Positions 1 through 64,000 of a stretch of DNA of 64,000 nt are shown here, piece after piece; positions within the stretch are counted from its first letter, which is position 1; each line of letters begins with the position of its first letter. The notes beneath the pieces were generated by a model, which was not told the origin of the DNA, searched no databases, and saw only the letters and a program-made list of their open reading frames with translations. The position numbers and the translations under genes were made by a program. This DNA comes from Candidatus Aquidulcis sp. (GTDB taxonomy: Bacteria; Chloroflexota; Anaerolineae; UBA4142): assembly GCA_020723345.1 (NCBI GenBank), contig DYJA01000010.1, forward strand, positions 1-64,000. Reading direction: 5' to 3'.

Positions 1-74
1 AAGGCGAGCGCTTTGCGATTCGCGAAGGTGGACGCACGGTCGGTTCGGGCGTCATCACGAAGATCATGGAATAG
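1..74 (+). CDS. tuf: Elongation factor Tu, C-terminal end (partial)
   Basis: The first 24 codons visible here, from base 3, read [16 protein letters not shown] then VITKIME and a TAG stop. This is the hallmark C-terminus of EF-Tu, the GTPase that delivers aminoacyl-tRNA to the ribosome. The rest of the gene lies upstream of the window. tuf directly before rpsJ is the usual end of a str operon. The stop codon is also the first bases of a micro-tandem repeat array. Confidence 0.93.
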
Positions 75-139
75 TCAACAGTCAACAGTAAACAGTGAAC
101 AGTCCACTGTTGACTGTTCACTGCGCACTGTTCACTGTA
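73..139. repeat. Inverted micro-tandem array, tuf/rpsJ gap
   Basis: A left arm of 7-bp units (CAGTCAA, CAGTCAA, CAGTAAA, CAGTGAA) is followed by a right arm built from the reverse complement (ACTGTTGACTGTTCACTG). The transcript could fold into a long imperfect hairpin. It starts in the tuf stop codon and ends 11 bp before the rpsJ start. Confidence 0.85.
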
Positions 140-150
140 TTGGGGAGATT

Positions 151-459
151 ATGGCTCGACAAAAGATTCGCATTCAACTCAAGGGGTACGATCATCGCGT
201 GCTCGATCAATCGGCGAAACAGATCGTCGAAACGGCGGAACGCACCGGCGCGGCAGTCGTCGGACCGATTCCGCTGCCGACCAAGATCGAAAAGTTCACG
301 GTGCAGCGCGCGACGTACATCGACAAGGACTCGCGGGATCAATTCGAAATTCGCACGCACAAACGCTTGATCGACGTACTCGAGCCCTCCTCAAAGACGA
401 TTGACACGCTGATGCGTTTGAATTTGCCCGCCGGCGTGGATATTGAAATCAAACTGTAA
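151..459 (+). CDS. rpsJ: Small ribosomal subunit protein S10
   Basis: 102 residues, the usual S10 length, starting [15 protein letters not shown] and containing the family stretch [15 protein letters not shown]10 sits in the head of the 30S subunit and also acts as NusE in transcription antitermination. The reading frame is open upstream, but the ATG at 151 follows a GGGGAG ribosome binding site and gives the canonical N-terminus. First gene of the S10 block. Confidence 0.97.
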
Positions 460-462
460 TAA

Positions 463-575
463 GGCGGCAGAAGGCAGAAGAAATTAGAAGGCAAAGAAGA
501 GAATAAGGCGAAGAAGGCACAGGTCGCCCTCTCTGCCCTATTCGCCCTCTATGACTTCTCCAGCCATCTAATCCC
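463..575. repeat. Purine/pyrimidine inverted micro-repeat, rpsJ/rplC gap
   Basis: The left half is purine-rich and repeats GAAGGC and AGAAGG units. The right half is pyrimidine-rich with GCCCTCT and TTCGCCCTC units, so the two halves can pair imperfectly. A very similar purine/pyrimidine array lies at 55849-55972. Confidence 0.75.
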
Positions 576-588
576 CTCTGAGGTTACT

Positions 589-1251
589 ATGGCAGAAGGA
601 CTGCTCGGCAAAAAAGTCGGGATGGCTCGCGTCTACAATGACAAGGGCGAAATCATTCCGGTCACGGTATTGGAAGTGGGACCGTGTTTTGTAACGCAAG
701 TCAAATCGCCGGAGACGGACGGTTATAGCGCGATTCAAATGGGCTTTGGCGAAACGCGCCATCTCAACAAGCCCGCGCGCGGTCATCTCAAGCAAGCCCC
801 CGCGCTCAAATATTTGCGCGAGGTTCGCACCGGCAACATCGCGAATTATCAACTCGGACAAAAATTGAACGTCGGTCTGTTCAATGCCGGCGATTTGGTG
901 GACGTGTCCGGCGTTTCGAAAGGTAAAGGACACGCGGGCGTGATCAAGCGCCATCATTTCAAGGGCGGCAAGAAAACGCATGGGCAGTCCGACCGGATGC
1001 GCGCGCCCGGTTCGAGCGGCGCGACCACCACGCCCGGGCGTGTGCTCAAGGGCATGCGCGGCGCGGGTCAACTCGGCAACAAGAACGCGACCGTGTTGAA
1101 TCTCGAAGTCGTGCGAGTGGATCAGGAACGCAACTTGCTCGCGATCAAAGGCACCGTGCCCGGCGCGAAAGGCAACGTCGTGTTCGTCCGCAAAGCGCGC
1201 AAGGAAAAGAAGGTAGTGAAAGCGCAGCCGACCGCGAAGAAGGGCAAATAG
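589..1251 (+). CDS. rplC: Large ribosomal subunit protein L3
   Basis: 220 residues, typical of bacterial L3, an early-binding 23S rRNA protein that reaches toward the peptidyl transferase centre. It opens MAEGLLGKKVGMARVYND and carries the conserved KGKGHAGVIKRHHFKGG and HGQSDRMRAPGSSG segments, including the glutamine methylated in other bacteria. The ATG follows TCTGAGG. The lysine-rich tail (KKVVKAQPTAKKGK) is a little longer than usual. Confidence 0.97.
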   Translation: MAEGLLGKKVGMARVYNDKGEIIPVTVLEVGPCFVTQVKSPETDGYSAIQMGFGETRHLNKPARGHLKQAPALKYLREVRTGNIANYQLGQKLNVGLFNAGDLVDVSGVSKGKGHAGVIKRHHFKGGKKTHGQSDRMRAPGSSGATTTPGRVLKGMRGAGQLGNKNATVLNLEVVRVDQERNLLAIKGTVPGAKGNVVFVRKARKEKKVVKAQPTAKKGK

Positions 1252-1330
1252 TCAATCGGTCAATCAGTAATCAGTGTTCAGTATTTGGACTCGTTTCTGA
1301 TCGCCTGATTGCCCGATTGCCCAATTGACT
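1250..1330. repeat. Inverted micro-tandem array, rplC/rplD gap
   Basis: The left arm (GTCAATCG GTCAATCA GTAATCA) begins inside the rplC TAG stop. The right arm (CCTGATTG CCCGATTG CCCAATTG) is its imperfect reverse complement. Units are 7-8 bp. Confidence 0.85.
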
Positions 1331-1345
1331 CGACGGAGTTTGATG

Positions 1346-1969
1346 ATGCAAGTACCACTCTACAACCAAGCCGGTCAACAGATTGGCACAACTGAATTGC
1401 GCGACGATATTTTTGCGATTGAGCCGAACAAGCCGGTGATGCACCAGGCGCTCGTCCGCCAACTTGCCAACGCGCGGCAAGGCAACGCCGACACGAAGAC
1501 GCGCGCCGAGGTGGCGGGCGGCGGCGGGAAACCCTGGCGCCAAAAAGGCACCGGGCGCGCGCGCCAAGGTTCCACACGCTCGCCGCAATTTCGGCACGGC
1601 GGCGTCGTCTTTGGACCCACGCCGCGCTCGTACGAGCAAAAGATGCCGCTCAAGATGCGCCGACTCGCGCTGCGCTCCGCCTTGTCCGCCAAAGCCGCAG
1701 AGGGGCAAATTCGCGTCGTGGACGATTTGAAATTCGATACGCCCAAGACGCGCGAAATGGAAAATGTTCTCGGCGGCTTGCAGGTTCAAGCGTCCGCGCT
1801 GATCGTTCTGCCGGAAGCGAACACGGGCGTCCAAAAATCGGCGGCGAATATTCCCGACGTGAAAACACTGCACGCGCATTATTTGAACGTGCGCGATTTG
1901 CTCGGCTATGACTTTCTCGTTCTGCCGCTCGGTGCGGTCAAAGTCATTGAGAGCTATCTCGGACAATAG
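1346..1969 (+). CDS. rplD: Large ribosomal subunit protein L4
   Basis: 207 residues from the chosen start. L4 lines the peptide exit tunnel, and in E. coli it also represses the S10 operon. The basic tunnel loop is clear: GGGGKPWRQKGTGRARQGS followed by RSPQFRHGGVVFGP. Tandem ATGs lie at 1343 and 1346; the second sits 7 nt from the GGAG at 1335-1338 and is preferred. An in-frame TTG further upstream is unlikely. Confidence 0.96.
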   Translation: MQVPLYNQAGQQIGTTELRDDIFAIEPNKPVMHQALVRQLANARQGNADTKTRAEVAGGGGKPWRQKGTGRARQGSTRSPQFRHGGVVFGPTPRSYEQKMPLKMRRLALRSALSAKAAEGQIRVVDDLKFDTPKTREMENVLGGLQVQASALIVLPEANTGVQKSAANIPDVKTLHAHYLNVRDLLGYDFLVLPLGAVKVIESYLGQ

Positions 1970-2060
1970 TCAATTGGGCAATCGGTAATCGGTCAATCAG
2001 TCAACCAGTTCCCAATTGACTGATCGCCTGATTGCCTAATTGACCAGTCGCCTGATTGAC
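1967..2060. repeat. Inverted micro-tandem array, rplD/rplW gap
   Basis: It starts at the rplD TAG stop with AGTCAATTGG and GCAATCGG units and ends with CTGATTGCC and TAATTGACC units that are the reverse complement. This is the same architecture as the rplC/rplD gap with related but not identical units. Confidence 0.85.
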
Positions 2061-2073
2061 GAATGGGGTTACG

Positions 2074-2361
2074 ATGCATCTCTATGAAATTTTGAAACGA
2101 CCACTGACAACCGAAAAGACGACTGACATGAAAGATAATTTGCGGCAATACGCGTTCGAAGTTGATCTGCGCGCGACGAAACCGCAGGTCAAGGAAGCCG
2201 TCGAAAAAGCGTTCAACGTGCAAGTCATGAGTGTGAACGTGATGCGAATGTCGCGCAAGCGCCGCCACTACGGTCGCCGCATCTCGTACAAGCCGACGTG
2301 GAAAAAAGCGATTGTCAGAATTCCGGGCAATCAACGCATTGAACTGTTCGAGGGTGTGTAA
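2074..2361 (+). CDS. rplW: Large ribosomal subunit protein L23
   Basis: 95 residues. L23 sits at the tunnel exit and docks SRP and trigger factor. [18 protein letters not shown] is the classical N-terminus, and the ATG lies after TGGGG at 2064-2068. An in-frame upstream ATG (2056) falls within the repeat array and is rejected. The stop is separated by only 2 nt from rplB, so the two are probably translationally coupled. Confidence 0.96.
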
Positions 2362-2363
2362 TC

Positions 2364-3194
2364 ATGGGCATCAAAATCTATAAACCCACGTCGGCGGGCC
2401 GCCGCAATATGACCACTCCGACGTTCGAAGAAATTACCAAAAAGACGCCGGAGAAATCACTACTGGTCACGTTGAAGCGACAAGCCGGGCGCAACAATCA
2501 AGGTCGCATCACCGTACGCCATCACGGCGGCGGCAATCGCCCCAAATATCGCGTCGTTGATTTCCGCCGCGAGAAAATCGGCGTCCCCGCGAAGGTTGTC
2601 GCGATTGAGTACGATCCGAATCGCACGGCGCGCATTGCGCTCTTGCACTATGCCGATGGCGAAAAACGCTACATTCTCGCGCCTGTCGGTCTGGTCGTCG
2701 GCGATACGATTCTCTCCGGCACGAACGCCGAAATCAAACCCGGCAACACTTTGCCGATCACCGCGATTCCGGTCGGCACGATGATCCACAACGTCGAATT
2801 GCAAAAAGGCAAAGGCGGACAACTCGCGCGTTCGGCGGGGACTGCCGCGCAGTTGATGGCGAAGGAAGGCAAGTACGCGCAAGTGCGCTTACCCTCCGGC
2901 GAAGTGCGCTACGTCAGCGTCGAATGTATGGCGACGATCGGTTCGATTGGCAATTCCGAATGGAACACGATCAAACTCGGCAAAGCCGGACGGAAACGCC
3001 ACATGGGCTGGCGTCCGACGGTGCGCGGCGCGGTGATGAGCCCGCGCGATCACCCGCACGGCGGTGGTGAAGGTAAAGTCGGCGTCGGGTTGCCCGGACC
3101 AAAGACGCCGTGGGGCAAGCCCGCGCTCGGCAAAAAGACGCGCCGCCGCAAATACACGGATCGTTTCATCGTCAAAGGTCGGGGCAAAAAATAG
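2364..3194 (+). CDS. rplB: Large ribosomal subunit protein L2
   Basis: 276 residues, full length. L2 is needed for 50S assembly, subunit joining and peptidyl transfer. The conserved [15 protein letters not shown] motif containing the critical histidine is near residue 230, and the basic C-terminus ends FIVKGRGKK. It begins 2 nt after rplW. Confidence 0.98.
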
Positions 3195-3298
3195 GCAATC
3201 GGTCAACTAGGCAATCAGTCAACCAGTCAACTTGGAATTCGAACACTGAACACTGATTCCCGATTGACTAGTTGCCTGATCACTGATTGACTGATTAC
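3192..3298. repeat. Inverted micro-tandem array, rplB/rpsS gap
   Basis: From the rplB TAG stop: GCAATCGG, TCAACTAG, GCAATCAG, TCAACCAG units, then a spacer with GAACACTGAACACTG, then CGATTGACTAG, TTGCCTGATC, ACTGATTGACTG. The flanks pair imperfectly. Confidence 0.82.
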
Positions 3299-3307
3299 GG
3301 GGGTTTT

Positions 3308-3634
3308 ATGGGTCGCTCGCTGAAAAAGGGACCGTTTGTACAACCGAAATTATTGAAACGCATCGAGCAGATGAACAAGGCAGGCGAAAAGCGCGTGCTG
3401 AAAACCTGGTCGCGCGCGTCCGTCGTCTTCCCGCAAATGGTGGGACATACGATTGCCGTCCACGATGGTCGCCGCCACGTCCCGATCTACGTCACCGAAA
3501 ATATGGTCGGACACCGGCTGGGTGAATTCGCGCCGACGCGCCATTTCCGCGGTCACTCGACCAAGGAAAAAGCGGCGGAAGCCGCGGCCGCCGCGCCTAC
3601 GCCCGCCGCGCTCGCAAAAGGTCAAGGGAGTTGA
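3308..3634 (+). CDS. rpsS: Small ribosomal subunit protein S19
   Basis: 108 residues, about 15 longer than E. coli S19 because of an Ala-rich tail ([18 protein letters not shown]). The core is canonical: [19 protein letters not shown] and later [17 protein letters not shown]19 contacts tRNA and the S13 region in the 30S head. The ATG at 3308 fits the family start; the frame is open 7 codons further upstream. Confidence 0.96.
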
Positions 3635-3636
3635 GC

Positions 3637-3996
3637 ATGGCGGAGTATCAGGAAATCACCGGCGTTGCGAAATATATTCGCATGTCGCCGCGCAAAGTGC
3701 GCCTCGTCGCCGATTTGGTGCGCGGCAAGCGCGTCGACGACGCCATCGGCATTTTGAAGATGACGCCGAAGGAAGCCGCGCGCGCGGTCGAAAAAGCGGT
3801 GAACGCCGCCGCGTCGAACGCGACGAACAACTATGGCTTGGTGCGCGAAGATTTGTACGTCACGACGATTTACGCCGACGAAGGACCCACTTTGAAACGC
3901 ATGAAAGCCGGCGCGCGTGGTCGTTATAAACCGATTCTGAAACGTTCGGCGCACATCACCGTCGGCGTCGCGGAACGCGCGGCGAAGGAGTCATAA
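3637..3996 (+). CDS. rplV: Large ribosomal subunit protein L22
   Basis: 119 residues. L22 lines the exit tunnel opposite L4. The family core GVAKYIRMSPRKVRLVADLVRGK is at residues 9-31 and the basic hairpin GPTLKRMKAGARGRYKPILKRSAHI near the C-terminus. The ATG at 3637 is 2 nt past the rpsS stop and follows GGGAG. Confidence 0.96.
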   Translation: MAEYQEITGVAKYIRMSPRKVRLVADLVRGKRVDDAIGILKMTPKEAARAVEKAVNAAASNATNNYGLVREDLYVTTIYADEGPTLKRMKAGARGRYKPILKRSAHITVGVAERAAKES

Positions 3997-4703
3997 TGGG
4001 ACGAAAAATTCATCCGTACGGATTTCGACTCGGCATTATCAAGGATTGGCGTTCCAAGTGGTACAACGCCGATAAAAAGATTTACGCGGCGCAGTTGAAA
4101 GAAGATATGGCGATCCGCAAGTTGGTGCGCGCCAAAGTCGGACACGCCGGAATCGCGGATATTCGCATCGAACGATTCCCGAAGCAAGTGACGATTTACG
4201 TACACACGGCAAAGCCCGGCATCATCATCGGGCGCAAAGGCGCGAGCGTCAACCAACTCCGCAAAGATTTGGAAGAATTGACGAAGCAAAAGATCAAATT
4301 AGAAGTGATCGAAGTCGACCGACCGGAATCGGATGCGTACCTCGTCGCCGAGAGCATTTGCCAGCAGATGGAAAAGCGCATTTCGCACAAGCGCGCGATG
4401 AAGCAAGCGATGACGCGCGCGATGCGCGGCGGCGCGCTCGGCATCAAGATCACTGCGGGCGGTCGCCTCGCCGGTTCGGAAATGGCGCGCCGCGAAATGG
4501 TCAAAGACGGTCGCATTCCGCTGAATACGCTGCGCGCGGATATTGATTACGCGCGTCGCGAGGCGCTGACGACCTATGGCAAGATTGGCGTCAAGGTTTG
4601 GATTTACAAAGGCGAAGTGATGCCCGAACAGCGCAAGCAGGAAATTTTGAAACAGATCGAAGCGGCGGCGCGCCAAGCCGAAGCCGCGGCGGGAGAGTCG
4701 TAA
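3996..4703 (+). CDS. rpsC: Small ribosomal subunit protein S3
   Basis: 235 residues. The KH RNA-binding domain is marked by [15 protein letters not shown], and the C-terminal domain by [21 protein letters not shown] and the [19 protein letters not shown] segment. S3 forms part of the mRNA entry site and helicase. Its ATG shares one base with the rplV stop (TAATG), indicating coupled translation. Confidence 0.97.
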
Positions 4704-4704
4704 T

Positions 4705-5124
4705 ATGTTGATGCCCAAACGTGTCAAGTACCGCAAGCAACATCGCGGACGCATGAAAGGGACCGAAACGCGCGGCGTCACGCTCGATTTCGGCGATTAT
4801 GGCTTGCAGGCGCTCGAACCGTGCTGGATGACCAGCCGCCAGATCGAAGCCGCGCGCCGCGCCGTCGTCCGGTTCGTCAAACGCGGCGGCAAGTTGTGGA
4901 TTCGCGTTTTTCCCGATCACTCGGTCACGATCAAAGGCGCGGAAACGCGCATGGGTGGCGGCAAGGGCGCGCCCGATCACTGGGTCGCCGTCGTCAAACC
5001 GGGCCGCGTCATTTTTGAAATCGGCGGTGTGAAAGAAGACACCGCGCGCGAAGCGATGCGCCTCGCGGCGTACAAATTGCCGATCCGCACGCAGTTCATC
5101 GCGAGGATGGAGGCGCAGGCATGA
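4705..5124 (+). CDS. rplP: Large ribosomal subunit protein L16
   Basis: 139 residues. L16 helps position A-site tRNA in the 50S subunit. It starts [19 protein letters not shown] and carries [22 protein letters not shown]. The ATG at 4705 follows GGGAG and lies 1 nt after the rpsC stop; an alternative ATG two codons later cannot be excluded. Confidence 0.97.
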
Positions 5125-5330
5125 AGACCACGCAACTTCGGACGATGGATGACGCCGCGCTGAAAAAACAGATGGACGATCTGTACCATGAATTGTTCAA
5201 CCTGCGCTTTCAGCGCGCGGCGGGACAAATGCCCAACTTTAATCGCCTGACCCAGGTCAAGCGCGACATCGCGCGCGTCAAGACTATATTGCGCGAACGG
5301 GTGGGCGCACAGGAGGCACAGGCGAAATGA
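5121..5330 (+). CDS. rpmC: Large ribosomal subunit protein L29
   Basis: 69 residues, a two-helix protein at the tunnel exit next to L23. The family signature is [32 protein letters not shown]. The ATG overlaps the rplP stop by 4 bp (ATGA), typical of reinitiation. Confidence 0.95.
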
Positions 5331-5755
5331 AAGAACGGCGCAAAGTAATGCAAGGTCGCGTGGTCAGCGACAAGATGCTCAAGACCGTCATTGTCGAAAT
5401 CGAATCCACCTACACGCATCCGCTGTACGGCAAAGTGGTGCGCCGCGCCAATCGCTTTAAGGCGCACAACGCGGAACCTGTCGTCGCCAAACGAGGCGAT
5501 TTGGTTAAGATCATCGAAGCGCGCCCGTACTCGCACGAAAAGCGCTGGCGCGTGAGCGAGATCGTTCAACGCGGCATCGTCGTCGAAGAAATTCGCGAGA
5601 AGGAATTGGAAGAACTGCGCGCGAAGGAAGAGGCGGATCGCGCCGCGCGCCGCGCGGAAGAAGAACGCCGCGCCGCCGAACGCTTGGCGAAACTCGCGGG
5701 CGAAGAAGAACCCACCGAAGCCGCTGCCGAACCGGCAGAAAGTGAGGCGGCATGA
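5327..5755 (+). CDS. rpsQ: Small ribosomal subunit protein S17 with long acidic-helical tail
   Basis: 142 residues against about 85 in most bacteria. Residues 1-82 are a normal S17 OB-fold ([47 protein letters not shown]). Residues 90-142 form a charged Glu/Arg/Ala-rich helix ending in a Glu/Pro/Ala tail. S17 binds 16S rRNA helices 7 and 11; the role of the tail is unknown. The start overlaps rpmC by 4 bp and the stop overlaps rplN by 4 bp. Confidence 0.95.
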
Positions 5756-6123
5756 TTCAGACATCTACCCGTCTCGTCGTCGCCGATAACACCGGCGCGC
5801 GCGAGGTGATGTGTATCCGCGTGATGGGCGGCGGCAATCGCAAGTCCGGCGGCGTGGGCGATATTATCGTCGCCGCCGTCAAGTCCGCGATTCCGACCAG
5901 CACCGTCAAAAAAGGCGAAGTCGTCCGCGCGGTGATCGTCCGCACGTCGAAAGAGTATGGTCGCCGCGATGGATCGTACATTCGCTTTGACGACAACGCA
6001 GCGGTCATTCTCGAAACCGATTCGACCAATCCGAAAGGGACGCGCATCTTTGGTCCCGTCGCGCGCGAACTGCGCGACAAGGGCTTTATGAAAATCGTGT
6101 CGCTTGCGCCGGAAGTTTTGTAG
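5752..6123 (+). CDS. rplN: Large ribosomal subunit protein L14
   Basis: 123 residues, standard length. [27 protein letters not shown] is diagnostic. L14 is at the subunit interface and is the target of the silencing factor RsfS. The start overlaps rpsQ by 4 bp. A perfect palindrome follows the stop. Confidence 0.97.
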
Positions 6124-6144
6124 GACAATTTTGTAAAATTGTCC
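6123..6144. repeat. Short palindrome, family B copy 1
   Basis: Perfect inverted repeat GGACAATTTT / GT / AAAATTGTCC directly after the rplN stop. It belongs to a family recurring at 13117-13140, 32809-32832, 37988-38013 and 44313-44338, each close to a gene boundary. Confidence 0.85.
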
Positions 6145-6158
6145 AACACGGAGTTTTG

Positions 6159-6473
6159 ATGAACAAGATTCGTAAAGGCGATACCGTCCAAGTGATGGCG
6201 GGCAATGATCGCGGCAAAAAAGGCGAAGTCCACAGCATCTCGCCGAAAGATGGGACCGTGATCGTCGCCGGTATCAATTTGGTAAAAAAGCATCAAAAGC
6301 GCACCGGCAACGTTCGGACGCAAGCCGGCATCATCGAACGCGAAGGACCGCTGCCGCTCGCCAACGTCGCGTTGGTGTGCAAGAATTGCGGCAAACCCGC
6401 GCGCATCGGCTTTGCCGATGCCGCCGGCAAGAAAACCCGCAAGTGTCGCGAGTGCGGACAATTCATTGATTAG
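6159..6473 (+). CDS. rplX: Large ribosomal subunit protein L24
   Basis: 104 residues. L24 initiates 50S assembly. The KOW motif is at residues 5-30 (KGDTVQVMAGNDRGKKGEV). The C-terminus holds four cysteines in two CxxC pairs (CKNCGK and CRECGQ), a zinc-ribbon form found in part of the bacterial L24 family. The ATG at 6159 follows ACGGAG; the in-frame TTG just before is not needed. Confidence 0.96.
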   Translation: MNKIRKGDTVQVMAGNDRGKKGEVHSISPKDGTVIVAGINLVKKHQKRTGNVRTQAGIIEREGPLPLANVALVCKNCGKPARIGFADAAGKKTRKCRECGQFID

Positions 6474-6546
6474 AAACTGGAAATTGGAAGTTGGAAATTA
6501 GATCAGCGCGTCCAACCTCTAACATCTAACCTCCAACATCCAGACA
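6474..6546. repeat. Inverted micro-tandem array, rplX/rplE gap
   Basis: The left arm repeats ATTGGAAG / TTGGAAAT units. The right arm has CCAACCTCTAAC / ATCTAACCTCC / AACATCC units that pair with it. Nearly the same units recur at 13274-13352. Confidence 0.8.
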
Positions 6547-6556
6547 CGAGGTAGAA

Positions 6557-7225
6557 ATGGCAAAGCCAGAACAGGCGGCAAAGCCAGAGCAAAAGAAAGA
6601 ACCCAAAGGCGCGAAAGGCGCGCCGCCGCCAGAACAAAAAGAGAAAAAAGGCGCAGCCGGGAAAAGAGCAAAGTCCGCCACGATACCGCGCTTGAAAGAG
6701 CGCTATCGCAAAGAAATCTTGCCGGCGTTGATGCGCGAATTCGGGTACCAAAACGTGATGCAAGCGCCGCGCGTCAATAAAGTCGTCGTCAATATCGGCG
6801 TGGGTGAAGCGATTGGCAACGCGAAAACGCTCGACGGCGCGGTGAAGGACTTGACGGCGATTGCCGGGCAAAAGCCGTTCGTCCGCAAAGCCAAAAAATC
6901 GATTGCGACGTTCAAACTGCGCGAAGGCATGCCCATCGGCTTGATGGTGACTCTGCGCGGCGATACGATGTACTACTTTTTGGATCGCTTGATGAACATC
7001 GCACTGCCGCGCACGCGCGATTTTCGCGGCGTGTCGCGCGACGCGTTCGACGGGCGCGGCAATTACACCCTGGGACTGCGCGAGCAATTGATTTTCCCGG
7101 AAATTGATTACGATACGATTGATAAAGTGCGCGGGATGGAAGTGAGCATCGTCACTTCCGCCAAAAACGACGAAGAAGGTCGGCGTTTGCTCCAAATGAT
7201 GGGCATGCCGTTCCGGGCGCCGTAA
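6557..7225 (+). CDS. rplE: Large ribosomal subunit protein L5 with N-terminal extension
   Basis: 222 residues, about 40 more than usual. Residues 1-43 are Lys/Glu/Pro/Ala-rich with no fold visible. From residue 44 it is a normal L5 ([19 protein letters not shown], then [14 protein letters not shown] and [19 protein letters not shown]). L5 binds 5S rRNA and contacts P-site tRNA. GAGG precedes the ATG at 6557, supporting the long start. Confidence 0.95.
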
Positions 7226-7239
7226 GCGAGGAGGATTGC

Positions 7240-7422
7240 GTGGCAAAAAAGTCAATGATCAATCGAGAATTACATCGCAAGTATCCTAATCGCGTGCGCA
7301 ACCGCTGTACGTTGTGCGGTCGCCCGCGCGGATACATCCGCCGGTTCAAACTGTGCCGAATTTGTTTTCGACGTGAAGCGCTGGAGGGACACATCCCCGG
7401 CGTGACCAAGTCGAGTTGGTAG
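7240..7422 (+). CDS. rpsN: Small ribosomal subunit protein S14, zinc type
   Basis: 60 residues, the short zinc-binding form, with [22 protein letters not shown] supplying the CxxC...CxxC site. It starts with GTG at 7240 after a strong GAGGAGG. S14 sits in the 30S head. Confidence 0.96.
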
Positions 7423-7430
7423 TCGCGCTA

Positions 7431-7513
7431 TCTGTCATTTCGAGGCGCGTCTCGCGCCGAGAAATCTCATCCAAGGTTGCCGCGATTTCTCGCTCCGCTC
7501 GAAATGACAATTG
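7431..7513. repeat. Palindromic dispersed repeat, rpsN/rpsH gap
   Basis: The ends TGTCATTTCGAG and CTCGAAATGACA are inverted, with GAGAAATCTC and GATTTCTCGCTCCGC inside. Related blocks with TCATTTCGAG or CTCCGCTGCGCTCCG occur at 34734-34790 and 58338-58385. It looks like a mobile palindromic element. Confidence 0.75.
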
Positions 7514-7555
7514 GTTCGAAAGAATCTCCAGTTGGTTGGTAAGGAGTAGGGACTA

Positions 7556-7951
7556 ATGGTAAACGATCCCATCGCCGATATGCTCGCCCGATTACGCAAT
7601 GCGGCCGAGATCAAACATCCGCAGGTTTTGATGCCTGCCTCGAAATTGCGTGTGGCTGTCGCCAAGATTTTGAAAGACGAAGGGTACATCGAGAAACTCG
7701 AAGTCACCAAAGACAAGCCGCAACCGTTCTTGCGCGTGTGGCTACGCTACGACACTCAGAAAAAGCCGATCCTGAGCGGCGTCCGCCGCGTCTCCAAACC
7801 CGGACGACGCGTCTACGCCGGCAAGACCGACATTCCCTGGGTGCGCCACGGCTTGGGCGTCGCGATCGTTTCGACGACGCGCGGCGTGATGACCGGGACG
7901 CGCGCCAAGCGCATGGGGCTGGGCGGCGAAATCTTGTGCTACGTCTGGTAA
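7556..7951 (+). CDS. rpsH: Small ribosomal subunit protein S8
   Basis: 131 residues. S8 is a primary 16S rRNA binder and the translational repressor of spc genes in E. coli. It opens MVNDPIADMLARLRNA and ends with the GVMTGTRAKRMGLGGEILCYVW signature. The start follows AAGGAG. Confidence 0.97.
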   Translation: MVNDPIADMLARLRNAAEIKHPQVLMPASKLRVAVAKILKDEGYIEKLEVTKDKPQPFLRVWLRYDTQKKPILSGVRRVSKPGRRVYAGKTDIPWVRHGLGVAIVSTTRGVMTGTRAKRMGLGGEILCYVW

Positions 7952-7964
7952 ATCGGAGGATTGA

Positions 7965-8519
7965 ATGTCGCGAATTGGAAAAATGCCGGTCAAACTTCCG
8001 GCGGGCGTAAAAGCAAATATCGAAGGGTCGACGGTGACGATCAAGGGTCCGAAAGGTGAATTGAAACAAACCTTCGATTCGCAATTGAAGATCGAAGCGA
8101 AGGACGGACAAATCACGGTCGCGCCGCCGGACGCGCCGGGCTACGACGCGCTGCACGGCTTGACGCGCGCCTTGATCAACAACATGGTATTGGGCGTGAC
8201 CGAAGGTTACAAACGCAGTCTGGAGATCGAAGGCGTGGGCTATCGCGCGGAATTGCAGGGCAAGAATTTGGTGCTTGCCGTCGGCTTGTCGCACCAGATT
8301 ACCGTCGAACCGCCGCAAGGCATTACATTCGTCGTGGACAAGTCGCAACGCCTCTTCACGATTGAAGGCACGGACAAGCAACTCGTCGGCGAGATGGCGG
8401 CGAAGATTCGGAACATGCGTCCGCCCGAACCGTACAAAGGCAAAGGGATTCGCTATCAGGGCGAACGGATTCGCCGCAAAGCCGGTAAAGCGGGCAAGGT
8501 CGGTGCCGGAGCGAAGTAA
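7965..8519 (+). CDS. rplF: Large ribosomal subunit protein L6
   Basis: 184 residues. L6 lies near the factor-binding site of the 50S subunit. MSRIGKMPVKLPAGVK and the C-terminal RPPEPYKGKGIRYQGERIRRKAGKAGK are diagnostic. It follows rpsH by 13 bp with an AGGA ribosome binding site. Confidence 0.97.
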   Translation: MSRIGKMPVKLPAGVKANIEGSTVTIKGPKGELKQTFDSQLKIEAKDGQITVAPPDAPGYDALHGLTRALINNMVLGVTEGYKRSLEIEGVGYRAELQGKNLVLAVGLSHQITVEPPQGITFVVDKSQRLFTIEGTDKQLVGEMAAKIRNMRPPEPYKGKGIRYQGERIRRKAGKAGKVGAGAK

Positions 8520-8539
8520 GCGGCAGTGCGAGGAGCGCG

Positions 8540-8596
8540 TCCTGGTTTGTAGTATGCGCTTCAGCGCAAGAGAGCGCGATAAATCGCTCACTACGA
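8540..8596. repeat. Palindromic element, rplF/rplR gap
   Basis: GTTTGTAGT near 8548 and ACTACGAAC near 8590 form inverted ends, with GCGCTTCAGCGC and GAGCG...CGCTC nested inside. A fragment (GTTCGTAGTTGGCGATTTAGCGC) lies before map near 12334. Confidence 0.65.
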
Positions 8597-8637
8597 ACAA
8601 ACGCGCGCGGATATAATCGCGCGATAAGGAATGAACA

Positions 8638-9003
8638 ATGAAGACAATCGAAACTCATGTGCGCCGGGCGCGGCGACAACGCCGCGTGCGCGCCAAAGTC
8701 AAAGGCACGGCGGATCGTCCGCGTTTGAACGTGTTTCGCAGTTCGCGGCACATTTTCGCGCAAATCATCGACGACGCCAAAGGGCACACGCTCGTCGCGG
8801 CGTCGACGTTGGATCAAGAAGTGCGCGCACAAGCCGCGAGGCTGAAAAAAGCGGACGAGTCCAAAGCCGTCGGCAAATTGCTGGCGCAACGCGCGCTCGC
8901 CAAAGGATTGAAGCAGGTCGTGTTTGATCGCGGCGGTTATCAATATCACGGACGCGTCAAGGCGCTGGCAGATAGCGCGCGCGCCGGTGGATTGGAGTTT
9001 TAG
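8638..9003 (+). CDS. rplR: Large ribosomal subunit protein L18
   Basis: 121 residues. L18 binds 5S rRNA with L5. The core [20 protein letters not shown] and the ending [26 protein letters not shown] are typical. AAGGA precedes the ATG. Confidence 0.96.
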
Positions 9004-9005
9004 TT

Positions 9006-9590
9006 ATGCCTCAGAATACAAGCAGAGGACCAGGACGCGGACGCGGACGCCAACAAGAACGCGACCGGCAAGAAGAAGGACCTTCGTTCGACGAGCGCGT
9101 CGTCGCGATTGACCGCACCGCCAAAGTCGTCAAAGGCGGTCGGCACTTTGGATTCCGCGTCGTCGTAGTCGCCGGAGATAACAACGGCAGCGTCGGCGTC
9201 GGCGTCGGCAAAGCGCGCGAAGTGCCCGAAGCGATTCGCAAAGGGACCGAACGCGCGCGCAAGACGATGGTCAAAGTGCCGCTCGCCGGCACGACGATTC
9301 CGCATCCGCTGATTTCCAAGTACGGCGCATCGCAAGTGATGCTGAAACCGGCGACGCCGGGCACGGGCGTCATCGCGGGCGGCGGCGTGCGCGCGGTTTT
9401 GGAATGTGCGGGCGTGCGCGATGTGCTGACGAAATCGCTCGGCAGCGCGAACAAGTTGAACGTCGTGCGCGCGACGTGGGAAGGGCTCAAGAACATGAGC
9501 GATACCGCCGTCGAAGCCAAGCGGCGGAACAGACCGGTGCAGCAATTCTTGCCGCCGTGGAGGAAGACGCCAGATGTCAAGCAAGCGTAA
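9006..9590 (+). CDS. rpsE: Small ribosomal subunit protein S5
   Basis: 194 residues with an Arg/Gly-rich N-terminal extension ([16 protein letters not shown]) before the S5 dsRNA-binding-like domain [24 protein letters not shown]5 contributes to decoding accuracy and mRNA unwinding at the entry site. It starts 2 nt after rplR and overlaps rpmD by 17 bp. Confidence 0.97.
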
Positions 9591-9765
9591 ATTGAAAATC
9601 ACGTGGCTCAAGAGCGCCATCGGTTACAAGAAAAATCAAAAGGCGACGATTGCGGCGCTCGGCTTGCGGAAACTGGGGCAGACCATCGAGCACGACGATA
9701 CGCCGCAGGTGCGCGGCATGGTCTTTACCGTGCGCCATTTGGTCAAGTGTGAAGAGAGTAAATAG
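9574..9765 (+). CDS. rpmD: Large ribosomal subunit protein L30
   Basis: 63 residues, usual length, containing the [34 protein letters not shown] signature. It overlaps the end of rpsE by 17 bp, implying coupling. The stop is the TAG that begins the next repeat array. Confidence 0.95.
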
Positions 9766-9838
9766 TCAATCAGGCGATCAGTAATCAGTCAACCAGTCAA
9801 CCAGTTGCCTGATCGCTTGATTGCCCGATCGACGACAT
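9763..9838. repeat. Inverted micro-tandem array, rpmD/rplO gap
   Basis: TAGTCAATCAGG, CGATCAGTAATCAG, TCAACCAG units lead into TTGCCTGATC, GCTTGATTGCC, CGATCGAC on the right arm. It begins at the rpmD TAG stop. Confidence 0.84.
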
Positions 9839-9852
9839 AACGAGAGACAAAA

Positions 9853-10302
9853 ATGAAGCTACACGATCTCCAACCAGCCGAAGGATCGAAACATCGCCGC
9901 CGACGCGTGGGGCGCGGCATTTCTGCCGGGCAGGGCAAGACCGCCGGTCGCGGCACCAAAGGTCAACGGTCGCGCACGGGACGCGGCATCAAGCCGTACT
10001 TTGAAGGTGGGCAATTGCCGCTGGTGCGCCGTTTGCCGCACAATCGCGGTTTCAAAAATCTTTTCCGCGTCGAGTACCAGGTCGTGAATCTCGACGCGCT
10101 CAATCAGTTCGACGCCGGGGCGCAAGTGACGCCGGACGCGCTCGTCGCGCGCGGTTTGGTGCGCCACTCCGATCGCGTCAAAGTGCTCGGCAATGGCGCG
10201 CTGACCAAATCGCTCAACGTTCAAGCACACGCGTTCTCGGACAGCGCGAAGGAAAAGATCGCGGCGGCGGGCGGAACAGCCGAGGAAATTCCAGGCAACT
10301 AG
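9853..10302 (+). CDS. rplO: Large ribosomal subunit protein L15
   Basis: 149 residues. The N-terminal extension that threads into rRNA is Gly/Arg-rich ([24 protein letters not shown]), followed by the globular part with [23 protein letters not shown] precedes the ATG. It lies directly before secY as in most bacteria. Confidence 0.97.
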
Positions 10303-10374
10303 GCAATCAGGCAACTAGGCAACGGGTTACCGATTAACCGATTGTCCGATTGACTGATCGCCTGGTCGACTTGA
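10300..10374. repeat. Inverted micro-tandem array, rplO/secY gap
   Basis: It begins at the rplO TAG stop with GCAATCAGGCAACTAGGCAA and closes with CGATTGTCCGATTGACTG units; the two arms pair imperfectly. The secY ribosome binding site follows immediately. Confidence 0.84.
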
Positions 10375-10388
10375 GTGGAGTTGAAACA

Positions 10389-11652
<1,264 letters not shown>

Positions 11653-11672
<20 letters not shown>

Positions 11673-12330
11673 CCACGCGCCGATCTACATCATCCTGCTC
11701 GGCGCGCCGGGCGCAGGCAAAGGAACGCAAGCCGAAGTTTTGGGCAAGCGTTACGGGCTAGCGCACATTTCCAGCGGCGATCTCTTTCGCGAGAATGTGT
11801 CCAAGCAAACGCCGCTCGGCGTCTTGGCGAAATCGTACATGGACAAGGGCGAGTTGGTGCCGGACGACGTGACGATCAAGATGGTGATGGAGCGCATCGC
11901 GCGTCCCGATTGCGCGCGCGGCGTCGTCTTCGACGGCTTTCCGCGCACCGAAGCGCAGGCGCAGGCGTTGGATGCCGCGCTCGCGCAAGAAAACAAAAAG
12001 ATCGGCGCGGCGATTTCCATTCAGGTGCGCGACCAGGTATTGATCGAACGATTGACCGCGCGCTGGATTTGCCCGGCGTGCAGTACTGTGTATAATCTGC
12101 TTTCCAATCCGCCGCGCGTGGCGGGCAACTGCGACAAGGATGGCAGCGCACTGGGTCAGCGCGACGACGACAAGCCGGAAACAGTACGTCGGCGGCTCGA
12201 CGTGTTCCGCCGCCAAACTGCGCCGCTGATCGAGTATTACCGCCGGAGCGGTTTCTTGCGCGACTTGGATGGCGAACAATCCATCGAGCAGGTGACGGCG
12301 GCAGTTGTCAATATCGCGCAGACGTTGTAG
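11653..12330 (+). CDS. adk: Adenylate kinase
   Basis: 225 residues. It interconverts AMP, ADP and ATP. The P-loop GAPGAGKGTQ is at residues 18-27, and the NMP-binding motif VFDGFPRT is clear. The lid carries CPAC and a later CDKD, so a zinc site of three Cys plus Asp is likely. The start lies inside the end of secY without a strong ribosome binding site, suggesting translational coupling. Confidence 0.97.
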
Positions 12331-12368
12331 CCCGTTCGTAGTTGGCGATTTAGCGCAGAGAAAAATTT

Positions 12369-13118
12369 GTGATTGTCATCAAATCGAAGAACGAAATTGA
12401 GACGATGCGCGCCGCCGGGAAAATCGTCGCCGAAACACTGGACGCGTTGAAAGCCATCACCAAGCCCGGCGTGACGACGTACGATCTCGATCAACTCGCG
12501 CAGGCGATCATTACCAAACACGGCGCCAAGCCGACGTTCAAAGGATATCGCGGATTTCCGGCGTCGATCTGCGCCTCCGTCAATTCCGAAGTCGTGCATG
12601 GAATTCCGAGCAAAAAGCGCGTGCTTCAATCCGGCGACATTATCGCGATTGACGTCGGCGCGACGCTCAAAGGTTTAGTCGGCGATGCCGCGGTCACGCT
12701 GCCGGTCGGCAACGTATCCGACAAAGCCAAGCGGCTGATGGAAGCGACTGAAGCCGCGCTGTGGGCAGCCATCGCACAGTGCCGCGTCGGAAACTACCTG
12801 GAAGACATTTCGAGCACGATCCAAGATTTCGCCGAATCGCGCGGCTACTCGGTGGTGCGGCAGTACGTCGGACACGGCGTCGGGCGGCAGATGCACGAAG
12901 ACCCGCAAATCCCGAATTATCGGCAAGGCAAGCGCGGTCCACAACTGAAACCCGGCATGACGCTCGCGCTCGAACCGATGATCAATGAGGGCGTCGCGGA
13001 TACACGCGTGCTGCGCGACAAGTGGACGGTCGTCACGAAAGACGGCAAACTCTCGGCGCATTTTGAACACACCGTCGCGATTACGGACGGGGAACCGGAT
13101 ATTTTGACGTTGTTGTAA
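12369..13118 (+). CDS. map: Methionine aminopeptidase, type I
   Basis: 249 residues. It removes the initiator methionine. Metal ligands are visible in [33 protein letters not shown] and FEHTVAI. It starts with GTG at 12369; no good ribosome binding site is seen upstream, where a fragment of a palindromic repeat lies. infA, often found just after map, is not present here. Confidence 0.96.
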
Positions 13119-13140
13119 GGCAAGTTTGCAAACTTGCCCT
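13117..13140. repeat. Short palindrome, family B copy 2
   Basis: GGCAAGTTTG / CAAACTTGCC forms a perfect 20-bp palindrome at 13119-13138, beginning just after the map stop. Confidence 0.85.
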
Positions 13141-13158
13141 ACCGACTTGGGAGAAACC

Positions 13159-13272
13159 ATGAAAGTCAAACCATCAGTGAAACCACGTTGCGAAAAATGC
13201 AAGATCATACGACGGCGCGGCATCGTGCGAATCGTATGTGAAAATCCAAAGCATAATCAGAGGCAGGGATAA
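13159..13272 (+). CDS. rpmJ: Large ribosomal subunit protein L36
   Basis: 37 residues read directly from the [23 protein letters not shown] continuing [17 protein letters not shown]. Zinc ligands Cys11, Cys14, Cys27 and His32 match the family. A GGGAG sequence precedes the ATG. L36 stabilises the 50S stalk-base region. Confidence 0.97.
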
Positions 13273-13273
13273 T

Positions 13274-13352
13274 TTGGAAATTGGAAGTTAGAAGTTGGAC
13301 GTCGCTACAAAGGTTGCCAATCTCTAATCTCTAATCTCCAACTTCCAACCCG
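13274..13352. repeat. Inverted micro-tandem array, rpmJ/rpsM gap
   Basis: Left arm TTGGAAAT, TGGAAGTT, AGAAGTTGGA; right arm CCAATCTCTAATCTC, TAATCTCCAACTTCC. The arms pair imperfectly; the units resemble those at 6474-6546. Confidence 0.84.
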
Positions 13353-13360
13353 GAGGAATC

Positions 13361-13744
13361 ATGGCTCGTATTGCAGGTGTTGACTTGCCGCGCGCCAAGC
13401 GCGTGGACATTGCATTACGCTATCTGTACGGCATCGGACCGTTCCGCGCCGTCGAAGTGTTGAATCAAGCGCAAGTGAATCCGGCGATCCGCGTGAAAGA
13501 TTTGTCGGAAGCCGAAGTCGCGCGCATTCGCACGATTCTGGATCGCGATTACAAAGTGGAAGGCGATCTGCGGCGCGAAGTCGCGATGAATATCAAACGG
13601 ATGCAGGAAATCGGCGCGTATCGCGGCTTGCGGCACCGCCGCAATTTGCCGGTGCGCGGTCAGCGCACGCGCACCAACGCGCGCACCAAACGCGGTTCGC
13701 GCAAGACCGTCGCCGGACGCAAGCGCAGCAAGGCGAAGAAATAG
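13361..13744 (+). CDS. rpsM: Small ribosomal subunit protein S13
   Basis: 127 residues. The helix-two-turn-helix domain is in [26 protein letters not shown], and the basic tail [25 protein letters not shown] contacts tRNA and 16S rRNA. It starts after CGGAGGA. Confidence 0.97.
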
Positions 13745-13876
13745 TCAATTAGTCGCGTAGTCACTTGGTCAAATAGTCAATTGGTCGCATGGTCGTTTAG
13801 TCAATGGGTCAACTCGTTCAGACTAATTGACGACTCGACTAACCGACTAGATGACTAACCGACCACGCGACTAAAC
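13742..13876. repeat. Long inverted micro-tandem array, rpsM/rpsK gap
   Basis: The largest array inside the operon. Units such as TAGTCAATTAG, TCGCGTAG, TCACTTGG, TCAAATAG lead to a right arm of GACTAATTGACGACTCG, ACTAACCGACTAG, ATGACTAACCGACC. The first unit contains the rpsM stop, and an SD (CGGAGGA) follows the array. Confidence 0.85.
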
Positions 13877-13887
13877 TCGGAGGATCA

Positions 13888-14322
13888 ATGGCGGAAGAAC
13901 AAAAGACGACCACTGCCGCGCCAGGCGCCGCGCCCAAGCGACCAGTGCGCCGCGGGGGCAAGAAAGAAAAGAAAGCGGTACCGTACGGGCACGTCTACAT
14001 TCAGGCGTCGTTCAACAATACGCTCATCACGTTCACCGATGCGCAAGGCAATGCGATTGTGTGGGGCAGCGCGGGTTCCAGCGGTTTCAAGGGCTCGCGC
14101 AAGAGCACGCCGTACGCCGCGCAGATCGCCGCGCAAAACGCGGCAAAACGCGCGCTCGAAATGGGTTTGCGCGAAGTGGATGTGTTGGTCAAGGGACCCG
14201 GACCCGGTCGCGAATCGGCGATTCGCGCGCTCGGACAAGCCGGACTGCGCGTGCGGTCGATTACGGACACGACGCCGATTCCGCACAATGGTTGTCGTCC
14301 GTCGAAGAAACGGCGCGTTTAA
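13888..14322 (+). CDS. rpsK: Small ribosomal subunit protein S11
   Basis: 144 residues with an extra N-terminal 25-30 residues (Glu/Thr/Ala/Pro then RRGGKKEKK). The core is canonical: [21 protein letters not shown] and [23 protein letters not shown]11 is on the 30S platform next to the mRNA Shine-Dalgarno duplex. Confidence 0.97.
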
Positions 14323-14334
14323 TCAGGAGGATTG

Positions 14335-14970
14335 ATGGCTCGATATCTTGGATCGGCATGTGTGTTGTGCCGTCGCGAAGGCGAGAAACTATATTTGAAA
14401 GGCGATCGCTGCTACACTAACAAGTGCGCGATCGAACGACGCAATTATCCGCCCGGACCGCACGGGCAGAGCGGCTCGTTCCGCCGCAAAGCGAGCGATT
14501 ACGCGACGCAGTTGCGCGAAAAACAAAAAGCGCGCCGCATTTACGGCGTACTCGAACGCCAATTCCGCCGCTACTTTGCCGAAGCGTCGAAAAGCACCGG
14601 GGTCACCGGCGCGGCATTGCTGCAACTTTTGGAACTGCGCCTGGACAATATCGTGTACCGGCTCGGCTTTGCGACCAGTCGCAAGCAAGCGCGTCAACTC
14701 GTCTTGCACGGACATTTCATGGTGAACGGCGCAAAGGCAACTGTGCCTTCGTTCGTCCTCAAGCCCGGCGCGCAAATCGCCGTCACGGAGGACAGTCGCA
14801 AGAACGCGTACTTTCAAGCCGCGACGAAAGATCTCGCGCGGCGCAAGCCGGTGGAGTGGCTCTCGTTCGACGCGGCGAGTCTCTCTGGCAGCGTGCTCAA
14901 CCCGCCGTCGCGCCAGCAAATCGATACGCCGTTGAAAGAACAGTTGATTGTGGAGTACTATAGCCGGTAG
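14335..14970 (+). CDS. rpsD: Small ribosomal subunit protein S4
   Basis: 211 residues. The N-terminal zinc cysteines are in [20 protein letters not shown] plus NKC, and the S4 RNA-binding domain in [21 protein letters not shown]4 nucleates 16S assembly and affects fidelity. ATG 14335 follows AGGAGG 12 bp after rpsK; the in-frame TTG one codon earlier is rejected. Confidence 0.97.
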
Positions 14971-15059
14971 AGTTAGTGCAATAGTGCGATAGTTGACGCG
15001 CGTTGCGTCGACAAGAGAACTATCGAACTAACGCACTATCAAACTATCGCACTAATTCG
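14968..15059. repeat. Inverted micro-tandem array, rpsD/rpoA gap
   Basis: Left arm AGTTAGTGCAATAGTGCGATAG; right arm AACTATCGAACTAACG, CACTATCAAACTATCG, CACTAATTCGCC. The period is about 8 bp, and the same unit type appears before truA. Confidence 0.84.
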
Positions 15060-15074
15060 CCAGGAGGTTCCGCC

Positions 15075-16070
15075 TTGGAAGCAGTCTTGCCAAAGATCGA
15101 AGCGGAAGCAACATCGAAAAGTTACGGAAAATTTATTATCGGTCCTTTGGAAAGCGGTTATGGCGTGACGCTCGGCAATGCCTTGCGCCGCGTGCTGCTC
15201 GCGTCGCTCACGGGCGCGGCAGTCTCGTCGGTCAAAGTCGAAGGCGTGCATCACGAGTTCACGCCGATCCCGAACGCCAAAGAGGACATGACGCAACTGA
15301 TTTTGAACGTCAAGCAATTGCGTTTCAAATTACACGACACCGACGCGTCGGCGCGTCTGCATCTCGAAGCGCGCGGTCGCGGCTCGGTCACCGCGGGCGA
15401 CATCCAACTGCCCGCGCAAGTCGAACTGATCAATCCCGATCAACATCTCATCACGCTCGATTCCGACGACGCGCATTTGGAAATGGACTTGACCGTGCAG
15501 CGCGGCAAGGGCTATTCGCCTGCCGAAGAACGCGGCAAATTGCCGATTGACGAAATTCCCATCGACGCGGTCTTTAGCCCGGTCAAGAAAGCGAATTTTC
15601 GCGTCGAACCGGCGCGCGTCGGACAAATGACGAATTTCGACAATCTCGTGATGGAAATTTGGAGCGATGGTTCGATCACGCCGCGCGAAGCGTTGACCGA
15701 AGCCGCCAAAATTCTCGTGCGCCATTTCGGTCTCGTCTCCGGTTTTGCGGGCGAACCCGAAGCGGAAGTCGTGCCCGAGTCCGAGATTCCGAGCCGCGTG
15801 TACGACACGCCGATCGAAGAACTCGAACTGACGGTGCGCGCGTACAACTGCTTGAAACGCGCCGGCATCACCAAAGTCGGCGAAGTGTTGGAACGCTTGC
15901 AAAAAGGCAAGGACGAAATTTTGGCGATCCGCAATTTCGGACAGAAATCGCTCGACGAATTGATGGAGCGCTTGCAAGCCAAGGGTTATCTGGAAACGAT
16001 CCAGACGCCCGCCGATTTGACCGCGCCAGCCGAAGCCAGTGAATCTGAAACGCCGAGTGAAGGGGAATAA
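15075..16070 (+). CDS. rpoA: DNA-directed RNA polymerase alpha subunit
   Basis: 331 residues. The N-terminal assembly domain has GKFIIGPLESGYGVTLGNALRRVLL. The C-terminal domain that binds UP elements and activators has LELTVRAYNCLKRAGITKVGEVLE and NFGQKSLDEL. The best start is TTG at 15075, 7 nt after AGGAGG, giving MEAVLPKIEAEA; an in-frame start at 15003 would translate the repeat array. Confidence 0.96.
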   Translation: MEAVLPKIEAEATSKSYGKFIIGPLESGYGVTLGNALRRVLLASLTGAAVSSVKVEGVHHEFTPIPNAKEDMTQLILNVKQLRFKLHDTDASARLHLEARGRGSVTAGDIQLPAQVELINPDQHLITLDSDDAHLEMDLTVQRGKGYSPAEERGKLPIDEIPIDAVFSPVKKANFRVEPARVGQMTNFDNLVMEIWSDGSITPREALTEAAKILVRHFGLVSGFAGEPEAEVVPESEIPSRVYDTPIEELELTVRAYNCLKRAGITKVGEVLERLQKGKDEILAIRNFGQKSLDELMERLQAKGYLETIQTPADLTAPAEASESETPSEGE

Positions 16071-16073
16071 GTT

Positions 16074-16436
16074 ATGCGACATCGTATTGCCGGGCGCTCG
16101 TTAGGCCGCGACAAAGATCATCGCCGCGCCCTGTTCCGCAGTTTGATTACCGAACTGCTGCGCCACGAACGGATCGAAACGACTGAAGCCAAAGCCAAAG
16201 CGATCCGCGCCGACGCGGAAAAAATGATCACGCTCGGCAAGCGCGGCGACTTGCACGCGCGACGCCAAGCCGCCCAGACCTTGATGGATCCGGACGTGAC
16301 GAAAAAGTTGTTCGAGAAACTGGGCCCGCGCTACAAAGAACGCAAAGGTGGCTACACGCGCGTTTTCAAAGTCGGACCGCGCTTGGGCGACGCCGCGCCG
16401 GTCGTGATTATGGAGTTGGTGGATCGCGAGGCGTAG
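16074..16436 (+). CDS. rplQ: Large ribosomal subunit protein L17
   Basis: 120 residues. [24 protein letters not shown] and the ending [32 protein letters not shown] are diagnostic. It follows rpoA by 3 bp. Confidence 0.97.
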
Positions 16437-16525
16437 TTCAATAGTGCGATAGTGCAATAGTTCGATAGTTGACCGGCGCGCGAATTCTAACTACCGCACT
16501 AACGCACTATCGAACCATCGCACTT
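16434..16525. repeat. Inverted micro-tandem array, rplQ/truA gap
   Basis: AATAGTGCGATAGTGCAATAG on the left, ACTAACGCACTATCG and AACCATCGCAC on the right. The array abuts the truA ATG, leaving no visible Shine-Dalgarno. Confidence 0.84.
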
Positions 16526-17278
16526 ATGAACAAATACCGTCTCCTAGCAATTGTAGAATACGACGGGACGGACTTTGAAGGGTTCCAAGTTCAAGCGCGC
16601 AAGCGCACCGTGCAAGGGGAACTGGAACGCGCGCTGGACAAGATCACCGGCGAAAAAATTCGCGTGATCGGCGCAGGGCGAACAGATACCGGCGTTCACG
16701 CCACCGGGCAAGGCGCGCATTTCGATACGACGTGGGCGCGCTCGGTCAAAGAATTGCAGCGCGCATTGAACGCCGTTTTACCAAACGATATCGCGATTCG
16801 CACCCTGGTTCAAGTCGCCGACGATTTCTCGGCGCGGTACAGCGCGCAAAGCCGCACGTATCGGTACACGATTTTGAACCAGGCGATTCGCTCGCCGCTC
16901 GCAGCGCGGTACGCGCTCGTCGTTCCCGAACTGCTCGACGCGGACGCGATGGACGCGGCGGCGCGGTGCTTGATCGGCACACAGGATTTCGGCGCGTTTG
17001 GCACGCCGCCGCACGGCGAGAACACCGTGCGCGAGATACATCGCGCGCAAGTGACGCGCGAAGGCAACCGTGTGTTGATCGAGATCCAAGCGAACGCGTT
17101 TTTGTATCGCATGGTGCGCCGGATCGTCGGCACGCTGCTGCTCGTCGGCACAGGCGCGCTGAACATCGCGCAATTCCGCGAGGTGCTCACGAAACAGCGG
17201 CGCGCCGGGCAAGCGGTTCCGCCGCAAGGATTGTGTTTGATCGAAGTAAAATATGGAGTGATGGATGAAAACATTTAA
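16526..17278 (+). CDS. truA: tRNA pseudouridine(38-40) synthase
   Basis: 250 residues. It modifies U38-40 of the anticodon stem. The catalytic aspartate lies in [14 protein letters not shown], and the C-terminal domain has [17 protein letters not shown]. The ATG at 16526 gives the family N-terminus ([21 protein letters not shown]). It overlaps rplM by 14 bp. Confidence 0.96.
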
Positions 17279-17693
17279 CACCAAGCCCGCCGATATCAAA
17301 CGGGGATGGTACGTCGTGGATGCCGACGGCAAGAACCTGGGGCGGCTCGCATCGGGCATCGCGCGGGTGCTCAAAGGCAAGCACAAGCCGTACTACACGC
17401 CGCACCTCGATTGCGGCGATTACGTCGTCGTCGTCAACGCGGGCAAAATTCGCGTGACCGGCAAAAAGTTGGACGTGAAATTTTACTTTACACACTCGGG
17501 TTATCCAGGCGGGCAGAAAAAAGTCATCCTGCGGACGCAGTTGGAAAAACATCCCGACCGCGTGCTCAAGTCGGCGGTGCATGGCATGTTGCCGAAGGGA
17601 CGCTTGGGCAGGCAGATATTCAAGAAACTCAAAGTGTACGGCACGCCCACGCATCCGCACGGCGCGCACAAACCGAAAAAGTTGGAGGTCTAG
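17265..17693 (+). CDS. rplM: Large ribosomal subunit protein L13
   Basis: 142 residues. [16 protein letters not shown] near the N-terminus and [14 protein letters not shown] are the family markers. It starts within the 3' end of truA. L13 is an early 50S assembly protein. Confidence 0.97.
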
Positions 17694-17695
17694 CG

Positions 17696-18091
17696 ATGGC
17701 AACCGGAAAATATTACGAAGGCGTTGGACGACGGAAAGCGGCGGTCGCGCGCGTGCGCTTGTTCGCGGGGAGCGGCGCGTTCACAGTGAACGAAAAGCCG
17801 GTGAACGATTATTTCCGCGTGCTCTCGCTCATCAACGCGGCGCAAAATCCGCTGCGCGCGACGCAGAACGAAGCGCGCTTTACGGTTTCCGCGCAGGTCA
17901 AGGGCGGCGGTCCCGTCGGTCAAGCCGATGCTGTGTCACTGGGTTTGGCGCGCGCACTCCTCGCGGCAGACACGACGTTCAAGGGCGCGCTGCGCAAAGC
18001 CGGTTTGCTGACGCGCGATCCGCGCGAAAAGGAACGCAAGAAACCTGGTTTGAAGAAAGCCCGCAAGGCGAAGCAATACACCAAACGGTAA
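17696..18091 (+). CDS. rpsI: Small ribosomal subunit protein S9
   Basis: 131 residues, starting MATGKYYEGVGRRKAAVARV 2 nt after rplM with GGAGG before it. The C-terminal basic tail KKARKAKQYTKR reaches the P-site tRNA. Last gene of the ribosomal operon before a strong terminator. Confidence 0.97.
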   Translation: MATGKYYEGVGRRKAAVARVRLFAGSGAFTVNEKPVNDYFRVLSLINAAQNPLRATQNEARFTVSAQVKGGGPVGQADAVSLGLARALLAADTTFKGALRKAGLLTRDPREKERKKPGLKKARKAKQYTKR

Positions 18092-18102
18092 GCGCGTACA
18101 TG

Positions 18103-18140
18103 AAATCCGACAGGTCTTCGAGACCTGTCGGATTTTTGTT
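18103..18140. terminator. Bidirectional terminator of the ribosomal operon
   Basis: A perfect 15-bp stem, AAATCCGACAGGTCT / TCG loop / AGACCTGTCGGATTT, runs into TTGTTTT. It stands between rpsI (+) and a toxin gene (-), so it can serve both strands. The GACAGGTCT core relates it to a dispersed hairpin family (see 39272-39305). Confidence 0.92.
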
Positions 18141-18165
18141 TTGGTTCACTTTGCGAAACGCGCGC

Positions 18166-18558
18166 CTATCGTTTGCGCCAACTTATCGAGATTTGTTTTT
18201 CTGTGCGGGGACGCCAGACCCAGAGTCCCTTGCGTGAGAGACGAATGACTGTCCCCATTCGCTTGGCATACGTATTGAACTCCGGATGCCGTAGAAATCG
18301 TCGCACGAAACTTGCGACTTCATCTTCGTAGATGTCCATGCAGACCAGACAATATCGCGCGTGGCATAGTTCGCGCCGATGAAAGCCAAAGTCAAGCGTA
18401 AACAACGTTGGATGACGTAAGCGATGGAGCAAGGGGATAATCGCCTCGTCCTGTATTCCTTTTTGGCTCACATTGTAGCCAATGTGGTGGATTGGAATAT
18501 TCCAACCATTCAAACGTTCGCGCTGTTCTTCGGGAATGTGCTCATCCAGGATATTCAT
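18166..18558 (-). CDS. DUF5615-type PIN-like toxin of a TA pair
   Basis: 130 residues. The N-terminus MNILDEHIPEEQRERL has the DE pair of the PIN-like fold, with a further acidic position in LFTLDFGFHRRELC. Such proteins are partners of DUF433 antitoxins and are presumed RNases. The C-terminal third (RLSRKGLWVWRPRTEK) is basic and less typical. Its start overlaps the antitoxin stop by 4 bp. RNase activity is inferred from the family. Confidence 0.75.
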   Translation of the reverse strand: MNILDEHIPEEQRERLNGWNIPIHHIGYNVSQKGIQDEAIIPLLHRLRHPTLFTLDFGFHRRELCHARYCLVCMDIYEDEVASFVRRFLRHPEFNTYAKRMGTVIRLSRKGLWVWRPRTEKQISISWRKR

Positions 18559-18899
18559 GCTGGCAGTGGCTCGACGACGTACTTGGGCGCGTGTTCAAGA
18601 AATGCCTGACTCGATAGACGCACCGCTTCGGCGATGGCTTCTTTCGGGATACTCCCGCCCCATCGCTCGCTGATGCTGACCCAATCCATTCCGAGCGCCA
18701 CTTGGTTTAACACCTGGGAAACCATGACGCGCGTGCCGCGAATAGTCGGCTTGCCGTGACAAATTTTAGGATCAGCGACAATGTAGCGTCCGAGCATCAA
18801 TCGTTTCGATTGAGAAGCAGCGACACGCCGCCGCGATGCGATCGCGTTGCGCGATGACGCCCTAGTGTTTGGGGATGCTTTCTTTCCGTTCTTTCTCAT
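18555..18899 (-). CDS. DUF433 antitoxin
   Basis: 114 residues. A basic N-terminal stretch (residues 1-34) precedes the DUF433 domain: GRYIVADPKICHGKPTIRGTRVMVSQVLNQVALG, with SIPKEAIAEAVRLS following. The domain is a winged-helix-like DNA-binding unit found in VapB-like antitoxins. GGAGGTGAT lies just upstream of the ATG at 18899, supporting the long start. Confidence 0.82.
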   Translation of the reverse strand: MRKNGKKASPNTRASSRNAIASRRRVAASQSKRLMLGRYIVADPKICHGKPTIRGTRVMVSQVLNQVALGMDWVSISERWGGSIPKEAIAEAVRLSSQAFLEHAPKYVVEPLPA

Positions 18900-18931
18900 C
18901 GTGGATCACCTCCGACGTTCTTCTGCGCGAT

Positions 18932-18937
18932 ATTATA
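18932..18937 (-). promoter_or_regulatory. -10 element for the DUF433/DUF5615 pair
   Basis: TATAAT on the minus strand, 33 bp before the antitoxin start. No good -35 hexamer is visible at 16-18 bp. Confidence 0.5.
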
Positions 18938-18982
18938 CACACAATTGCGCCAACGCGCTATTCACATCTCCCACCCCACATC

Positions 18983-20140
18983 TCATCTCTGATACTTTTG
19001 CTGATTCTGCTGATGCTCTTCGTACGTCTTGCCGAACGCGTGCGTGCCATCGCCTTTGGAGTAAAAGTACAGATACTCGGTCTGCGCGGGTTCGGCGACC
19101 GCGACGATGGACGCGAGACTCGGACTGCAAATCGGTCCGGGCGGCAAGCCCGCGTTGCGGTACGTGTTGTACGGCGAGTTGACGCCCGCGAGTTCCTCGA
19201 TCGTCACCGGCGATTTCCACCACTGCTTGGTCGCGGCTTGGTAACCGAGCGCGTACTGCGCGGTTGAATCGGATTGCAGGAACATTTTCTTTTTGATGCG
19301 ATTCAAAAACACGCTCGCGATGATCGGACGTTCGTTCGCGACGACCGCTTCGCGCTCGACGATGGACGCGAGCGCCAGCGCTTCCAGCAGCGTCATCTTT
19401 TGCGCGGCGATCTGCTGACGCGTTTTTTCCGTGACGCGCTGCCCGAACGTGTCGAGCATCAAGGTGATCAGCGCGTCGTTCGTGATGTCGTACGGCACGT
19501 TGTACGATTCGGGAAACAGAAAACCTTCGAGCGACGGCGACGCGGTCTTGGGGCGATCCTTCAGAAACGCGTAATCGAATTTGCCTTCGCGCACCAGTTT
19601 CAGAAATTGATCGCGATTGTAATTCTTCAAGCCGAGCGTCGTCAGATAATCGGCGATTTCTTCCGCGCGCCAGCCCGGGCGAATCGTCACGGTGATCATT
19701 TTGGCAAGCCCGTGCTGCACCGCGTCGATGATCTCGTCCATCGTCATCGTTTTCCGCAGGACGTACTCGCCTGCTTGAATCTTGGTGCCGACTTTTTCGT
19801 ACTTGACGAGATTGAGAAACAGTTCCGCGTTCTTGACCAGTCCTTGTTTTTCCAAACGCGCGGCAACATCGGCGGGCAACTCACCCGGCGAAATCGTGAA
19901 ACGAATCGGCGTGGGATCAGTGCCCGCTGGCGTCAACAATTCATCTTTGCGTTGCTGCAAGTACAAATACAACGCCATATCTTCGACCGAACGCGGCGTG
20001 GGTACGCCCGCGCTCGTGACGAACAAACCACCGTCCGTTTTCGGCGTGAGCACGTTGTTGATGTACACAAACACGCCGCAAACAAAAAGAAAGGAAAGCG
20101 AAATAAGCGCGATGCCAAATAGACGTTTGAGTATTCTCAC
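18983..20140 (-). CDS. mltG: Endolytic murein transglycosylase MltG
   Basis: 385 residues. One N-terminal membrane helix (ILKRLFGIALISLSFLFVCGVFVYI) is followed by LysM-like and catalytic regions. The catalytic glutamate is in LALASIVEREAVV, and NSPYNTYRNAGLPPGPICSPSL is the C-terminal signature. MltG cuts nascent glycan strands. Start GTG at 20140 follows AAGGA; the frame is open upstream into ruvX. It lies downstream of ruvX in the same operon. Confidence 0.93.
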   Translation of the reverse strand: MRILKRLFGIALISLSFLFVCGVFVYINNVLTPKTDGGLFVTSAGVPTPRSVEDMALYLYLQQRKDELLTPAGTDPTPIRFTISPGELPADVAARLEKQGLVKNAELFLNLVKYEKVGTKIQAGEYVLRKTMTMDEIIDAVQHGLAKMITVTIRPGWRAEEIADYLTTLGLKNYNRDQFLKLVREGKFDYAFLKDRPKTASPSLEGFLFPESYNVPYDITNDALITLMLDTFGQRVTEKTRQQIAAQKMTLLEALALASIVEREAVVANERPIIASVFLNRIKKKMFLQSDSTAQYALGYQAATKQWWKSPVTIEELAGVNSPYNTYRNAGLPPGPICSPSLASIVAVAEPAQTEYLYFYSKGDGTHAFGKTYEEHQQNQQKYQR

Positions 20141-20142
20141 AA

Positions 20143-20592
20143 TTATTCCTTCTCTGTGTCCCCTGCGCCCTCTGTGGCTGATCCTGATTGCGAATCCAAA
20201 TAATCCTGCAAGATCACCGCCGCGGCAATCGCGTCCAAACCGCGCCGCGATTTTTTGCCGCGCGCGCCCGTTTCGTGCGTCCGCTTGGTCGCTTCGACGG
20301 TACTCAAGCGTTCGTCCCACAACGTCAGCGGCAGATTGAGCGCGTGCGCAATCTTTTCCGCGTACGCGATCACGGCATCCGCCTGCGCTCCTTGCGTGCC
20401 GTCCATATTGCGCGGCAGACCGACGATCAATTGCTCCGCGTCATAGTCGCGCACGATCTTCGCCAACGCGCGCGCGTCCTGCTCGATGGCAGCGCGCGCG
20501 ATAACTTCGAGCGGCGTCGCGATCCGCACTTGCGAATCGCCGCACGCGACGCCGACGCGCCTATCGCCAACGTCCAAACCGAGGTACTTCAT
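20143..20592 (-). CDS. ruvX: Putative pre-16S rRNA nuclease / Holliday junction resolvase RuvX
   Basis: 149 residues, RNase H fold. GLDVGDRRVGVACGD carries the first catalytic Asp, LWDERLST the Glu and GLDAIAAAVILQDYL the last Asp. The last 14 residues (SGSATEGAGDTEKE) are read from a CACAGAGGGCGCAGGGG-type repeat that has extended the gene. The start overlaps the upstream gene by 4 bp. Confidence 0.92.
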   Translation of the reverse strand: MKYLGLDVGDRRVGVACGDSQVRIATPLEVIARAAIEQDARALAKIVRDYDAEQLIVGLPRNMDGTQGAQADAVIAYAEKIAHALNLPLTLWDERLSTVEATKRTHETGARGKKSRRGLDAIAAAVILQDYLDSQSGSATEGAGDTEKE

Positions 20593-22097
20593 TTTCCCAC
20601 CGTCGGCGTCTCGATGAAAACCGCGATGCGAAACGCGAGGACCGGCATCAGGGGCCAGCCCGGCGGCGAGACGCGAATATCGGCGGGTTGCGCGAGTTGC
20701 GCCGCGCTTGCCAAATATTTCTTCGCGTCGTCCACCGATTTGCCTTGCAGCGCGCTCGCGACCTTGCTCGGATCGAGTTGCGGCGCAGCGTAGCCGACCG
20801 CGTAGATCGGCTGGCGCAGTTGAATCCCTTGATACTTGCCGCCCGCCATCATATCGACCTTGACGCCGTTCTGCAATAATTGATAGCCCGCCGGCAACTG
20901 CCGTTGCAAGATCGTCCCCATCAGCAAATTCAAATCGTCCTTGTCCACACCCAAACCGAACACATCCGCGCTCATCTTCAGATTCAATACATCGGCTGGC
21001 TCGTCCACGGCGCGGTCGAACAAGCGATCCGTCGGATCGACCAGCACGGAATCGGGCGGAACAAATTCGTTGGGCTTGAGCGCGGATTGCAAAACCTTTG
21101 GCGCGCCCTGTTTCAATTGCGCGAGCAACTGTTCTTCCAATTTTTTCTTGTCCGCTTCGGTCACGACGCGCACGGGACGCAGCGAACCGCTCGCCGTTGG
21201 CTTGGTGTTGATCACGCGCACCAACAATGCCATCGAACCTTCGACCGCGTTGATCGAAAGTTCCTTGACGTTTCCGGCGGGGCCCGGGTCAATCGCTTGA
21301 ATCGGCGCATCGGCGCGCGCGCCAACGCCCGACGGCACGGTCACCGTATTCGTCGTCGTAAAACGGATCGGCACGCCCGCGCTCGTCACGACGACGACGC
21401 CTTGCGGCACAATGGTTTCTTCCGCGCGCAAATTCGTGAACACGACCATTCCTGTCGAGCGCGCGTCCGGTATCGTTTTCGTCGTCGTCGTACGCAATGA
21501 CGCGGTGCCGCTCGTTTCCAACAGAATCCGCCGCGCAGGAATTGAACGCGTCGCGGAACTGACGGTCGGATTCGACGAATCGACGATGATGTCGGTCGTC
21601 GTCGTCAACACCATCGGCGCGGGGATGAGATAGACTTGCGCGGTCGGGATGAAAATAAGCGCGGCGACGCCGAGCGACGCGAGCGCGCCGGCAATCGCGA
21701 GAATCGTCACGCGCCACTCGCGCAGAATCCTGGTCACGAAAGAATCCGCGACTAGTTCGGGCGGCGCGGGCGGCGGCACATTTGCCGCGTGGATCGTGGT
21801 CGCGCGTGTGGGCGGCTGCATCTTCCAGTGCGCGGACTGTACTTGGCGGAGCGAATTAAAAATGGGAAAACCGTACTCTGCCGCGCGTTCGCGCACGCTT
21901 TCGCTGTACGCCACGAGCGCGATCTGCGCGCCGAGATCGTCGGCGGCGCGACGCAACAGTTGCAAACCACTCGCGCTTTCGAGGAACGCGCAAGCGCGCG
22001 GGACGACGAGAACCAGGTGCGCGAATTCCGCATTCTCGATCCGCGCGCGAATCACCAAAATATCGTCGCCGGGTTGGAGTTGGATGACTTGGTACAT
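20589..22097 (-). CDS. Baseplate-J-like domain membrane protein
   Basis: 502 residues. Residues 1-90 form a soluble domain (LQPGDDILVIRARIENAEF...). One membrane helix lies near 131-155 (VTILAIAGALASLGVAALIFI), and a large extracytoplasmic part contains GVVVVTSAGVPIRFTTTNTV and VPSGVGARADAPIQAIDPGPAGNV. The latter is the beta-rich gp47/baseplate-J fold. No phage genes are nearby. The gene sits between alaS and ruvX; I infer an envelope role, but the actual function is unknown. Confidence 0.65.
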   Translation of the reverse strand: MYQVIQLQPGDDILVIRARIENAEFAHLVLVVPRACAFLESASGLQLLRRAADDLGAQIALVAYSESVRERAAEYGFPIFNSLRQVQSAHWKMQPPTRATTIHAANVPPPAPPELVADSFVTRILREWRVTILAIAGALASLGVAALIFIPTAQVYLIPAPMVLTTTTDIIVDSSNPTVSSATRSIPARRILLETSGTASLRTTTTKTIPDARSTGMVVFTNLRAEETIVPQGVVVVTSAGVPIRFTTTNTVTVPSGVGARADAPIQAIDPGPAGNVKELSINAVEGSMALLVRVINTKPTASGSLRPVRVVTEADKKKLEEQLLAQLKQGAPKVLQSALKPNEFVPPDSVLVDPTDRLFDRAVDEPADVLNLKMSADVFGLGVDKDDLNLLMGTILQRQLPAGYQLLQNGVKVDMMAGGKYQGIQLRQPIYAVGYAAPQLDPSKVASALQGKSVDDAKKYLASAAQLAQPADIRVSPPGWPLMPVLAFRIAVFIETPTVGK

Positions 22098-22127
22098 GTA
22101 TCGTGATACGTGATGCGTGATACGTGA
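22097..22127. repeat. CGTGATACGTGATG-type micro-repeat
   Basis: Tandem units of CGTGATA / CGTGATG (7 bp). The same unit recurs at 58303-58335, 58388-58408, 61486-61517 and 63166-63232. Confidence 0.75.
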
Positions 22128-22187
22128 GTAGGGACGTTCAACCCTGGCTCTTGCATCCCCGCCAGGACAAGTGTTGAACGTCCCTAC
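22128..22187. repeat. Nested palindrome, alaS/baseplate-J-like gap
   Basis: GTAGGGACGTTCAAC at 22128-22142 pairs perfectly with GTTGAACGTCCCTAC at 22173-22187, with an inner CCTGGC / GCCAGG stem. It resembles the GTAGGGGCGC palindrome at 48770-48798. Confidence 0.85.
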
Positions 22188-22197
22188 GATTGCGTCC

Positions 22198-24936
22198 CTA
22201 CTTTTTCGTGATCAAATTCGGCGCTTGCGCGATCGCTTCGGGGAGGCGCTCCACATCTTTGCCGCCTGCTTGCGCCATCGTCGCGCGTCCGCCGCCGCCG
22301 CCGCCCACGATTCGTGCGATGGGACGAATGACCTGCACCGCGTCGTAACCTTGCGCCACCAAGTCTTGTGTAACCATCACGAGGAGCGATGGTCGGTTGT
22401 CAATCGCCGCGCCAAGCACGATGATGCCCGAACCCAGTTTGTCTTTGAGCCAATCACCCATCTCGCGCAGCGTATCCGCGTTCGCGGCGTCAACCTGCGC
22501 CGCGAGAATCATTACGCCGTTGACCGTTTGCGCACGTTGCAACAACGTGTCTACATTCCGCATCGCGAGATCGCGGCGCAGACGCTCGATTTCCTTTTGC
22601 TGTACGTCGCGCTCGCTCATCAAGTCGAGGACTTTGCGGTCGACTTGATCGGAAGTCGTACGCAAGTACGCCGCCGTGCGCTCCAGGCGACCGAGACCTT
22701 CGCGCAGCAATTTGCTCACGCCGCGTCCCGTCGTCGCTTCGATGCGGCGCAAACCCGAACCGATGGACGATTCCGACAAAACGTGAAACGATCCGATCTG
22801 GCTCGTGCGCGTGACGTGCGTGCCGCCGCACAATTCCTGGCTGAACGGCTTGCTCGGATCGCCGACTTTGAGCACGCGCACGCGCTCGCCGTACTTTTCG
22901 GTGAAGAGCGCCATCGCGCCGCCCGCCACCGCGTCGCGATAATTCATTTCGAACGGCGCGACGGGAAAATCGGCGAGCACCGCGTCGTTCACCGATTCTT
23001 CGATGCGATCCAATTCATCCTGGGTCAGCATCGCGTTGTGCGTAAAATCGAAACGGAACCGCTCCGGCGCGACGAGCGAGCCGCCCTGCTGAACGTGTTC
23101 GCCGAGAACGTACCGCAATTCGCGATGCAGCAGATGCGTCGCGGTGTGATTCCGCATAATATCCCAGCGGCGCAACTGCTCTACTTCGGCGGTTACGCGA
23201 TCCCCAACACGCGGCGCGCCTTTAATAACTTTGCCGACGTGGACGATCAACCCGGGAATCGGTCGGCGCGCGTCCGTGATTTCGATTGCCCACACGACGT
23301 TCGCGTCTTCGATTTCCGCGCCGTCGGCAACGCCCGCGTATTTGACGATGCGCCCCGTATCGCTCACCTGCCCGCCCGACTCGACGTAGAAACACGTTTG
23401 CGGCAAAACGATTTCGACCGCATCGCCGACTTGCGCTTCGTCAACCAACGCGCCGTCGCGCAAGATTCCCGCGACCTGGGTTTCGCTTTCGGTTGCGGAG
23501 TACGGATCGTGCTCAACGCCTCTTGGCGCGATTTGTTCCTTGACCGTGTGGTACGTCGTCTCGTCGTCCGCGTCCGCCGCGCCAATCGTCGACGCCGCGC
23601 GCGACCGGTCGGCTTGCGCTTCCATCGCCTGGCGGAAGCCCGGTTCGTCCACTGACATTCCGTACTCGCGCGCAATGTCGCGCGTCAGTTCGAGCGCGAA
23701 TCCGTACGTGTCGTGCAATTTGAACGCGTCCGCGCCGGAGATTTGCGTCTTGCCTTTCGCCTTCAAATCCGCGATCAACTCGTCGAGCAGTGCGGAGCCG
23801 GTCTTGAGCGTCGCTTGGAAACGCTGTTCCTCTTGCAGCGTCGTTTTCAAAATCACGTCGCGCCGCTTGACGAGTTCGGGATATTGCTCGCCCATAATTT
23901 CGATCACAGTCGGCAGAACCTGGGTCAGGAACGGTTCGGTGAAACCAAGCATTTGACCGTGCCGCGCCGCGCGGCGGAGAATCAAACGCAAAATGTAATT
24001 GCGCCCCTCGTTTCCAGGAATCACGCCGTCGGCGGTGAGAAACGCGACCGCGCGCGCATGATCGGCAATAACGCGGTACGACGCGATCTGTTTTTCCATC
24101 GCGGCTTTATCGTGTCCGAGCAATTTGCGCGTCTGTTCGAGAATCGGCTTGAACAAATCGGTGTCGTAATTCGACGGCTTGTTCTGCAAAACCATCGCGA
24201 CGCGTTCGAGTCCTGCGCCGGTATCCACCGAGGGTCGCGGCAGCGCTTCGAGTTTGAACGCGTCGCCGTCGGCGAAACGATTGAACTGCATAAAAACGAG
24301 ATTCCAAATTTCGAGCGTCTCGCCGCCCTCGCCGTTGACGTACTCGCGCCGATTGTATTTCGGGTCCTTGGGGCGTTCGCCGCGATAGTAATGAATTTCG
24401 GAGCAGGGACCGCACGGACCCGTTTCGCCCATTTGCCAAAAATTGTCTTTGCGCCCGAAACGCAAAACGTGATCAGCCGCCGCGCCAACCTTGACCCACA
24501 ACTCCGCCGCTTCTTCGTCGGCGGGCACTTCGGTGTCGCCTTCAAAGACGGTGAACCAGAGCCGCGCGGGATCCATTTCGTAATGGTTGACGAGCAAATC
24601 CCACGCATAGTGAATCGCGTCCTTTTTGAAATAATCGCCGAACGAAAAATTGCCGAGCATCTCGAAGAACGTGTGATGGCGCGGCGACGGTCCGACGTTT
24701 TCCAGATCGTTGTGCTTGCCCGAGACGCGCATACACTTTTGCGACGTGGTCGCGCGCGTGTACTCGCGTTTCTCGCGACCGAGAAACGCGTCTTTGAATT
24801 GCACCATGCCCGCGTTCGTGAAGAGCAGCGTCGGATCGCCCGCGGGAATCAGCGATGAACTCGCGACGACGGCGTGCTTGCGTCGCTTAAAGTAATCGAG
24901 AAATGTTTTGCGAATTTCGTGAGAGGTAGGTGACAT
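22198..24936 (-). CDS. alaS: Alanyl-tRNA synthetase
   Basis: 912 residues. The class II catalytic core is at the N-terminus (SSSLIPAGDPTLLFTNAGMVQFKDAFLG). The editing domain has RNHTATHLLH and CGGTHV zinc motifs, and the C-Ala domain ends GGGGGGRATMAQAGGKD. It charges tRNA-Ala. The ATG at 24936 follows AGGATGCACA. Neither a T-box consensus nor a tRNA-like leader was seen. Confidence 0.97.
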   Translation of the reverse strand: MSPTSHEIRKTFLDYFKRRKHAVVASSSLIPAGDPTLLFTNAGMVQFKDAFLGREKREYTRATTSQKCMRVSGKHNDLENVGPSPRHHTFFEMLGNFSFGDYFKKDAIHYAWDLLVNHYEMDPARLWFTVFEGDTEVPADEEAAELWVKVGAAADHVLRFGRKDNFWQMGETGPCGPCSEIHYYRGERPKDPKYNRREYVNGEGGETLEIWNLVFMQFNRFADGDAFKLEALPRPSVDTGAGLERVAMVLQNKPSNYDTDLFKPILEQTRKLLGHDKAAMEKQIASYRVIADHARAVAFLTADGVIPGNEGRNYILRLILRRAARHGQMLGFTEPFLTQVLPTVIEIMGEQYPELVKRRDVILKTTLQEEQRFQATLKTGSALLDELIADLKAKGKTQISGADAFKLHDTYGFALELTRDIAREYGMSVDEPGFRQAMEAQADRSRAASTIGAADADDETTYHTVKEQIAPRGVEHDPYSATESETQVAGILRDGALVDEAQVGDAVEIVLPQTCFYVESGGQVSDTGRIVKYAGVADGAEIEDANVVWAIEITDARRPIPGLIVHVGKVIKGAPRVGDRVTAEVEQLRRWDIMRNHTATHLLHRELRYVLGEHVQQGGSLVAPERFRFDFTHNAMLTQDELDRIEESVNDAVLADFPVAPFEMNYRDAVAGGAMALFTEKYGERVRVLKVGDPSKPFSQELCGGTHVTRTSQIGSFHVLSESSIGSGLRRIEATTGRGVSKLLREGLGRLERTAAYLRTTSDQVDRKVLDLMSERDVQQKEIERLRRDLAMRNVDTLLQRAQTVNGVMILAAQVDAANADTLREMGDWLKDKLGSGIIVLGAAIDNRPSLLVMVTQDLVAQGYDAVQVIRPIARIVGGGGGGRATMAQAGGKDVERLPEAIAQAPNLITKK

Positions 24937-24999
24937 TGTGCATCCTGATAGGTTCTATAGTATTCCTTCGCAGAAACTATCACGACCGCGAAGATTCTT

Positions 25000-25070
25000 G
25001 GGACACAGATGAACACAGATAAACACAGATAGAAAAATCAGTGTTCATCAGTGTTTATCAGTGTCCAAAA
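25000..25070. repeat. Inverted micro-tandem array upstream of alaS
   Basis: ACACAGATGA / ACACAGATAA / ACACAGAT units (10 bp) on the left; ATCAGTGTTC / ATCAGTGTTT / ATCAGTGTCC on the right. A near copy lies at 41455-41520. Confidence 0.85.
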
Positions 25071-25112
25071 GATTTGGTTGCGGCTATGCTGCGCTATGGA
25101 AAGATTGTAGAA

Positions 25113-25646
25113 TTACACGGCTACCTGGGCCGGCCCAGGGAGAGGTGATACAGGATCATCATCGTTATTTTCAGACACGGATTCACCCAAGAGTTTGACC
25201 TGCTCGGCGGATCCGATTCGCTCTAGCCAAGGCACGTCATCAAAATCCCGATCGAAACTGACGATGTACGGAATGTCCTGCTCCTGACAGACCAGCGCGA
25301 TCAACGCGTCGTGATAATTGAGGGCGCCTCGTGTACGACGGCACTGTTCAAGTATTTGCGAAAACAATCGCTGTGACTCCTGAGCTATCCACGTAATGCT
25401 TTCGATTGGAACTGTACCAGTCAACTTATCCAAAAGTTGAGCGAATTGGTCAGCGCGCTTCTGCTCTTCGGTGCGACGACCGATGACGCTGATCGCTTCG
25501 TTCACTACACAGTCAAAATAGATCAATTCCGCATCTGCTTGAATCAAAGCATTGCGCAACTCCACAGCAGTTGTGTGCCATTTGTCTTGGTCGTCAACGA
25601 GAGCAACAACGATGTTTGCATCAATGGCTGCTGATATTTCCGTCAT
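25113..25646 (-). CDS. PIN-domain toxin (VapC-like)
   Basis: 177 residues. The four acidic PIN positions are visible: AIDANIVVAL, VVNEAIS, NYHDALIAL and SFDRDFDDV. These coordinate Mg for RNase activity in the family. The ATG at 25646 follows CGGAGG, inside the 3' end of the antitoxin (26-bp overlap). The tail NNDDDPVSPLPGPAQ is poorly conserved in style. Confidence 0.83.
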   Translation of the reverse strand: MTEISAAIDANIVVALVDDQDKWHTTAVELRNALIQADAELIYFDCVVNEAISVIGRRTEEQKRADQFAQLLDKLTGTVPIESITWIAQESQRLFSQILEQCRRTRGALNYHDALIALVCQEQDIPYIVSFDRDFDDVPWLERIGSAEQVKLLGESVSENNDDDPVSPLPGPAQVAV

Positions 25647-25887
25647 AGAGCGCCTCCGTATCGGCGAGAGCATCACCACCCAACGACACTATTCCCGTCA
25701 ACGCCAACAAACTGGTCGCGGGGACAAGGCGCAATTCGATCCGCTTGGATTGTTGCGGAATGTCGCCCGATTGTTTCCGCTCGCGGAGAAACGTAGTGAA
25801 ATCAAGTACTTCAGCAATTTGTTCTGGACGCAAGTCGTCCAGCGATTTGACGATGGCTTGCTTGGCTTGATCTACATTTTGAATCAT
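25621..25887 (-). CDS. Antitoxin of the PIN pair
   Basis: 88 residues starting MIQNVDQAKQAIVKSLDDLRPEQIAEVLDF after a GAGG. It ends GIVSLGGDALADTEALYDGN, the C-terminal tag typical of antitoxins found before PIN toxins. DNA binding by the N-terminus and toxin binding by the tail are inferred from this pairing. Confidence 0.75.
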   Translation of the reverse strand: MIQNVDQAKQAIVKSLDDLRPEQIAEVLDFTTFLRERKQSGDIPQQSKRIELRLVPATSLLALTGIVSLGGDALADTEALYDGNISSH

Positions 25888-25909
25888 CGTGCACCTCTTT
25901 TCGCGCGTC

Positions 25910-25938
25910 ATTTTAGTCGAACACCTAGCGAATGTCAA
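25910..25938 (-). promoter_or_regulatory. Sigma-70-type promoter of the PIN TA pair
   Basis: On the minus strand TTGACA (25938-25933), a 17-bp spacer and TAAAAT (25915-25910), about 23 bp before the antitoxin ATG. Confidence 0.75.
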
Positions 25939-25939
25939 A

Positions 25940-26090
25940 CAACCGCGCGGTTTGCCCGCCGTCGTTTCAAAACGACGGCTCAACAAGGTGGAAACACGTT
26001 GAAACGTGTTAAGCACGATTAGCCAATCCGATTTATTGGATTTCCACCTGCGCTAGACGCCGAATTCATCCGGCGGCATGCTCCGCCGCG
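25940..26090. repeat. Cluster of short palindromes
   Basis: Between the TA pair and a divergent gene lie GTCGTTTCAAAACGAC, AACACGTTGAAACGTGTT, CCAATCCGATTTATTGG and GCCGAATTCATCCGGC-type palindromes in a row. It resembles a composite dispersed repeat. No open frame is credible here. Confidence 0.6.
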
Positions 26091-26093
26091 CGG

Positions 26094-26122
26094 TTGACGT
26101 TTTCCTTTTTTTGTTCTAAGAT
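26094..26122 (+). promoter_or_regulatory. Putative promoter of the secreted protein gene
   Basis: TTGACG, a 17-bp T-rich spacer, then TAAGAT; 35 bp before the ATG at 26158. Confidence 0.5.
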
Positions 26123-26157
26123 CGCGCGCAGATTTCCTGAATCGAAAGGAGTCGGCG

Positions 26158-27279
26158 ATGACCAAACGACACTGGATCATTCTCGGCGCGCTCGGGCTCG
26201 CCGTCATTTGTCTCTACTGCATCGGCGCAATCGCCGTCCTGCAAACGCTCAGCGCGCCATCCGCCACGCAAATCGTCGCCGCGCTCGAAGCAACGCCCGC
26301 AGGCGCGACCATCGCGCCGACGACGAGCGCGCCTGCCGCGTTTACGCCGACTACCGCGCCGACCGCGCGCGCAACCGCGACCTGGGTTCTCGCGCCACAG
26401 GCGCAGCCAAACGTGACCGGTGTCGGCACGCGCGCGCCCATCGCGCCCCCTTCGACTGCCGCTCAGGGCGCGACGCCCGGCGCAACCGCGACGCGTCGCG
26501 CGACGATTCAACCCGTCGGTCCGATTATGACCGCGTGGAGCAAAGCGCAAAACGTCACCGCGTACCGCATCGAATTCGATTGGACGGTCAAAGGCAACCT
26601 CGGCGATATGCCGCCAGGATGGGACGCCAGCAAAGGATTGCCGCTCTTCGGGATCGCGGGCGCGGTCAACGGCAAAGATTCGCAAATGTCGTTCAAGGGA
26701 ATCCTGGCAATCCTCTTCACCGGCGATCCGACAAAGTCGGTTGAATTTCTCACCATCGGCGACAAGACGTACATTCGCGGTCCAATGCCAATGATGGGCG
26801 CGCCGGAGGACAAGTGGTACATTTCAAGTGGACAAGGCACCTTCAAAACAACCATGAACGAAGGGATCACGGATTTGCCCAGCGATCCGACGATTGATTG
26901 GAACAGTTTCAAAAAGACGAGCACCGAAACGTTCGATGGGAAACGGTGCGACGTGTACAGCGGCGACAAAAACGCGACGCTGAAATTCTTCCAATCGGTC
27001 AACGCGAAAGAGACGACGGGCAAACAATCGCTCGACACAATCGACAACGCGGAAATCAGATTCTGGATTTGCGACGACGGTTATCTGCACCAGTGGACGA
27101 TGAACGTCGAGGGACGCGCCAAAGACAAGCCGACGGAAAAAGTTTCGTTTCAGATTCGATTGCACTTGTGGGATTTCAACGGGAACATCAAACTGACGCC
27201 GCCCGCAAATCCCGCGCCGCTGCAAATGCCGTCCTTCGATTTCGGATTGGCAACGCCCACCACGACGAAACCGAAATAG
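26158..27279 (+). CDS. Exported protein with Thr/Pro/Ala linker, unknown function
   Basis: 373 residues. An N-terminal hydrophobic segment (WIILGALGLAVICLYCIGAIAVL) is followed by a low-complexity Thr/Ala/Pro linker to about residue 118. The folded C-terminal domain has YRIEFDWTVKGNLGD, GAVNGKDSQMSFKG, VEFLTIGDKTYIRG and TFDGKRCDVYSGDK. The pattern recalls outer-layer lipid-carrier-like lipoproteins (LppX/LolA-type), but this is only a fold guess. A broken paralogue follows directly. Confidence 0.7.
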   Translation: MTKRHWIILGALGLAVICLYCIGAIAVLQTLSAPSATQIVAALEATPAGATIAPTTSAPAAFTPTTAPTARATATWVLAPQAQPNVTGVGTRAPIAPPSTAAQGATPGATATRRATIQPVGPIMTAWSKAQNVTAYRIEFDWTVKGNLGDMPPGWDASKGLPLFGIAGAVNGKDSQMSFKGILAILFTGDPTKSVEFLTIGDKTYIRGPMPMMGAPEDKWYISSGQGTFKTTMNEGITDLPSDPTIDWNSFKKTSTETFDGKRCDVYSGDKNATLKFFQSVNAKETTGKQSLDTIDNAEIRFWICDDGYLHQWTMNVEGRAKDKPTEKVSFQIRLHLWDFNGNIKLTPPANPAPLQMPSFDFGLATPTTTKPK

Positions 27280-27297
27280 CACGAAAGAGAGTTTCAA

Positions 27298-27852
27298 ATG
27301 ACGCGGACTCGGATTACGATCATTGCCGTACTTGCGATATGCGTCATCGCGTTTTAGTGCAGGGGCATGGTTTTCGCCGCGCTCTATTTTCGCGCGCGCG
27401 CCGCGGAACTTGCGCTGGCTCAACCGACCGGGACGTCCACGCCGCGCGCCACCGCCACGTCGACGCCTGAGCCATCGCCGCTGCCGACCGCGACACGCGT
27501 GGTTCAACTTCCAACTACGCGTCCGACGCCCACGCCGGGACCGACGAGCGCGTTCGCCGGAGCGATTCGCCAGGCGTGGGACAAATCACAAACCGCGACT
27601 GCGTATCGCATGGAATTCGATATGGGCGCGAAGGGAAACTTGGGCAATCTGCCGGGACTGACTAATCCCAATCAGGAACTCGTTCTGTTCTCGATGAACG
27701 GCGCAGTGAACGGAAAAGATACGCAGATGCAGGTGTGAATTCATCTGTACGATTTCGGCGCTAGCATCAAAATCACCCCGCCCGCTGATCCTGCGCCACT
27801 GCAATCGCCCTCGTTCAGTTTGACGACGCCGACGCCGACCAAGCCGAAATAG
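27298..27852 (+). pseudogene. Decayed, internally deleted paralogue of the preceding gene
   Basis: One frame runs from ATG 27298 to TAG 27852 with in-frame stops at 27355-27357 and 27736-27738. It has the same layout as its neighbour: hydrophobic start, Thr/Pro linker, then AYRMEFDMGAKGNLGN and MNGAVNGKDTQMQ. It jumps directly to LYDFGASIKITPPADPAPLQ, which matches the neighbour's last 40 residues. About 150 middle residues are missing, so it arose by tandem duplication, deletion and nonsense mutation. Confidence 0.85.
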
Positions 27853-27865
27853 CGCGCACACAAAA

Positions 27866-27904
27866 AGACCTTCCAGGTTTTCGCGCAAGCGACCTGGAAG
27901 GTCT
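27866..27904. terminator. Hairpin between convergent genes (family C)
   Basis: AGACCTTCCAGGT / 13-nt loop / ACCTGGAAGGTCT, a perfect 13-bp stem preceded by AAAAA, so it can terminate the minus-strand epsI transcript. Confidence 0.8.
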
Positions 27905-27917
27905 GAGGTGTTGATCC

Positions 27918-28619
27918 CTAAAACCTTTTCCACGCGACAACTTGGGAAAAGAGCGCGCGCAAGAAATCCGCGCCCGCGTCCGACGCGTCTTGATCGGTCG
28001 AAATGACGGGAATGTGCAAGCGCATCGTCAGCACGCCCTGCTCTGGATCGCGATTAAAGTCGGACCAGAGATACCAGTAAAACACGACGCGCCGTTCTCG
28101 GTCTTTTGCCAAGATCGCTCTTTGAACGCGGATGCTCTTGTCGCCAATCAGAATCGGAATGACTCCGCTTTCGACGAGTGTCCAGCCCGCCGCGGGGTAC
28201 GACGTGATCGGCGTGTGCTCGAACAAAACGTAACTCTTGGCGCGGCGACTGCCGAACACGGAGAACCAGAGTTGATGTCCGCGCGCGTCGCGATAGATGG
28301 ACGAGAGCGCGAGGTCGGGATTTTCAAACCACTGGTCCACTTCGGTTCCGAGTTGAATCGGCGAACTCGTCCACTGTCCCAGCGCGGCAGGCAGCGCTTT
28401 CAATCCGTCAATCGTCAAATCGAGTGGAGTCGCGACCGCGCTTTCGTTAGGCGTGATTTCGTACCAGCCCGCCACGTCGACGAGGTACGTGTTCAGTCGC
28501 GCAAAATCGGCGGCGCGCGGTGGCGCGGGCGTTGGGCGCGTGGCGATCAACGCGACGGCGATCCCAGTCGCGATCAAAATCGCCAACAGAAAAATGTGTC
28601 GGCAGGGGAGTTGTTTCAT
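27918..28619 (-). CDS. Exosortase-associated EpsI-family protein
   Basis: 233 residues. One N-terminal membrane helix (HIFLLAILIATGIAVALIA) and an extracytoplasmic domain with the family pattern VAGWYEITPN, WFSVFGSRRAKSYVLFEH and VFYWYLWSDF. EpsI-like proteins (DUF3485) are encoded with or fused to exosortases. It overlaps the exosortase gene by 4 bp, so they are made together. Confidence 0.78.
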   Translation of the reverse strand: MKQLPCRHIFLLAILIATGIAVALIATRPTPAPPRAADFARLNTYLVDVAGWYEITPNESAVATPLDLTIDGLKALPAALGQWTSSPIQLGTEVDQWFENPDLALSSIYRDARGHQLWFSVFGSRRAKSYVLFEHTPITSYPAAGWTLVESGVIPILIGDKSIRVQRAILAKDRERRVVFYWYLWSDFNRDPEQGVLTMRLHIPVISTDQDASDAGADFLRALFSQVVAWKRF

Positions 28620-29443
28620 GTTGGTAACACGGCATCCCAGCGTACCTGTCCCGCGCCGACGAGTTTGGCAAGCAGCAAAACGAGCGCGAACGCGCCGAGA
28701 AACAGGACCGGGCTAGACCAGGAGTGGAAATATTCCAGCCCCGCGCCTTCGCCCCACGCGCTCGCAATCGCAAACAAGAGCGTGATGCGAAGCGTGTTCG
28801 CGGACAGCGCGATCGGAATCGCCGCGAGCAGAATCAGCGCGCGCGCCCACCATTGTCCTTGAACGATGTACGCCAACAACGCGACGAGCGTGACGATGGC
28901 GATGATCGAACGCAAGCCGCCGCACGGAATCCCAACGGTGAACGTCGAATTCGGCAGAAACACTTGCGCGCCATCGTTGCGCGCGACAATGCCAATCCAC
29001 TGTGCGAGCGTCGTCGCGCTGGACGCGGCGAAACTTTCGAGCGGCGGTCCCACGCGTTCGGCGATGGGCAGGGGAATCATGAAAATGAGAAACGCGAGCG
29101 GAAACCAGAACCGCCGCGCGGTCTGCCAGCCGTAGAGCGCGATCAGCAGACCCAGGAGCGCGAGCGGCATCATCAGCGCGGAGATGTAGTACGCGCGCCA
29201 CAGCAGCGCCCAGAGATGCGCGGCAAGCGCGGCGATGACAATTACCAATCCCCAATTACTTGGAGCAGGAGTAACGCGCGCCAGGGATTGCCGGCGCGTC
29301 CACGCAAAATAGAGCGCGACGAGCAGCACGAGCGGTCCGTGCGAATAGTACGGATCGCCGAGCCACGCTTCGCCTAGCCAAAGCCAGGTTGGCGCAAAAA
29401 GCAAAATCGTCGCAAGAAAAATAATTGCGTTGAGAGGTTTCAT
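28616..29443 (-). CDS. Exosortase (PEP-CTERM sorting transpeptidase)
   Basis: 275 residues, about eight membrane helices. The presumed catalytic Cys and Arg are in GIPCGGLRSI, a second Arg in SANTLRITLLF, and a His in LEYFHSWSSP. The family processes C-terminal PEP-CTERM signals. The start ATG at 29443 (MKPLNAIIF) lies 7 nt after TATAAT, suggesting a leaderless mRNA. The likely substrate is encoded next door at 29549-30256. Confidence 0.85.
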   Translation of the reverse strand: MKPLNAIIFLATILLFAPTWLWLGEAWLGDPYYSHGPLVLLVALYFAWTRRQSLARVTPAPSNWGLVIVIAALAAHLWALLWRAYYISALMMPLALLGLLIALYGWQTARRFWFPLAFLIFMIPLPIAERVGPPLESFAASSATTLAQWIGIVARNDGAQVFLPNSTFTVGIPCGGLRSIIAIVTLVALLAYIVQGQWWARALILLAAIPIALSANTLRITLLFAIASAWGEGAGLEYFHSWSSPVLFLGAFALVLLLAKLVGAGQVRWDAVLPT

Positions 29444-29450
29444 CGCACCC

Positions 29451-29478
29451 ATTATACTTGAGTCGGCGTGAGATACAA
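29451..29478 (-). promoter_or_regulatory. Promoter giving a leaderless exosortase mRNA
   Basis: Minus strand TATAAT (29456-29451) is preceded at 16 bp by TTGTAT and followed 7 nt later by the exosortase ATG, so transcription should start at or next to the start codon. Confidence 0.55.
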
Positions 29479-29499
29479 AAAAGCGCGCGCGTCCCACAA

Positions 29500-29537
29500 A
29501 AAGACCTTCGAGGATTCACAAAACCTCGAAGGTCTTT
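29500..29537. terminator. Terminator hairpin between lectin and exosortase genes (family C)
   Basis: AAAGACCTTCGAGG / ATTCACAAAA / CCTCGAAGGTCTTT, a perfect 14-bp stem. It separates the PEP-CTERM gene from the exosortase gene, consistent with each having its own promoter. Confidence 0.85.
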
Positions 29538-29548
29538 GCCTTGTCCGT

Positions 29549-30256
29549 TTAATTCGATTTTGTCCGTTGTCCCCGCTTGCTCCACTGCCACCGCAGCCAC
29601 ACGCCCAACCCGCTCATGCCGCCGCCGAGCAAGAGCAGCGTGTCCGCTTCGGGAACTTCGGAAGGTTTCGCGGGTACCGGGGTGGGTGCTGCCGCTGCCG
29701 GGTCGTATTCCACAACGTAGCCGGCTACGGTCCAAACCCCGGTTGCGTCGTTCCAAGTTCCGTTGCTGCCATACATTTCGAGATAGTGTTCGGCACCAGT
29801 CTGGTTGTTGGGATCACCCACAGCCCAGTTGGTGTAGTATCCTGGTTGTGCAGGGCAGTTGCCCACACCAGCCGCGATGCAAAAGATGGGTTGCCCAGAA
29901 ATTGTTACCCAGCGCCAAGTACCCTCCGCCGCCGCATCACTGCCACCTAACCACCTATCACCCGTGGCAAGACCGAAAACGAAGGTGTTTTCCGCTGCGC
30001 TGTTTATTACCGCCAGATATCCGGTCATGCCGGCACAGAGACTGTCTGGTGAAGGCAACGTGGGGGCGGCGGCATTCGCGGCTGCCCAGGTTCCAACGGA
30101 CGCGACGTAACGGTAGCAATGACCGTTGTACACGACAGCGGACGGCTTGGCATCTGCTACATTGCCGTGACTCGCAACCAGGAAAAGAATTCCTGCTAGC
30201 ACAGCCGCCAACAAAACAAAACGGACTGGTTTACGAACTGAGACGTTTGCTTGCAT
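29549..30256 (-). CDS. Secreted C-type-lectin-fold protein with PEP-CTERM sorting signal
   Basis: 235 residues. Signal peptide residues 1-36 (FVLLAAVLAGILFLVASHG). A C-type-lectin fold spans about residues 40-190: YNGHCYRYVASVGTWAAANA, GYLAVINSAAENTFVFG, WLGGSD, GTWRWVTISG and WAVGDPNN. A Pro-rich spacer follows, then the C-terminal tripartite signal VPEADTLLLLGGGMSGLGVW with a basic end (WQWSKRGQR). GGAGG precedes the ATG. Likely anchored or released by the adjacent exosortase. Its promoter has a C9 spacer tract. Confidence 0.85.
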   Translation of the reverse strand: MQANVSVRKPVRFVLLAAVLAGILFLVASHGNVADAKPSAVVYNGHCYRYVASVGTWAAANAAAPTLPSPDSLCAGMTGYLAVINSAAENTFVFGLATGDRWLGGSDAAAEGTWRWVTISGQPIFCIAAGVGNCPAQPGYYTNWAVGDPNNQTGAEHYLEMYGSNGTWNDATGVWTVAGYVVEYDPAAAAPTPVPAKPSEVPEADTLLLLGGGMSGLGVWLRWQWSKRGQRTKSN

Positions 30257-30269
30257 TTTTCCTCCTTGG

Positions 30270-30332
30270 GACAAAGAAATTTGGAATAAAAAAACATTCG
30301 CCAAACGCAAATTCCTGCGTTCAAGCGAATGT
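30270..30332 (-). terminator. Hairpin plus T-tract inside the lectin gene leader
   Basis: On the minus strand ACATTCGC (30332-30325) and GCGAATGT (30301-30294) enclose an inner AACGCA / TGCGTT stem and run into TTTTTTT. It lies between the promoter and the start codon, so it could act as an attenuator. Confidence 0.6.
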
Positions 30333-30469
30333 AATACGAAAAATAATCGGCGCAAAATTATCCGTGGTTGTGTCGCGCAACATTGCGTTGGCTTTCATGT
30401 GCTACCTTGTCGCGGAAAAACTGACGGCGAGTCAGAATCACGATCGCGCATCGAATAGTTTATGCTTAC

Positions 30470-30496
30470 ATTATAACACGGGGGGGGGATTGTCAA
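30470..30496 (-). promoter_or_regulatory. Promoter with poly-C spacer (candidate phase-variable)
   Basis: Minus strand TTGACA (30496-30491), a 15-bp spacer AT-C9-GTGT, and TATAAT (30475-30470). Both hexamers are perfect. The spacer is 2 bp short of optimal and made mostly of a homopolymer, the arrangement of slipped-strand switchable promoters. It drives the PEP-CTERM lectin gene 214 bp downstream. Confidence 0.7.
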
Positions 30497-30577
30497 ATTC
30501 AGGGTTTCGGAGACCTGGAAGGTCTACACGCGTTTTTTCCCGCGATGCGGGGTTGTGGTATAATGCGCGCGATTCAA

Positions 30578-30606
30578 TTGACACTCGATTTCATCTGACG
30601 TATAAT
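30578..30606 (+). promoter_or_regulatory. Consensus sigma-70 promoter of the DUF4160/DUF2442 module
   Basis: TTGACA, exactly 17 bp, TATAAT, ending 17 bp before the ATG at 30624. An additional TATAAT lies at 30559-30564. Confidence 0.85.
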
Positions 30607-30623
30607 TCGCGTGAGGCAAAACG

Positions 30624-30947
30624 ATGATTCCTACCGTGCCTGTGCTTGCTCCCGAAATCGCCCTCCAAGATCCTTGGCTAACCTTAATGACGTTCCGACG
30701 ACTGGTCACGCCGATTCCCTCCGTCGAAGCAATTCTCGCGCGTGATCGCGGCTGGGGACTCGACGTGTGGACGCTCGTTCACCAGTCTAATGTTGACGCG
30801 CGCGACACGCTCGCTCAGCAACAATGGGAATTTATGCGCTTGTATCCTAACGTGGACATTGACTTTCACATCGTCGACCGCCGCGATCAACCGCTCGAAA
30901 CGTTCGTCTCGCCCGCCGAATACGATCTTTACTTGCGCGTCAGGTGA
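30624..30947 (+). CDS. Small protein of unknown function, first gene of a TA-like module
   Basis: 107 residues, not recognised. It contains VTPIPSVEAILARDRGWGLDVWTLVHQSN and a Tyr/Asp-rich second half (LYPNVDIDFHIVDRRDQPLETF). The N-terminal half is mildly amphipathic; there is no signal peptide. TGAGG precedes the ATG. It is co-transcribed with DUF4160 and DUF2442 genes and has a consensus promoter, so a regulatory or TA role is plausible but unproven. Confidence 0.6.
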   Translation: MIPTVPVLAPEIALQDPWLTLMTFRRLVTPIPSVEAILARDRGWGLDVWTLVHQSNVDARDTLAQQQWEFMRLYPNVDIDFHIVDRRDQPLETFVSPAEYDLYLRVR

Positions 30948-30951
30948 CCCG

Positions 30952-31212
30952 ATGCCCGATGTCAGCCGATTTTTCGGAATTGTGATTTACATGTATTTCA
31001 ACGACCATTTGCCGCCGCACTTTCACGCCGAGTACGGCGGGAGCGAAGCATTGTACGAAATTGAGACCTTGCGCGTTTATAGCGGTCGAGTTCCACGGCG
31101 CGTTCACAACATGGTTATCGAATGGGCGGACTCCCATCGCGCCGAATTGATGGAGAATTGGGTTCGCGCAAGACAAGGGCAATCCGTCGTTGACATCGAG
31201 CCACTCGATTGA
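30952..31212 (+). CDS. DUF4160 protein
   Basis: 86 residues. MPDVSRFFGIVIYMYFNDHLPPHFHAEYGG is the family signature (HxxPHFH), with IETLRVYSGRVPRRV following. DUF4160 proteins are almost always encoded before DUF2442 and are suspected toxins or partners in TA-like modules. It starts 4 bp after the preceding stop. Confidence 0.82.
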   Translation: MPDVSRFFGIVIYMYFNDHLPPHFHAEYGGSEALYEIETLRVYSGRVPRRVHNMVIEWADSHRAELMENWVRARQGQSVVDIEPLD

Positions 31213-31240
31213 GCAGAGCGGCAAGAAAGGATAGAAAGCA

Positions 31241-31537
31241 ATGAACCAAGAAAGACCTGTTCGGATTCGCGCGGTTCAAGTGCTGGAAGACTTCACCGTC
31301 CGTCTCGAATTTACCGATGGCACGCACAAGGAGATCGATTTGGAGGTCTATCTGCACGGACCAATATTCGAGCCGATTCGCAACGACCCACAGATCTTCC
31401 GTTCGATGAAGGTTGACCCACGTATGGGAACAATCGTTTGGGATAATGGCGCAGACATTGACCCTGATGTGCTTTATTATGGGCTCAAACCAGCATGGAT
31501 GGAAATGGAACAAGAGTTGGCTCACCAAGCCGCCTGA
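31241..31537 (+). CDS. DUF2442 protein
   Basis: 98 residues. VRIRAVQVLEDFTVRLEFTDGTHKEIDL and GTIVWDNGADIDPDVLY are characteristic of DUF2442, the usual partner of DUF4160. Function in the family is not established; antitoxin is the common suggestion. An AAGGA site precedes the ATG. Confidence 0.82.
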   Translation: MNQERPVRIRAVQVLEDFTVRLEFTDGTHKEIDLEVYLHGPIFEPIRNDPQIFRSMKVDPRMGTIVWDNGADIDPDVLYYGLKPAWMEMEQELAHQAA

Positions 31538-31576
31538 TAGGCGCGTTCACAACGCGGACGACACATCCAAGATAAG

Positions 31577-31605
31577 CGGCGGCAAAGAATAAGCCGCCGT
31601 TTTTC
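31577..31605 (+). terminator. Intrinsic terminator after the DUF2442 gene
   Basis: CGGCGGC / AAAGAATAA / GCCGCCG followed by TTTTT; a 7-bp GC stem. Confidence 0.85.
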
Positions 31606-31625
31606 ACATCCAGGAGTTATCCCAA

Positions 31626-32810
31626 ATGTCCAACCTCTCTCTCGATTTTATTTTAAAGCGCGGCGTCGCGGAAATCATCAGTGAAGAAAGTTTTCGCCGA
31701 CGACTGAACGCGGGCAAATCGCTCCGCCTCAAAATGGGCTTCGATCCCTCCAAGCCCGATTTGCACGTCGGGCACGCGGTCGGTCTGCGGAAACTGCGCC
31801 AACTGCAAGACCTGGGTCACACCGTCGTCCTCATCGTCGGCGATTGGACCGCGCAGATTGGCGATCCGTCGGGGCGCGACGAATCGCGCACGATGTTGAC
31901 GCACGAACAAGTGCAGGTCAACGCGCAGACGTATATGGATCAATTCTTTTCGATTGTCGACAAAGCGCGCACCGAAACGCGCTGGCAGAGCGAATGGTTC
32001 GGCAAGTTCACGCTCGCCGATGTCTTCAACCTCACGTCGCGCTTTACCTTCGCCGATATGATGGAACACGAAACGTTCGACAAGCGCGTCAAGGAAGGCA
32101 AAGCGCTTTCGATTATGGAATTGATGTACCCGATGTTGCAGGCGTACGATTCGATTGCGATTGACGCGGACGTGGAATTCGGCGGCACCGATCAGAAATT
32201 CAACATTCTCGCGGGGCGACAATTGCAAGAACGACTCGGCAAAACGCCGCAAGAAGTTTTCCTCGTCCCGCTCCTCGTCGGCACCGACGGGCGCAAGATG
32301 TCGAAATCGTTCGACAATACGATTGACCTCAAAGCCGCGCCGCACGATATGTACGGCAAAGTGATGTCGCTCGTCGACGACGTGATCGTCGAGTACTTTC
32401 GCTGCGTCACCGACGTGTCCGACGCGGAACTCGCGGAGATGACGCGCGCGCTGAAATCGAAAAGCATCAACCCGCGCGATTTGAAAATGCGACTCGGGCG
32501 CGAGATCGTCGCGCAGTTCCACGGCGCGGACGCGGCGCGCCAAGCCGAAGCGGAATTCGTCAAGGTGTTCCAGCAGCGCGAACTGCCGACCGACATGCCA
32601 ACCTTCGCGCTCAAGCAGCCGATGCCGATCATCGATCTGATCATCGCGGCAGACCTCGCGCCGTCGCGTAGCGAAGCGCGCCGCCTCGTCTTGCAAGGTG
32701 GCGTGAAGTTAAATGACGCGCCGGTTGACAAGATCGACGCGCTGATTCCCGCAAGCGAAGCCGTTCTGCGCGTCGGGCGGCGCAAGTTTGTGCGGTTGGT
32801 GAACGCGTAG
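31626..32810 (+). CDS. tyrS: Tyrosyl-tRNA synthetase
   Basis: 394 residues. The HIGH-type motif is PDLHVGHAVGLRKL, the KMSKS motif DGRKMSKSFDN, and the C-terminal S4 domain starts at APSRSEARRLVLQGGVKLND. FGGTDQKFN is the tyrosine/tRNA region of the TyrZ-type enzymes. It follows the terminator; no clear promoter was seen. Confidence 0.95.
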   Translation: MSNLSLDFILKRGVAEIISEESFRRRLNAGKSLRLKMGFDPSKPDLHVGHAVGLRKLRQLQDLGHTVVLIVGDWTAQIGDPSGRDESRTMLTHEQVQVNAQTYMDQFFSIVDKARTETRWQSEWFGKFTLADVFNLTSRFTFADMMEHETFDKRVKEGKALSIMELMYPMLQAYDSIAIDADVEFGGTDQKFNILAGRQLQERLGKTPQEVFLVPLLVGTDGRKMSKSFDNTIDLKAAPHDMYGKVMSLVDDVIVEYFRCVTDVSDAELAEMTRALKSKSINPRDLKMRLGREIVAQFHGADAARQAEAEFVKVFQQRELPTDMPTFALKQPMPIIDLIIAADLAPSRSEARRLVLQGGVKLNDAPVDKIDALIPASEAVLRVGRRKFVRLVNA

Positions 32811-32832
32811 GGCAAATTTGCAAATTTGCCCA
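32809..32832. repeat. Short palindrome, family B copy 3
   Basis: GGGCAAATTTG / CAAATTTGCCC, perfect 22-bp palindrome (32810-32831) at the tyrS stop, immediately before the sppA SD AGGAGG. Confidence 0.88.
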
Positions 32833-32845
32833 ACAGGAGGTCAAA

Positions 32846-33790
32846 ATGAAATCTCGCGGACTGATCATCGTGTTAATCGCGCTCGGCGTGATGGCGTGCA
32901 TTCTGCTCGTCGGTATCGGCGTCATCGCGATTCGCTTGACGAGCGATTCGACGGCGGGACTCGGCGACGCGGTCGCGATTGTCTACGTCGAAGGTCCGAT
33001 CGTGATGGGTAAAGCCGAATCCGATTTTTCATCGAGTGGCATCGCGTACTCGGAAGAGATCGTCAAGCGTCTGCGCGACGCGCAAAAAGACGCGTCCGTG
33101 AAAGCGATTGTCTTGCGCATTGAGAGTCCCGGCGGCAGCGTCGTCGCGTCGCGCGAAATTTACGACGCGATCATCGTGGCGCGCGCTACCGGCAAGCCCA
33201 TCGTCGCGTCGTTTGGCGAAGTCGCCGCGTCGGGCGGCTATTACATCGCCGCCGCCGCGCATAAAATCTACGCGCACCCCGGAACGCTCACCGGCAGCAT
33301 CGGCGTCATTAGCGTCATTCCGAATCTGGAGGGGCTGACGGAAAAAATCGGCGTGAAGATGGTCGTCGTCAAAAGTGGTCCGCACAAAGACGAGAGTTAC
33401 GGCTTTCGCGATCTGACGCCGGAAGAACGCGACATTTGGCAAAAGTTGGTCGACGAAGCGTACGCCGATTTCGTCGAAGTTGTTGCGAAAGGTCGTCAAC
33501 TCAATGTGGAGCGCGTCAAACAACTCGCCGACGGTCGCATCTACACCGGCAAGCAGGCGAAAGAATTGGGACTCGCGGACGAACTGGGGAATCTCGACGC
33601 GGCGGTCAATGCGGCGGCGAAGATGGCGAAAATATCCGGCACGCCGCGCCGCATCGAATTTCGGGATCAGCCAAGTTTTCTGAGCGCGTTTGGATCGTCC
33701 GTGACGCCGAACTGGGGAACGAAGGAACTCGTGGATTTGTTCGCGCTCAAGCAATGGGGACGCGTGATGTATTTGTACGTCGCGCCGTGA
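32846..33790 (+). CDS. sppA: Signal peptide peptidase SppA, 36-kDa type
   Basis: 314 residues. One N-terminal membrane helix (GLIIVLIALGVMACILLVGIGVIA). The nucleophile Ser is in GEVAASGGYYIA and the catalytic Lys lies near VVVKSGPHKD, a Ser-Lys dyad. It degrades cleaved signal peptides in the membrane. AGGAGG precedes the ATG. Confidence 0.92.
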   Translation: MKSRGLIIVLIALGVMACILLVGIGVIAIRLTSDSTAGLGDAVAIVYVEGPIVMGKAESDFSSSGIAYSEEIVKRLRDAQKDASVKAIVLRIESPGGSVVASREIYDAIIVARATGKPIVASFGEVAASGGYYIAAAAHKIYAHPGTLTGSIGVISVIPNLEGLTEKIGVKMVVVKSGPHKDESYGFRDLTPEERDIWQKLVDEAYADFVEVVAKGRQLNVERVKQLADGRIYTGKQAKELGLADELGNLDAAVNAAAKMAKISGTPRRIEFRDQPSFLSAFGSSVTPNWGTKELVDLFALKQWGRVMYLYVAP

Positions 33791-33856
33791 ATCAGTATCC
33801 AGTATTCAGTATTCAGTATTCAGTCTGAACACTGGATACTGAATACTGAATACTTG
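33791..33856. repeat. Inverted micro-tandem array, sppA/moeA convergence
   Basis: CAGTATT repeated three times (7-bp unit) on the left; ACTGGAT, ACTGAAT, ACTGAAT, ACTTGAA on the right. A near copy with CAGTATC and CAGTGTT units is at 50288-50366. It sits between convergent genes, where it could act as a terminator-like hairpin. Confidence 0.86.
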
Positions 33857-33859
33857 AAC

Positions 33860-35143
33860 TCACTGCTCGCTATTCAGCAACTGGATTTCGACGCTCTCAC
33901 CCGCGCGCACCAGCGGCACATCTTCCGGCACGACGAGCAAACCGTTCGCGCGCGCGACGGAGGTGAGAATACCCGAACCTTGCTCGCCCGTTGTCCGCGC
34001 GATGAAATCCTCGCCGCGTTTTTCGACGACGACGCGAACAAAGTTGCGGCGTTGTGAATCGTTCTTGATCTCTTCCTGCAAAATCGCGCGCACCGTCGGT
34101 CGCGCGAATCTTGTTTTGCCGAGCATCGTCAGAATCGCGGGACGCGCGAACGCTTCGAACGAAATCATCGCGCTGACCGGGTTGCCCGGCAGACCGAGCA
34201 GCGGCACCGGCTTGATCCCGCGCAACACGCCGAACGCGAGCGGCTTGCCGGGTTTCATCTTCACCTGCCAGAACCGCATTTCGCCTTCCGCGTTCAGCAC
34301 GTCTTTCACGATGTCGTAATCGCCGACCGACACGCCCGCGCTCGTGAGAAACAAATCCACATCCGCGTCGAGTCCGGCGCGAATTTTCGCAGTGAGATCG
34401 GCGATATTGTCGCGCGCGATGCCGAGTTGCACCGGCACGCCGCCCGCTTTCAACACCGCCGCCGCGTTCGAGTACTCATTCGAGTTGCGAATTTTGCCCG
34501 GCGCAATCGGCGCGTCAATCGCGACGAGTTCATCGCCGGTCGCGAGAATCGCGACGCGCGGACGCCGATGCACCGCGACGTACTTTTTCCCCAACGACGC
34601 GAGCACGCCGATTTCGGCTGGGCGCACCGTCGTCCCTTTCGGAAACACCACTTGTCCGACACGAATATCTTCGCCCGCCGCACGGATGTTATCGCCGCGC
34701 GGGCTCGCTTTCAAAATGTCTACCGTGCGCAATCCTTGCGAAGGTTCCTTCGACTCCGCTGCGCTCCGCTCAGGATGACCCTTCGCAAGGTTCTCCGACG
34801 TTTCCTCGAATCGCACGACGGTATCCGCGCCCGGCGGCAGCGGCGCGCCGGTCATAATCCGCATCGCGGTGCCGCGCTCGACCGCGCGCGTCGCAGTGTA
34901 CCCCGCCGCCACATCGCCGATGACGCGCAGCGTGACGGGACGCTCGCGCGACGCGCCCGCGATGTCGTCCGCGATCACCGCGTAGCCGTCCATCGCGGAA
35001 TTGTTGAACGGCGGCACGTTGATGTCCGACACGATGTCTTCGGTCAGCACGCGATCCAGCGAATCGAGCAACGGCACGCGCTCAGATTCGAGCGGCTGGA
35101 AATGTTTGAGGACAAAAGCAAGCGCTTCTTCGACTGAAATCAT
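33860..35143 (-). CDS. moeA: Molybdopterin molybdotransferase MoeA with palindromic insert
   Basis: 427 residues. It inserts molybdate into molybdopterin-AMP. FNNSAMDGYAVIADD, MRIMTGAPLPPGADTVV, GDNIRAAGEDI and the MPT-binding LLGLPGNPVSAMISFE are all present. Residues 119-137 (LAKGHPERSAAESKEPSQG) are encoded by a 57-bp palindrome-ended repeat at 34734-34790. They interrupt the normally short link between FEETSE and the GDNIR segment, in frame. It overlaps mobA by 4 bp. Confidence 0.94.
   Translation of the reverse strand: MISVEEALAFVLKHFQPLESERVPLLDSLDRVLTEDIVSDINVPPFNNSAMDGYAVIADDIAGASRERPVTLRVIGDVAAGYTATRAVERGTAMRIMTGAPLPPGADTVVRFEETSENLAKGHPERSAAESKEPSQGLRTVDILKASPRGDNIRAAGEDIRVGQVVFPKGTTVRPAEIGVLASLGKKYVAVHRRPRVAILATGDELVAIDAPIAPGKIRNSNEYSNAAAVLKAGGVPVQLGIARDNIADLTAKIRAGLDADVDLFLTSAGVSVGDYDIVKDVLNAEGEMRFWQVKMKPGKPLAFGVLRGIKPVPLLGLPGNPVSAMISFEAFARPAILTMLGKTRFARPTVRAILQEEIKNDSQRRNFVRVVVEKRGEDFIARTTGEQGSGILTSVARANGLLVVPEDVPLVRAGESVEIQLLNSEQ
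34734..34790. repeat. 57-bp palindrome-ended repeat inside moeA
   Basis: Ends CCTTGCGAAGG and CCTTCGCAAGG are perfect inverted repeats. The interior CTTCGACTCCGCTGCGCTCC plus GCTCAGGATGACC is of the dispersed-repeat type also found at 58338-58385. Its length is 19 codons, so the frame is kept. Confidence 0.88.
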
Positions 35144-35847
35144 TCTCCAATCTCCAATTTCTGATCTCTCTTTACGAACGACTGCGCCAGCGCCAAGTTC
35201 TCCGGCGTATTCACATTGAAAAATGAGAGATGTTGCGGATCGAAGGGATCTATTTCGCGCGCTTCGACAATTCGCACCTTGACTGCGTCGAGGAAACCGA
35301 TCAGGCGCAAATCACCGGAGCGCACGCGCTCCTCAATCGGCGCGATACAACGTTGGGAGTAAATCGCATGGGTCGGATGCAAATCAATCTCCTTGGCGCG
35401 CAGATCATATTGGAGCCGGGGCTTGACGCCCCCCGAACGACTCCGCGACGGATCCGCCGCGCGCGGCATGATCACATCGGCGGTCGGCGCGAGCGCGATC
35501 AAGTAACGCAGCAGCGTCGGATTCAAGAACGGCATGTCGCAGGCGACCGCCAAAGCATAATCGTAGCGTATCGCGCGCAGCCCCGAAAAAACGCCGCCGA
35601 GCGAGCCCCTATCCGGATAGACATCGCGGATCACCGGCGCGCCAAAGCGCGCGTATGTCTCCACATCATTCGCGACGACGATCACTTCGGCGCAGACCTG
35701 TTGCACCCGCGCGATCACGTGCGCGATGAGCGGCGCGCCGTCGAAATCAAGCAGCGCCTTGTCGCGTCCCATGCGGCGGCTCCGCCCGCCCGCCAACACG
35801 AGCGCGCTGACGCGCGTCAGTGTCCCGTCGTCAGATAAACCAACCAT
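35140..35847 (-). CDS. mobA: Molybdenum cofactor guanylyltransferase with palindromic insert
   Basis: 235 residues. LVLAGGRSRRMGRDKALLDFDG is the nucleotide-binding loop, and ACDMPFLNPTLLRYL and HAIYSQRCIAPIEE complete the fold. It attaches GMP to molybdopterin. About 24 residues (around 130-153, SRSRSGGVKPRLQ) read from a palindromic repeat replace a normally short loop. ATG 35847 is preferred to the TTG two codons earlier. Confidence 0.9.
   Translation of the reverse strand: MVGLSDDGTLTRVSALVLAGGRSRRMGRDKALLDFDGAPLIAHVIARVQQVCAEVIVVANDVETYARFGAPVIRDVYPDRGSLGGVFSGLRAIRYDYALAVACDMPFLNPTLLRYLIALAPTADVIMPRAADPSRSRSGGVKPRLQYDLRAKEIDLHPTHAIYSQRCIAPIEERVRSGDLRLIGFLDAVKVRIVEAREIDPFDPQHLSFFNVNTPENLALAQSFVKRDQKLEIGE
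35405..35456. repeat. Palindromic insert inside mobA
   Basis: CCGGGGC / TTGAC / GCCCCCCG lies at 35416-35435, with an adjoining CTCCGCGACGGATCC stretch. The block encodes the extra loop of MobA. The exact edges of the insertion cannot be fixed from one sequence. Confidence 0.6.
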
Positions 35848-36404
35848 TTCCAATATTCCGAAAGAACGATAGGGCGCTGGTCAGAATCCCACAACCAACA
35901 CACGGAACAGAAATTCGGGTCTGTCGCTGGCTGCGCCGCAACGGCAATCGCATCGCCCAACAAGTCACGGAAGATCCTGCGCGCGCGGCTACTTTGGTAC
36001 GGTGATGTGACCAAGATAATCGAATGAATGTCATGCTGCGACAAGAGTGACTGGGTGAACCGCGCGTTCTGAACCGTCGTCTGCGAATCCTGTTCTAAAA
36101 GAATCGCTTCGCGGGGAACCCCCAATGCGATGATCTGGCGCAACAACACCTGCGCTTCAGCCATCTGCGCGTCGCCTTCTTGCACTACCGTACCCGCGCT
36201 GATGATGACGTGGGGAGCATAACCCTCGCGGTAAAGTTGCGCCACACGCGCCGCCCGCGCGGGTTTGTGATCTCCACCGATAACGACAATCGCCGCCGAA
36301 GGGTGAATCGCGTCTTCGGCAACCAACAGTCGTCCTCCGAAGAACAACATCCAGCCGAGCGCGATCATCAGTCCAATCAACGCGGCAGATTTGCAATGCA
36401 TCAT
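35817..36404 (-). CDS. YdcF/DUF218-family membrane-anchored protein
   Basis: 195 residues from ATG 36404 (MMHCKSAALIGLMIALGWML). A membrane helix is followed by the DUF218 fold: AAIVVIGGDHKPARAARVAQLYREG, EQDSQTTVQNARFTQSLL and IILVTSPYQSSRARRIF. Related proteins (SanA, YdcF, ElyC) act in envelope metabolism. An alternative ATG at 36458 would add 18 residues but lies beyond a TGGGGACGC / GGCGTTCCCA hairpin. It overlaps mobA. Confidence 0.8.
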   Translation of the reverse strand: MMHCKSAALIGLMIALGWMLFFGGRLLVAEDAIHPSAAIVVIGGDHKPARAARVAQLYREGYAPHVIISAGTVVQEGDAQMAEAQVLLRQIIALGVPREAILLEQDSQTTVQNARFTQSLLSQHDIHSIILVTSPYQSSRARRIFRDLLGDAIAVAAQPATDPNFCSVCWLWDSDQRPIVLSEYWKWLVYLTTGH

Positions 36405-36481
36405 GTTTCGCTTCGGCAGAAACAAAATGGGAACGCCCACTCGCGTCCCCATTGCCATCTCAAGCGCGCACCATCGCCCAA

Positions 36482-36727
36482 TTACTTTTTCGCCATCTGC
36501 GCTTTGAGATAATTGACCGCTTCGCCCACGGTCGTGATTTTCTGCGCCTCTTCGTCGGAAATCTCGCCGCCGAATTTTTCTTCAAATTCCATAATCAATT
36601 CGACGAGATCGAGCGAATCGGCTTCCAAGTCCTCGCGAAAACGCGCTTCCATCGTGACTTTGCCTTCGTCCACGCCAAGTTTGTCCACGATGATCGCTTT
36701 GACCTGATCGAAAACTTCATCTGCCAT
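36482..36727 (-). CDS. acpP: Acyl carrier protein
   Basis: 81 residues. The phosphopantetheine serine is in [19 protein letters not shown]. It carries acyl chains in fatty acid synthesis. GGGGGAGG precedes the ATG. A single gene with its own promoter. Confidence 0.96.
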
Positions 36728-36782
36728 TGGTGCCTCCCCCTTGGGTAAATTTTGGATAGACGGATGACCAGAACTGACTCAG

Positions 36783-36811
36783 AGTATACTTGGAATCGGC
36801 TTGTGCGTCAA
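36783..36811 (-). promoter_or_regulatory. Promoter of acpP
   Basis: Minus strand TTGACG (36811-36806), 17-bp spacer, TATACT (36788-36783). Confidence 0.72.
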
Positions 36812-36825
36812 CCCCGGATTGGTGC

Positions 36826-36831
36826 TATAAT
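36826..36831 (+). promoter_or_regulatory. -10 element for idi, divergent from acpP
   Basis: TATAAT on the plus strand; the nearest -35-like hexamer TTGTGC at 36801 leaves a long 19-bp spacer. Confidence 0.45.
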
Positions 36832-36878
36832 CCGCCTGCGTTCCGCAAAATACAACACCGCGCCGCGCGAAAAGTTAC

Positions 36879-36942
36879 GACCGCCGACGACAGACCGCCG
36901 ACCACCGCGCCCACTACGGTCGGTCGTCTGCGGTCAGCGGTC
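36879..36942. repeat. Inverted micro-tandem array in the idi leader
   Basis: GACCGCCGAC / GACAGACCGCCGACC units on the left and CGGTCGGTCGTC / TGCGGTCAGCGGTC on the right. It ends 14 bp before the idi start codon. Confidence 0.75.
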
Positions 36943-36955
36943 ATCAAAGGATCGT

Positions 36956-37990
36956 ATGTCACCCGACGAAACCACGCACGCGAGCCGCAAACTCGAACAC
37001 CTCCGCATCAATTTGCAGGAGAATGTCCAATTCCGCCAGTCGAACGGATTGGAACGCTACCGCTTCGTCCACCAAGCCCTGCCCGAAATCAATCAAAACG
37101 AAATTTCACTCGCAACCACTTTTTTCGGCAAGCCATTGCGCGCGCCGATTTTGATTTCTTCGATGACCGGCGGCGCGTACGAAGCCGAGCGCATCAACCT
37201 CGCGCTCGCGACCGCCGCGCAAACGACCGGCGTCGCGATGGGACTCGGCTCGCAGCGCGCCGCGATTGAAAACGACGCGCTGGCGTACACGTACCAAGTC
37301 CGCCGCGTCGCGCCCGACATTTTGCTTTTCGCCAACCTCGGCGCGATTCAACTCAACTACACGTACACGATTGACGAATGTCGCCGCGCCGTCGAAATGA
37401 TTCGCGCCGACGCGTTGATCTTGCATCTCAACGCGATTCAAGAAGCGGTGCAAGCCGGCGGCAACACAAATTGGAAAGGACTGCTGCAAAAAATCGAGCA
37501 GGTCTGCCGCGCGCTCGACGTGCCGGTGATCGGCAAAGAAGTTGGCTTTGGCATTTCCGAAGACGCGGCGCGGCAACTCGCGAGCGCGGGCGTCGCCGCG
37601 CTCGACATCGCAGGCGCGGGCGGCACCTCGTGGGCAGCCGTTGAAGCGTACCGCGCGCCGTCGTCGTTTTTGCGCGAACTCGCCGAAGCGTTTTGGGACT
37701 GGGGCATTCCCACTGCGGAGAGTCTCATCCGCGCGCGGCGTGGCGCGCCGAATCTGCCGCTCATCGCGAGCGGGGGGATTCGCGACGGCGTACAAGCCGC
37801 GCAATGTATCGCGCTCGGCGCGGGACTCGTCGGCTACGCGTCGCCGATGTTGCGGCTCGCCGATCGCGGCGTCGAAGATGTGATCGCGGGAATCAAAATG
37901 GTCGAAGAACAAATGCGAACCGCGATGTTTGGGATCGGCGCGGAGAATTTGGATGCGCTGAAGAACACAAAGCATTTGGAGAAGGTGTAG
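36956..37990 (+). CDS. fni: Type 2 isopentenyl-diphosphate delta-isomerase
   Basis: 344 residues, FMN-dependent family. RYRFVHQALPEINQNEISLAT, APILISSMTGGA, GLGSQRAAIE, LNAIQEAVQAGG and the phosphate-binding ASGGIRDGVQAAQCIALGA are characteristic. It makes DMAPP from IPP. ATG 36956 follows AAAGGA; the upstream open frame reads through the repeat array. It is followed by a polyprenyl synthase that uses its product. Confidence 0.95.
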   Translation: MSPDETTHASRKLEHLRINLQENVQFRQSNGLERYRFVHQALPEINQNEISLATTFFGKPLRAPILISSMTGGAYEAERINLALATAAQTTGVAMGLGSQRAAIENDALAYTYQVRRVAPDILLFANLGAIQLNYTYTIDECRRAVEMIRADALILHLNAIQEAVQAGGNTNWKGLLQKIEQVCRALDVPVIGKEVGFGISEDAARQLASAGVAALDIAGAGGTSWAAVEAYRAPSSFLRELAEAFWDWGIPTAESLIRARRGAPNLPLIASGGIRDGVQAAQCIALGAGLVGYASPMLRLADRGVEDVIAGIKMVEEQMRTAMFGIGAENLDALKNTKHLEKV

Positions 37991-38013
37991 GACAAATTTG
38001 CAAATTTGTCCTA
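37988..38013. repeat. Short palindrome, family B copy 4
   Basis: TAGGACAAATTTG / CAAATTTGTCCTA is a perfect 26-bp palindrome whose first three bases are the fni stop codon. Confidence 0.9.
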
Positions 38014-38034
38014 CGCCGACTATGGAAAACGCTG

Positions 38035-39045
38035 ATGGACGAATACCTGACTGCGCTAGAAGATGAACTGCGCGCGCTCGTCGCCGCGCCCGATCCGGCG
38101 TACGCGACGTATTATGGAATTTTCCGCTATCACCTGGGGTGGACGGACGCGAACTTTGTCCAAGTGAAATGCGACACGGGCAAACGCCTGCGCCCACTCC
38201 TCTGCCTGCTCAGTTGCGAAGCGGCATGCGGCGATTGGCGGCGCGCGCTCCCGGTTGCCGCCGCGCTCGAACTCGCGCACAACTTTTCGTTGATCCACGA
38301 CGACATCGAAGACAATAGCGATGAACGCCGCGGACGCGCCGCCGTGTGGAAAGTGTGGGGACTCGCGCAGGGCTTGAACGCGGGCGATGGCATGTTCGTC
38401 CTCGCGCGTCTCGCGTTGGATCGCCTGTGCGAGCGCGGTTTCAACGACGCGACCTGCACCGCGATCAGCCGCGTCTTTGACGAAGCAACACTGGCGTTGT
38501 GTCACGGACAATTTCTCGATCTCGGTTTTGAGACGCGGCTCGACGTGACGACCGGCGAGTACTTGCAAATGATTCGCGGCAAGACCGCCGCGCTGATCGC
38601 CGCGTCGGCGGGCATCGGCGCGATGCTGGCAACCGCTGACTCGAAAATCGTGGACGCGTTCGCGCGCTTTGGCGAAAACATCGGCAGCGCGTTCCAAATC
38701 ACCGACGACATTCTCGGCATCTGGGGCGATCCGGCGATCACCGGCAAGTCGGCTGCGACCGACATTCTGACGAAGAAGAAATCGCTCCCCGCGATCATCG
38801 GCTTGAATCATCCGCAGCACGGCGCGGCGCTGCGCGCGCTGTACGCGCAAGCCGCCTTATCGCAAGACGATGTTGGACGCGCGCTCGCGCTTCTCGATCA
38901 AATCGGCGCGCGCGAGCAAGCGCAACAGTTCGCCGACGAATTTCGCGCCGCCGCGCTGTCCGCGCTCGCCGCGACGGGGATCCAAAATCGCGCGATGGAT
39001 CATCTACGCGAGATGGCAAACGCGATGACGCGGCGGATGCGGTAA
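38035..39045 (+). CDS. Polyprenyl diphosphate synthase
   Basis: 336 residues. The first Asp-rich motif is SLIHDDIEDNSDERRG and the second QITDDILGIWGD, with TGKRLRPLL and GKTAALIAAS at the expected places. It condenses IPP units into a prenyl diphosphate; chain length cannot be fixed from sequence. A further ATG at 38022 is out of frame. It lies 44 bp after fni. Confidence 0.92.
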   Translation: MDEYLTALEDELRALVAAPDPAYATYYGIFRYHLGWTDANFVQVKCDTGKRLRPLLCLLSCEAACGDWRRALPVAAALELAHNFSLIHDDIEDNSDERRGRAAVWKVWGLAQGLNAGDGMFVLARLALDRLCERGFNDATCTAISRVFDEATLALCHGQFLDLGFETRLDVTTGEYLQMIRGKTAALIAASAGIGAMLATADSKIVDAFARFGENIGSAFQITDDILGIWGDPAITGKSAATDILTKKKSLPAIIGLNHPQHGAALRALYAQAALSQDDVGRALALLDQIGAREQAQQFADEFRAAALSALAATGIQNRAMDHLREMANAMTRRMR

Positions 39046-39050
39046 AACAA

Positions 39051-39617
39051 ATGCAGCCACCAACTACATTTGAAACCGAGCGGCTATTGCTTCGTCTGCC
39101 GATTCTCGACGACGCCGAAACTATTTTCAAATTGTACGCGCAAGACGTTGAGGTAACGCGATACTTGACGTGGAAACCGCACTCCGAACTTGGACAGACG
39201 CGCGCTCATGTCGAGCGGTGCATCGCGAACTGGGAACAAGGTTCGCGTTTTGCGTGGGTGATCGCGTTGAAAGACCTGTCGGGTTTTCAGAAACCCGACA
39301 GGTCTACGATCCCGCTACTCGTCGGCATGATCGAAATGCGAATTAATAGGTTTGAAGCCGTCCTGGGTTACGTTTTGGCGCGTCCTTTTTGGGGACAGGG
39401 CATTATGACCGAAGCGGTGCGAACTCTGATCGGTTGGGCGCTCGCGCAGCCAGAAATTTATCGCGTCTCGGCAACTTGCGATTGGGAAAATCGCGCGTCC
39501 GCGCGCGTGATGGAGAAGGCGGGGATGCAACGCGAAGGGTTGCGGCGGCGCGGCGTCCTTCACCCAAACATCAGTGACGCGCCGCGCGATTGTTGGTTGT
39601 ACGCCAAAACCAAATAG
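39051..39617 (+). CDS. RimJ/RimL-type GNAT acetyltransferase with palindromic insert
   Basis: 188 residues. FETERLLLRLPILDDAETIF, GYVLARPFWGQGIMTEAVRTL and SARVMEKAGMQREG define the GNAT fold and acetyl-CoA loop. Residues 75-85 (DLSGFQKPDRS) are encoded by a perfect 15-bp-stem hairpin (39272-39305), inserted between strands where relatives have a short turn. No clear SD; the gene starts 5 bp after the polyprenyl synthase. Confidence 0.9.
   Translation: MQPPTTFETERLLLRLPILDDAETIFKLYAQDVEVTRYLTWKPHSELGQTRAHVERCIANWEQGSRFAWVIALKDLSGFQKPDRSTIPLLVGMIEMRINRFEAVLGYVLARPFWGQGIMTEAVRTLIGWALAQPEIYRVSATCDWENRASARVMEKAGMQREGLRRRGVLHPNISDAPRDCWLYAKTK
39272..39305. repeat. AGACC-type hairpin inside the acetyltransferase gene (family C)
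   Basis: AGACCTGTCGGGTTT / TCAG / AAACCCGACAGGTCT, perfect 15-bp stem. The same sequence type forms the intergenic hairpins at 18103, 58412, 59036 and 59189. Confidence 0.92.
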
Positions 39618-39621
39618 TGCA

Positions 39622-40752
39622 ATGCCCATCCACCTCCTCGCGTTCCTCACCTTCGTCCTCTTCCTCAGCACGCAAATCGGTGTGCCAAGTTTGCCGCGCC
39701 TCTCCGCCGAAATGGGCGCGAATCCGCAAGAGATGGCGGCAGTCCTTTCCTCCGCGCTGATGACGCTCGTCGCGCTCCAATTCATCAGCGGCGCGCTCGC
39801 CGATCGCTATGGGCGACGCGCGGTGTTGGTCGTCGGCGCGGCGCTGGGTGGACTCACGTCACTTTTGTGCGCGTTCGTCACGCAGTGGCAGTGGCTGCTC
39901 GCGCTGCGCGTGTTGGGCGGCGCGGCGGACGCGATCGCGATGCCCGCGCTGCTGGGTCTCACCGCGGAAATTTCGGAAGGAAAGCAAGGCGCGTTCTTCG
40001 GCGTCCTGCGAAGCAGTCAGGGCTTGTCGTTCATCGTCGCGCCGAGCATCGGCGGATGGCTGGCGTTGTATTCGCTGCGCGCGCCGTTCATCGCGGACGG
40101 GCTCCTTTCATTCGCGGCGTGCGCGGCGATTTTCGTTTTCGTGCGCGGCGGCAAAATCGAAACGGGACACGCGCTCGATCTTCGCGAGTTGGCGCGCGTC
40201 TTTTCGCAGCGCCGCGTGTGGGCGTTCGCGCTCTTCGCGGTGGTTGACAATTTCGCGTTTCCGATCCTCGCCGCGTTCCTGCCGATCAAAGTCGTCGCGC
40301 TCGGCTACGTCGAATGGCAACTTGCGGCGATGCTCGCGATCGAGGCGATCGGTTTCGCCGCCGCGTCGTTTTTCGTTGGACGATTTTCGGATCGCGTCGG
40401 GCGGCGACCGTTCGTCATTATCGCGCAGCCGCTGATTGTTGTCGCGTGCGTCGGTTTGTTTTTCGCGCGCGATTTGCCGATGATGATCGTGTGGTACACT
40501 TTGTTCGGACTCGCAAGCGGGACGACGTTTCTGCTCGGCTTGGTGATGATGGCAGACGTGACACCGCGCGAACGCGCCGCAACGACGTTAGGATCGTTCG
40601 ACGCGATGATCGATCTTGTCATCTTCATCGCGCCGCTGGTCGCGATTACCGCATCGGGTGTGATCGGCACGGAATGGGTGCTGGTGTTGGCGGGATTGCC
40701 CGCGCTCGCCGCGTTCCCAATCGCGCTGGCGACGCGTGAGACAAAAATATGA
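39622..40752 (+). CDS. MFS drug/metabolite efflux transporter
   Basis: 376 residues, 12 predicted helices. The motif-A loop is GALADRYGRRAVLVVG, with a second copy FVGRFSDRVGRRPFV at the half-molecule boundary. The substrate is unknown. ATG 39622 is 4 bp after the acetyltransferase stop; the frame is open 16 codons into that gene. It overlaps the HAD gene by 4 bp. Confidence 0.87.
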   Translation: MPIHLLAFLTFVLFLSTQIGVPSLPRLSAEMGANPQEMAAVLSSALMTLVALQFISGALADRYGRRAVLVVGAALGGLTSLLCAFVTQWQWLLALRVLGGAADAIAMPALLGLTAEISEGKQGAFFGVLRSSQGLSFIVAPSIGGWLALYSLRAPFIADGLLSFAACAAIFVFVRGGKIETGHALDLRELARVFSQRRVWAFALFAVVDNFAFPILAAFLPIKVVALGYVEWQLAAMLAIEAIGFAAASFFVGRFSDRVGRRPFVIIAQPLIVVACVGLFFARDLPMMIVWYTLFGLASGTTFLLGLVMMADVTPRERAATTLGSFDAMIDLVIFIAPLVAITASGVIGTEWVLVLAGLPALAAFPIALATRETKI

Positions 40753-41456
40753 TCAAACACTATCACTGGCTCCTATTTGACGCCGACGGCACGCTGTTCG
40801 ATTACAACCGCGCGGAAGCGCTCGCGCTAGAGCAAACTTTCCATCATCTCGGCGCGCCGTTCGAGCAAAAATATCTGGACGCGTACCAGCAAATCAATCG
40901 CGAAATCTGGCGCGCGCTGGAACAGAAACAGATCACGCCGGACGTACTGCGCGTCCGCCGATTCGAAATGCTGTTCGAGAAATTCGGCATTACGATTTCG
41001 CCGGTCGTCTTCAGCGAAGCGTATCTCAAGTACCTCGCGGAGTGCGGAGAATTGATGGACGGCGCGCAAGACGTACTCGACGCGCTCAGCGCGAAATATC
41101 GTTTTGCGATTCTAACGAACGGCTTGCAAGCGGTGCAACGCAACCGGCTAGCGCGCTCGCCAATTCAACACCACATCGCCGCGCTCGTCATCTCAGAAGA
41201 AGTCGGCTTTGCAAAACCCGAGCGCGGCTTTTTCGACGCGGCGTTCGCGCGCATCGGAAACCCGCCGAAAGAACGTGCGCTGATGATCGGCGATAGCATC
41301 TCGTCCGACATTCAAGGCGCGTCCGATTATGGAATCGCTACGTGCTGGTACAATCCTGAACGCCAGCCCCGCCCTGCCAGCCCGACGATTACATACGAAA
41401 TCACGCATCTGCGCGAGTTGATCGCGTTGCTGATTGACGAACCAAAGGTGGAATGA
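40749..41456 (+). CDS. HAD-family nucleotidase (YjjG-like)
   Basis: 235 residues. HAD motif I is FDADGTLFDYNRAE, motif II ILTNGLQAVQRNRL, and motifs III/IV GFAKPERGFF and MIGDSISSDIQGA. The pattern fits YjjG-like pyrimidine nucleotidases that clean up non-canonical nucleotides; this assignment is by resemblance. ATGA overlap with the MFS gene. Confidence 0.85.
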   Translation: MIKHYHWLLFDADGTLFDYNRAEALALEQTFHHLGAPFEQKYLDAYQQINREIWRALEQKQITPDVLRVRRFEMLFEKFGITISPVVFSEAYLKYLAECGELMDGAQDVLDALSAKYRFAILTNGLQAVQRNRLARSPIQHHIAALVISEEVGFAKPERGFFDAAFARIGNPPKERALMIGDSISSDIQGASDYGIATCWYNPERQPRPASPTITYEITHLRELIALLIDEPKVE

Positions 41457-41520
41457 TTGGACGCTGATTAACACTGATAAACACAGATAAGAAAAATCTG
41501 TGTCTATCTGGGCTTTTCTG
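41455..41520. repeat. Inverted micro-tandem array, HAD/MerR gap
   Basis: GCTGATTAACACTGATAAAC / ACAGATAAGA then AATCTGTGTC / TATCTGGGC; close to the array at 25000-25070. Confidence 0.8.
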
Positions 41521-41539
41521 CGTCCCGTATGGTAGAAAA

Positions 41540-42319
41540 ATGCCGCGTTCAAATCGCAAGACGAAATCGCGCTACCTGCGTACCTCCGACCTCGCGCGCG
41601 CGGTCGGCGCGCATCCGAACACCGTGCGGCTGTACGAACAATGGGGTTTCATCGCGCCCGCGAAACGCAGCGCGAGCGGCTATCGTCTGTTCACGGAGAC
41701 GCATCGCGCGCAGATGATTCTCGCGCGCACCGCGCTGCGCGACGACTATGCGGGAAAAATCATCCGCCGCTCCGCGCTCGCGCTCGTCCGCAAAATCGGG
41801 TCAGGCGATTTCGCCGACGCGCTCCAGTACGCGCGCAAACATCTCGCCATCGTGCAAGCCGAGCGCGCAGAGGCGGAGACCGCCGCGCGAATTTTGCAAC
41901 ACTGGGCGCAAAGCAAACGCGCGCAATCGAAAAGCAAGTCGCTGCAAATCGGCGCGGCGGCGCGCGCGCTCGGCGTGACGATTGACGTGCTGCGGAACTG
42001 CGAGCGCAACGGTTTGCTGCGCGTCCCGCGCGACGAACAGAGCGGCTACCGATTGTACGGCAACGCCGAAATCACCCGACTGCGCGTGATCCGGATGCTG
42101 CAAAGCGCGGGTTACAGCACGATGGCGATTCTGCGAATGTTGCTGCAACTCGATCAGGGCAAGAAACGCAATCTGCGCGCCGCGCTCGACACGCCGCGCC
42201 CGGATGAAGATGTGTACTCGGCGGCGGATCGCTGGCTGTCGACATTAGCGGAACAGGAAACGCGCGCGCGGCAAATGATCACGCAGTTGAAGCGGTGTCA
42301 ACGAATCACGAACGAATAA
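41540..42319 (+). CDS. Tandem double-MerR transcriptional regulator
   Basis: 259 residues with two MerR helix-turn-helix units in one chain. The first is at about 13-52 (LRTSDLARAVGAHPNTVRLYEQWGFIAPAK), the second at about 135-175 (LQIGAAARALGVTIDVLRNCERNGLLRVPR, then SGYRLYGNAEITRLRVI). No cysteine-based effector site is visible, so the ligand is unknown. TATGGT lies 6 nt before the ATG, hinting at a leaderless message. Confidence 0.85.
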   Translation: MPRSNRKTKSRYLRTSDLARAVGAHPNTVRLYEQWGFIAPAKRSASGYRLFTETHRAQMILARTALRDDYAGKIIRRSALALVRKIGSGDFADALQYARKHLAIVQAERAEAETAARILQHWAQSKRAQSKSKSLQIGAAARALGVTIDVLRNCERNGLLRVPRDEQSGYRLYGNAEITRLRVIRMLQSAGYSTMAILRMLLQLDQGKKRNLRAALDTPRPDEDVYSAADRWLSTLAEQETRARQMITQLKRCQRITNE

Positions 42320-42392
42320 ACGAATTTTTCGTTTACCCCTCATCCTTCATCCTTCCGCCTTCCCCAAACCCTCCATTAGCGCACCAGGGTTG

Positions 42393-42398
42393 TATAAT
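42393..42398 (+). promoter_or_regulatory. -10 element for the M28 peptidase gene
   Basis: TATAAT, 38 bp before the GTG start; no matching -35 hexamer. Confidence 0.5.
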
Positions 42399-42435
42399 GT
42401 CACGTGGATTCCAAATTCAAATAACAGGAGGAAAC

Positions 42436-43656
42436 GTGACAGATCTGATTTCGTCGGAAAAAGCGCAAGCGTATTTGCAAAAATTGTGCGTCGAAATTCC
42501 CAGTCGCCGCGTCGGCAGCGCGGGCAATCGCGCGGCAACCGATTTCTTCGCGGCGCGCGTCGCGTCGTTCGGATTCCAAGTCGAGTGTCCCGCGTTCGAT
42601 TGCATTGATTGGGAGTGCGAGGGCGTTCGACTCAGCGCGAACGGCGCGACATTCGACGCGCTGGCGAGTCCGTACTCGCTCGGCTGCCGCGTCAGCGCGC
42701 CGCTCGTCGTGGCTTCGACAGTCGAAGAATTGCAAGCGGCAGAAATTTCTGACGCGGTGGTTTTGCTGCGCGGCGAAATCGCCAAAGAACACTTGATGCC
42801 GAAAAATTTTACATTTTACAATCCCGACGAGCACAAACGAATCGTCGCCTTGCTGGAAACGAAGAAACCGCGCGCGATTATCGCGGCGACCTCGCGCAAT
42901 CCAGATTTGGTTGGTGCGATGTATCCATTCCCGCTCATTGAAGATGGTGATTTCGACATCCCGTCCGTTTACATGACGGAAGAAGAAGGCACTCGGCTGG
43001 CGCGATATGCGGGGCGAGAGATTTCGCTGGAGAGCCGCGCGACGCGCATCGCGTCAGCGGGCTGCAACGTCATCGCGCGCAAAGGCGCGAACCACATGCG
43101 GCGTGTCGTTTTGTTCGCGCACATCGACGCGCACATCGGCTCGCCGGGCGCGTCGGATAACGCGAGCGGCGTCGTCGCGCTGCTTCTGCTGGCGGAATTG
43201 CTCGCGGATTATCGCGGCAACCTGGGAATCGAAATCGTCGCGATGAACGGCGAGGACTATTATGCGGCGTCGGGCGAGAAACAGTACGTCGCGCTCAACG
43301 CGGGCAAGTTCGACGAGATCGCGCTGGGGATCAATCTCGACGACATCGGTTATCACAAAGGCGCAGTCGCGTATTCGCTGTACGATTGTCCCGTTGAAAT
43401 CGCGCGCGCGATTCGCGACGCGTTTTCCGCGCGCGCCGATTTAGTCGAGGGACCACAATGGTACCAAAGCGACCACAGTCTCTTTGTGCTGAACCAGGTA
43501 CCGGCGTTGGCACTTACGTCGGAGCAACTCGGCGAACTGATGGGGGAAATCACGCACACGCCGAAAGACACCGCGGAGATCGTCGACGTGACCAAACTTG
43601 TCGATGTCGCGGTTGCGCTGCGCGATCTGGTGTTGCAATTGGATCGGGTTGCATAA
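42436..43656 (+). CDS. M28-family zinc aminopeptidase
   Basis: 406 residues. The di-zinc site is visible: LFAHIDAHIGSPGASDNASG (His, Asp), MNGEDYYAASGE (Glu), GINLDDIGYH (Asp) and ITHTPKDT (His). RRVGSAGNRAATDFF near residue 20 is typical. There is no signal peptide, so it is probably cytosolic. Start GTG 42436 follows AGGAGG; an upstream in-frame ATG at 42397 overlaps the -10 box. Confidence 0.88.
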   Translation: MTDLISSEKAQAYLQKLCVEIPSRRVGSAGNRAATDFFAARVASFGFQVECPAFDCIDWECEGVRLSANGATFDALASPYSLGCRVSAPLVVASTVEELQAAEISDAVVLLRGEIAKEHLMPKNFTFYNPDEHKRIVALLETKKPRAIIAATSRNPDLVGAMYPFPLIEDGDFDIPSVYMTEEEGTRLARYAGREISLESRATRIASAGCNVIARKGANHMRRVVLFAHIDAHIGSPGASDNASGVVALLLLAELLADYRGNLGIEIVAMNGEDYYAASGEKQYVALNAGKFDEIALGINLDDIGYHKGAVAYSLYDCPVEIARAIRDAFSARADLVEGPQWYQSDHSLFVLNQVPALALTSEQLGELMGEITHTPKDTAEIVDVTKLVDVAVALRDLVLQLDRVA

Positions 43657-43688
43657 TTACCGCGAAGCATGTCCTGAGTCTACCGAAG

Positions 43689-43742
43689 GAACGCGAAGGA
43701 CACAAAGGTTTTTATCTGATTTCCTTTGCGTCCTTCGCGTCT
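43689..43742. repeat. Inverted repeat between convergent genes
   Basis: ACGCGAAGGACACAAAGG at 43691-43708 pairs with CCTTTGCGTCCTTCGCGT at 43723-43740 (one mismatch). A preceding CATGTCCTGAGTCTACCG stretch looks like another dispersed-repeat fragment. It could terminate both flanking genes. Confidence 0.8.
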
Positions 43743-43774
43743 TTGCGGTTCGATTTTGTGTTCTTTCAATAAGG

Positions 43775-44293
43775 TCATTTCGCGCTTTGCAACACCACCA
43801 AGATTTCGCCAAAATAAATTCGGTGATAATCTTTGTTCGGATAACGCCGCTCGATGCGTGAATCCAAGAATTGCGCAGGCGCAAAATCGTCCCAGTACAT
43901 CTTGCGACATTCGAGAATGAGTTCGGCTTCCGCAAAACTTGGCGCGGCGATTTTCGTAGAAGCAATCGGCGTCAGTCCTGCTTCGGCGATCTTGTTTCCA
44001 TCGCGCCCGGATTTGCTGCCCAGCAATTCCAGCGCGGGCGCGTATTTCTGCGGGAACGCGCACAGCGTGAACGTATCGTACTGCTCCATGAATCCGTAGG
44101 TATAGCGCGTCGGGCGCACGACGACTTGGGCGAACGGCTTTCCCCACATCACACCCAAACTGCCCCAGCCAACCGTCATCGTATTGTAGTGACCTTTGGC
44201 AAAATCTCCGGACGTGAGCAACAAATTCTGAACGTCCCACAGATGGTACGGCTTGACGACAAACTCTTCGATGGGAATAGGTTGACGTTTCAC
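43775..44293 (-). CDS. Flavin reductase-like FMN-binding protein
   Basis: 172 residues. The split-barrel FMN domain has LLTSGDFAKGHYNTMTVGWGSLGVMWGKPF and VVVRPTRYTYGFMEQYDTFTLCAFP. The family reduces or binds flavins; the partner is unknown. GTG 44293 follows AAGGAG; the ORF extends upstream into a palindrome. Confidence 0.85.
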   Translation of the reverse strand: MKRQPIPIEEFVVKPYHLWDVQNLLLTSGDFAKGHYNTMTVGWGSLGVMWGKPFAQVVVRPTRYTYGFMEQYDTFTLCAFPQKYAPALELLGSKSGRDGNKIAEAGLTPIASTKIAAPSFAEAELILECRKMYWDDFAPAQFLDSRIERRYPNKDYHRIYFGEILVVLQSAK

Positions 44294-44312
44294 AATTTTT
44301 CTCCTTGAAAGG

Positions 44313-44338
44313 TTGGACAAATTTGCAAATTTGTCCTA
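44313..44338. repeat. Short palindrome, family B copy 5
   Basis: GGACAAATTTG / CAAATTTGTCC, perfect 22 bp (44315-44336), at the junction of the glycosyltransferase and flavin reductase genes. Confidence 0.9.
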
Positions 44339-45493
44339 CGTTCGATTTGGCGCGCGCAAACGCTCGAACAGCGCTTCGTAACGCGCGGCGATTGTATCCG
44401 GCGCGAACTGGCGCGCGATTTCTGATCGGGGACGAACGTACTCTGCGCGATGCGCCAGCACCTCGCAAATCGCGTTTGCGAGGGCGCGCGCGTCGCGCGG
44501 CGGAACAACGCGCCCCATGTCGGTCAATTGCGACGCGACGCGAACCCCCGGCAGCGCAGTCGCGACGGTCGGCGTACCGCACAGCGCGGCTTCGACTTGC
44601 ACCATGCCAAAGGTCTCCGTGCTGTTCACACTCGGCAGAACGTGTACCGCGCAACTCGCAAAAAACGCGGCAAGTTCTTCGGTCGTCACAACGCCGATGA
44701 AACGATACTTGTCGCGATAACGCGCGAGCAGCGGCGCTAAACGCCGGGCGTATTCGTGCTCGCCGACCGGCTCGCGCGGTCCAACGTGCACCACCGACGC
44801 ATCGGGAAAACGCGCGAGAATAGCGGGCATCGCTTCGAGCAGATACTCGATTCCTTTTTCCGCCGCGACGCGCCCCACGATGCCGATGAGCGGTCCCGGC
44901 GCATCGAGATTGTACTTGGATCGAAACATCGCGCAACTATCGGGCGTGGGAAGTGGAATTTCAATCGGCGGCGGGATCGCGTGTACTTTCGCGCGGTACC
45001 GCGATAGCACGGGCGAATGTCGCGCGAAATCGTCGGTGTTCGTCACGATCACATCCGCGAGAGCAAGCGCGATCCGATGGCTGAGCGCAATCGCGTAACT
45101 CGCGAGCCAATGCGCGAACGACGGCGGCAGCGCCAAATCGGAGTGATACGTCAGCACCACGGGACGTTTGAACAATCGCCCGCGCAGCGCGAGACCCGCC
45201 GCGTCGAATTGGGGCAAATGCAGATTGAGGAGATCGTGCGTGAGAACCAGGCGCGTCGCGTGCCACCCAATCGTCGGCATCACGACGCCTTTGCTGACGC
45301 GCAGCGCGACTGGCACGCGCACGACGTTGACGCCGCGATCGTTTTCATCGCGCGGCAGCGCGCGATCGTACTGCGAAGTCAGGATCGTCACCGAATGACC
45401 GCGCGCCGCGAGCGCGTGCGCGAGCCGTTCGACGTAGATCGTGAGACCGGAAACGTGCGGGCGATAGTACGTGAGCGCGATCAAGAGGCGCAT
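44336..45493 (-). CDS. GT4-family glycosyltransferase
   Basis: 385 residues. MRLLIALTYYRPHVSGLTIYVERLAHALAARG is the nucleotide-free Rossmann N-half, and GIVGRVAAEKGIEYLLEAMP plus SVNSTETFGMVQVEAALCGTP carry the donor-binding E-x7-E region. It probably makes a glycolipid or surface glycan; the acceptor is unknown. It starts 3 bp after the ArgH-like gene stop. Confidence 0.88.
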   Translation of the reverse strand: MRLLIALTYYRPHVSGLTIYVERLAHALAARGHSVTILTSQYDRALPRDENDRGVNVVRVPVALRVSKGVVMPTIGWHATRLVLTHDLLNLHLPQFDAAGLALRGRLFKRPVVLTYHSDLALPPSFAHWLASYAIALSHRIALALADVIVTNTDDFARHSPVLSRYRAKVHAIPPPIEIPLPTPDSCAMFRSKYNLDAPGPLIGIVGRVAAEKGIEYLLEAMPAILARFPDASVVHVGPREPVGEHEYARRLAPLLARYRDKYRFIGVVTTEELAAFFASCAVHVLPSVNSTETFGMVQVEAALCGTPTVATALPGVRVASQLTDMGRVVPPRDARALANAICEVLAHRAEYVRPRSEIARQFAPDTIAARYEALFERLRAPNRT

Positions 45494-45495
45494 TT

Positions 45496-46968
45496 TCAGC
45501 CAATCGCCTCGATCTCTTTCTGCAATCGTTCTTGCGCCTGCGCCAACCGCGCGACGCGATCATTATGCCACGCGACATCTTGTTCCAGTTGCGCGCTTTG
45601 CCGCGCGATGACTGCCGACATCGCTTGCTGCGCGGGACCGCCGGGGATCGCGCGCGTCGCGACGAAATGCCGCGCGTCGAGCGACTCGCGTACAATGGCG
45701 TCCGACAAGCCGAGCGCGCGTCCCAGCACCTGCTGCGCCGCCGCGTCGAGATGCGATGCGCGAATATCGCGCGGCGTGAGTTTCTGCGCGAGCGCGTCGC
45801 GGACGAGCTGCGCGACGACGCGGTGCGCGGCGCGAAATGGCAAGCGCGCCTCGCGGACAAGCGTGTCGGCAAGTTCCGTTGCGGTCGTAAAACCCTCCGC
45901 CGCGCGCGCGGCGAGATGGACGATGTTCCACGTCGCGCTCGCCAGCACCGCGTCGAGCAATTCGTAGACGCCAATCGCGTAATCCAACATCCGAAACAGT
46001 GGGCGATAGATCGGATCCTCGACATCGTTCACGTCGCCGAGCGGCGCGTTGTGGTGCAGTGTGAACACCGCTTGCGCGTCCGCGTAAAGATAACCGAGTT
46101 GCGTGCGCGCGTGTTCGAGCACGACGGGATTGCGCTTTTGCGGCATGATGCTCGAAATCTGCACGAACGCGTCGCCGATGCGGAGCGCACCGGCTTCCTG
46201 CGTCGCCCAGAACAGCAAATCGGTGGCAAAGCGCGAAAGCGATGCCGCCGCGACTTGGACGACGCCCGCGACTTCAACCTGATAATCCGCGCCGCCGACT
46301 GCGTCGTAACTATTTTCGACCGGCGCGTCAAAGCCGAGCAAGTCCGCGACGAGCGCGCGATCAATCGGAAAGCCGGTCGTCGTGAACGCGACCGCGCCAA
46401 GCGGACAAAGGTTGACACGCGCGTACGCGCTTTGCAGGCGCGCTGCGTCGCGTTCGAGGAACGCGGCAACCGCGCCGAGATAGTGCGCGAGCGTCGTCGG
46501 CTGCGCGGGTTGCGTGTGCGTGTACCCCGGCATCAGCGTTTCGACGTGAGCGCGCGCCATCGTCAAAATGCGCGCGCGGAACGCGTTGATCGCCTGCAAG
46601 AGCGCGAGCGCGCGTTCGCGCGCGACCCAGCGGCACAGCGTCCCGCCCAAATCGTTGCGGCTGCGCGCGATCTGCACGTTGCCAACGGCTTCCTCGCTCG
46701 TCAATTCGCCGAGACGATGCTCCAGGTAGAAAAACAAATCTTCGTACTTGCCGTCGTACACCACATCGCGCACGCCTTCCGTTTCGAGCGCGCGCAAGCC
46801 GTTCAGCAACAATCGTCCGGTCGCGCGCTCCAAAATTTTCTGGCGCACGAGCATGACGATGTGGGCGCGCGTCGCGAACAACATCGCGGGGACGAGGTAC
46901 GTCTTCGTTTGCTCGAAATTCGGCGCGAGCACGCGTCGCGCGTAGGAGGGATGGGGAAAAGTACTCAT
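45496..46968 (-). CDS. Argininosuccinate lyase-family protein (ArgH-like)
   Basis: 490 residues. The fumarase/ASL superfamily motifs are IARSRNDLGGTL, MPGYTHTQPAQPTTLAHYLG and the signature loop SSIMPQKRNPVVLEHAR. Sequence style is ArgH-like, but no other arginine genes are near. It sits as the last gene behind two sugar-type permeases, starting inside the permease stop (ATGATGA), so its substrate may be a sugar-acid or amino-acid conjugate instead. ATG 46971 is an alternative start. Confidence 0.8.
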   Translation of the reverse strand: MSTFPHPSYARRVLAPNFEQTKTYLVPAMLFATRAHIVMLVRQKILERATGRLLLNGLRALETEGVRDVVYDGKYEDLFFYLEHRLGELTSEEAVGNVQIARSRNDLGGTLCRWVARERALALLQAINAFRARILTMARAHVETLMPGYTHTQPAQPTTLAHYLGAVAAFLERDAARLQSAYARVNLCPLGAVAFTTTGFPIDRALVADLLGFDAPVENSYDAVGGADYQVEVAGVVQVAAASLSRFATDLLFWATQEAGALRIGDAFVQISSIMPQKRNPVVLEHARTQLGYLYADAQAVFTLHHNAPLGDVNDVEDPIYRPLFRMLDYAIGVYELLDAVLASATWNIVHLAARAAEGFTTATELADTLVREARLPFRAAHRVVAQLVRDALAQKLTPRDIRASHLDAAAQQVLGRALGLSDAIVRESLDARHFVATRAIPGGPAQQAMSAVIARQSAQLEQDVAWHNDRVARLAQAQERLQKEIEAIG

Positions 46969-47846
46969 CATCCTTTCAATCCGGTCAGCGCAATCCCTTT
47001 GATGATCTGGCGTTGGAAAAAGAGGAAAACGATCAACACCGGAATCGTCGCCATGGACGCGCCCGCCATGATCAATTCCCACGATGCCCCGGCTTCGCCG
47101 GAGAAAAACGACAAGCCGACCGGCACCGTCCGCATGTCCATCCTTTCGGTGATGATGACGGGCCAGAGGAACGCGTTCCAGTTCCCAAGGAAGGTGAAAA
47201 TGCAGAGCGCGGCGAGCGCGGGCTTGACCAACGGCATCGCGATGCGCCAGAACAAGCCGAACTCGGACACGCCGTCAATGCGCGCGGCGTCGAGCAATTC
47301 TGACGGGACGCCTTCCATGAATTGCTTCATCAAAAACGTGCCGAACGCGGTGATGACGCCGGGAAACATAATGCCCCAATACGTATCAACCCAGTTCAAG
47401 TTATTCGACAGAATGAACCAAGGGATGATCAGCATTTCCGTCGGCACCATCAACGTACTCAGAATGAAAACGAAAATCAGATTCTTGCCGCGAAACTCGT
47501 ATTTTGCCAGCGCAAAGCCGGTGAGCGAGTCGAAGAACGCGACGCTCATTGTGGTGAGCGCGGCGACAATGAGACTGTTGAGGTACCATCGCGCGAACGG
47601 CACTTTTTTCAGCACGGCATCGTAATTCTCGAACGTCGGCGCGATTGGGAAAAAGTGCCCGAGAAAAACTTCTTTTGCCGGTTTGAGCGAGGTTGCGATC
47701 ATCCACACGAACGGAGTCACCATCACGATCCCACCCGCGATCAACAGCCCGTACAGAATTCCTTGGCTCAGCCAACGCGGCGTCGGTTCCGGGATCGGCT
47801 TTGCCCAGCGCGGTTCGAATGACTTGGAGCGTCTGCGAAGGTTCAT
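46968..47846 (-). CDS. ABC sugar transporter permease, MalG type
   Basis: 292 residues, six helices. The EAA-like loop is LLDAARIDGVSEFGLFWRIAMPL. CUT1-family inner-membrane component, partner of the MalF-type subunit 1 bp upstream and the binding protein at 48807-50204. Confidence 0.92.
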   Translation of the reverse strand: MNLRRRSKSFEPRWAKPIPEPTPRWLSQGILYGLLIAGGIVMVTPFVWMIATSLKPAKEVFLGHFFPIAPTFENYDAVLKKVPFARWYLNSLIVAALTTMSVAFFDSLTGFALAKYEFRGKNLIFVFILSTLMVPTEMLIIPWFILSNNLNWVDTYWGIMFPGVITAFGTFLMKQFMEGVPSELLDAARIDGVSEFGLFWRIAMPLVKPALAALCIFTFLGNWNAFLWPVIITERMDMRTVPVGLSFFSGEAGASWELIMAGASMATIPVLIVFLFFQRQIIKGIALTGLKG

Positions 47847-47847
47847 T

Positions 47848-48753
47848 TCAATACTCCACGCGGCGCGTCGTCACACGAAGCTGGATGATCGTGATGACGA
47901 GAATGATCGCGAACAGCACGACCGTGCCCGCCGACGCGTACCCCATTTTGAAGGATTTGAAACCTTGCTGATAGATGAACAAGACGAGCGATTTGGTCGA
48001 ATCGAGCGGACCACCCATGCCCTGAAAACTCATGTTCAAAACTTGCGTGAACACCTGAATCGCGTTGATCGTGCCGATGACGGTGAGGAACACGATCGTC
48101 GGGTTGAGCAGCGGCAAGGTGATGTGCCTAAATATTTCCCAACTGCGCGCGCCGTCAATCTTCGCGGCTTCGTAGAAATCGGTGGGAATCGCTTCCAGCC
48201 CGGCGAGGAAAATGATCACGTAAAAGCCGAGCGCCTGCCAAACGATCGCAACGACAATCGAAGCCAACGCCTGATCGGGGCTTGCGAGGAATTTTTGCTC
48301 CGGCAATCCAATCAGCGCGAGCAGTTTGTTCAGCGGACCAAACGACGGCTGATAGATCCAGCGCCAGACCCAACTGATCGCGACAGTTGAGGTGACGAAT
48401 GGAATAAAGTATAACGCGCGGAAAAAACCGCGCCAATGCGCCGCGGCTTGCAACAACAATGCAAAGAACAAACCGATCACGAGTTGCAGCGGCACGCTGA
48501 GCGCAACGTACAACAACGTATTCGTCAACGACTGCCAGAAAACAGGATCGGCGAAAAGCGCCTCGTAGTTTTTCAAGCCCATCCACGGTTTGTTCGGCGA
48601 GAGAATGTCCCAACGAAAGAGACTGACGCTCATCGCGAACAACGTCGGCGCGAAACGAATCGTGATGAAAAATGCAAGCGGCACGAGCAGAAAAATGTAC
48701 GCCCACACTGCCCGGCGTTGTCCAAGTGACAAACCGCGCGACTGGAGAGCCAT
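47848..48753 (-). CDS. ABC sugar transporter permease, MalF type
   Basis: 301 residues. The EAA loop is YEAAKIDGARSWEIFRHITLPLL. The N-terminal helix follows a short basic stretch. It forms the channel with the MalG-type subunit. No ATPase gene lies in this operon, so a shared MsmK-like ATPase elsewhere is expected. Confidence 0.92.
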   Translation of the reverse strand: MALQSRGLSLGQRRAVWAYIFLLVPLAFFITIRFAPTLFAMSVSLFRWDILSPNKPWMGLKNYEALFADPVFWQSLTNTLLYVALSVPLQLVIGLFFALLLQAAAHWRGFFRALYFIPFVTSTVAISWVWRWIYQPSFGPLNKLLALIGLPEQKFLASPDQALASIVVAIVWQALGFYVIIFLAGLEAIPTDFYEAAKIDGARSWEIFRHITLPLLNPTIVFLTVIGTINAIQVFTQVLNMSFQGMGGPLDSTKSLVLFIYQQGFKSFKMGYASAGTVVLFAIILVITIIQLRVTTRRVEY

Positions 48754-48769
48754 ACGTCACCTCGTTGTG

Positions 48770-48798
48770 GTAGGGGCGCCATTGCATTGCGCCCCTAC
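48770..48798. repeat. Palindrome between binding protein and permease genes
   Basis: GTAGGGGCGC / 9 nt / GCGCCCCTAC, perfect 10-bp stem. In an ABC operon such a hairpin could protect the upstream binding-protein mRNA and lower permease levels. Confidence 0.85.
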
Positions 48799-48806
48799 AT
48801 CATTCG

Positions 48807-50204
48807 TTATTTCTTCTTCGCCCAATAGTCGTCGAACAGTTTCTGCACTTTGGCGACCGCTTCGTCCAGCGATTTCTTGGGATCGGCGTTCTTGAGAACG
48901 ACCGCATCGTACGCATCCATCAACGCTTTGCGATCCGCGGTTTCGTCCACAAAGTACGACGCATAGGAAACCGGCAGCGTTTGCAGGAACGGCGCGAGTA
49001 GCGGATCGTTCACGAACATCGGGTCTTTGAGCACTTCGGCGCGCGCGGGCAGTTCGCCAATTGCGGGCGTCCACTTTTTCATCACGTCCGCGCTGGTAAG
49101 GAACTGCAAGAACTTGACCGACGCGGCGAGTTTCGCCGGATCTTTCGCGGCTTTGGACGTGATCCCGTGCGTCCAGAACGAGCCAAAATTCGCTTGCGCT
49201 TTGGGTCCCGCGGGCATCGGGAACACGCCCCAGTTGAACGTCGCCTTGCTCTTCGCGGTGCCAAGATAGAACGAACCGCTGACCATCATCCCGGCTTGCT
49301 GCGCGAGCCACGCGGTCGGTCCGTCTTGTCCGATGGTCGGTTCGCTGACTTTGTGCTTCGCCGTCAGGTCAACGAGGAATTGCCATGCCTCGTAACCGCC
49401 GGGCGTCGCGTTCCATTGAATCTTTTTGTGATCGTCCGATTGCGGAATGCCGCCGTACGCGCGTGTCAAAATCTCGCGGTAGAGATTGTGATCCTGATTG
49501 CTGAGATCGACGCGCCAGCCCGCGACCATCATCTTGCCGCCTTCGACCTTCGTCATTTTCTTCGCGGCTTCTGCTAGTTCATCGAAGGTCTTGGGCGGTT
49601 TTGTCGCGTCTAGTCCGGCTTTGGTCCACAGATCCTTATTGTAGAAAATCGCGAGATTGCGGACGGCGGTCGGCAGCGCGTAGTACTTGCCGTCCACCTT
49701 GGCGATCTGTACCATCGGGATGAAATCTTTTTCGATCGTCGCGACCGGGAAATCTTTTTCCGGCAGCGGTGCGAGATAGCCCGAATCGATGTACAGCGGC
49801 AGCCAGCCGTAGAACAAGTTGATCACATCGGGACCGCGACCGGCGGGCACGCTCGCCGCGACTTTTTCGTTGTACTGTTCGTACGGGAACGTCGTGTGGA
49901 CGACCTTGATGTTCGGATTCTGTTTCTGGAATTCGACGATCAGTTGGTCCACCAAGTTTTTCTTGGTTTCGAAAAAGTACTGCCAGTATTCGATCTCGAC
50001 TGGCGCGGCGGCAACCGTCGGCGCAGGCGCTTGGGTTGGCTCCGGCGCTTTCGTCGGTTCAGGCGCCTTGGTCGGCGCGGCAGCGGGGGGTTGCGTCGGT
50101 GCGGGAGCCGGTGGCTTGGTGGGCTCCGGCGTTGGCGCGGCGCACGCGGTCATCAGCGCGACGAGCGCGAGCGCGGCGACGAAAACGAAAAGTACGCGTT
50201 TCAT
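48807..50204 (-). CDS. ABC sugar-binding lipoprotein
   Basis: 465 residues. The signal peptide with lipobox LMTAC puts the lipidated Cys at residue 21. A Pro/Thr/Ala linker of repeated PEPTKAPEPTQAP runs to about residue 68. The solute-binding fold of the carbohydrate family follows (IEYWQYFFETKKNLVDQLIVEFQKQNPNI, GPDVINLFYGWLPLYIDSG, AVRNLAIFYNKDLW). GAGGAGGAG precedes the ATG. Confidence 0.92.
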   Translation of the reverse strand: MKRVLFVFVAALALVALMTACAAPTPEPTKPPAPAPTQPPAAAPTKAPEPTKAPEPTQAPAPTVAAAPVEIEYWQYFFETKKNLVDQLIVEFQKQNPNIKVVHTTFPYEQYNEKVAASVPAGRGPDVINLFYGWLPLYIDSGYLAPLPEKDFPVATIEKDFIPMVQIAKVDGKYYALPTAVRNLAIFYNKDLWTKAGLDATKPPKTFDELAEAAKKMTKVEGGKMMVAGWRVDLSNQDHNLYREILTRAYGGIPQSDDHKKIQWNATPGGYEAWQFLVDLTAKHKVSEPTIGQDGPTAWLAQQAGMMVSGSFYLGTAKSKATFNWGVFPMPAGPKAQANFGSFWTHGITSKAAKDPAKLAASVKFLQFLTSADVMKKWTPAIGELPARAEVLKDPMFVNDPLLAPFLQTLPVSYASYFVDETADRKALMDAYDAVVLKNADPKKSLDEAVAKVQKLFDDYWAKKK

Positions 50205-50287
50205 TTTTCTCCTCCTCGAATTGAATCAGTTTTGGTTTGACAGTTCGATTGGATCATCGCAGCGTGACACCACCTCCTTCCGGGGAA

Positions 50288-50366
50288 CGGTATTCAGTAT
50301 TCAGTATCCAGTGTTCAGTAGCAATCGTATCCATTTCACTGAACACTGAACACTGAATACTGGTTA
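50288..50366. repeat. Inverted micro-tandem array, upstream of the ABC operon
   Basis: TATTCAG, TATTCAG, TATCCAG, TGTTCAG units (7 bp) then ACTGAAC, ACTGAAC, ACTGAAT, ACTGGTT. Nearly the same units as 33791-33856. It overlaps the 3' end of the amidohydrolase gene. Confidence 0.86.
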
Positions 50367-51308
50367 CTCGATCTTCAGCAAACGCGCGGCGTTACCGCCA
50401 ATGATTTTGGCAAGCGCGTCCGGCGGTACGTTCAACTCGCGGCAATCGCGCAGTTGATCTTGCAGATAGCGAATCGCAAAACCGCGCGGGAACCAACTCG
50501 AATCGGTCGCAAAGATTAAACGATCGGGTCCGATCGTTTCGAGATATTTGCGGAACAACATTTTCACGGTCAATTCTTCCGGCATCCAACGAATCCATTG
50601 ATTCGATCCCGACGTGTCCACGTACACATTCGCGCAACTCCAGCAGAGTTGCAGCGTCTCGCGTACCCAGCCGCAGCCAAAATGCGGCACGATGAATTTT
50701 ACCGTTGGAAACGCGCGCGCGACATCGTGCAATTTGAACGGATTGATGTTTTCGTGCCACGCGACGCCGCCGCCGGAACCCAGTACGCCGAAATGAATCA
50801 GCACCGGAATGTCGTGCTTTTCCGCGACCTCCCACACGCGCCACGCGGATCGATCTTCAATCGGCTTTTCGAGCGCGGGCGCGAGGAGTTTATAGCCGCG
50901 CAAACCGAGTTGCGTAATCGCGCGTTCGAGTTCTTCCGCCGCGTTATCGGCAAAAAGATTGTGGTGCGCGAATCCGACAAACTTGTCCGGATGCCGCGCG
51001 ATCACTTGCGCGAGATTATCGTTGCCGCCGCCGGTGACGAACACGACGCGCTCCAAGCCGTACTTGTCCACTTCCGTCGCCCAACGATCCGCGAGTACTT
51101 CGTCGCGCTGTTTCTCTTTCTCTGGCGCGGGAAAATCCCAGGTAAGCCGCCAATCGTCGTTGTACATCTTCATCCACTCGCGAATGACCGCGGCTTTATC
51201 CGCGCCGCGCGGATGCTGCGGATTGTCCGCGTAACTCCCGCCCATCATCGGCTTGGCAGTGGGAAAGTGACTGTGAAAATCAATGACGCGCAAACCTTGA
51301 TATGCCAC
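50364..51308 (-). CDS. Amidohydrolase (PF04909-type)
   Basis: 314 residues. The metal site is DFHSHFP (HxH) at the N-terminus, VLIHFG and IVPHFGCGW (His), and FATDSSW (Asp). The family includes decarboxylases and lactonases; given its place between a ROK regulator and a sugar ABC operon, a sugar-lactone hydrolase is possible. Start GTG 51308 after GGAGG. Confidence 0.85.
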   Translation of the reverse strand: MAYQGLRVIDFHSHFPTAKPMMGGSYADNPQHPRGADKAAVIREWMKMYNDDWRLTWDFPAPEKEKQRDEVLADRWATEVDKYGLERVVFVTGGGNDNLAQVIARHPDKFVGFAHHNLFADNAAEELERAITQLGLRGYKLLAPALEKPIEDRSAWRVWEVAEKHDIPVLIHFGVLGSGGGVAWHENINPFKLHDVARAFPTVKFIVPHFGCGWVRETLQLCWSCANVYVDTSGSNQWIRWMPEELTVKMLFRKYLETIGPDRLIFATDSSWFPRGFAIRYLQDQLRDCRELNVPPDALAKIIGGNAARLLKIE

Positions 51309-51346
51309 GAAATCCTCCCAACAAATTGCAAATTGCGAATTACGAA

Positions 51347-52549
51347 TTACGCTAACTTGCGCGCGACGTAGTAATCGCTGGTCAAATGAACGACTTGCGC
51401 GATCGCGCCCATCACGGTGGCGCGACGACCGAGCGTCGAAACCTTGAGCGTCGGCGTTTTCGGCAAGATATTCTGGATGCGCGCTTGGACGCGCGGCAAC
51501 AAAACATCCGCCGATTCTGATACGCCGCCACCGAGAATGACGAGTTCGGGATCGAGCAGCGTACTGATGTTGATGATCGCGATGCTGAGGTAATCCACGG
51601 TCTCATCAACAACCGCGCGGCTCCACGCTTCGCCGCGCCGGTACGCGTCAAAGACATCTTGCGCCGTGATCTGCGCGAGCCGATCTTCCGGCAAACTCCC
51701 GGCGAGACAAGTCCGCGCGCGTTCGGCAATCCCGGTTCCAGAGATGATACTCTCCAGCGCGCCGAATTTGTCGTACTGCTGATCAAGTTCCGCGCGATTG
51801 GAAAGCAGTAGCCCGACTTCGCCTGCCGATTCGGTGTGCCCACGATAAAGTACTCCGTCGATAATCAAGCCCGCGCCGACACCGGTTCCCAACGTGATTA
51901 AAACGATATTGCTCGCGCCGTCGCCTGCGCCAAACCACTGCTCGCCCAACGCGGCAAGATTCACATCATTATCTACGACACACGGCAAGCGAAATTGGCG
52001 TTCCAATTTTTCTTTGAGCGGATACTCGCGCCAGTTGAGCGACGGCGCCCACTCGACGATACCGGCGGGCGCGCGCGTCACACCCGGCGCGCCCACTGCG
52101 ATCCCACGGATTTTCTGCCCGCGCGCACGCGGCGCCGCGCACAATTTTTCGACGATCTCGACGAGCATCGCGTAACTCGCCTCGCCCGACGTGCCATGAC
52201 CATTGACTGTGAGTTCGCTGATGATCTCGCCGCCGATATTCGCCAGCGCGCCAAACATTTTTGTCCCACCCAGGTCGACGCCAATCACGGCATGCCCGTC
52301 CTTGTGATATTCGAGAAGATCGCGACGACGGCTGCCGCTCCATTCTTTCACACCAGTCGGGCGCACCCAACCCTTTTCGATCAACTCGTCGACGATGCGC
52401 ATGACCGTGGGCAAACTGAGTTTGAGATCGTGCGCCATCATCGAGCGCGCCGCAGGGCTGTTGCGCCGAATATAATCCAGAACCGCGGAACGATTGACGC
52501 TCCGCATTTCGGTCGCGGTGATGGTGCGGAAGACGTACTTGGGCATCAT
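51347..52549 (-). CDS. ROK-family transcriptional regulator
   Basis: 400 residues. An N-terminal winged helix-turn-helix (AVLDYIRRNSPAARSMMAHDLKLSLPTVMRIVDELIEKG) precedes the ROK sugar-binding domain with VIGVDLGGTKMFGAL and LITLGTGVGAGLIIDGVLYRGHTESAGEVG. The usual zinc motif CxCGxxGCxE is replaced by DQQYDKFGALES with no Cys. It probably controls the downstream amidohydrolase and ABC genes and itself. Confidence 0.92.
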   Translation of the reverse strand: MMPKYVFRTITATEMRSVNRSAVLDYIRRNSPAARSMMAHDLKLSLPTVMRIVDELIEKGWVRPTGVKEWSGSRRRDLLEYHKDGHAVIGVDLGGTKMFGALANIGGEIISELTVNGHGTSGEASYAMLVEIVEKLCAAPRARGQKIRGIAVGAPGVTRAPAGIVEWAPSLNWREYPLKEKLERQFRLPCVVDNDVNLAALGEQWFGAGDGASNIVLITLGTGVGAGLIIDGVLYRGHTESAGEVGLLLSNRAELDQQYDKFGALESIISGTGIAERARTCLAGSLPEDRLAQITAQDVFDAYRRGEAWSRAVVDETVDYLSIAIINISTLLDPELVILGGGVSESADVLLPRVQARIQNILPKTPTLKVSTLGRRATVMGAIAQVVHLTSDYYVARKLA

Positions 52550-52577
52550 TCTAGCAACTCCGACAGACGAACACGTT

Positions 52578-52592
52578 GTAACATCGTGTTAC
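52578..52592. promoter_or_regulatory. Probable ROK operator 1
   Basis: GTAACA / TCG / TGTTAC, perfect inverted repeat between the promoter and the ROK start codon. Confidence 0.7.
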
Positions 52593-52598
52593 TATTAC

Positions 52599-52611
52599 TT
52601 ACACGATGTAA
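52599..52611. promoter_or_regulatory. Probable ROK operator 2
   Basis: TTACA / CGA / TGTAA, perfect inverted repeat touching the -10 box. It shares the ACATCGTGT core with operator 1 when read on the other strand. Confidence 0.7.
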
Positions 52612-52639
52612 TTATACGGGGCAGTCGCGGAGATGTCAA
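52611..52639 (-). promoter_or_regulatory. Consensus promoter of the ROK gene
   Basis: Minus strand TTGACA (52639-52634), exactly 17 bp, TATAAT (52616-52611); operators lie on and just after it, an autorepression layout. Confidence 0.9.
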
Positions 52640-52708
52640 TAGCAAGTCAACTATAGATGTGTGCATTTTACACAATCGCTCACCCATTCGATTACCACAA
52701 GTTATCCG

Positions 52709-52737
52709 TAGACATGATTTCGTCTCTCTGTTATAAT
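52709..52737 (+). promoter_or_regulatory. Promoter of the glutamate synthase operon
   Basis: TAGACA, 17 bp, TATAAT. Transcription should begin near 52744, giving a leader of about 185 nt. Confidence 0.75.
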
Positions 52738-52743
52738 TTCCTA

Positions 52744-52838
52744 AACTATGAATAATCAACTTCGAGCGCCCCCGACGTCGCCCGAAGGTTTTGCGCTGGA
52801 CAAGACAACGCCGCCTGAGTTCAGGCGGTTTTTTATTT
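52744..52838 (+). promoter_or_regulatory. Structured leader with candidate pseudoknot and attenuator
   Basis: CTTCG (52760-52764) can pair with CGAAG (52783-52787) and AGCGC (52765-52769) with GCGCT (52793-52797), an interleaved pseudoknot. An intrinsic terminator follows at 52811. An AUG at 52748 opens a 44-codon frame through the leader (MNNQLRAPPTSPEGF...), probably incidental. No known riboswitch consensus was recognised. Confidence 0.4.
52811..52834 (+). terminator. Intrinsic terminator in the glutamate synthase leader
   Basis: CCGCCTGA / GT / TCAGGCGG followed by TTTTTT, between promoter and first gene, so it must be read through or controlled. Confidence 0.8.
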
Positions 52839-52842
52839 TAGC

Positions 52843-52916
52843 CACAGAGGGCACAGAGAACACAGAGGAAAACCCCAAATAACTCTGTGTCCCCTGTGAT
52901 CCCTGTGGCTGCGATA
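52843..52916. repeat. Inverted micro-tandem array in the glutamate synthase leader
   Basis: CCACAGAGGG / CACAGAGAA / CACAGAGGAA then CTCTGTGTCC / CCTGTGATCC / CTGTGGCT. The unit is related to the CACAGAGGGCGCAGGGG repeat at the end of ruvX. Confidence 0.82.
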
Positions 52917-52928
52917 AATGGAGGGCAC

Positions 52929-54044
52929 ATGTGCCGAATGGCTGCCATAAAATCAAAGCACCCGGTGTCGCCCGCGTTGACGCTGCGGATGATGCTGGCG
53001 ATGCAAAAGGGACACGATAATTCCGGCTTTGCGATGGTGATGCAAGACCTCGGCGGCGCGTTCGCCGAGTTCAAAAAGTTTCCGCTCCTCTCGATGGCAT
53101 GTTCTTCCGCCGGACTCGAACGCGCGGAGGAAATTCTAGAGACCATGGGCTTTTCGCCAAAGTTCGATTATCAGCCCGATGTCGTCAACGATCCCGCGCT
53201 CGATTTCAAACGGATGCCGCACTACGTCTTCCGCAATTATCGTTATCCCGAACCGCTCAACGTTTACCACGAGCATCCCACTCCCGAACAAAAGAAATTG
53301 TTGCTCGACACGCGCCTCAAACTCCGCAAGGCGTTGTCGCACGAGAACCAGGGCTACGTCTACTCGTTTTGGCCCGACGTGTTGACGCTGAAAGAGATCG
53401 GCGATCCGCGCGACATTGGCACGTACTTTCAGTTGTGGAATGAAGACCACTGGCTCCAAGCGCGCGTCATCTCCGCGCAGTGCCGCCAGAATACGAATTA
53501 CAAAATCGTTCGCTACGCCGCGCATCCTTTTTTCCTCGAAGGATATACCTTGATGGGCAACGGCGAAAATACTTTTTACCAGAAGAACAAAGAATTCCAG
53601 CAGCACCTTCATTCTTCGTACATCGGTTTTGAATCCGATACGCAGTGTTTCCTCTACACGCTCCACTATGTTTGCGAACAACTCCACTGGCCCCTCGAAT
53701 ATTTCAAGCACGTCATTACCCCGCTCACGTTTGAAGAAATGAATGACCGCGCCGATGGCGAAACCTTGCGCCGCATCCGCCAATCGCTGATGCACCTCGA
53801 AATCAATGGACCGAACACCGTCGTCTTCGTGTTGCCCGATAATCGCATGGGCGTCGTCGCCGACGCGAAGAAATTGCGCCCGTACGTGATCGGGCGCGAC
53901 GACGACATGGTCGTCAGCGCGTCCGAAGTGTGCGGCGTCAACATGGTCATTCCGCAGCGCGACACCGAACGCGACATTTATCCGGGCGAGCGCGAGACGG
54001 TCGTCGTTAACAACGCGCTGGAGGTGGAACGATGGAACCAGTAG
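52929..54044 (+). CDS. Glutamate synthase, class II glutaminase subunit (GltB1/GlxB-like)
   Basis: 371 residues. The N-terminal nucleophile Cys2 is exposed after Met removal (MCRMAAIKSKHPVSPALTL), and QKGHDNSGFAMVMQDLGG is the glutaminase fold. It releases ammonia from glutamine for the synthase subunit. ATG 52929 after GGAGGG is required for Cys2; the longer frame would bury it. The last 34 bp are repeated 83 bp downstream around a twin hairpin. Confidence 0.88.
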   Translation: MCRMAAIKSKHPVSPALTLRMMLAMQKGHDNSGFAMVMQDLGGAFAEFKKFPLLSMACSSAGLERAEEILETMGFSPKFDYQPDVVNDPALDFKRMPHYVFRNYRYPEPLNVYHEHPTPEQKKLLLDTRLKLRKALSHENQGYVYSFWPDVLTLKEIGDPRDIGTYFQLWNEDHWLQARVISAQCRQNTNYKIVRYAAHPFFLEGYTLMGNGENTFYQKNKEFQQHLHSSYIGFESDTQCFLYTLHYVCEQLHWPLEYFKHVITPLTFEEMNDRADGETLRRIRQSLMHLEINGPNTVVFVLPDNRMGVVADAKKLRPYVIGRDDDMVVSASEVCGVNMVIPQRDTERDIYPGERETVVVNNALEVERWNQ

Positions 54045-54127
54045 GCGCATCCGTGGGGCGGGCTGCTAGCCCGCCGCGGGCAGTCTGCCCGCGCAACGCG
54101 CTGGAGGTGGAACGATGGAATCAGTAG
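54011..54127. repeat. 34-bp duplication flanking a twin-hairpin insert
   Basis: Copies at 54011-54044 and 54094-54127 differ at one base. Between them lie 49 bp with two perfect hairpins: GGCGGGCT/AGCCCGCC (54057-54075) and GCGGGCAG/CTGCCCGC (54076-54092). The copies preserve both the stop of the first gene and the ATG of the second. Confidence 0.92.
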
Positions 54128-55845
54128 AGTTGCAAGTTCAAGTGCCGGCAAAAAATAACGGCAACGAATCCAAACCCGCCAACGGCAATGGCAACGGTCG
54201 CGCGTTCGCGATCAAACCGACCTACGTGCGCGATCCGCATCCGATGGACTTGCCATGGAAAATCGCGTGGAATCCCGAAACGTGCATCCGCTGCGGCTCG
54301 TGCGTTTCGACGTGTACCTTCGGCGCGATTCAATCCGAATTGCAAAAGCAAGGTCAAACGTTGAGCGCGGGTCCCGTTCCCAAGCCGGTCGACGCGTCGC
54401 AAATCATTCTCGCGATCAAGCAAGTGAGCGACACGAAACATTATTGCCGCGGCTGTTCGATGTGCGAAAAAGTTTGCCCAACCAATTCGATTCGTCCCGT
54501 CGAAAACGAGCACCATCGCTTTCCGCTCGTCGCGCGGCACGGCGCGTCGCCGATCAAACGCGGCGGGCGCGGGCATCATATCCCAATCCGCGTGCTCGAC
54601 TATCTCAAAGTCGGGCGCATCAGCCAGATGACGGATCCGTCGCTCGACGCAGCGCGGCACACGTTCGATCTGCTCACGCCGCTCGGGCGCGGTTTACCGG
54701 CGGACGAATTGCCGCTCAAAGTTGAAAATGGAAAACTTGTGCCGAGCGGATGGACGCCCCCGCTGCGCTGGATTTATCCGGTGATGATCGGCGATATGTC
54801 GGTCGGCGCGTTGTCGTGGCGAATGTGGGAGGCGCTCGCGCTCGCGGTTGCGTATCTCAACGAAGAACACGGCATGCCCGTGCGAATGTCGTCGGGCGAA
54901 GGCGGGATGCCGAATCGTTTGCTAAAATCCGAGTACCTCAAATATTTCATCATTCAAATCGCGAGCGGACATTTCGGTTGGAATCGGATCATCAAGGCAA
55001 TGCCGGAAATGGCGACCGACCCCGCGGGCATTCTGATCAAAATCGGGCAAGGCGCGAAACCCGGCGACGGTGGATTACTCCCCGCCGAAAAAGTCGCGTC
55101 GCACATTCAAGCGATTCGCGGCGTACCGAAAGCCGATTTGCTTTCGCCGCCGAATCACCAAGGTTTGTACAGCATCGAGGAATCGGTGCAAAAAATGTTT
55201 TTGAGCATGAACGCGGCGTGGAAATTTCGCGTGCCGGTCGCGATCAAAGTCGCCGCGAGTTCGACGAGCGTCGCCGTGTTCAACAATCTCGTGCGTGATC
55301 CGTATCACATCGTCGGCGGATATTTTCTCGACGGCATTCAAGGCGGCACCGGCGCGGCGCACGAAGTCAGCATGGATCACACCGGACATCCGATCTTGAG
55401 CAAACTGCGCGATTGTTATCTCGCAGCAGTCGATCAAGGCAAACAAGGACAGATTCCACTTTTTGTCGGCGGCGGCTTTGGCGATACCGGCGATCTCGCG
55501 GCGGACGCGTTCAAAGCGATCTGTCTCGGCGCGAACGGCGTTTTCTCCGCGAAGATCTGGCTGCAACTCGCGGGCTGCGTCGGCAATGAAAAGGGTCGCT
55601 GCAACGCGTGCAACACCGGGCATTGTCCGGTCGGGATATGCACGCAAGACCCGCGCCTCGTCGCGCGGTTGGATGTTGACACCGCCGCGCAAAACATCGT
55701 GGACTATTTTCTCGCGCTCGACGTCGAACTGAAAAAGTTGATGGCGCCGATCGGCAACTCGACGCTGCCGATTGGTCGCAGCGACGCGCTCGTCGCGATG
55801 GACAAGGCGATTGCGGAACGATTGCAGGTGGCGTATGCGTGCTGA
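54115..55845 (+). CDS. Glutamate synthase FMN domain subunit with N-terminal ferredoxin (GltB2-like)
   Basis: 576 residues. Residues 1-28 are an Asn/Gly-rich leader. Two [4Fe-4S] clusters come from CIRCGSCVSTCTFGA and CRGCSMCEKVCPTNS. The FMN-binding glutamate synthase barrel then has MSSGEGGMPNRL, KIGQGAKPGDGGLLPAEKV, LLSPPNHQGLYSIE and GIQGGTGAAHEVS. The 3Fe-4S cysteines are in CNACNTGHCPVGICTQDP. It aminates 2-oxoglutarate with ammonia from the glutaminase subunit. Confidence 0.93.
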   Translation: MESVELQVQVPAKNNGNESKPANGNGNGRAFAIKPTYVRDPHPMDLPWKIAWNPETCIRCGSCVSTCTFGAIQSELQKQGQTLSAGPVPKPVDASQIILAIKQVSDTKHYCRGCSMCEKVCPTNSIRPVENEHHRFPLVARHGASPIKRGGRGHHIPIRVLDYLKVGRISQMTDPSLDAARHTFDLLTPLGRGLPADELPLKVENGKLVPSGWTPPLRWIYPVMIGDMSVGALSWRMWEALALAVAYLNEEHGMPVRMSSGEGGMPNRLLKSEYLKYFIIQIASGHFGWNRIIKAMPEMATDPAGILIKIGQGAKPGDGGLLPAEKVASHIQAIRGVPKADLLSPPNHQGLYSIEESVQKMFLSMNAAWKFRVPVAIKVAASSTSVAVFNNLVRDPYHIVGGYFLDGIQGGTGAAHEVSMDHTGHPILSKLRDCYLAAVDQGKQGQIPLFVGGGFGDTGDLAADAFKAICLGANGVFSAKIWLQLAGCVGNEKGRCNACNTGHCPVGICTQDPRLVARLDVDTAAQNIVDYFLALDVELKKLMAPIGNSTLPIGRSDALVAMDKAIAERLQVAYAC

Positions 55846-55848
55846 GGA

Positions 55849-55972
55849 AAGAAGGGAGAAGAAGGCATTAGACGGCATGAGAAGGCAGAGAAGACAAGAA
55901 GGCAAAGAAGGCGCGAAGCCGTCACTGCCCTCCTCGCCTTCTTCGCCCTCTTCACCCTTCTCAAGGAATTCC
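55849..55972. repeat. Purine/pyrimidine inverted micro-repeat between glutamate synthase genes
   Basis: GAAGGCATTAGACGGCATGA and GAAGGCAGAGAAGAC units on the left, CCTCGCCTTCTTCGCCCTC and TTCACCCTTCTC on the right; same type as 463-575. Confidence 0.8.
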
Positions 55973-55975
55973 AAG

Positions 55976-58303
55976 ATGAAACACCTAACGACATACACCA
56001 ATAACAAACGCGTCTCCACCCAGGGCTTGCTCCAACAAATCTACGACGCGATGGGCGCGGGTGAAACAGAATTTACAATTGACGCGTCGGGGCAGCACGA
56101 TATTGGCGGTCCGATGTGGGATGATGCGGGTCGCCCGCTACGATTCATCGTGCGAAACCCAGGGCAGCGCGTCGGCGCGATGGGCATGCCCGGCACCGAA
56201 ATCGTCGTCGAAGGTCCCGCGCCCGCGGATGTCGGCTGGCTGAACGCGGGCGCGCACATCGTCGTGAAAGGCGATGGCGGTGATACGACCGGGCATTGCG
56301 CGGCGGACGGCGTGATTTACATCGGCGGGCGCGCGGGCACGCGCACCGGCTCGCTGATGAAATTCGACCCGGCGTACACGCCGCCGCAATTGTGGATTCT
56401 CAAAAACACCGGCTCGTTCCCGTTCGAGTTTATGGGCGGCGGCATCGCGATCATCTGCGGTCACGACTCGGAGCAATTCGATTCCGTCATCGGCGAACGC
56501 GCGTGCATCGGCATGGTCGGCGGGACGGTGTACGTGCGCGGTCCGATCAGTGATTTACCGAGCAACGTCAAACTGATCGAGACGCTGGAGCAAGAGGATT
56601 GGGATTTTCTCTGCGATGGCATGCCAAAATTTCTGAACGCGATTGGTCGCGCCGATTTGCAAGAGACGCTGCTCGTTCATCAAGAATGGCGCAAAATCAT
56701 CGCGAAGAGTTACGAGGAACTCAAGCAGGGCAAGAAAAAAATGGCGCTCGGCGCGTTCCGCGCGAATCGCTGGATTCAGGGCGGACTCTTCGGCGATGTC
56801 GTGCAAGACGCGGGCGATGTCGTGCCGCTCGTCGCGATGGGAAATTATCGCGCGTATTCGCCGGTGTGGAACAACGCGGTCTTTGCCGCGCCGTGCGAGT
56901 ACGCTTGCCCCAGTTTCATTCCAACCCAGGATCGCATCAATCTTTTGCGCAAAGGAAAAATTCGCGACGCGCTCGAACTCGTTTTGAAATTCAATCCATT
57001 TCCTGGGTCGGTCTGCGGCGCGGCGTGTCCCAACCCGTGCATGACCGCGTGCACGCGTCAAAATATCGACTTTGCGGTGCTCGCCGGTCCGCTCGGCAAG
57101 TACTCGATGGACTTGCCCGCGCCGGTCGCCGCGCCGCACACCGGCAAACGATTTGCCGTCATCGGCTCCGGCGTCGGCGGATTGTCGGCGGCGTGGCAAC
57201 TCGCGCTCAAAGGTCATATCGTCACGATTTTCGAAAAGGGTAACACGCTCGGCGGCAAAATGATGCACGCGATTCCGCACGGTCGTTTGCAAAAAGAAAT
57301 CGTGCGGACCGAGATCAAGCGCATTCTTTCGCTCGGCGTGCAAGTTCAGTTGGGTTCGGAGATCACGCGCGATTTCTTCCAAGAGATTCACGACGTGTAC
57401 GACGGCATCATCATCGCGACCGGCGCGCACACGCCGCGCAAGTTGAACTTTGCCGGGAGCGAACGCACGTACTCCGCGCTCGAATTTCTGACGAGCGCGA
57501 ACGCGGGGAATCCGATTGTGATCGTCGCGGGCAGATCGGTTGTCGTCGTCGGCGCGGGCGATGTCGGAATGGATGTGTGTACGACCGCGTGGCGCAATGG
57601 CGCAACGAGCGTCGTCGCAGTCGACATTCAGCAGCCCGCGAGTTCATCGCGCGAGCGCGCGGAGGCAATGGCGCTCGGCACGCAAGTTTTGTACCCGCGC
57701 ACCGTCGCGAAGTACGCCGATGGGCAACTCTTCTTCCAAGAGGGCGAACCGCTCACCGCGGATGTCGTCGTCGTCGCGATCGGCGAGGTGCCGGACACGA
57801 GTTGGCTGCCCGAAAATTACGCGCGCGTCAAGGGCAGCTGGCTCGAAGCGGACGAGTACGGTCGCACGCGCGATCCGAAGGTGTTCGCGGTCGGCGATGT
57901 GGTGAAACCAGGTTTGCTGACCCAGGCAATCGGGATGGGACGCGTCGCCGCGCTCGCGCTCAACGCGCAAGTGATGGGCGAATCGTTTGCGCTCGAACGC
58001 AAAAAACAAATTCCGCCAGATATGCTGAAACTGATTTACTTTACGCCGCGCGTGCGCCAATGCCCAACCGATCCGCTCCAAGAAGGCGACCGCTGTATCT
58101 CGTGCGGCACGTGCCGCGATTGTAACATCTGCGTCGCGATCTGCGGACAGAACGCGATCGCGCGCAACGAACATCCGAACGGCGCGTTCGAATTTCGCGT
58201 GGACGACGAGCACTGCATCGGCTGCGGCTTTTGCGCCGCCGCGTGTCCGAGCGGCATCTGGACGATGGTGCCGAATTTGTTGGAGGAGTTGGAGAAGGAG
58301 TAA
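55976..58303 (+). CDS. Fusion of GXGXG domain, GltD-like oxidoreductase and ferredoxin
   Basis: 775 residues. Residues 1-240 are the GltB3/GXGXG beta-helix (GWLNAGAHIVVKGDGGDTTGH, GGRAGTRTGSLMKF, GMVGGTVYVRG). The small-subunit-like part, from about residue 290, has its own Fe-S cysteines (CEYACPSFIPTQDRI, CGAACPNPCMTACTRQ) and FAD/NAD(P)H loops (FAVIGSGVGGLSAAWQLAL, VVVVGAGDVGMDVC, FAVGDVVKPG). A C-terminal ferredoxin has CISCGTCRDCNICVAIC and CIGCGFCAAACPSGIW. It passes electrons to the synthase. Confidence 0.92.
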   Translation: MKHLTTYTNNKRVSTQGLLQQIYDAMGAGETEFTIDASGQHDIGGPMWDDAGRPLRFIVRNPGQRVGAMGMPGTEIVVEGPAPADVGWLNAGAHIVVKGDGGDTTGHCAADGVIYIGGRAGTRTGSLMKFDPAYTPPQLWILKNTGSFPFEFMGGGIAIICGHDSEQFDSVIGERACIGMVGGTVYVRGPISDLPSNVKLIETLEQEDWDFLCDGMPKFLNAIGRADLQETLLVHQEWRKIIAKSYEELKQGKKKMALGAFRANRWIQGGLFGDVVQDAGDVVPLVAMGNYRAYSPVWNNAVFAAPCEYACPSFIPTQDRINLLRKGKIRDALELVLKFNPFPGSVCGAACPNPCMTACTRQNIDFAVLAGPLGKYSMDLPAPVAAPHTGKRFAVIGSGVGGLSAAWQLALKGHIVTIFEKGNTLGGKMMHAIPHGRLQKEIVRTEIKRILSLGVQVQLGSEITRDFFQEIHDVYDGIIIATGAHTPRKLNFAGSERTYSALEFLTSANAGNPIVIVAGRSVVVVGAGDVGMDVCTTAWRNGATSVVAVDIQQPASSSRERAEAMALGTQVLYPRTVAKYADGQLFFQEGEPLTADVVVVAIGEVPDTSWLPENYARVKGSWLEADEYGRTRDPKVFAVGDVVKPGLLTQAIGMGRVAALALNAQVMGESFALERKKQIPPDMLKLIYFTPRVRQCPTDPLQEGDRCISCGTCRDCNICVAICGQNAIARNEHPNGAFEFRVDDEHCIGCGFCAAACPSGIWTMVPNLLEELEKE

Positions 58304-58410
58304 CGTGATACGTGATACGTGTTGCGTGAATATCATTTCGAGAGGCGTCCTGAGCGGAATCGGAAAGCGGAGATGGAGTCGAAGGATGCGCGATGCGTGA
58401 TGCGTGAATC
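58303..58410. repeat. Mixed repeat block after the fusion gene
   Basis: CGTGATACGTGATACGTG units, a dispersed element with ATCATTTCGAGAGGCGTCC and GGAGTCGAAGGATGCGC, then CGATGCGTGATGCGTGA units. No gene fits. Confidence 0.7.
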
Positions 58411-58411
58411 A

Positions 58412-58445
58412 AAGACCCGTCGGGTTTCGGAAATCCGCGGGTCTT
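58412..58445. terminator. AGACCC-type hairpin after the fusion gene (family C)
   Basis: AAGACCCGTCGGGTTT / CGG / AAATCCGCGGGTCTT, imperfect 15-bp stem. The equivalent hairpin follows the duplicated gene tail at 59189. Confidence 0.75.
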
Positions 58446-58469
58446 GTCCTGTACCAGCAAGTTTGATGT

Positions 58470-58498
58470 TTGACACGCCATTTCGCTGATGATATAGT
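58470..58498 (+). promoter_or_regulatory. Promoter of the RelBE-like pair
   Basis: TTGACA, exactly 17 bp, TATAGT, 33 bp before the antitoxin ATG. Confidence 0.85.
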
Positions 58499-58530
58499 AT
58501 GTACAGACGAAAGACAGAGGGAGTGTCAGA

Positions 58531-58761
58531 ATGTCGTCAACAGCAATTGCCACTGTAACCAAAATGTTAGAGTCCTTGCCTGAACCCGCGCAAGACCAGG
58601 TCGTCGAGCATCTACGCGAGTATCTCGAAGATTTGCAAGATGAATTACAATGGGATGCGCTATTCAAGCGTACGCAGTCGCAACTCATCGCAGCGGCGCG
58701 ACGCGCCAAGCAGGAAATCGCGCAGGGTCGCGCCAAGCCGATGGACTATGACGCGCTATGA
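58531..58761 (+). CDS. Antitoxin-like protein of a RelBE-type pair
   Basis: 76 residues, helical. VTKMLESLPEPAQDQVVEHLREYLEDLQDELQWD precedes a basic-acidic C-terminal helix (KQEIAQGRAKPMDYDAL). This arrangement is common in antitoxins paired with RelE/ParE toxins. It overlaps the toxin gene by 4 bp. Confidence 0.75.
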   Translation: MSSTAIATVTKMLESLPEPAQDQVVEHLREYLEDLQDELQWDALFKRTQSQLIAAARRAKQEIAQGRAKPMDYDAL

Positions 58762-59021
58762 AATCGGCAACGTTGCCATCGTTCTGGTCGGCATACTCCG
58801 ATCTGGATGAAAGCGCCAGACGCGCGGCAAGAAAATCTTATCGCTTGTGGGCGGAAAATCCTTTTCATCCCTCATTGCATTTCGAGTGCGTCAACCGCGA
58901 AGAAAATATCTGGTCAGTCCGCGTCACGCGCGCCTACCGCGCGATTGGTATTTTTGAAGGCGATACTGTAACCTGGTTTTGGATTGGACGACACGACGCT
59001 TACGAGCGATTTTTCTCGTGA
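58758..59021 (+). CDS. RelE/ParE-superfamily toxin
   Basis: 87 residues. FWSAYSDLDESARRAARKSYRLWAENPFHPSLHFECVN and IWSVRVTRAYRAIGIFEGDTVTWFWIGRHDAYERFF match the RelE-like beta-sheet with its conserved arginines. Likely an mRNA interferase (inferred). ATGA overlap with the antitoxin; a terminator hairpin follows. Confidence 0.82.
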   Translation: MKSATLPSFWSAYSDLDESARRAARKSYRLWAENPFHPSLHFECVNREENIWSVRVTRAYRAIGIFEGDTVTWFWIGRHDAYERFFS

Positions 59022-59035
59022 TGCAACAGGGCATC

Positions 59036-59073
59036 AAAACCCGAAGGGTCTTTGGAGACCCTTCGGGTTTTTC
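59036..59073. terminator. Terminator hairpin after the toxin (family C)
   Basis: AAAACCCGAAGGGTCT / TTGG / AGACCCTTCGGGTTTT then TT; perfect 16-bp stem. Confidence 0.9.
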
Positions 59074-59079
59074 AACAAG

Positions 59080-59176
59080 CATTGCATCGGCTGCGGCTTT
59101 TGCGCTGCCGCGTGTCCCAGCGGCATCTGGACGATGGCGCCGAATTTGTTGGAGGAGTTGGAGAAGGAGTGACGTG
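59080..59176 (+). pseudogene. Duplicated 3' end of the glutamate synthase fusion gene
   Basis: About 97 bp match 58211-58307 with five differences, four of them silent (one is TAA to TGA). It encodes HCIGCGFCAAACPSGIWTMA and PNLLEELEKE. It has no start of its own; a chance frame from 58984 reads into it. With the original it brackets the RelBE-like pair. Confidence 0.9.
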
Positions 59177-59188
59177 AGGCGTGAACCA

Positions 59189-59223
59189 CAGACCCGTCGG
59201 ATTTTGGAAACCCGACGGGTCTG
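59189..59223. terminator. AGACCC-type hairpin after the duplicated tail (family C)
   Basis: CAGACCCGTCGG and CCGACGGGTCTG arms with an inner TTT/AAA; the counterpart of the hairpin at 58412. Confidence 0.85.
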
Positions 59224-59257
59224 TTCTATCGTCATGCTTCGAGAGCACAGGAAAGAG

Positions 59258-59567
59258 TTATTCAGGATCGAATTCGCTGTACTCTCCAGCGTGCATGGTC
59301 TGAATCGTCTGAGCGATCGCGCGCGCTTTCAGACGCAGCCACGAAGTAGAAAGCAAAACCAGGATAGCCAATTTTCTCCCCCGCAGATTTTGCTGATGCT
59401 TGAGATTCTGATCGGTCGTCACCAAAAGTTGGTAGCCCGCCTTTTCGGCGGCGTCAAGCAATTCGCCGTTTCGCAGCCCATCCCAATTCGTACGCGGTGT
59501 CAACTGAATGCCCTTCGAGGTATGCGCGGAGAGGCACCGGCGTTCCCTGGTCAAATAGGATTTTCAT
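59258..59567 (-). pseudogene. DUF5615 PIN-like toxin with frameshift
   Basis: From ATG 59567 the frame reads MKILFDQGTPVPLRAYLEGH then SVDTAYELGW, a proper DUF5615 start overlapping the antitoxin stop (ATGA). The continuation DGLRNGELLDAAEKAGYQLLVTTDQNLKHQQ is one frame away, the switch lying near GAATTGGGATGGGCTG. The total span is 310 bp, so one extra or two missing bases. Either the toxin is inactivated or the assembly has an indel. Confidence 0.8.
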
Positions 59568-59836
59568 TGCGCGACTGGCATCGTTAATGCTTCGAGTTCA
59601 AAATCGAGAACGGCTTCGACTTGTTCACGCTGAACACCGGGGAACCAGCTCAAGAAATCTTCAATTGACGCGCCGTCGCGCAAATTCTCGAACAAGGCAC
59701 GCAGAGGAACCCGCGTGCCGCGAAATACCCAATCTCCGCTGACTTTATCCGGTGCGCGTTCAACAGCCGGGCATGCGCGCCAATCCCGCGCCGCGCTTGG
59801 TTTGACGCGAGAGTGAGTTCTAAGCGATTGTTTCAT
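59564..59836 (-). CDS. DUF433 antitoxin (second pair)
   Basis: 90 residues from ATG 59836, which follows AAGGA. The domain reads APDKVSGDWVFRGTRVPLRALFENLRDGASIEDFLSWFPGVQREQVEAVLDFE. It pairs with the frameshifted DUF5615 gene. Confidence 0.83.
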   Translation of the reverse strand: MKQSLRTHSRVKPSAARDWRACPAVERAPDKVSGDWVFRGTRVPLRALFENLRDGASIEDFLSWFPGVQREQVEAVLDFELEALTMPVAQ

Positions 59837-59881
59837 CGGTTTTTCCTTCGGATGCAAGGTTTATTGCGTCGCCCGAAAACA

Positions 59882-59909
59882 AGTATAAGCGAAAGCGCGT
59901 GCCTGTCAA
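59882..59909 (-). promoter_or_regulatory. Promoter of the second DUF433/DUF5615 pair
   Basis: Minus strand TTGACA (59909-59904), 16-bp spacer, TATACT (59887-59882). Confidence 0.75.
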
Positions 59910-59934
59910 GCAAACAGCAGAAAAATCCAGAACC

Positions 59935-61476
59935 TCACCTCAACCTTAACGCCTCCACAAACCGCGCGTTGAACCCAGGTTCGGAATTGAGTTCGATGTG
60001 CTCCGCGCGCGCGGCAAGCGCCTCGCCGCGCGCGAAACCGTCCTCGCGCAAAAAGATCGCCGCGCCTAACCCCGCGCCATTCGCAACCATTTCGATTCGC
60101 GCGCGCTCCACGTCGGGCAGCAAGCCGATGCCGATGAGCGCGTCCTTGTTCAACTGACTGCCAAACGAGCCAGTCAGAATCACGCGGCGCAAATCGCGCG
60201 GCGCGACGTTCAACTTCTCCAGCAAAATATCCGCCGCGACGCGAATCGCGGCTTTGGCTTTTTGCAATTCGCGAATGTCCATCTGCGTCAGCGCAACGCG
60301 TTCGTTGATAACGACGCGCGCGACGTCGTTGCCACGATCAACAGGAATCGTCGCGTGACTACTCGCGTAACGTCCGCCCGCTTCGATCACGCCCGCGCCG
60401 CGCAAGGCGTGGATGAGCGAAAACAGTCCCGACCCCGCGATCCCAATCGGCGCGCGATTGCCAATCGTCGTCACGCGCAGATTGCCGTCCTCGACGCGCG
60501 CGTCAATGAGCGCGCCGTCCACCGCGCGCGTCCCACAAGAAATGTTCACGCCCTCGAACGCGGGACCCGCCGCCGTGGACGCGACGAGAATCGCGTCGCC
60601 GTCAGTCGCCATCACCTCGCCGTTCGTGCCCAAGTCAATCGCGAGCATCGGCGCGCGCGCGCGATCATAGTCAAATGACGCGAGACACGCCGTCGTATCC
60701 GCGCCGACGAATCCGCCGATGAGCGGTGGGAGCGCGACGCGCGCGCGTTCAGGGAAGAGATTGCCAAAGAAATCGCCTGCGTCGAGAATGGAGGCGCGGT
60801 CATGCGGTTGAAACGGGAGTACCGCGATCTTGTCGACAGGGTAGCGCATCAAGAGATGATGCATCGCGGTATTGCCGACGATGATGACGCGTTCGATGCG
60901 CGCGAGGGCGCGCTTGCTCAGTTTCAGCGCGGCGATGGCTTGAAAGATCGAGGACTGCGCGAGCGCGGAAAGTTTGTCGGCGTTGTGCGCGGCGGCGTGC
61001 AGACGCGCGATCACGTCCGCGCCGAAAATCGTCTGCTGATTCAGCGCGCCCGCGCCTGCGTAGACCGCGCCCGTTTCGAGCGACACGAGAAACGCGGCGA
61101 CCGTCGTCGAACCCAGGTCAATCGCCAACCCAAGTAGATCGTCGTTCGTGCGGAACTCGTTCGACCGCGCGAAAATCTTGTTCGAATAGACGACGACGGG
61201 CATCAGCGCCACGCGGGCATCGCCGATCACGCGCGCGCGACATGCCAGTCGCACGTTCGCGGCGCGTTCGGCATCGAGCAGATACTTTTGCTCAACCTCG
61301 TCGTGCGGCGCGAGCGCGCCCTCCGCGATCACTTTGCACTTGCCGCACGTTCCGCGTCCCGCGCACGGTTGTTCCAACGACAACCCATTCGCGGCAACGA
61401 TTTCGCCGATGAGTTGATTCGGCGCGCACGCGATCTCGCGCGTTTCATCGGCGTAGGTGATTCTCAGTTCAGGCAT
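59935..61476 (-). CDS. RACo-like corrinoid-activating ATPase with 2Fe-2S domain
   Basis: 513 residues. The N-terminal ferredoxin has CAGRGTCGKCKV plus a fourth Cys in RLACRA. The ASKHA-type C-terminal domain has GLAIDLGSTTVAAFLVSL, AIDLGTNGEVMA, FEGVNISCGTRAVDGA and RVILTGSFGSQLNKD. The family reduces inactive Co(II) corrinoid proteins using ATP. Its target is probably the corrinoid protein at 62500-63138. Confidence 0.9.
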   Translation of the reverse strand: MPELRITYADETREIACAPNQLIGEIVAANGLSLEQPCAGRGTCGKCKVIAEGALAPHDEVEQKYLLDAERAANVRLACRARVIGDARVALMPVVVYSNKIFARSNEFRTNDDLLGLAIDLGSTTVAAFLVSLETGAVYAGAGALNQQTIFGADVIARLHAAAHNADKLSALAQSSIFQAIAALKLSKRALARIERVIIVGNTAMHHLLMRYPVDKIAVLPFQPHDRASILDAGDFFGNLFPERARVALPPLIGGFVGADTTACLASFDYDRARAPMLAIDLGTNGEVMATDGDAILVASTAAGPAFEGVNISCGTRAVDGALIDARVEDGNLRVTTIGNRAPIGIAGSGLFSLIHALRGAGVIEAGGRYASSHATIPVDRGNDVARVVINERVALTQMDIRELQKAKAAIRVAADILLEKLNVAPRDLRRVILTGSFGSQLNKDALIGIGLLPDVERARIEMVANGAGLGAAIFLREDGFARGEALAARAEHIELNSEPGFNARFVEALRLR

Positions 61477-61485
61477 AATTGCCCA

Positions 61486-61517
61486 AGCGTGATACGTGAT
61501 GCGTGATCACGCATCAC
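61486..61517. repeat. CGTGATACGTGATG-type inverted micro-repeat
   Basis: GTGATACGTGATGCGTGAT then CACGCATCACGCC, pairing around GATC, between two genes of the corrinoid operon. Confidence 0.75.
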
Positions 61518-62371
61518 GCCTTCGCTTTCCGCGCCGCGCGGTACGCCTTGATCCACCGCATCGCGTACTCGTCGCGCCCCATCAACAAATCGCACGCGCG
61601 GATCGTCGTCGCAAGTTCGGGGATTGTCGGATCGGTGATCGCGGCGGTCATCCCGCGCGCGATGCCGAGCGCGAGATACGCCGCGTTGATCGCGACGCGG
61701 TCGGGCAAACCGAAACTGACGTTGCTCGCGCCAAGCGAAAGATTCACGCCGAGTTCTTGTCGAATCAATTGCAGCGAATCGAGCGTGACGCGTCCCGCGA
61801 GCGAATCCGCGCTGACCGTCAACGCGAGGCAATCGATCACGACATCTTCGGGCGACATTCCGTAATCCGCGGCGCGCTGTACGATCTTGCGCGCGACGGC
61901 GAGTCGTGCTTCCGGTGTCGCTGGCACACCGGAATCGTCGGTGACGACGCCGATCACCGCCGCGTGATATTTCGCGGTGAGCGGCAAGACGGTGTTCATC
62001 ATCTTCTCCTCGCCCGTCGTCGAATTGATCAGCGCTTTGCCTTCGTACGCCGCGAGCGCGGCTTCGAGCGCGGCAGGGTTCGCGCTGTCGAAGCAGAGCG
62101 GCGCGTCAACTTCTTGCGTGAGCGCGCGCGCAAGTCCTTCGAGCAATTTCGGCTCGTCCGCGCCCGGCACGCCCGCATTCACGTCGAGCACATGCGCGCC
62201 CGTCGCGACTTGTTTGCGCGCGTCGTCGAGCGCGATGCTGAAATCGCCGCGTGCGAGCGACTCCATCAACGCCTTACGCCGCGTCGGATTGATCCGTTCG
62301 CCGATGATGACAAAGGGATGATCCGGGCTGATGATGATTTGTTTTGTCTTCGATGAAAGATGTGTTTCCAT
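61514..62371 (-). CDS. Pterin-binding methyltetrahydrofolate:corrinoid methyltransferase
   Basis: 285 residues, TIM-barrel of the MeTr/AcsE/MtgA type. FVIIGERINPTRRKALMESL, GAHVLDVNAGVPGADE, LCFDSANPAALEAAL, INSTTGEE and SLGASNVSFGLPDR are the folate-site motifs. It would transfer methyl between the corrinoid protein and tetrahydrofolate. Confidence 0.9.
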   Translation of the reverse strand: METHLSSKTKQIIISPDHPFVIIGERINPTRRKALMESLARGDFSIALDDARKQVATGAHVLDVNAGVPGADEPKLLEGLARALTQEVDAPLCFDSANPAALEAALAAYEGKALINSTTGEEKMMNTVLPLTAKYHAAVIGVVTDDSGVPATPEARLAVARKIVQRAADYGMSPEDVVIDCLALTVSADSLAGRVTLDSLQLIRQELGVNLSLGASNVSFGLPDRVAINAAYLALGIARGMTAAITDPTIPELATTIRACDLLMGRDEYAMRWIKAYRAARKAKA

Positions 62372-62389
62372 TTGAAATTGTTGAATTGA

Positions 62390-62470
62390 GCGACTAGAAG
62401 TCGCAGCAACAAAATCACAAAGACTGCCTTCGCAGTCTGGCTCAACCGACGAAGGTCGGCTTCGTGCCTT
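62390..62470. repeat. Palindrome cluster between methyltransferase and corrinoid genes
   Basis: GCGACT/AGTCGC (62390-62404), AGACTGC/GCAGTCT (62421-62438) and CCGAC-GAA-GGTCGG hairpins follow each other. It resembles a composite dispersed repeat. Confidence 0.75.
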
Positions 62471-62499
62471 TGTCGCTGCGAATTCGATTCGCCCGTGAG

Positions 62500-63138
62500 T
62501 TATTTTCCCTGCACCGCCGCTTTGGCGCGCGTCGCGGCGGAAGACGCGTCCGGCGCGTAGAAATCCGCGCCGATGTCCATCGCGTATTTTTCCGTCACCG
62601 GCGCGCCGCCGATCATCACCTTGACGTTGCCGCGCACGCCCGCCGCGCTCAACGCTTCCATCGTCATCTTCATCTTCGGCATCGTCGTCGTCAAGAGCGC
62701 GGACATGCCGACCAGGTGCGGTTTGTGCGCGTTGACCGCGTCGACGAATTTTTGCGGCGACACGTCGTTGCCGAGATCGACGATTTCAAAGCCCGCGCCT
62801 TCGAGCATGATCGCGACCAAGTTTTTGCCAATGTCGTGCAGATCGCCTTGCACCGTTCCGATCACGACTTTGCCGATGGCTTGCACATTCGCGGCGGCGA
62901 GCGCGGGGCGCAACAATTCCAAGCCGCCCTTCATCGCGCGTGCGGAGACGAGCATTTCGGGGACAAAGTACTCACCCGCTTCAAACAGTCGTCCAACTTC
63001 TGCCATCGCCGAAATCAAACCGTCGTTGAGAATTTTTTCGGGCGGCATTCCTTCGCTCATTGCCTGCTTGACCAGCGATTGCGTTCCAGGCGCGTTGCCG
63101 TCGATCACATTTTGGCGAAGATCATCGAGAAGAGTCAT
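62500..63138 (-). CDS. Corrinoid methyl-carrier protein
   Basis: 212 residues. A helical cap domain (LVKQAMSEGMPPEKILNDGLISAMAEVGRLFEAGEYFVPEML) precedes the B12-binding fold with GDLHDIGKNLV (DxHxxG cobalt-ligand loop), VGMSALLTTTMP and VMIGGAPV. Same class as MtbC/MtmC. It is the central methyl carrier of the cassette. Confidence 0.93.
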   Translation of the reverse strand: MTLLDDLRQNVIDGNAPGTQSLVKQAMSEGMPPEKILNDGLISAMAEVGRLFEAGEYFVPEMLVSARAMKGGLELLRPALAAANVQAIGKVVIGTVQGDLHDIGKNLVAIMLEGAGFEIVDLGNDVSPQKFVDAVNAHKPHLVGMSALLTTTMPKMKMTMEALSAAGVRGNVKVMIGGAPVTEKYAMDIGADFYAPDASSAATRAKAAVQGK

Positions 63139-63165
63139 GTTTATCCTCCAAGCGAATTGAATTTA

Positions 63166-63232
63166 TCGCGTGATACGTGTTGCGTGTTCCGTTCATATTC
63201 TACGCAACACGGAATACGCATCACGCTCCATA
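63166..63232. repeat. Inverted CGTGATACGTGTTGCGTG micro-repeat
   Basis: GCGTGATACGTGTTGCGTGT and CTACGCAACACGGAATACGC arms form a hairpin between the URO-D gene and the corrinoid gene. It overlaps the 3' end of the former. Confidence 0.8.
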
Positions 63233-64000
63233 TTTTCGATACTTCTCCGCTATCTCAAATATTGCGCGCACATTCTCGTCGGGTGTGCGTCCGTCCAAAT
63301 TGATGCAACAGAGCGCGGCACGCTCGAGCGGTCCTGCCGCGCGCAGCAACGCTTCAACATCGGCGACCACTTGGTCACGCGTCAGCGTGGCGACGCGCAC
63401 GGGACTCATTCGCAAACTGAAAATCGCGCGCGGCAGCGCAGCGCGGCACGCGGCGACATCTGATCCCCAGCCGACATCGAAAAATTCCGCGCCGTCGACT
63501 TTGGCATACTCTGCGCGAACCTTGTGCATATCCACGCCGCAATGATGAATGCCGTACGGATAGAGATCGCGCGCGAATTGCTGATCGTACGCCAGCAGGT
63601 ACTCGCGATACGTCCGCGCCGAAATCATCGCGACGGTGCAATTGGAATGTAAACTGATGCGCGAATCGACCGCGCCGACGATCCGATTGACCGCGACCGA
63701 CGTGCTGCCGGTGCGTCGCCGGACGTACTGCGTCATTGCTTCGATCGTTCGCGCGCACACGTCGAGCAGACGCCGCGCGAGCGCGGGGTTTTCGTAATAG
63801 TCTACGAATAATTGCGATCCGCGCAAGTTGAGCGCGACGTTCTGCACGCCCTCCCAATTCACGTCGCCTTCGAGTTTGCCGGACTGCGCCTCCAGCGTGT
63901 CCATCAGCGCGATCAATTTTTGGAACGCCGGGTTCGTTTCGAGATCGGGGACTTGCAACGCCATCACTTGCGCGTCGGTGAGGTTTGCGGGAATCACTTC
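63221..64000 (-). CDS. Uroporphyrinogen-decarboxylase-like methyltransferase (partial)
   Basis: At least 259 residues, cut by the window edge at its 5' end. The frame stays open to the boundary, so the GTG near 63997 is probably internal. URO-D/MtaA-like features are RISLHSNCTVAMISARTYREYLLAYDQQFARDLYPYGIHHCGVDMH, with a candidate HCG metal ligand set, and FFDVGWGSD. Such proteins move methyl groups between a substrate or thiol and a corrinoid protein. The substrate is unknown. Confidence 0.8.
   Translation of the reverse strand, partial: EVIPANLTDAQVMALQVPDLETNPAFQKLIALMDTLEAQSGKLEGDVNWEGVQNVALNLRGSQLFVDYYENPALARRLLDVCARTIEAMTQYVRRRTGSTSVAVNRIVGAVDSRISLHSNCTVAMISARTYREYLLAYDQQFARDLYPYGIHHCGVDMHKVRAEYAKVDGAEFFDVGWGSDVAACRAALPRAIFSLRMSPVRVATLTRDQVVADVEALLRAAGPLERAALCCINLDGRTPDENVRAIFEIAEKYRKYGA

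Follow-up and report, generated by a model that had tools for sequence, protein, structure and literature searches.

Gene content of the lectin locus

The window (the whole stretch of 64,000 nucleotides analyzed here) carries on its minus strand a gene for a C-type-lectin-domain protein, followed by genes for an exosortase and an EpsI-like exosortase-associated protein (Table 1). The lectin fold is placed by sequence matches to Pfam and to PDB structures: PF00059 scores 34.2 bits against a curated cut-off of 22.6, and C-type lectins in the PDB match the protein with its DPN and WND motifs in the usual places. In the alignment they fall opposite EPN and WND, the sugar-site motifs in the lectin domain of CD23. 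The N-terminus resembles a signal peptide. By inspection, the C-terminus, VPEADTLLLLGGGMSGLGVWLRWQWSKRGQR, comprises a PEP motif, a hydrophobic stretch and a basic tail, and the tail sequence VPEADTLLLLGGG...WSKRGQR recurs in PEP-CTERM proteins of relatives. Searches against the Pfam and NCBIfam PEP-CTERM models returned no match above cut-off. Because the protein combines a signal-peptide-like start, a lectin domain and a PEP-CTERM-like tail, and an exosortase is encoded next door, we infer that it is surface-exposed. This agrees with the initial annotation, which had described an exosortase-sorted lectin, and the adjacent EpsI gene is in keeping with that description.

A strong terminator-like hairpin follows the lectin stop codon, which makes it probable that the gene is monocistronic and has the promoter to itself. 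The predicted leader contains a further terminator-like hairpin and U run, located just upstream of the lectin ribosome-binding site, which is a possible attenuator. Similar hairpins lie upstream of PEP-CTERM genes in the congener G001, in G004 and on contig C107 of the source genome. As the background for such upstream hairpins is about 1 gene in 8 in the source genome, the idea that they form a PEP-CTERM-specific element is only suggestive. No Rfam family or riboswitch was found in the leader; matches to the Rfam mir-3202 and S4-leader families fell far under cut-off and were rejected.

Divergent from the lectin promoter is a perfect promoter with a 17-bp spacer (window positions 30578-30606, plus strand). 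Behind it, at 30624-31537 on the plus strand, lie genes for a small protein and for a DUF4160/DUF2442 pair. The pair resembles the DhiT/DhiA toxin-antitoxin system, with scores under the NCBIfam cut-offs.

Table 1. Features of the lectin locus, in window coordinates.
Feature	Position	Strand	Basis
EpsI-like exosortase-associated protein	27918..28619	-	PF11984; TIGR02914 above cut-off
Exosortase (sorting enzyme)	28616..29497	-	PF09721, 6.7e-53; NCBIfam subfamily TIGR02602 above cut-off
Terminator-like hairpin between lectin and exosortase genes	29499..29537	-	z -4.3, U5 tail
C-type-lectin-domain PEP-CTERM-type surface protein (predicted), 235 aa	29552..30256	-	PF00059 and tail
Predicted 5' leader, about 207 nt	30257..30463	-	Position of the -10 box
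Terminator-like leader hairpin then U run, candidate attenuator	30288..30332	-	About -20 kcal/mol, z -4.9
Extended -10 TGT-TATAAT (TATAAT at 30475-30470)	30470..30478	-	Sequence
C9 homopolymer in spacer, proposed slippage tract	30480..30488	-	Sequence; one of three C9/G9 runs genome-wide
-35 box TTGACA	30491..30496	-	Sequence; among 100 perfect-box promoters of the genome

The lectin promoter in its genomic context

Read along the minus strand from 30496 to 30470, the lectin promoter is TTGACA-AT-CCCCCCCCC-GTGT-TATAAT, where CCCCCCCCC is a run of nine C. The initial annotation had claimed perfect TTGACA and TATAAT boxes with a 15-bp spacer that includes nine C, and this proved exact when the sequence was re-checked. 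Inspection also bears out the porA/opc-type layout it proposed, with the C9 homopolymer sitting between the two boxes of a sigma-70 promoter. The annotation did not mention that TGT directly precedes TATAAT, which makes this an extended -10; TGn is found at this position in 21 of the 99 other perfect promoters of the genome. A pattern search between the C9 tract and the lectin ATG found no second minus-strand promoter match.

The genome is a single draft assembly of 6.34 Mb in 132 contigs, and genome-wide work consisted of pattern searches. We defined a perfect promoter as a TTGACA/TATAAT pair 10-24 bp apart and used the reversed pattern as a control. The genome contains 100 such pairs against 0 in the control, indicating that perfect pairs are real promoters. 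Among the other 99, the spacer is 17 bp in 58, 16-18 bp in 95 and 15 bp in none, which confirms for this genome the 17-bp optimum assumed in the initial annotation and leaves the lectin promoter alone among the 100 in its 15-bp spacing. The other 99 spacers contain no G or C run longer than 5. Because none of these promoters has a spacer with six or more C, we discarded the idea that poly-C spacers are a fixed motif in this genome. Only three runs of nine or more G or C are present in the 6.34 Mb: in the lectin promoter, in the coding sequence of a proline-rich lipoprotein and at a contig end. By chance, one of three runs would fall in any of the 100 perfect spacers with a probability of about 4e-4; taking 3000 promoters instead raises this to about 0.013.

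The corresponding position in related genomes

In G001, a member of the same genus, the orthologous exosortase shares 67% identity with that of the window, and directly upstream of it lies a PEP-CTERM gene encoding a legume-type lectin domain and an Ig-like domain. This protein has no significant similarity to the window lectin, and its gene is preceded by TTGACA-G13-A-TATGGT. Since slippage cannot turn poly-C into poly-G, the two tracts at this slot probably have separate origins, which argues for use rather than inheritance. A member of another genus, G011, has two copies of the gene arrangement with a 17-bp spacer and without a tract. The G13 tract at the syntenic slot of G001 speaks for a switch, although it is poly-G and precedes a different gene; G011, which lacks a tract, speaks against one. 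Queries of 60 relatives with the promoter and leader DNA of the lectin gave no homologue beyond a 25-bp match, so the window promoter cannot be aligned directly; a contig search with exosortases added one distant match to the relatives already compared.

Other tracts were noted in these genomes. G001 has a second site, TTGACA-GAAATC-G11-TATAAT with a 17-bp spacer (C101:45-73; L204/L110), where the contig ends 44 bp past the -10 box and the downstream gene is lost. At a similar place, two genomes of the family carry TTGACATAA(C)-Gn, the run being G14 in one (L072 around 1501, from G010 C265) and G11 in the other (L088 around 1456, from G009 C58); neither has a -10 box, and the poly-G may lie inside a coding region or at its end.

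Tract promoters across Anaerolineae

We surveyed 396 genomes, taken to be Anaerolineae, for TTGACA, up to 8 bp, a G or C run of at least 9, up to 8 bp, and TANNNT. The pattern occurs at 54 sites in 41 of the 396 genomes (38 G-tract sites in 27 genomes and 16 C-tract sites in 14), and the reversed-pattern controls gave 1 (G) and 0 (C). Spacing at these sites departs from the usual optimum: 8 of 19 tract promoters with a perfect -10 box have spacers of 16-18 bp, with a range of 13-25 bp, compared to 226 of 245 tract-free promoters from the source genome and six others (p 3e-7).

The genes behind tract promoters also differ from those behind controls. By a simple hydrophobicity rule, and with no gene call at 17 of the 54 sites, a signal or anchor sequence opens the first gene at 21 of 37 tract sites, and at 14 of 17 where the tract is at least 10 long. 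At off-optimum tract sites the first gene is secreted or anchored in 19 of 24 cases versus 4 of 36 control promoters (p 2e-7). Counted once per genome, the off-optimum figure is 15 of 19 (p 8e-7) and that for tract sites at 16-18 bp is 2 of 13. The window locus was left out of these counts, as an overlapping plus-strand ORF is longer than the lectin gene. Domains encoded behind tract promoters include beta-propellers, RHS-like, FGE-sulfatase, solute-binding and LVIVD domains. A C9 tract with a 17-bp spacer also precedes housekeeping genes, among them those for ribosomal protein L21 and for a prolyl-like class II tRNA synthetase. We therefore rejected the notion that every poly-C promoter is a switch, and C9 alone is no proof of one.

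Some individual sites deserve description. One genome (G638) contains four near-identical G9-G10 promoters (L170-L173), three of which precede large related secreted proteins, with beta-propeller repeats in the one scanned; the fourth stands before a truncated copy, giving the impression of a duplication of promoter plus signal sequence. In two genomes of one family (L194 and L197; G609 and G593), homologous LuxR-type response regulators lie behind G11 and G9 spacer tracts, and a switch acting on such a regulator would affect many genes.

Changes in tract length between homologous promoters

Tract length varies between homologous promoters of the same site class. In the sister species G718 and G739, the promoter of a redoxin gene occurs with both G9 and G7, one in each species. 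All 57 bases upstream of this tract are identical, as are 99 of the 100 downstream, and the tract holds the sole gap across 786 aligned bp. An orthologous promoter has C10 and C13 in G694 and G725, and in G497 tracts of G10 and G9 stand before the same downstream sequence. Between paralogues, G121 has G10 at one promoter and G12 at another (L174, L175).

The two G121 promoters precede RHS/SpvB-like secreted proteins that are 90% identical; they are alike from the -35 box onward, and the DNA upstream is unrelated. The redoxin-like promoter of G497 stands in two different upstream contexts (L180, L181). A redoxin-like promoter in G514 (L250) has an interrupted tract, GGGGGAGGGGGG, as if stabilized.

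Interpretation of the lectin promoter

Taken together, these observations lead us to propose, with a probability of roughly two in three, that the lectin gene is read from a slipped-strand, phase-variable promoter of the sigma-70 type like those of Neisseria fetA, porA and opc. Slippage of the C9 run during replication would move the -35/-10 distance from 15 bp to 16-18 bp. A tract of C10 would give 16 bp and C11 would give 17 bp, C9 being two short of the genome optimum. At 15 bp the promoter would be weak or dependent on the extended -10, and at 16-18 bp it would be strong, so that cells of one clone would differ in the amount of exosortase-sorted C-type lectin displayed. The C9 state found in the assembly is probably the weak one. 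As the extended -10 may keep the 15-bp promoter partly active, a graded effect is as likely as an on/off one. The terminator after the lectin would confine the switch to that gene, leaving the exosortase and EpsI unswitched, and the leader hairpin would probably add conventional control. We infer the slippage and resulting change of expression, the direction of the effect and the attenuation. The initial annotation's central claim of a phase-variable promoter is partly borne out by the layout, the type of gene, the 17-bp optimum, the tract in the congener, the class-wide set of tract promoters and the changes of length between homologous members of that set; what does not carry it is the C9 run by itself. 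Against a switch, C9 is short, and the congener has poly-G instead, which means that descent has not preserved the tract itself.

A fixed promoter would account for the same boxes if the extended -10 functions at 15 bp, in which case the C9 would be an inert, GC-rich and rarely slipping spacer. The extended -10 may make the lectin promoter insensitive to spacing. The TGn found here recurs in about a fifth of the other perfect promoters of the genome (21 of 99), and the C9/17-bp tracts before housekeeping genes in relatives indicate that C9 can be static. We nevertheless regard this explanation as unlikely, given that the 15-bp spacing is unique among the 100 perfect promoters, C9 is very rare in the genome, the lectin is the surface type of gene favored by off-optimum tract promoters elsewhere, and a tract stands at the corresponding position in the congener. 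Still less probable, in our estimation, is conventional control by a regulator and leader-hairpin attenuation acting on a weak promoter in which spacing is unimportant. The strong hairpin and U run between promoter and ribosome-binding site fit such control, as do the comparable ones in front of PEP-CTERM genes in G001 and G004 and on contig C107, but with roughly 1 gene in 8 preceded by one the association is modest, no Rfam family was recognized in the leader, and the tract is left unexplained. Attenuation and promoter spacing could also coexist as two layers of control.

The tract length might instead be an assembly error that masks a constant spacer of 16-17 bp, since the locus comes from a single draft assembly of 132 contigs and homopolymers are error-prone under some sequencing chemistries. 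We give this the least credence of all. Nine C is short for a short-read consensus, the spacers of tract promoters scatter widely over independent assemblies, and the G718/G739 pair displays a clean 2-bp change with no further gap in 786 bp.

Homopolymer slippage as a means of switching promoters has been described chiefly in host-adapted pathogens. The literature searched, in which most subscription papers were missing, contained no account of it in Chloroflexi or Anaerolineae; the mechanism is already known, and its spread across Anaerolineae is without precedent in the papers searched. We lean slightly toward the view that Anaerolineae carry undescribed promoter contingency loci, in which G or C spacer tracts independently switch secreted and surface proteins such as lectins, beta-propellers, RHS-like proteins and FGE-sulfatase-domain proteins, and that in the genus of the window the slot beside the exosortase takes up different lectin genes, each with its own slipping promoter. 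If true, free-living bacteria would have a pathogen-like form of antigenic or adhesive variation, and uncultured Anaerolineae would diversify their surfaces at random, perhaps in response to phages, grazers or changing aggregate partners.

Comparison with known systems

A 2010 survey of prokaryote homopolymers covered tracts inside genes (PMC2831843). In the side-by-side presence of an exosortase, an EpsI-like protein and a PEP-CTERM-like substrate, the locus follows the known PEP-CTERM/exosortase sorting systems; it differs in that the promoter of its substrate carries a homopolymer, and the literature searched contained no paper linking a homopolymer promoter to this type of sorting. Among switches that act near promoters, the nadA-type distal-repeat switch is comparable in that the number of repeats near the promoter changes expression of an adhesin (PMC2791445).

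More direct parallels come from promoters with variable spacing. In titles of papers cited by PMC5084427, the -35/-10 spacing of porA is described as varying and opc as having a promoter with a size-variable poly-cytidine stretch, both genes encoding outer-membrane proteins of Neisseria meningitidis. Expression of these pathogen proteins has been measured, whereas the window lectin is predicted from sequence and, unlike them, would be PEP-CTERM sorted and has a leader hairpin. In gonococcal fetA (frpB), the length of a poly-C tract between the -10 and -35 boxes alters expression, and Neisseria fetA tracts range from 10 to 14 between strains (PMC5320596). The window locus differs in having C9 and an exosortase-sorted lectin, and in being known from one assembly of an uncultured member of the Chloroflexota; it resembles fetA in that both have a poly-C tract within a sigma-70 spacer, placed before the gene for a surface protein.
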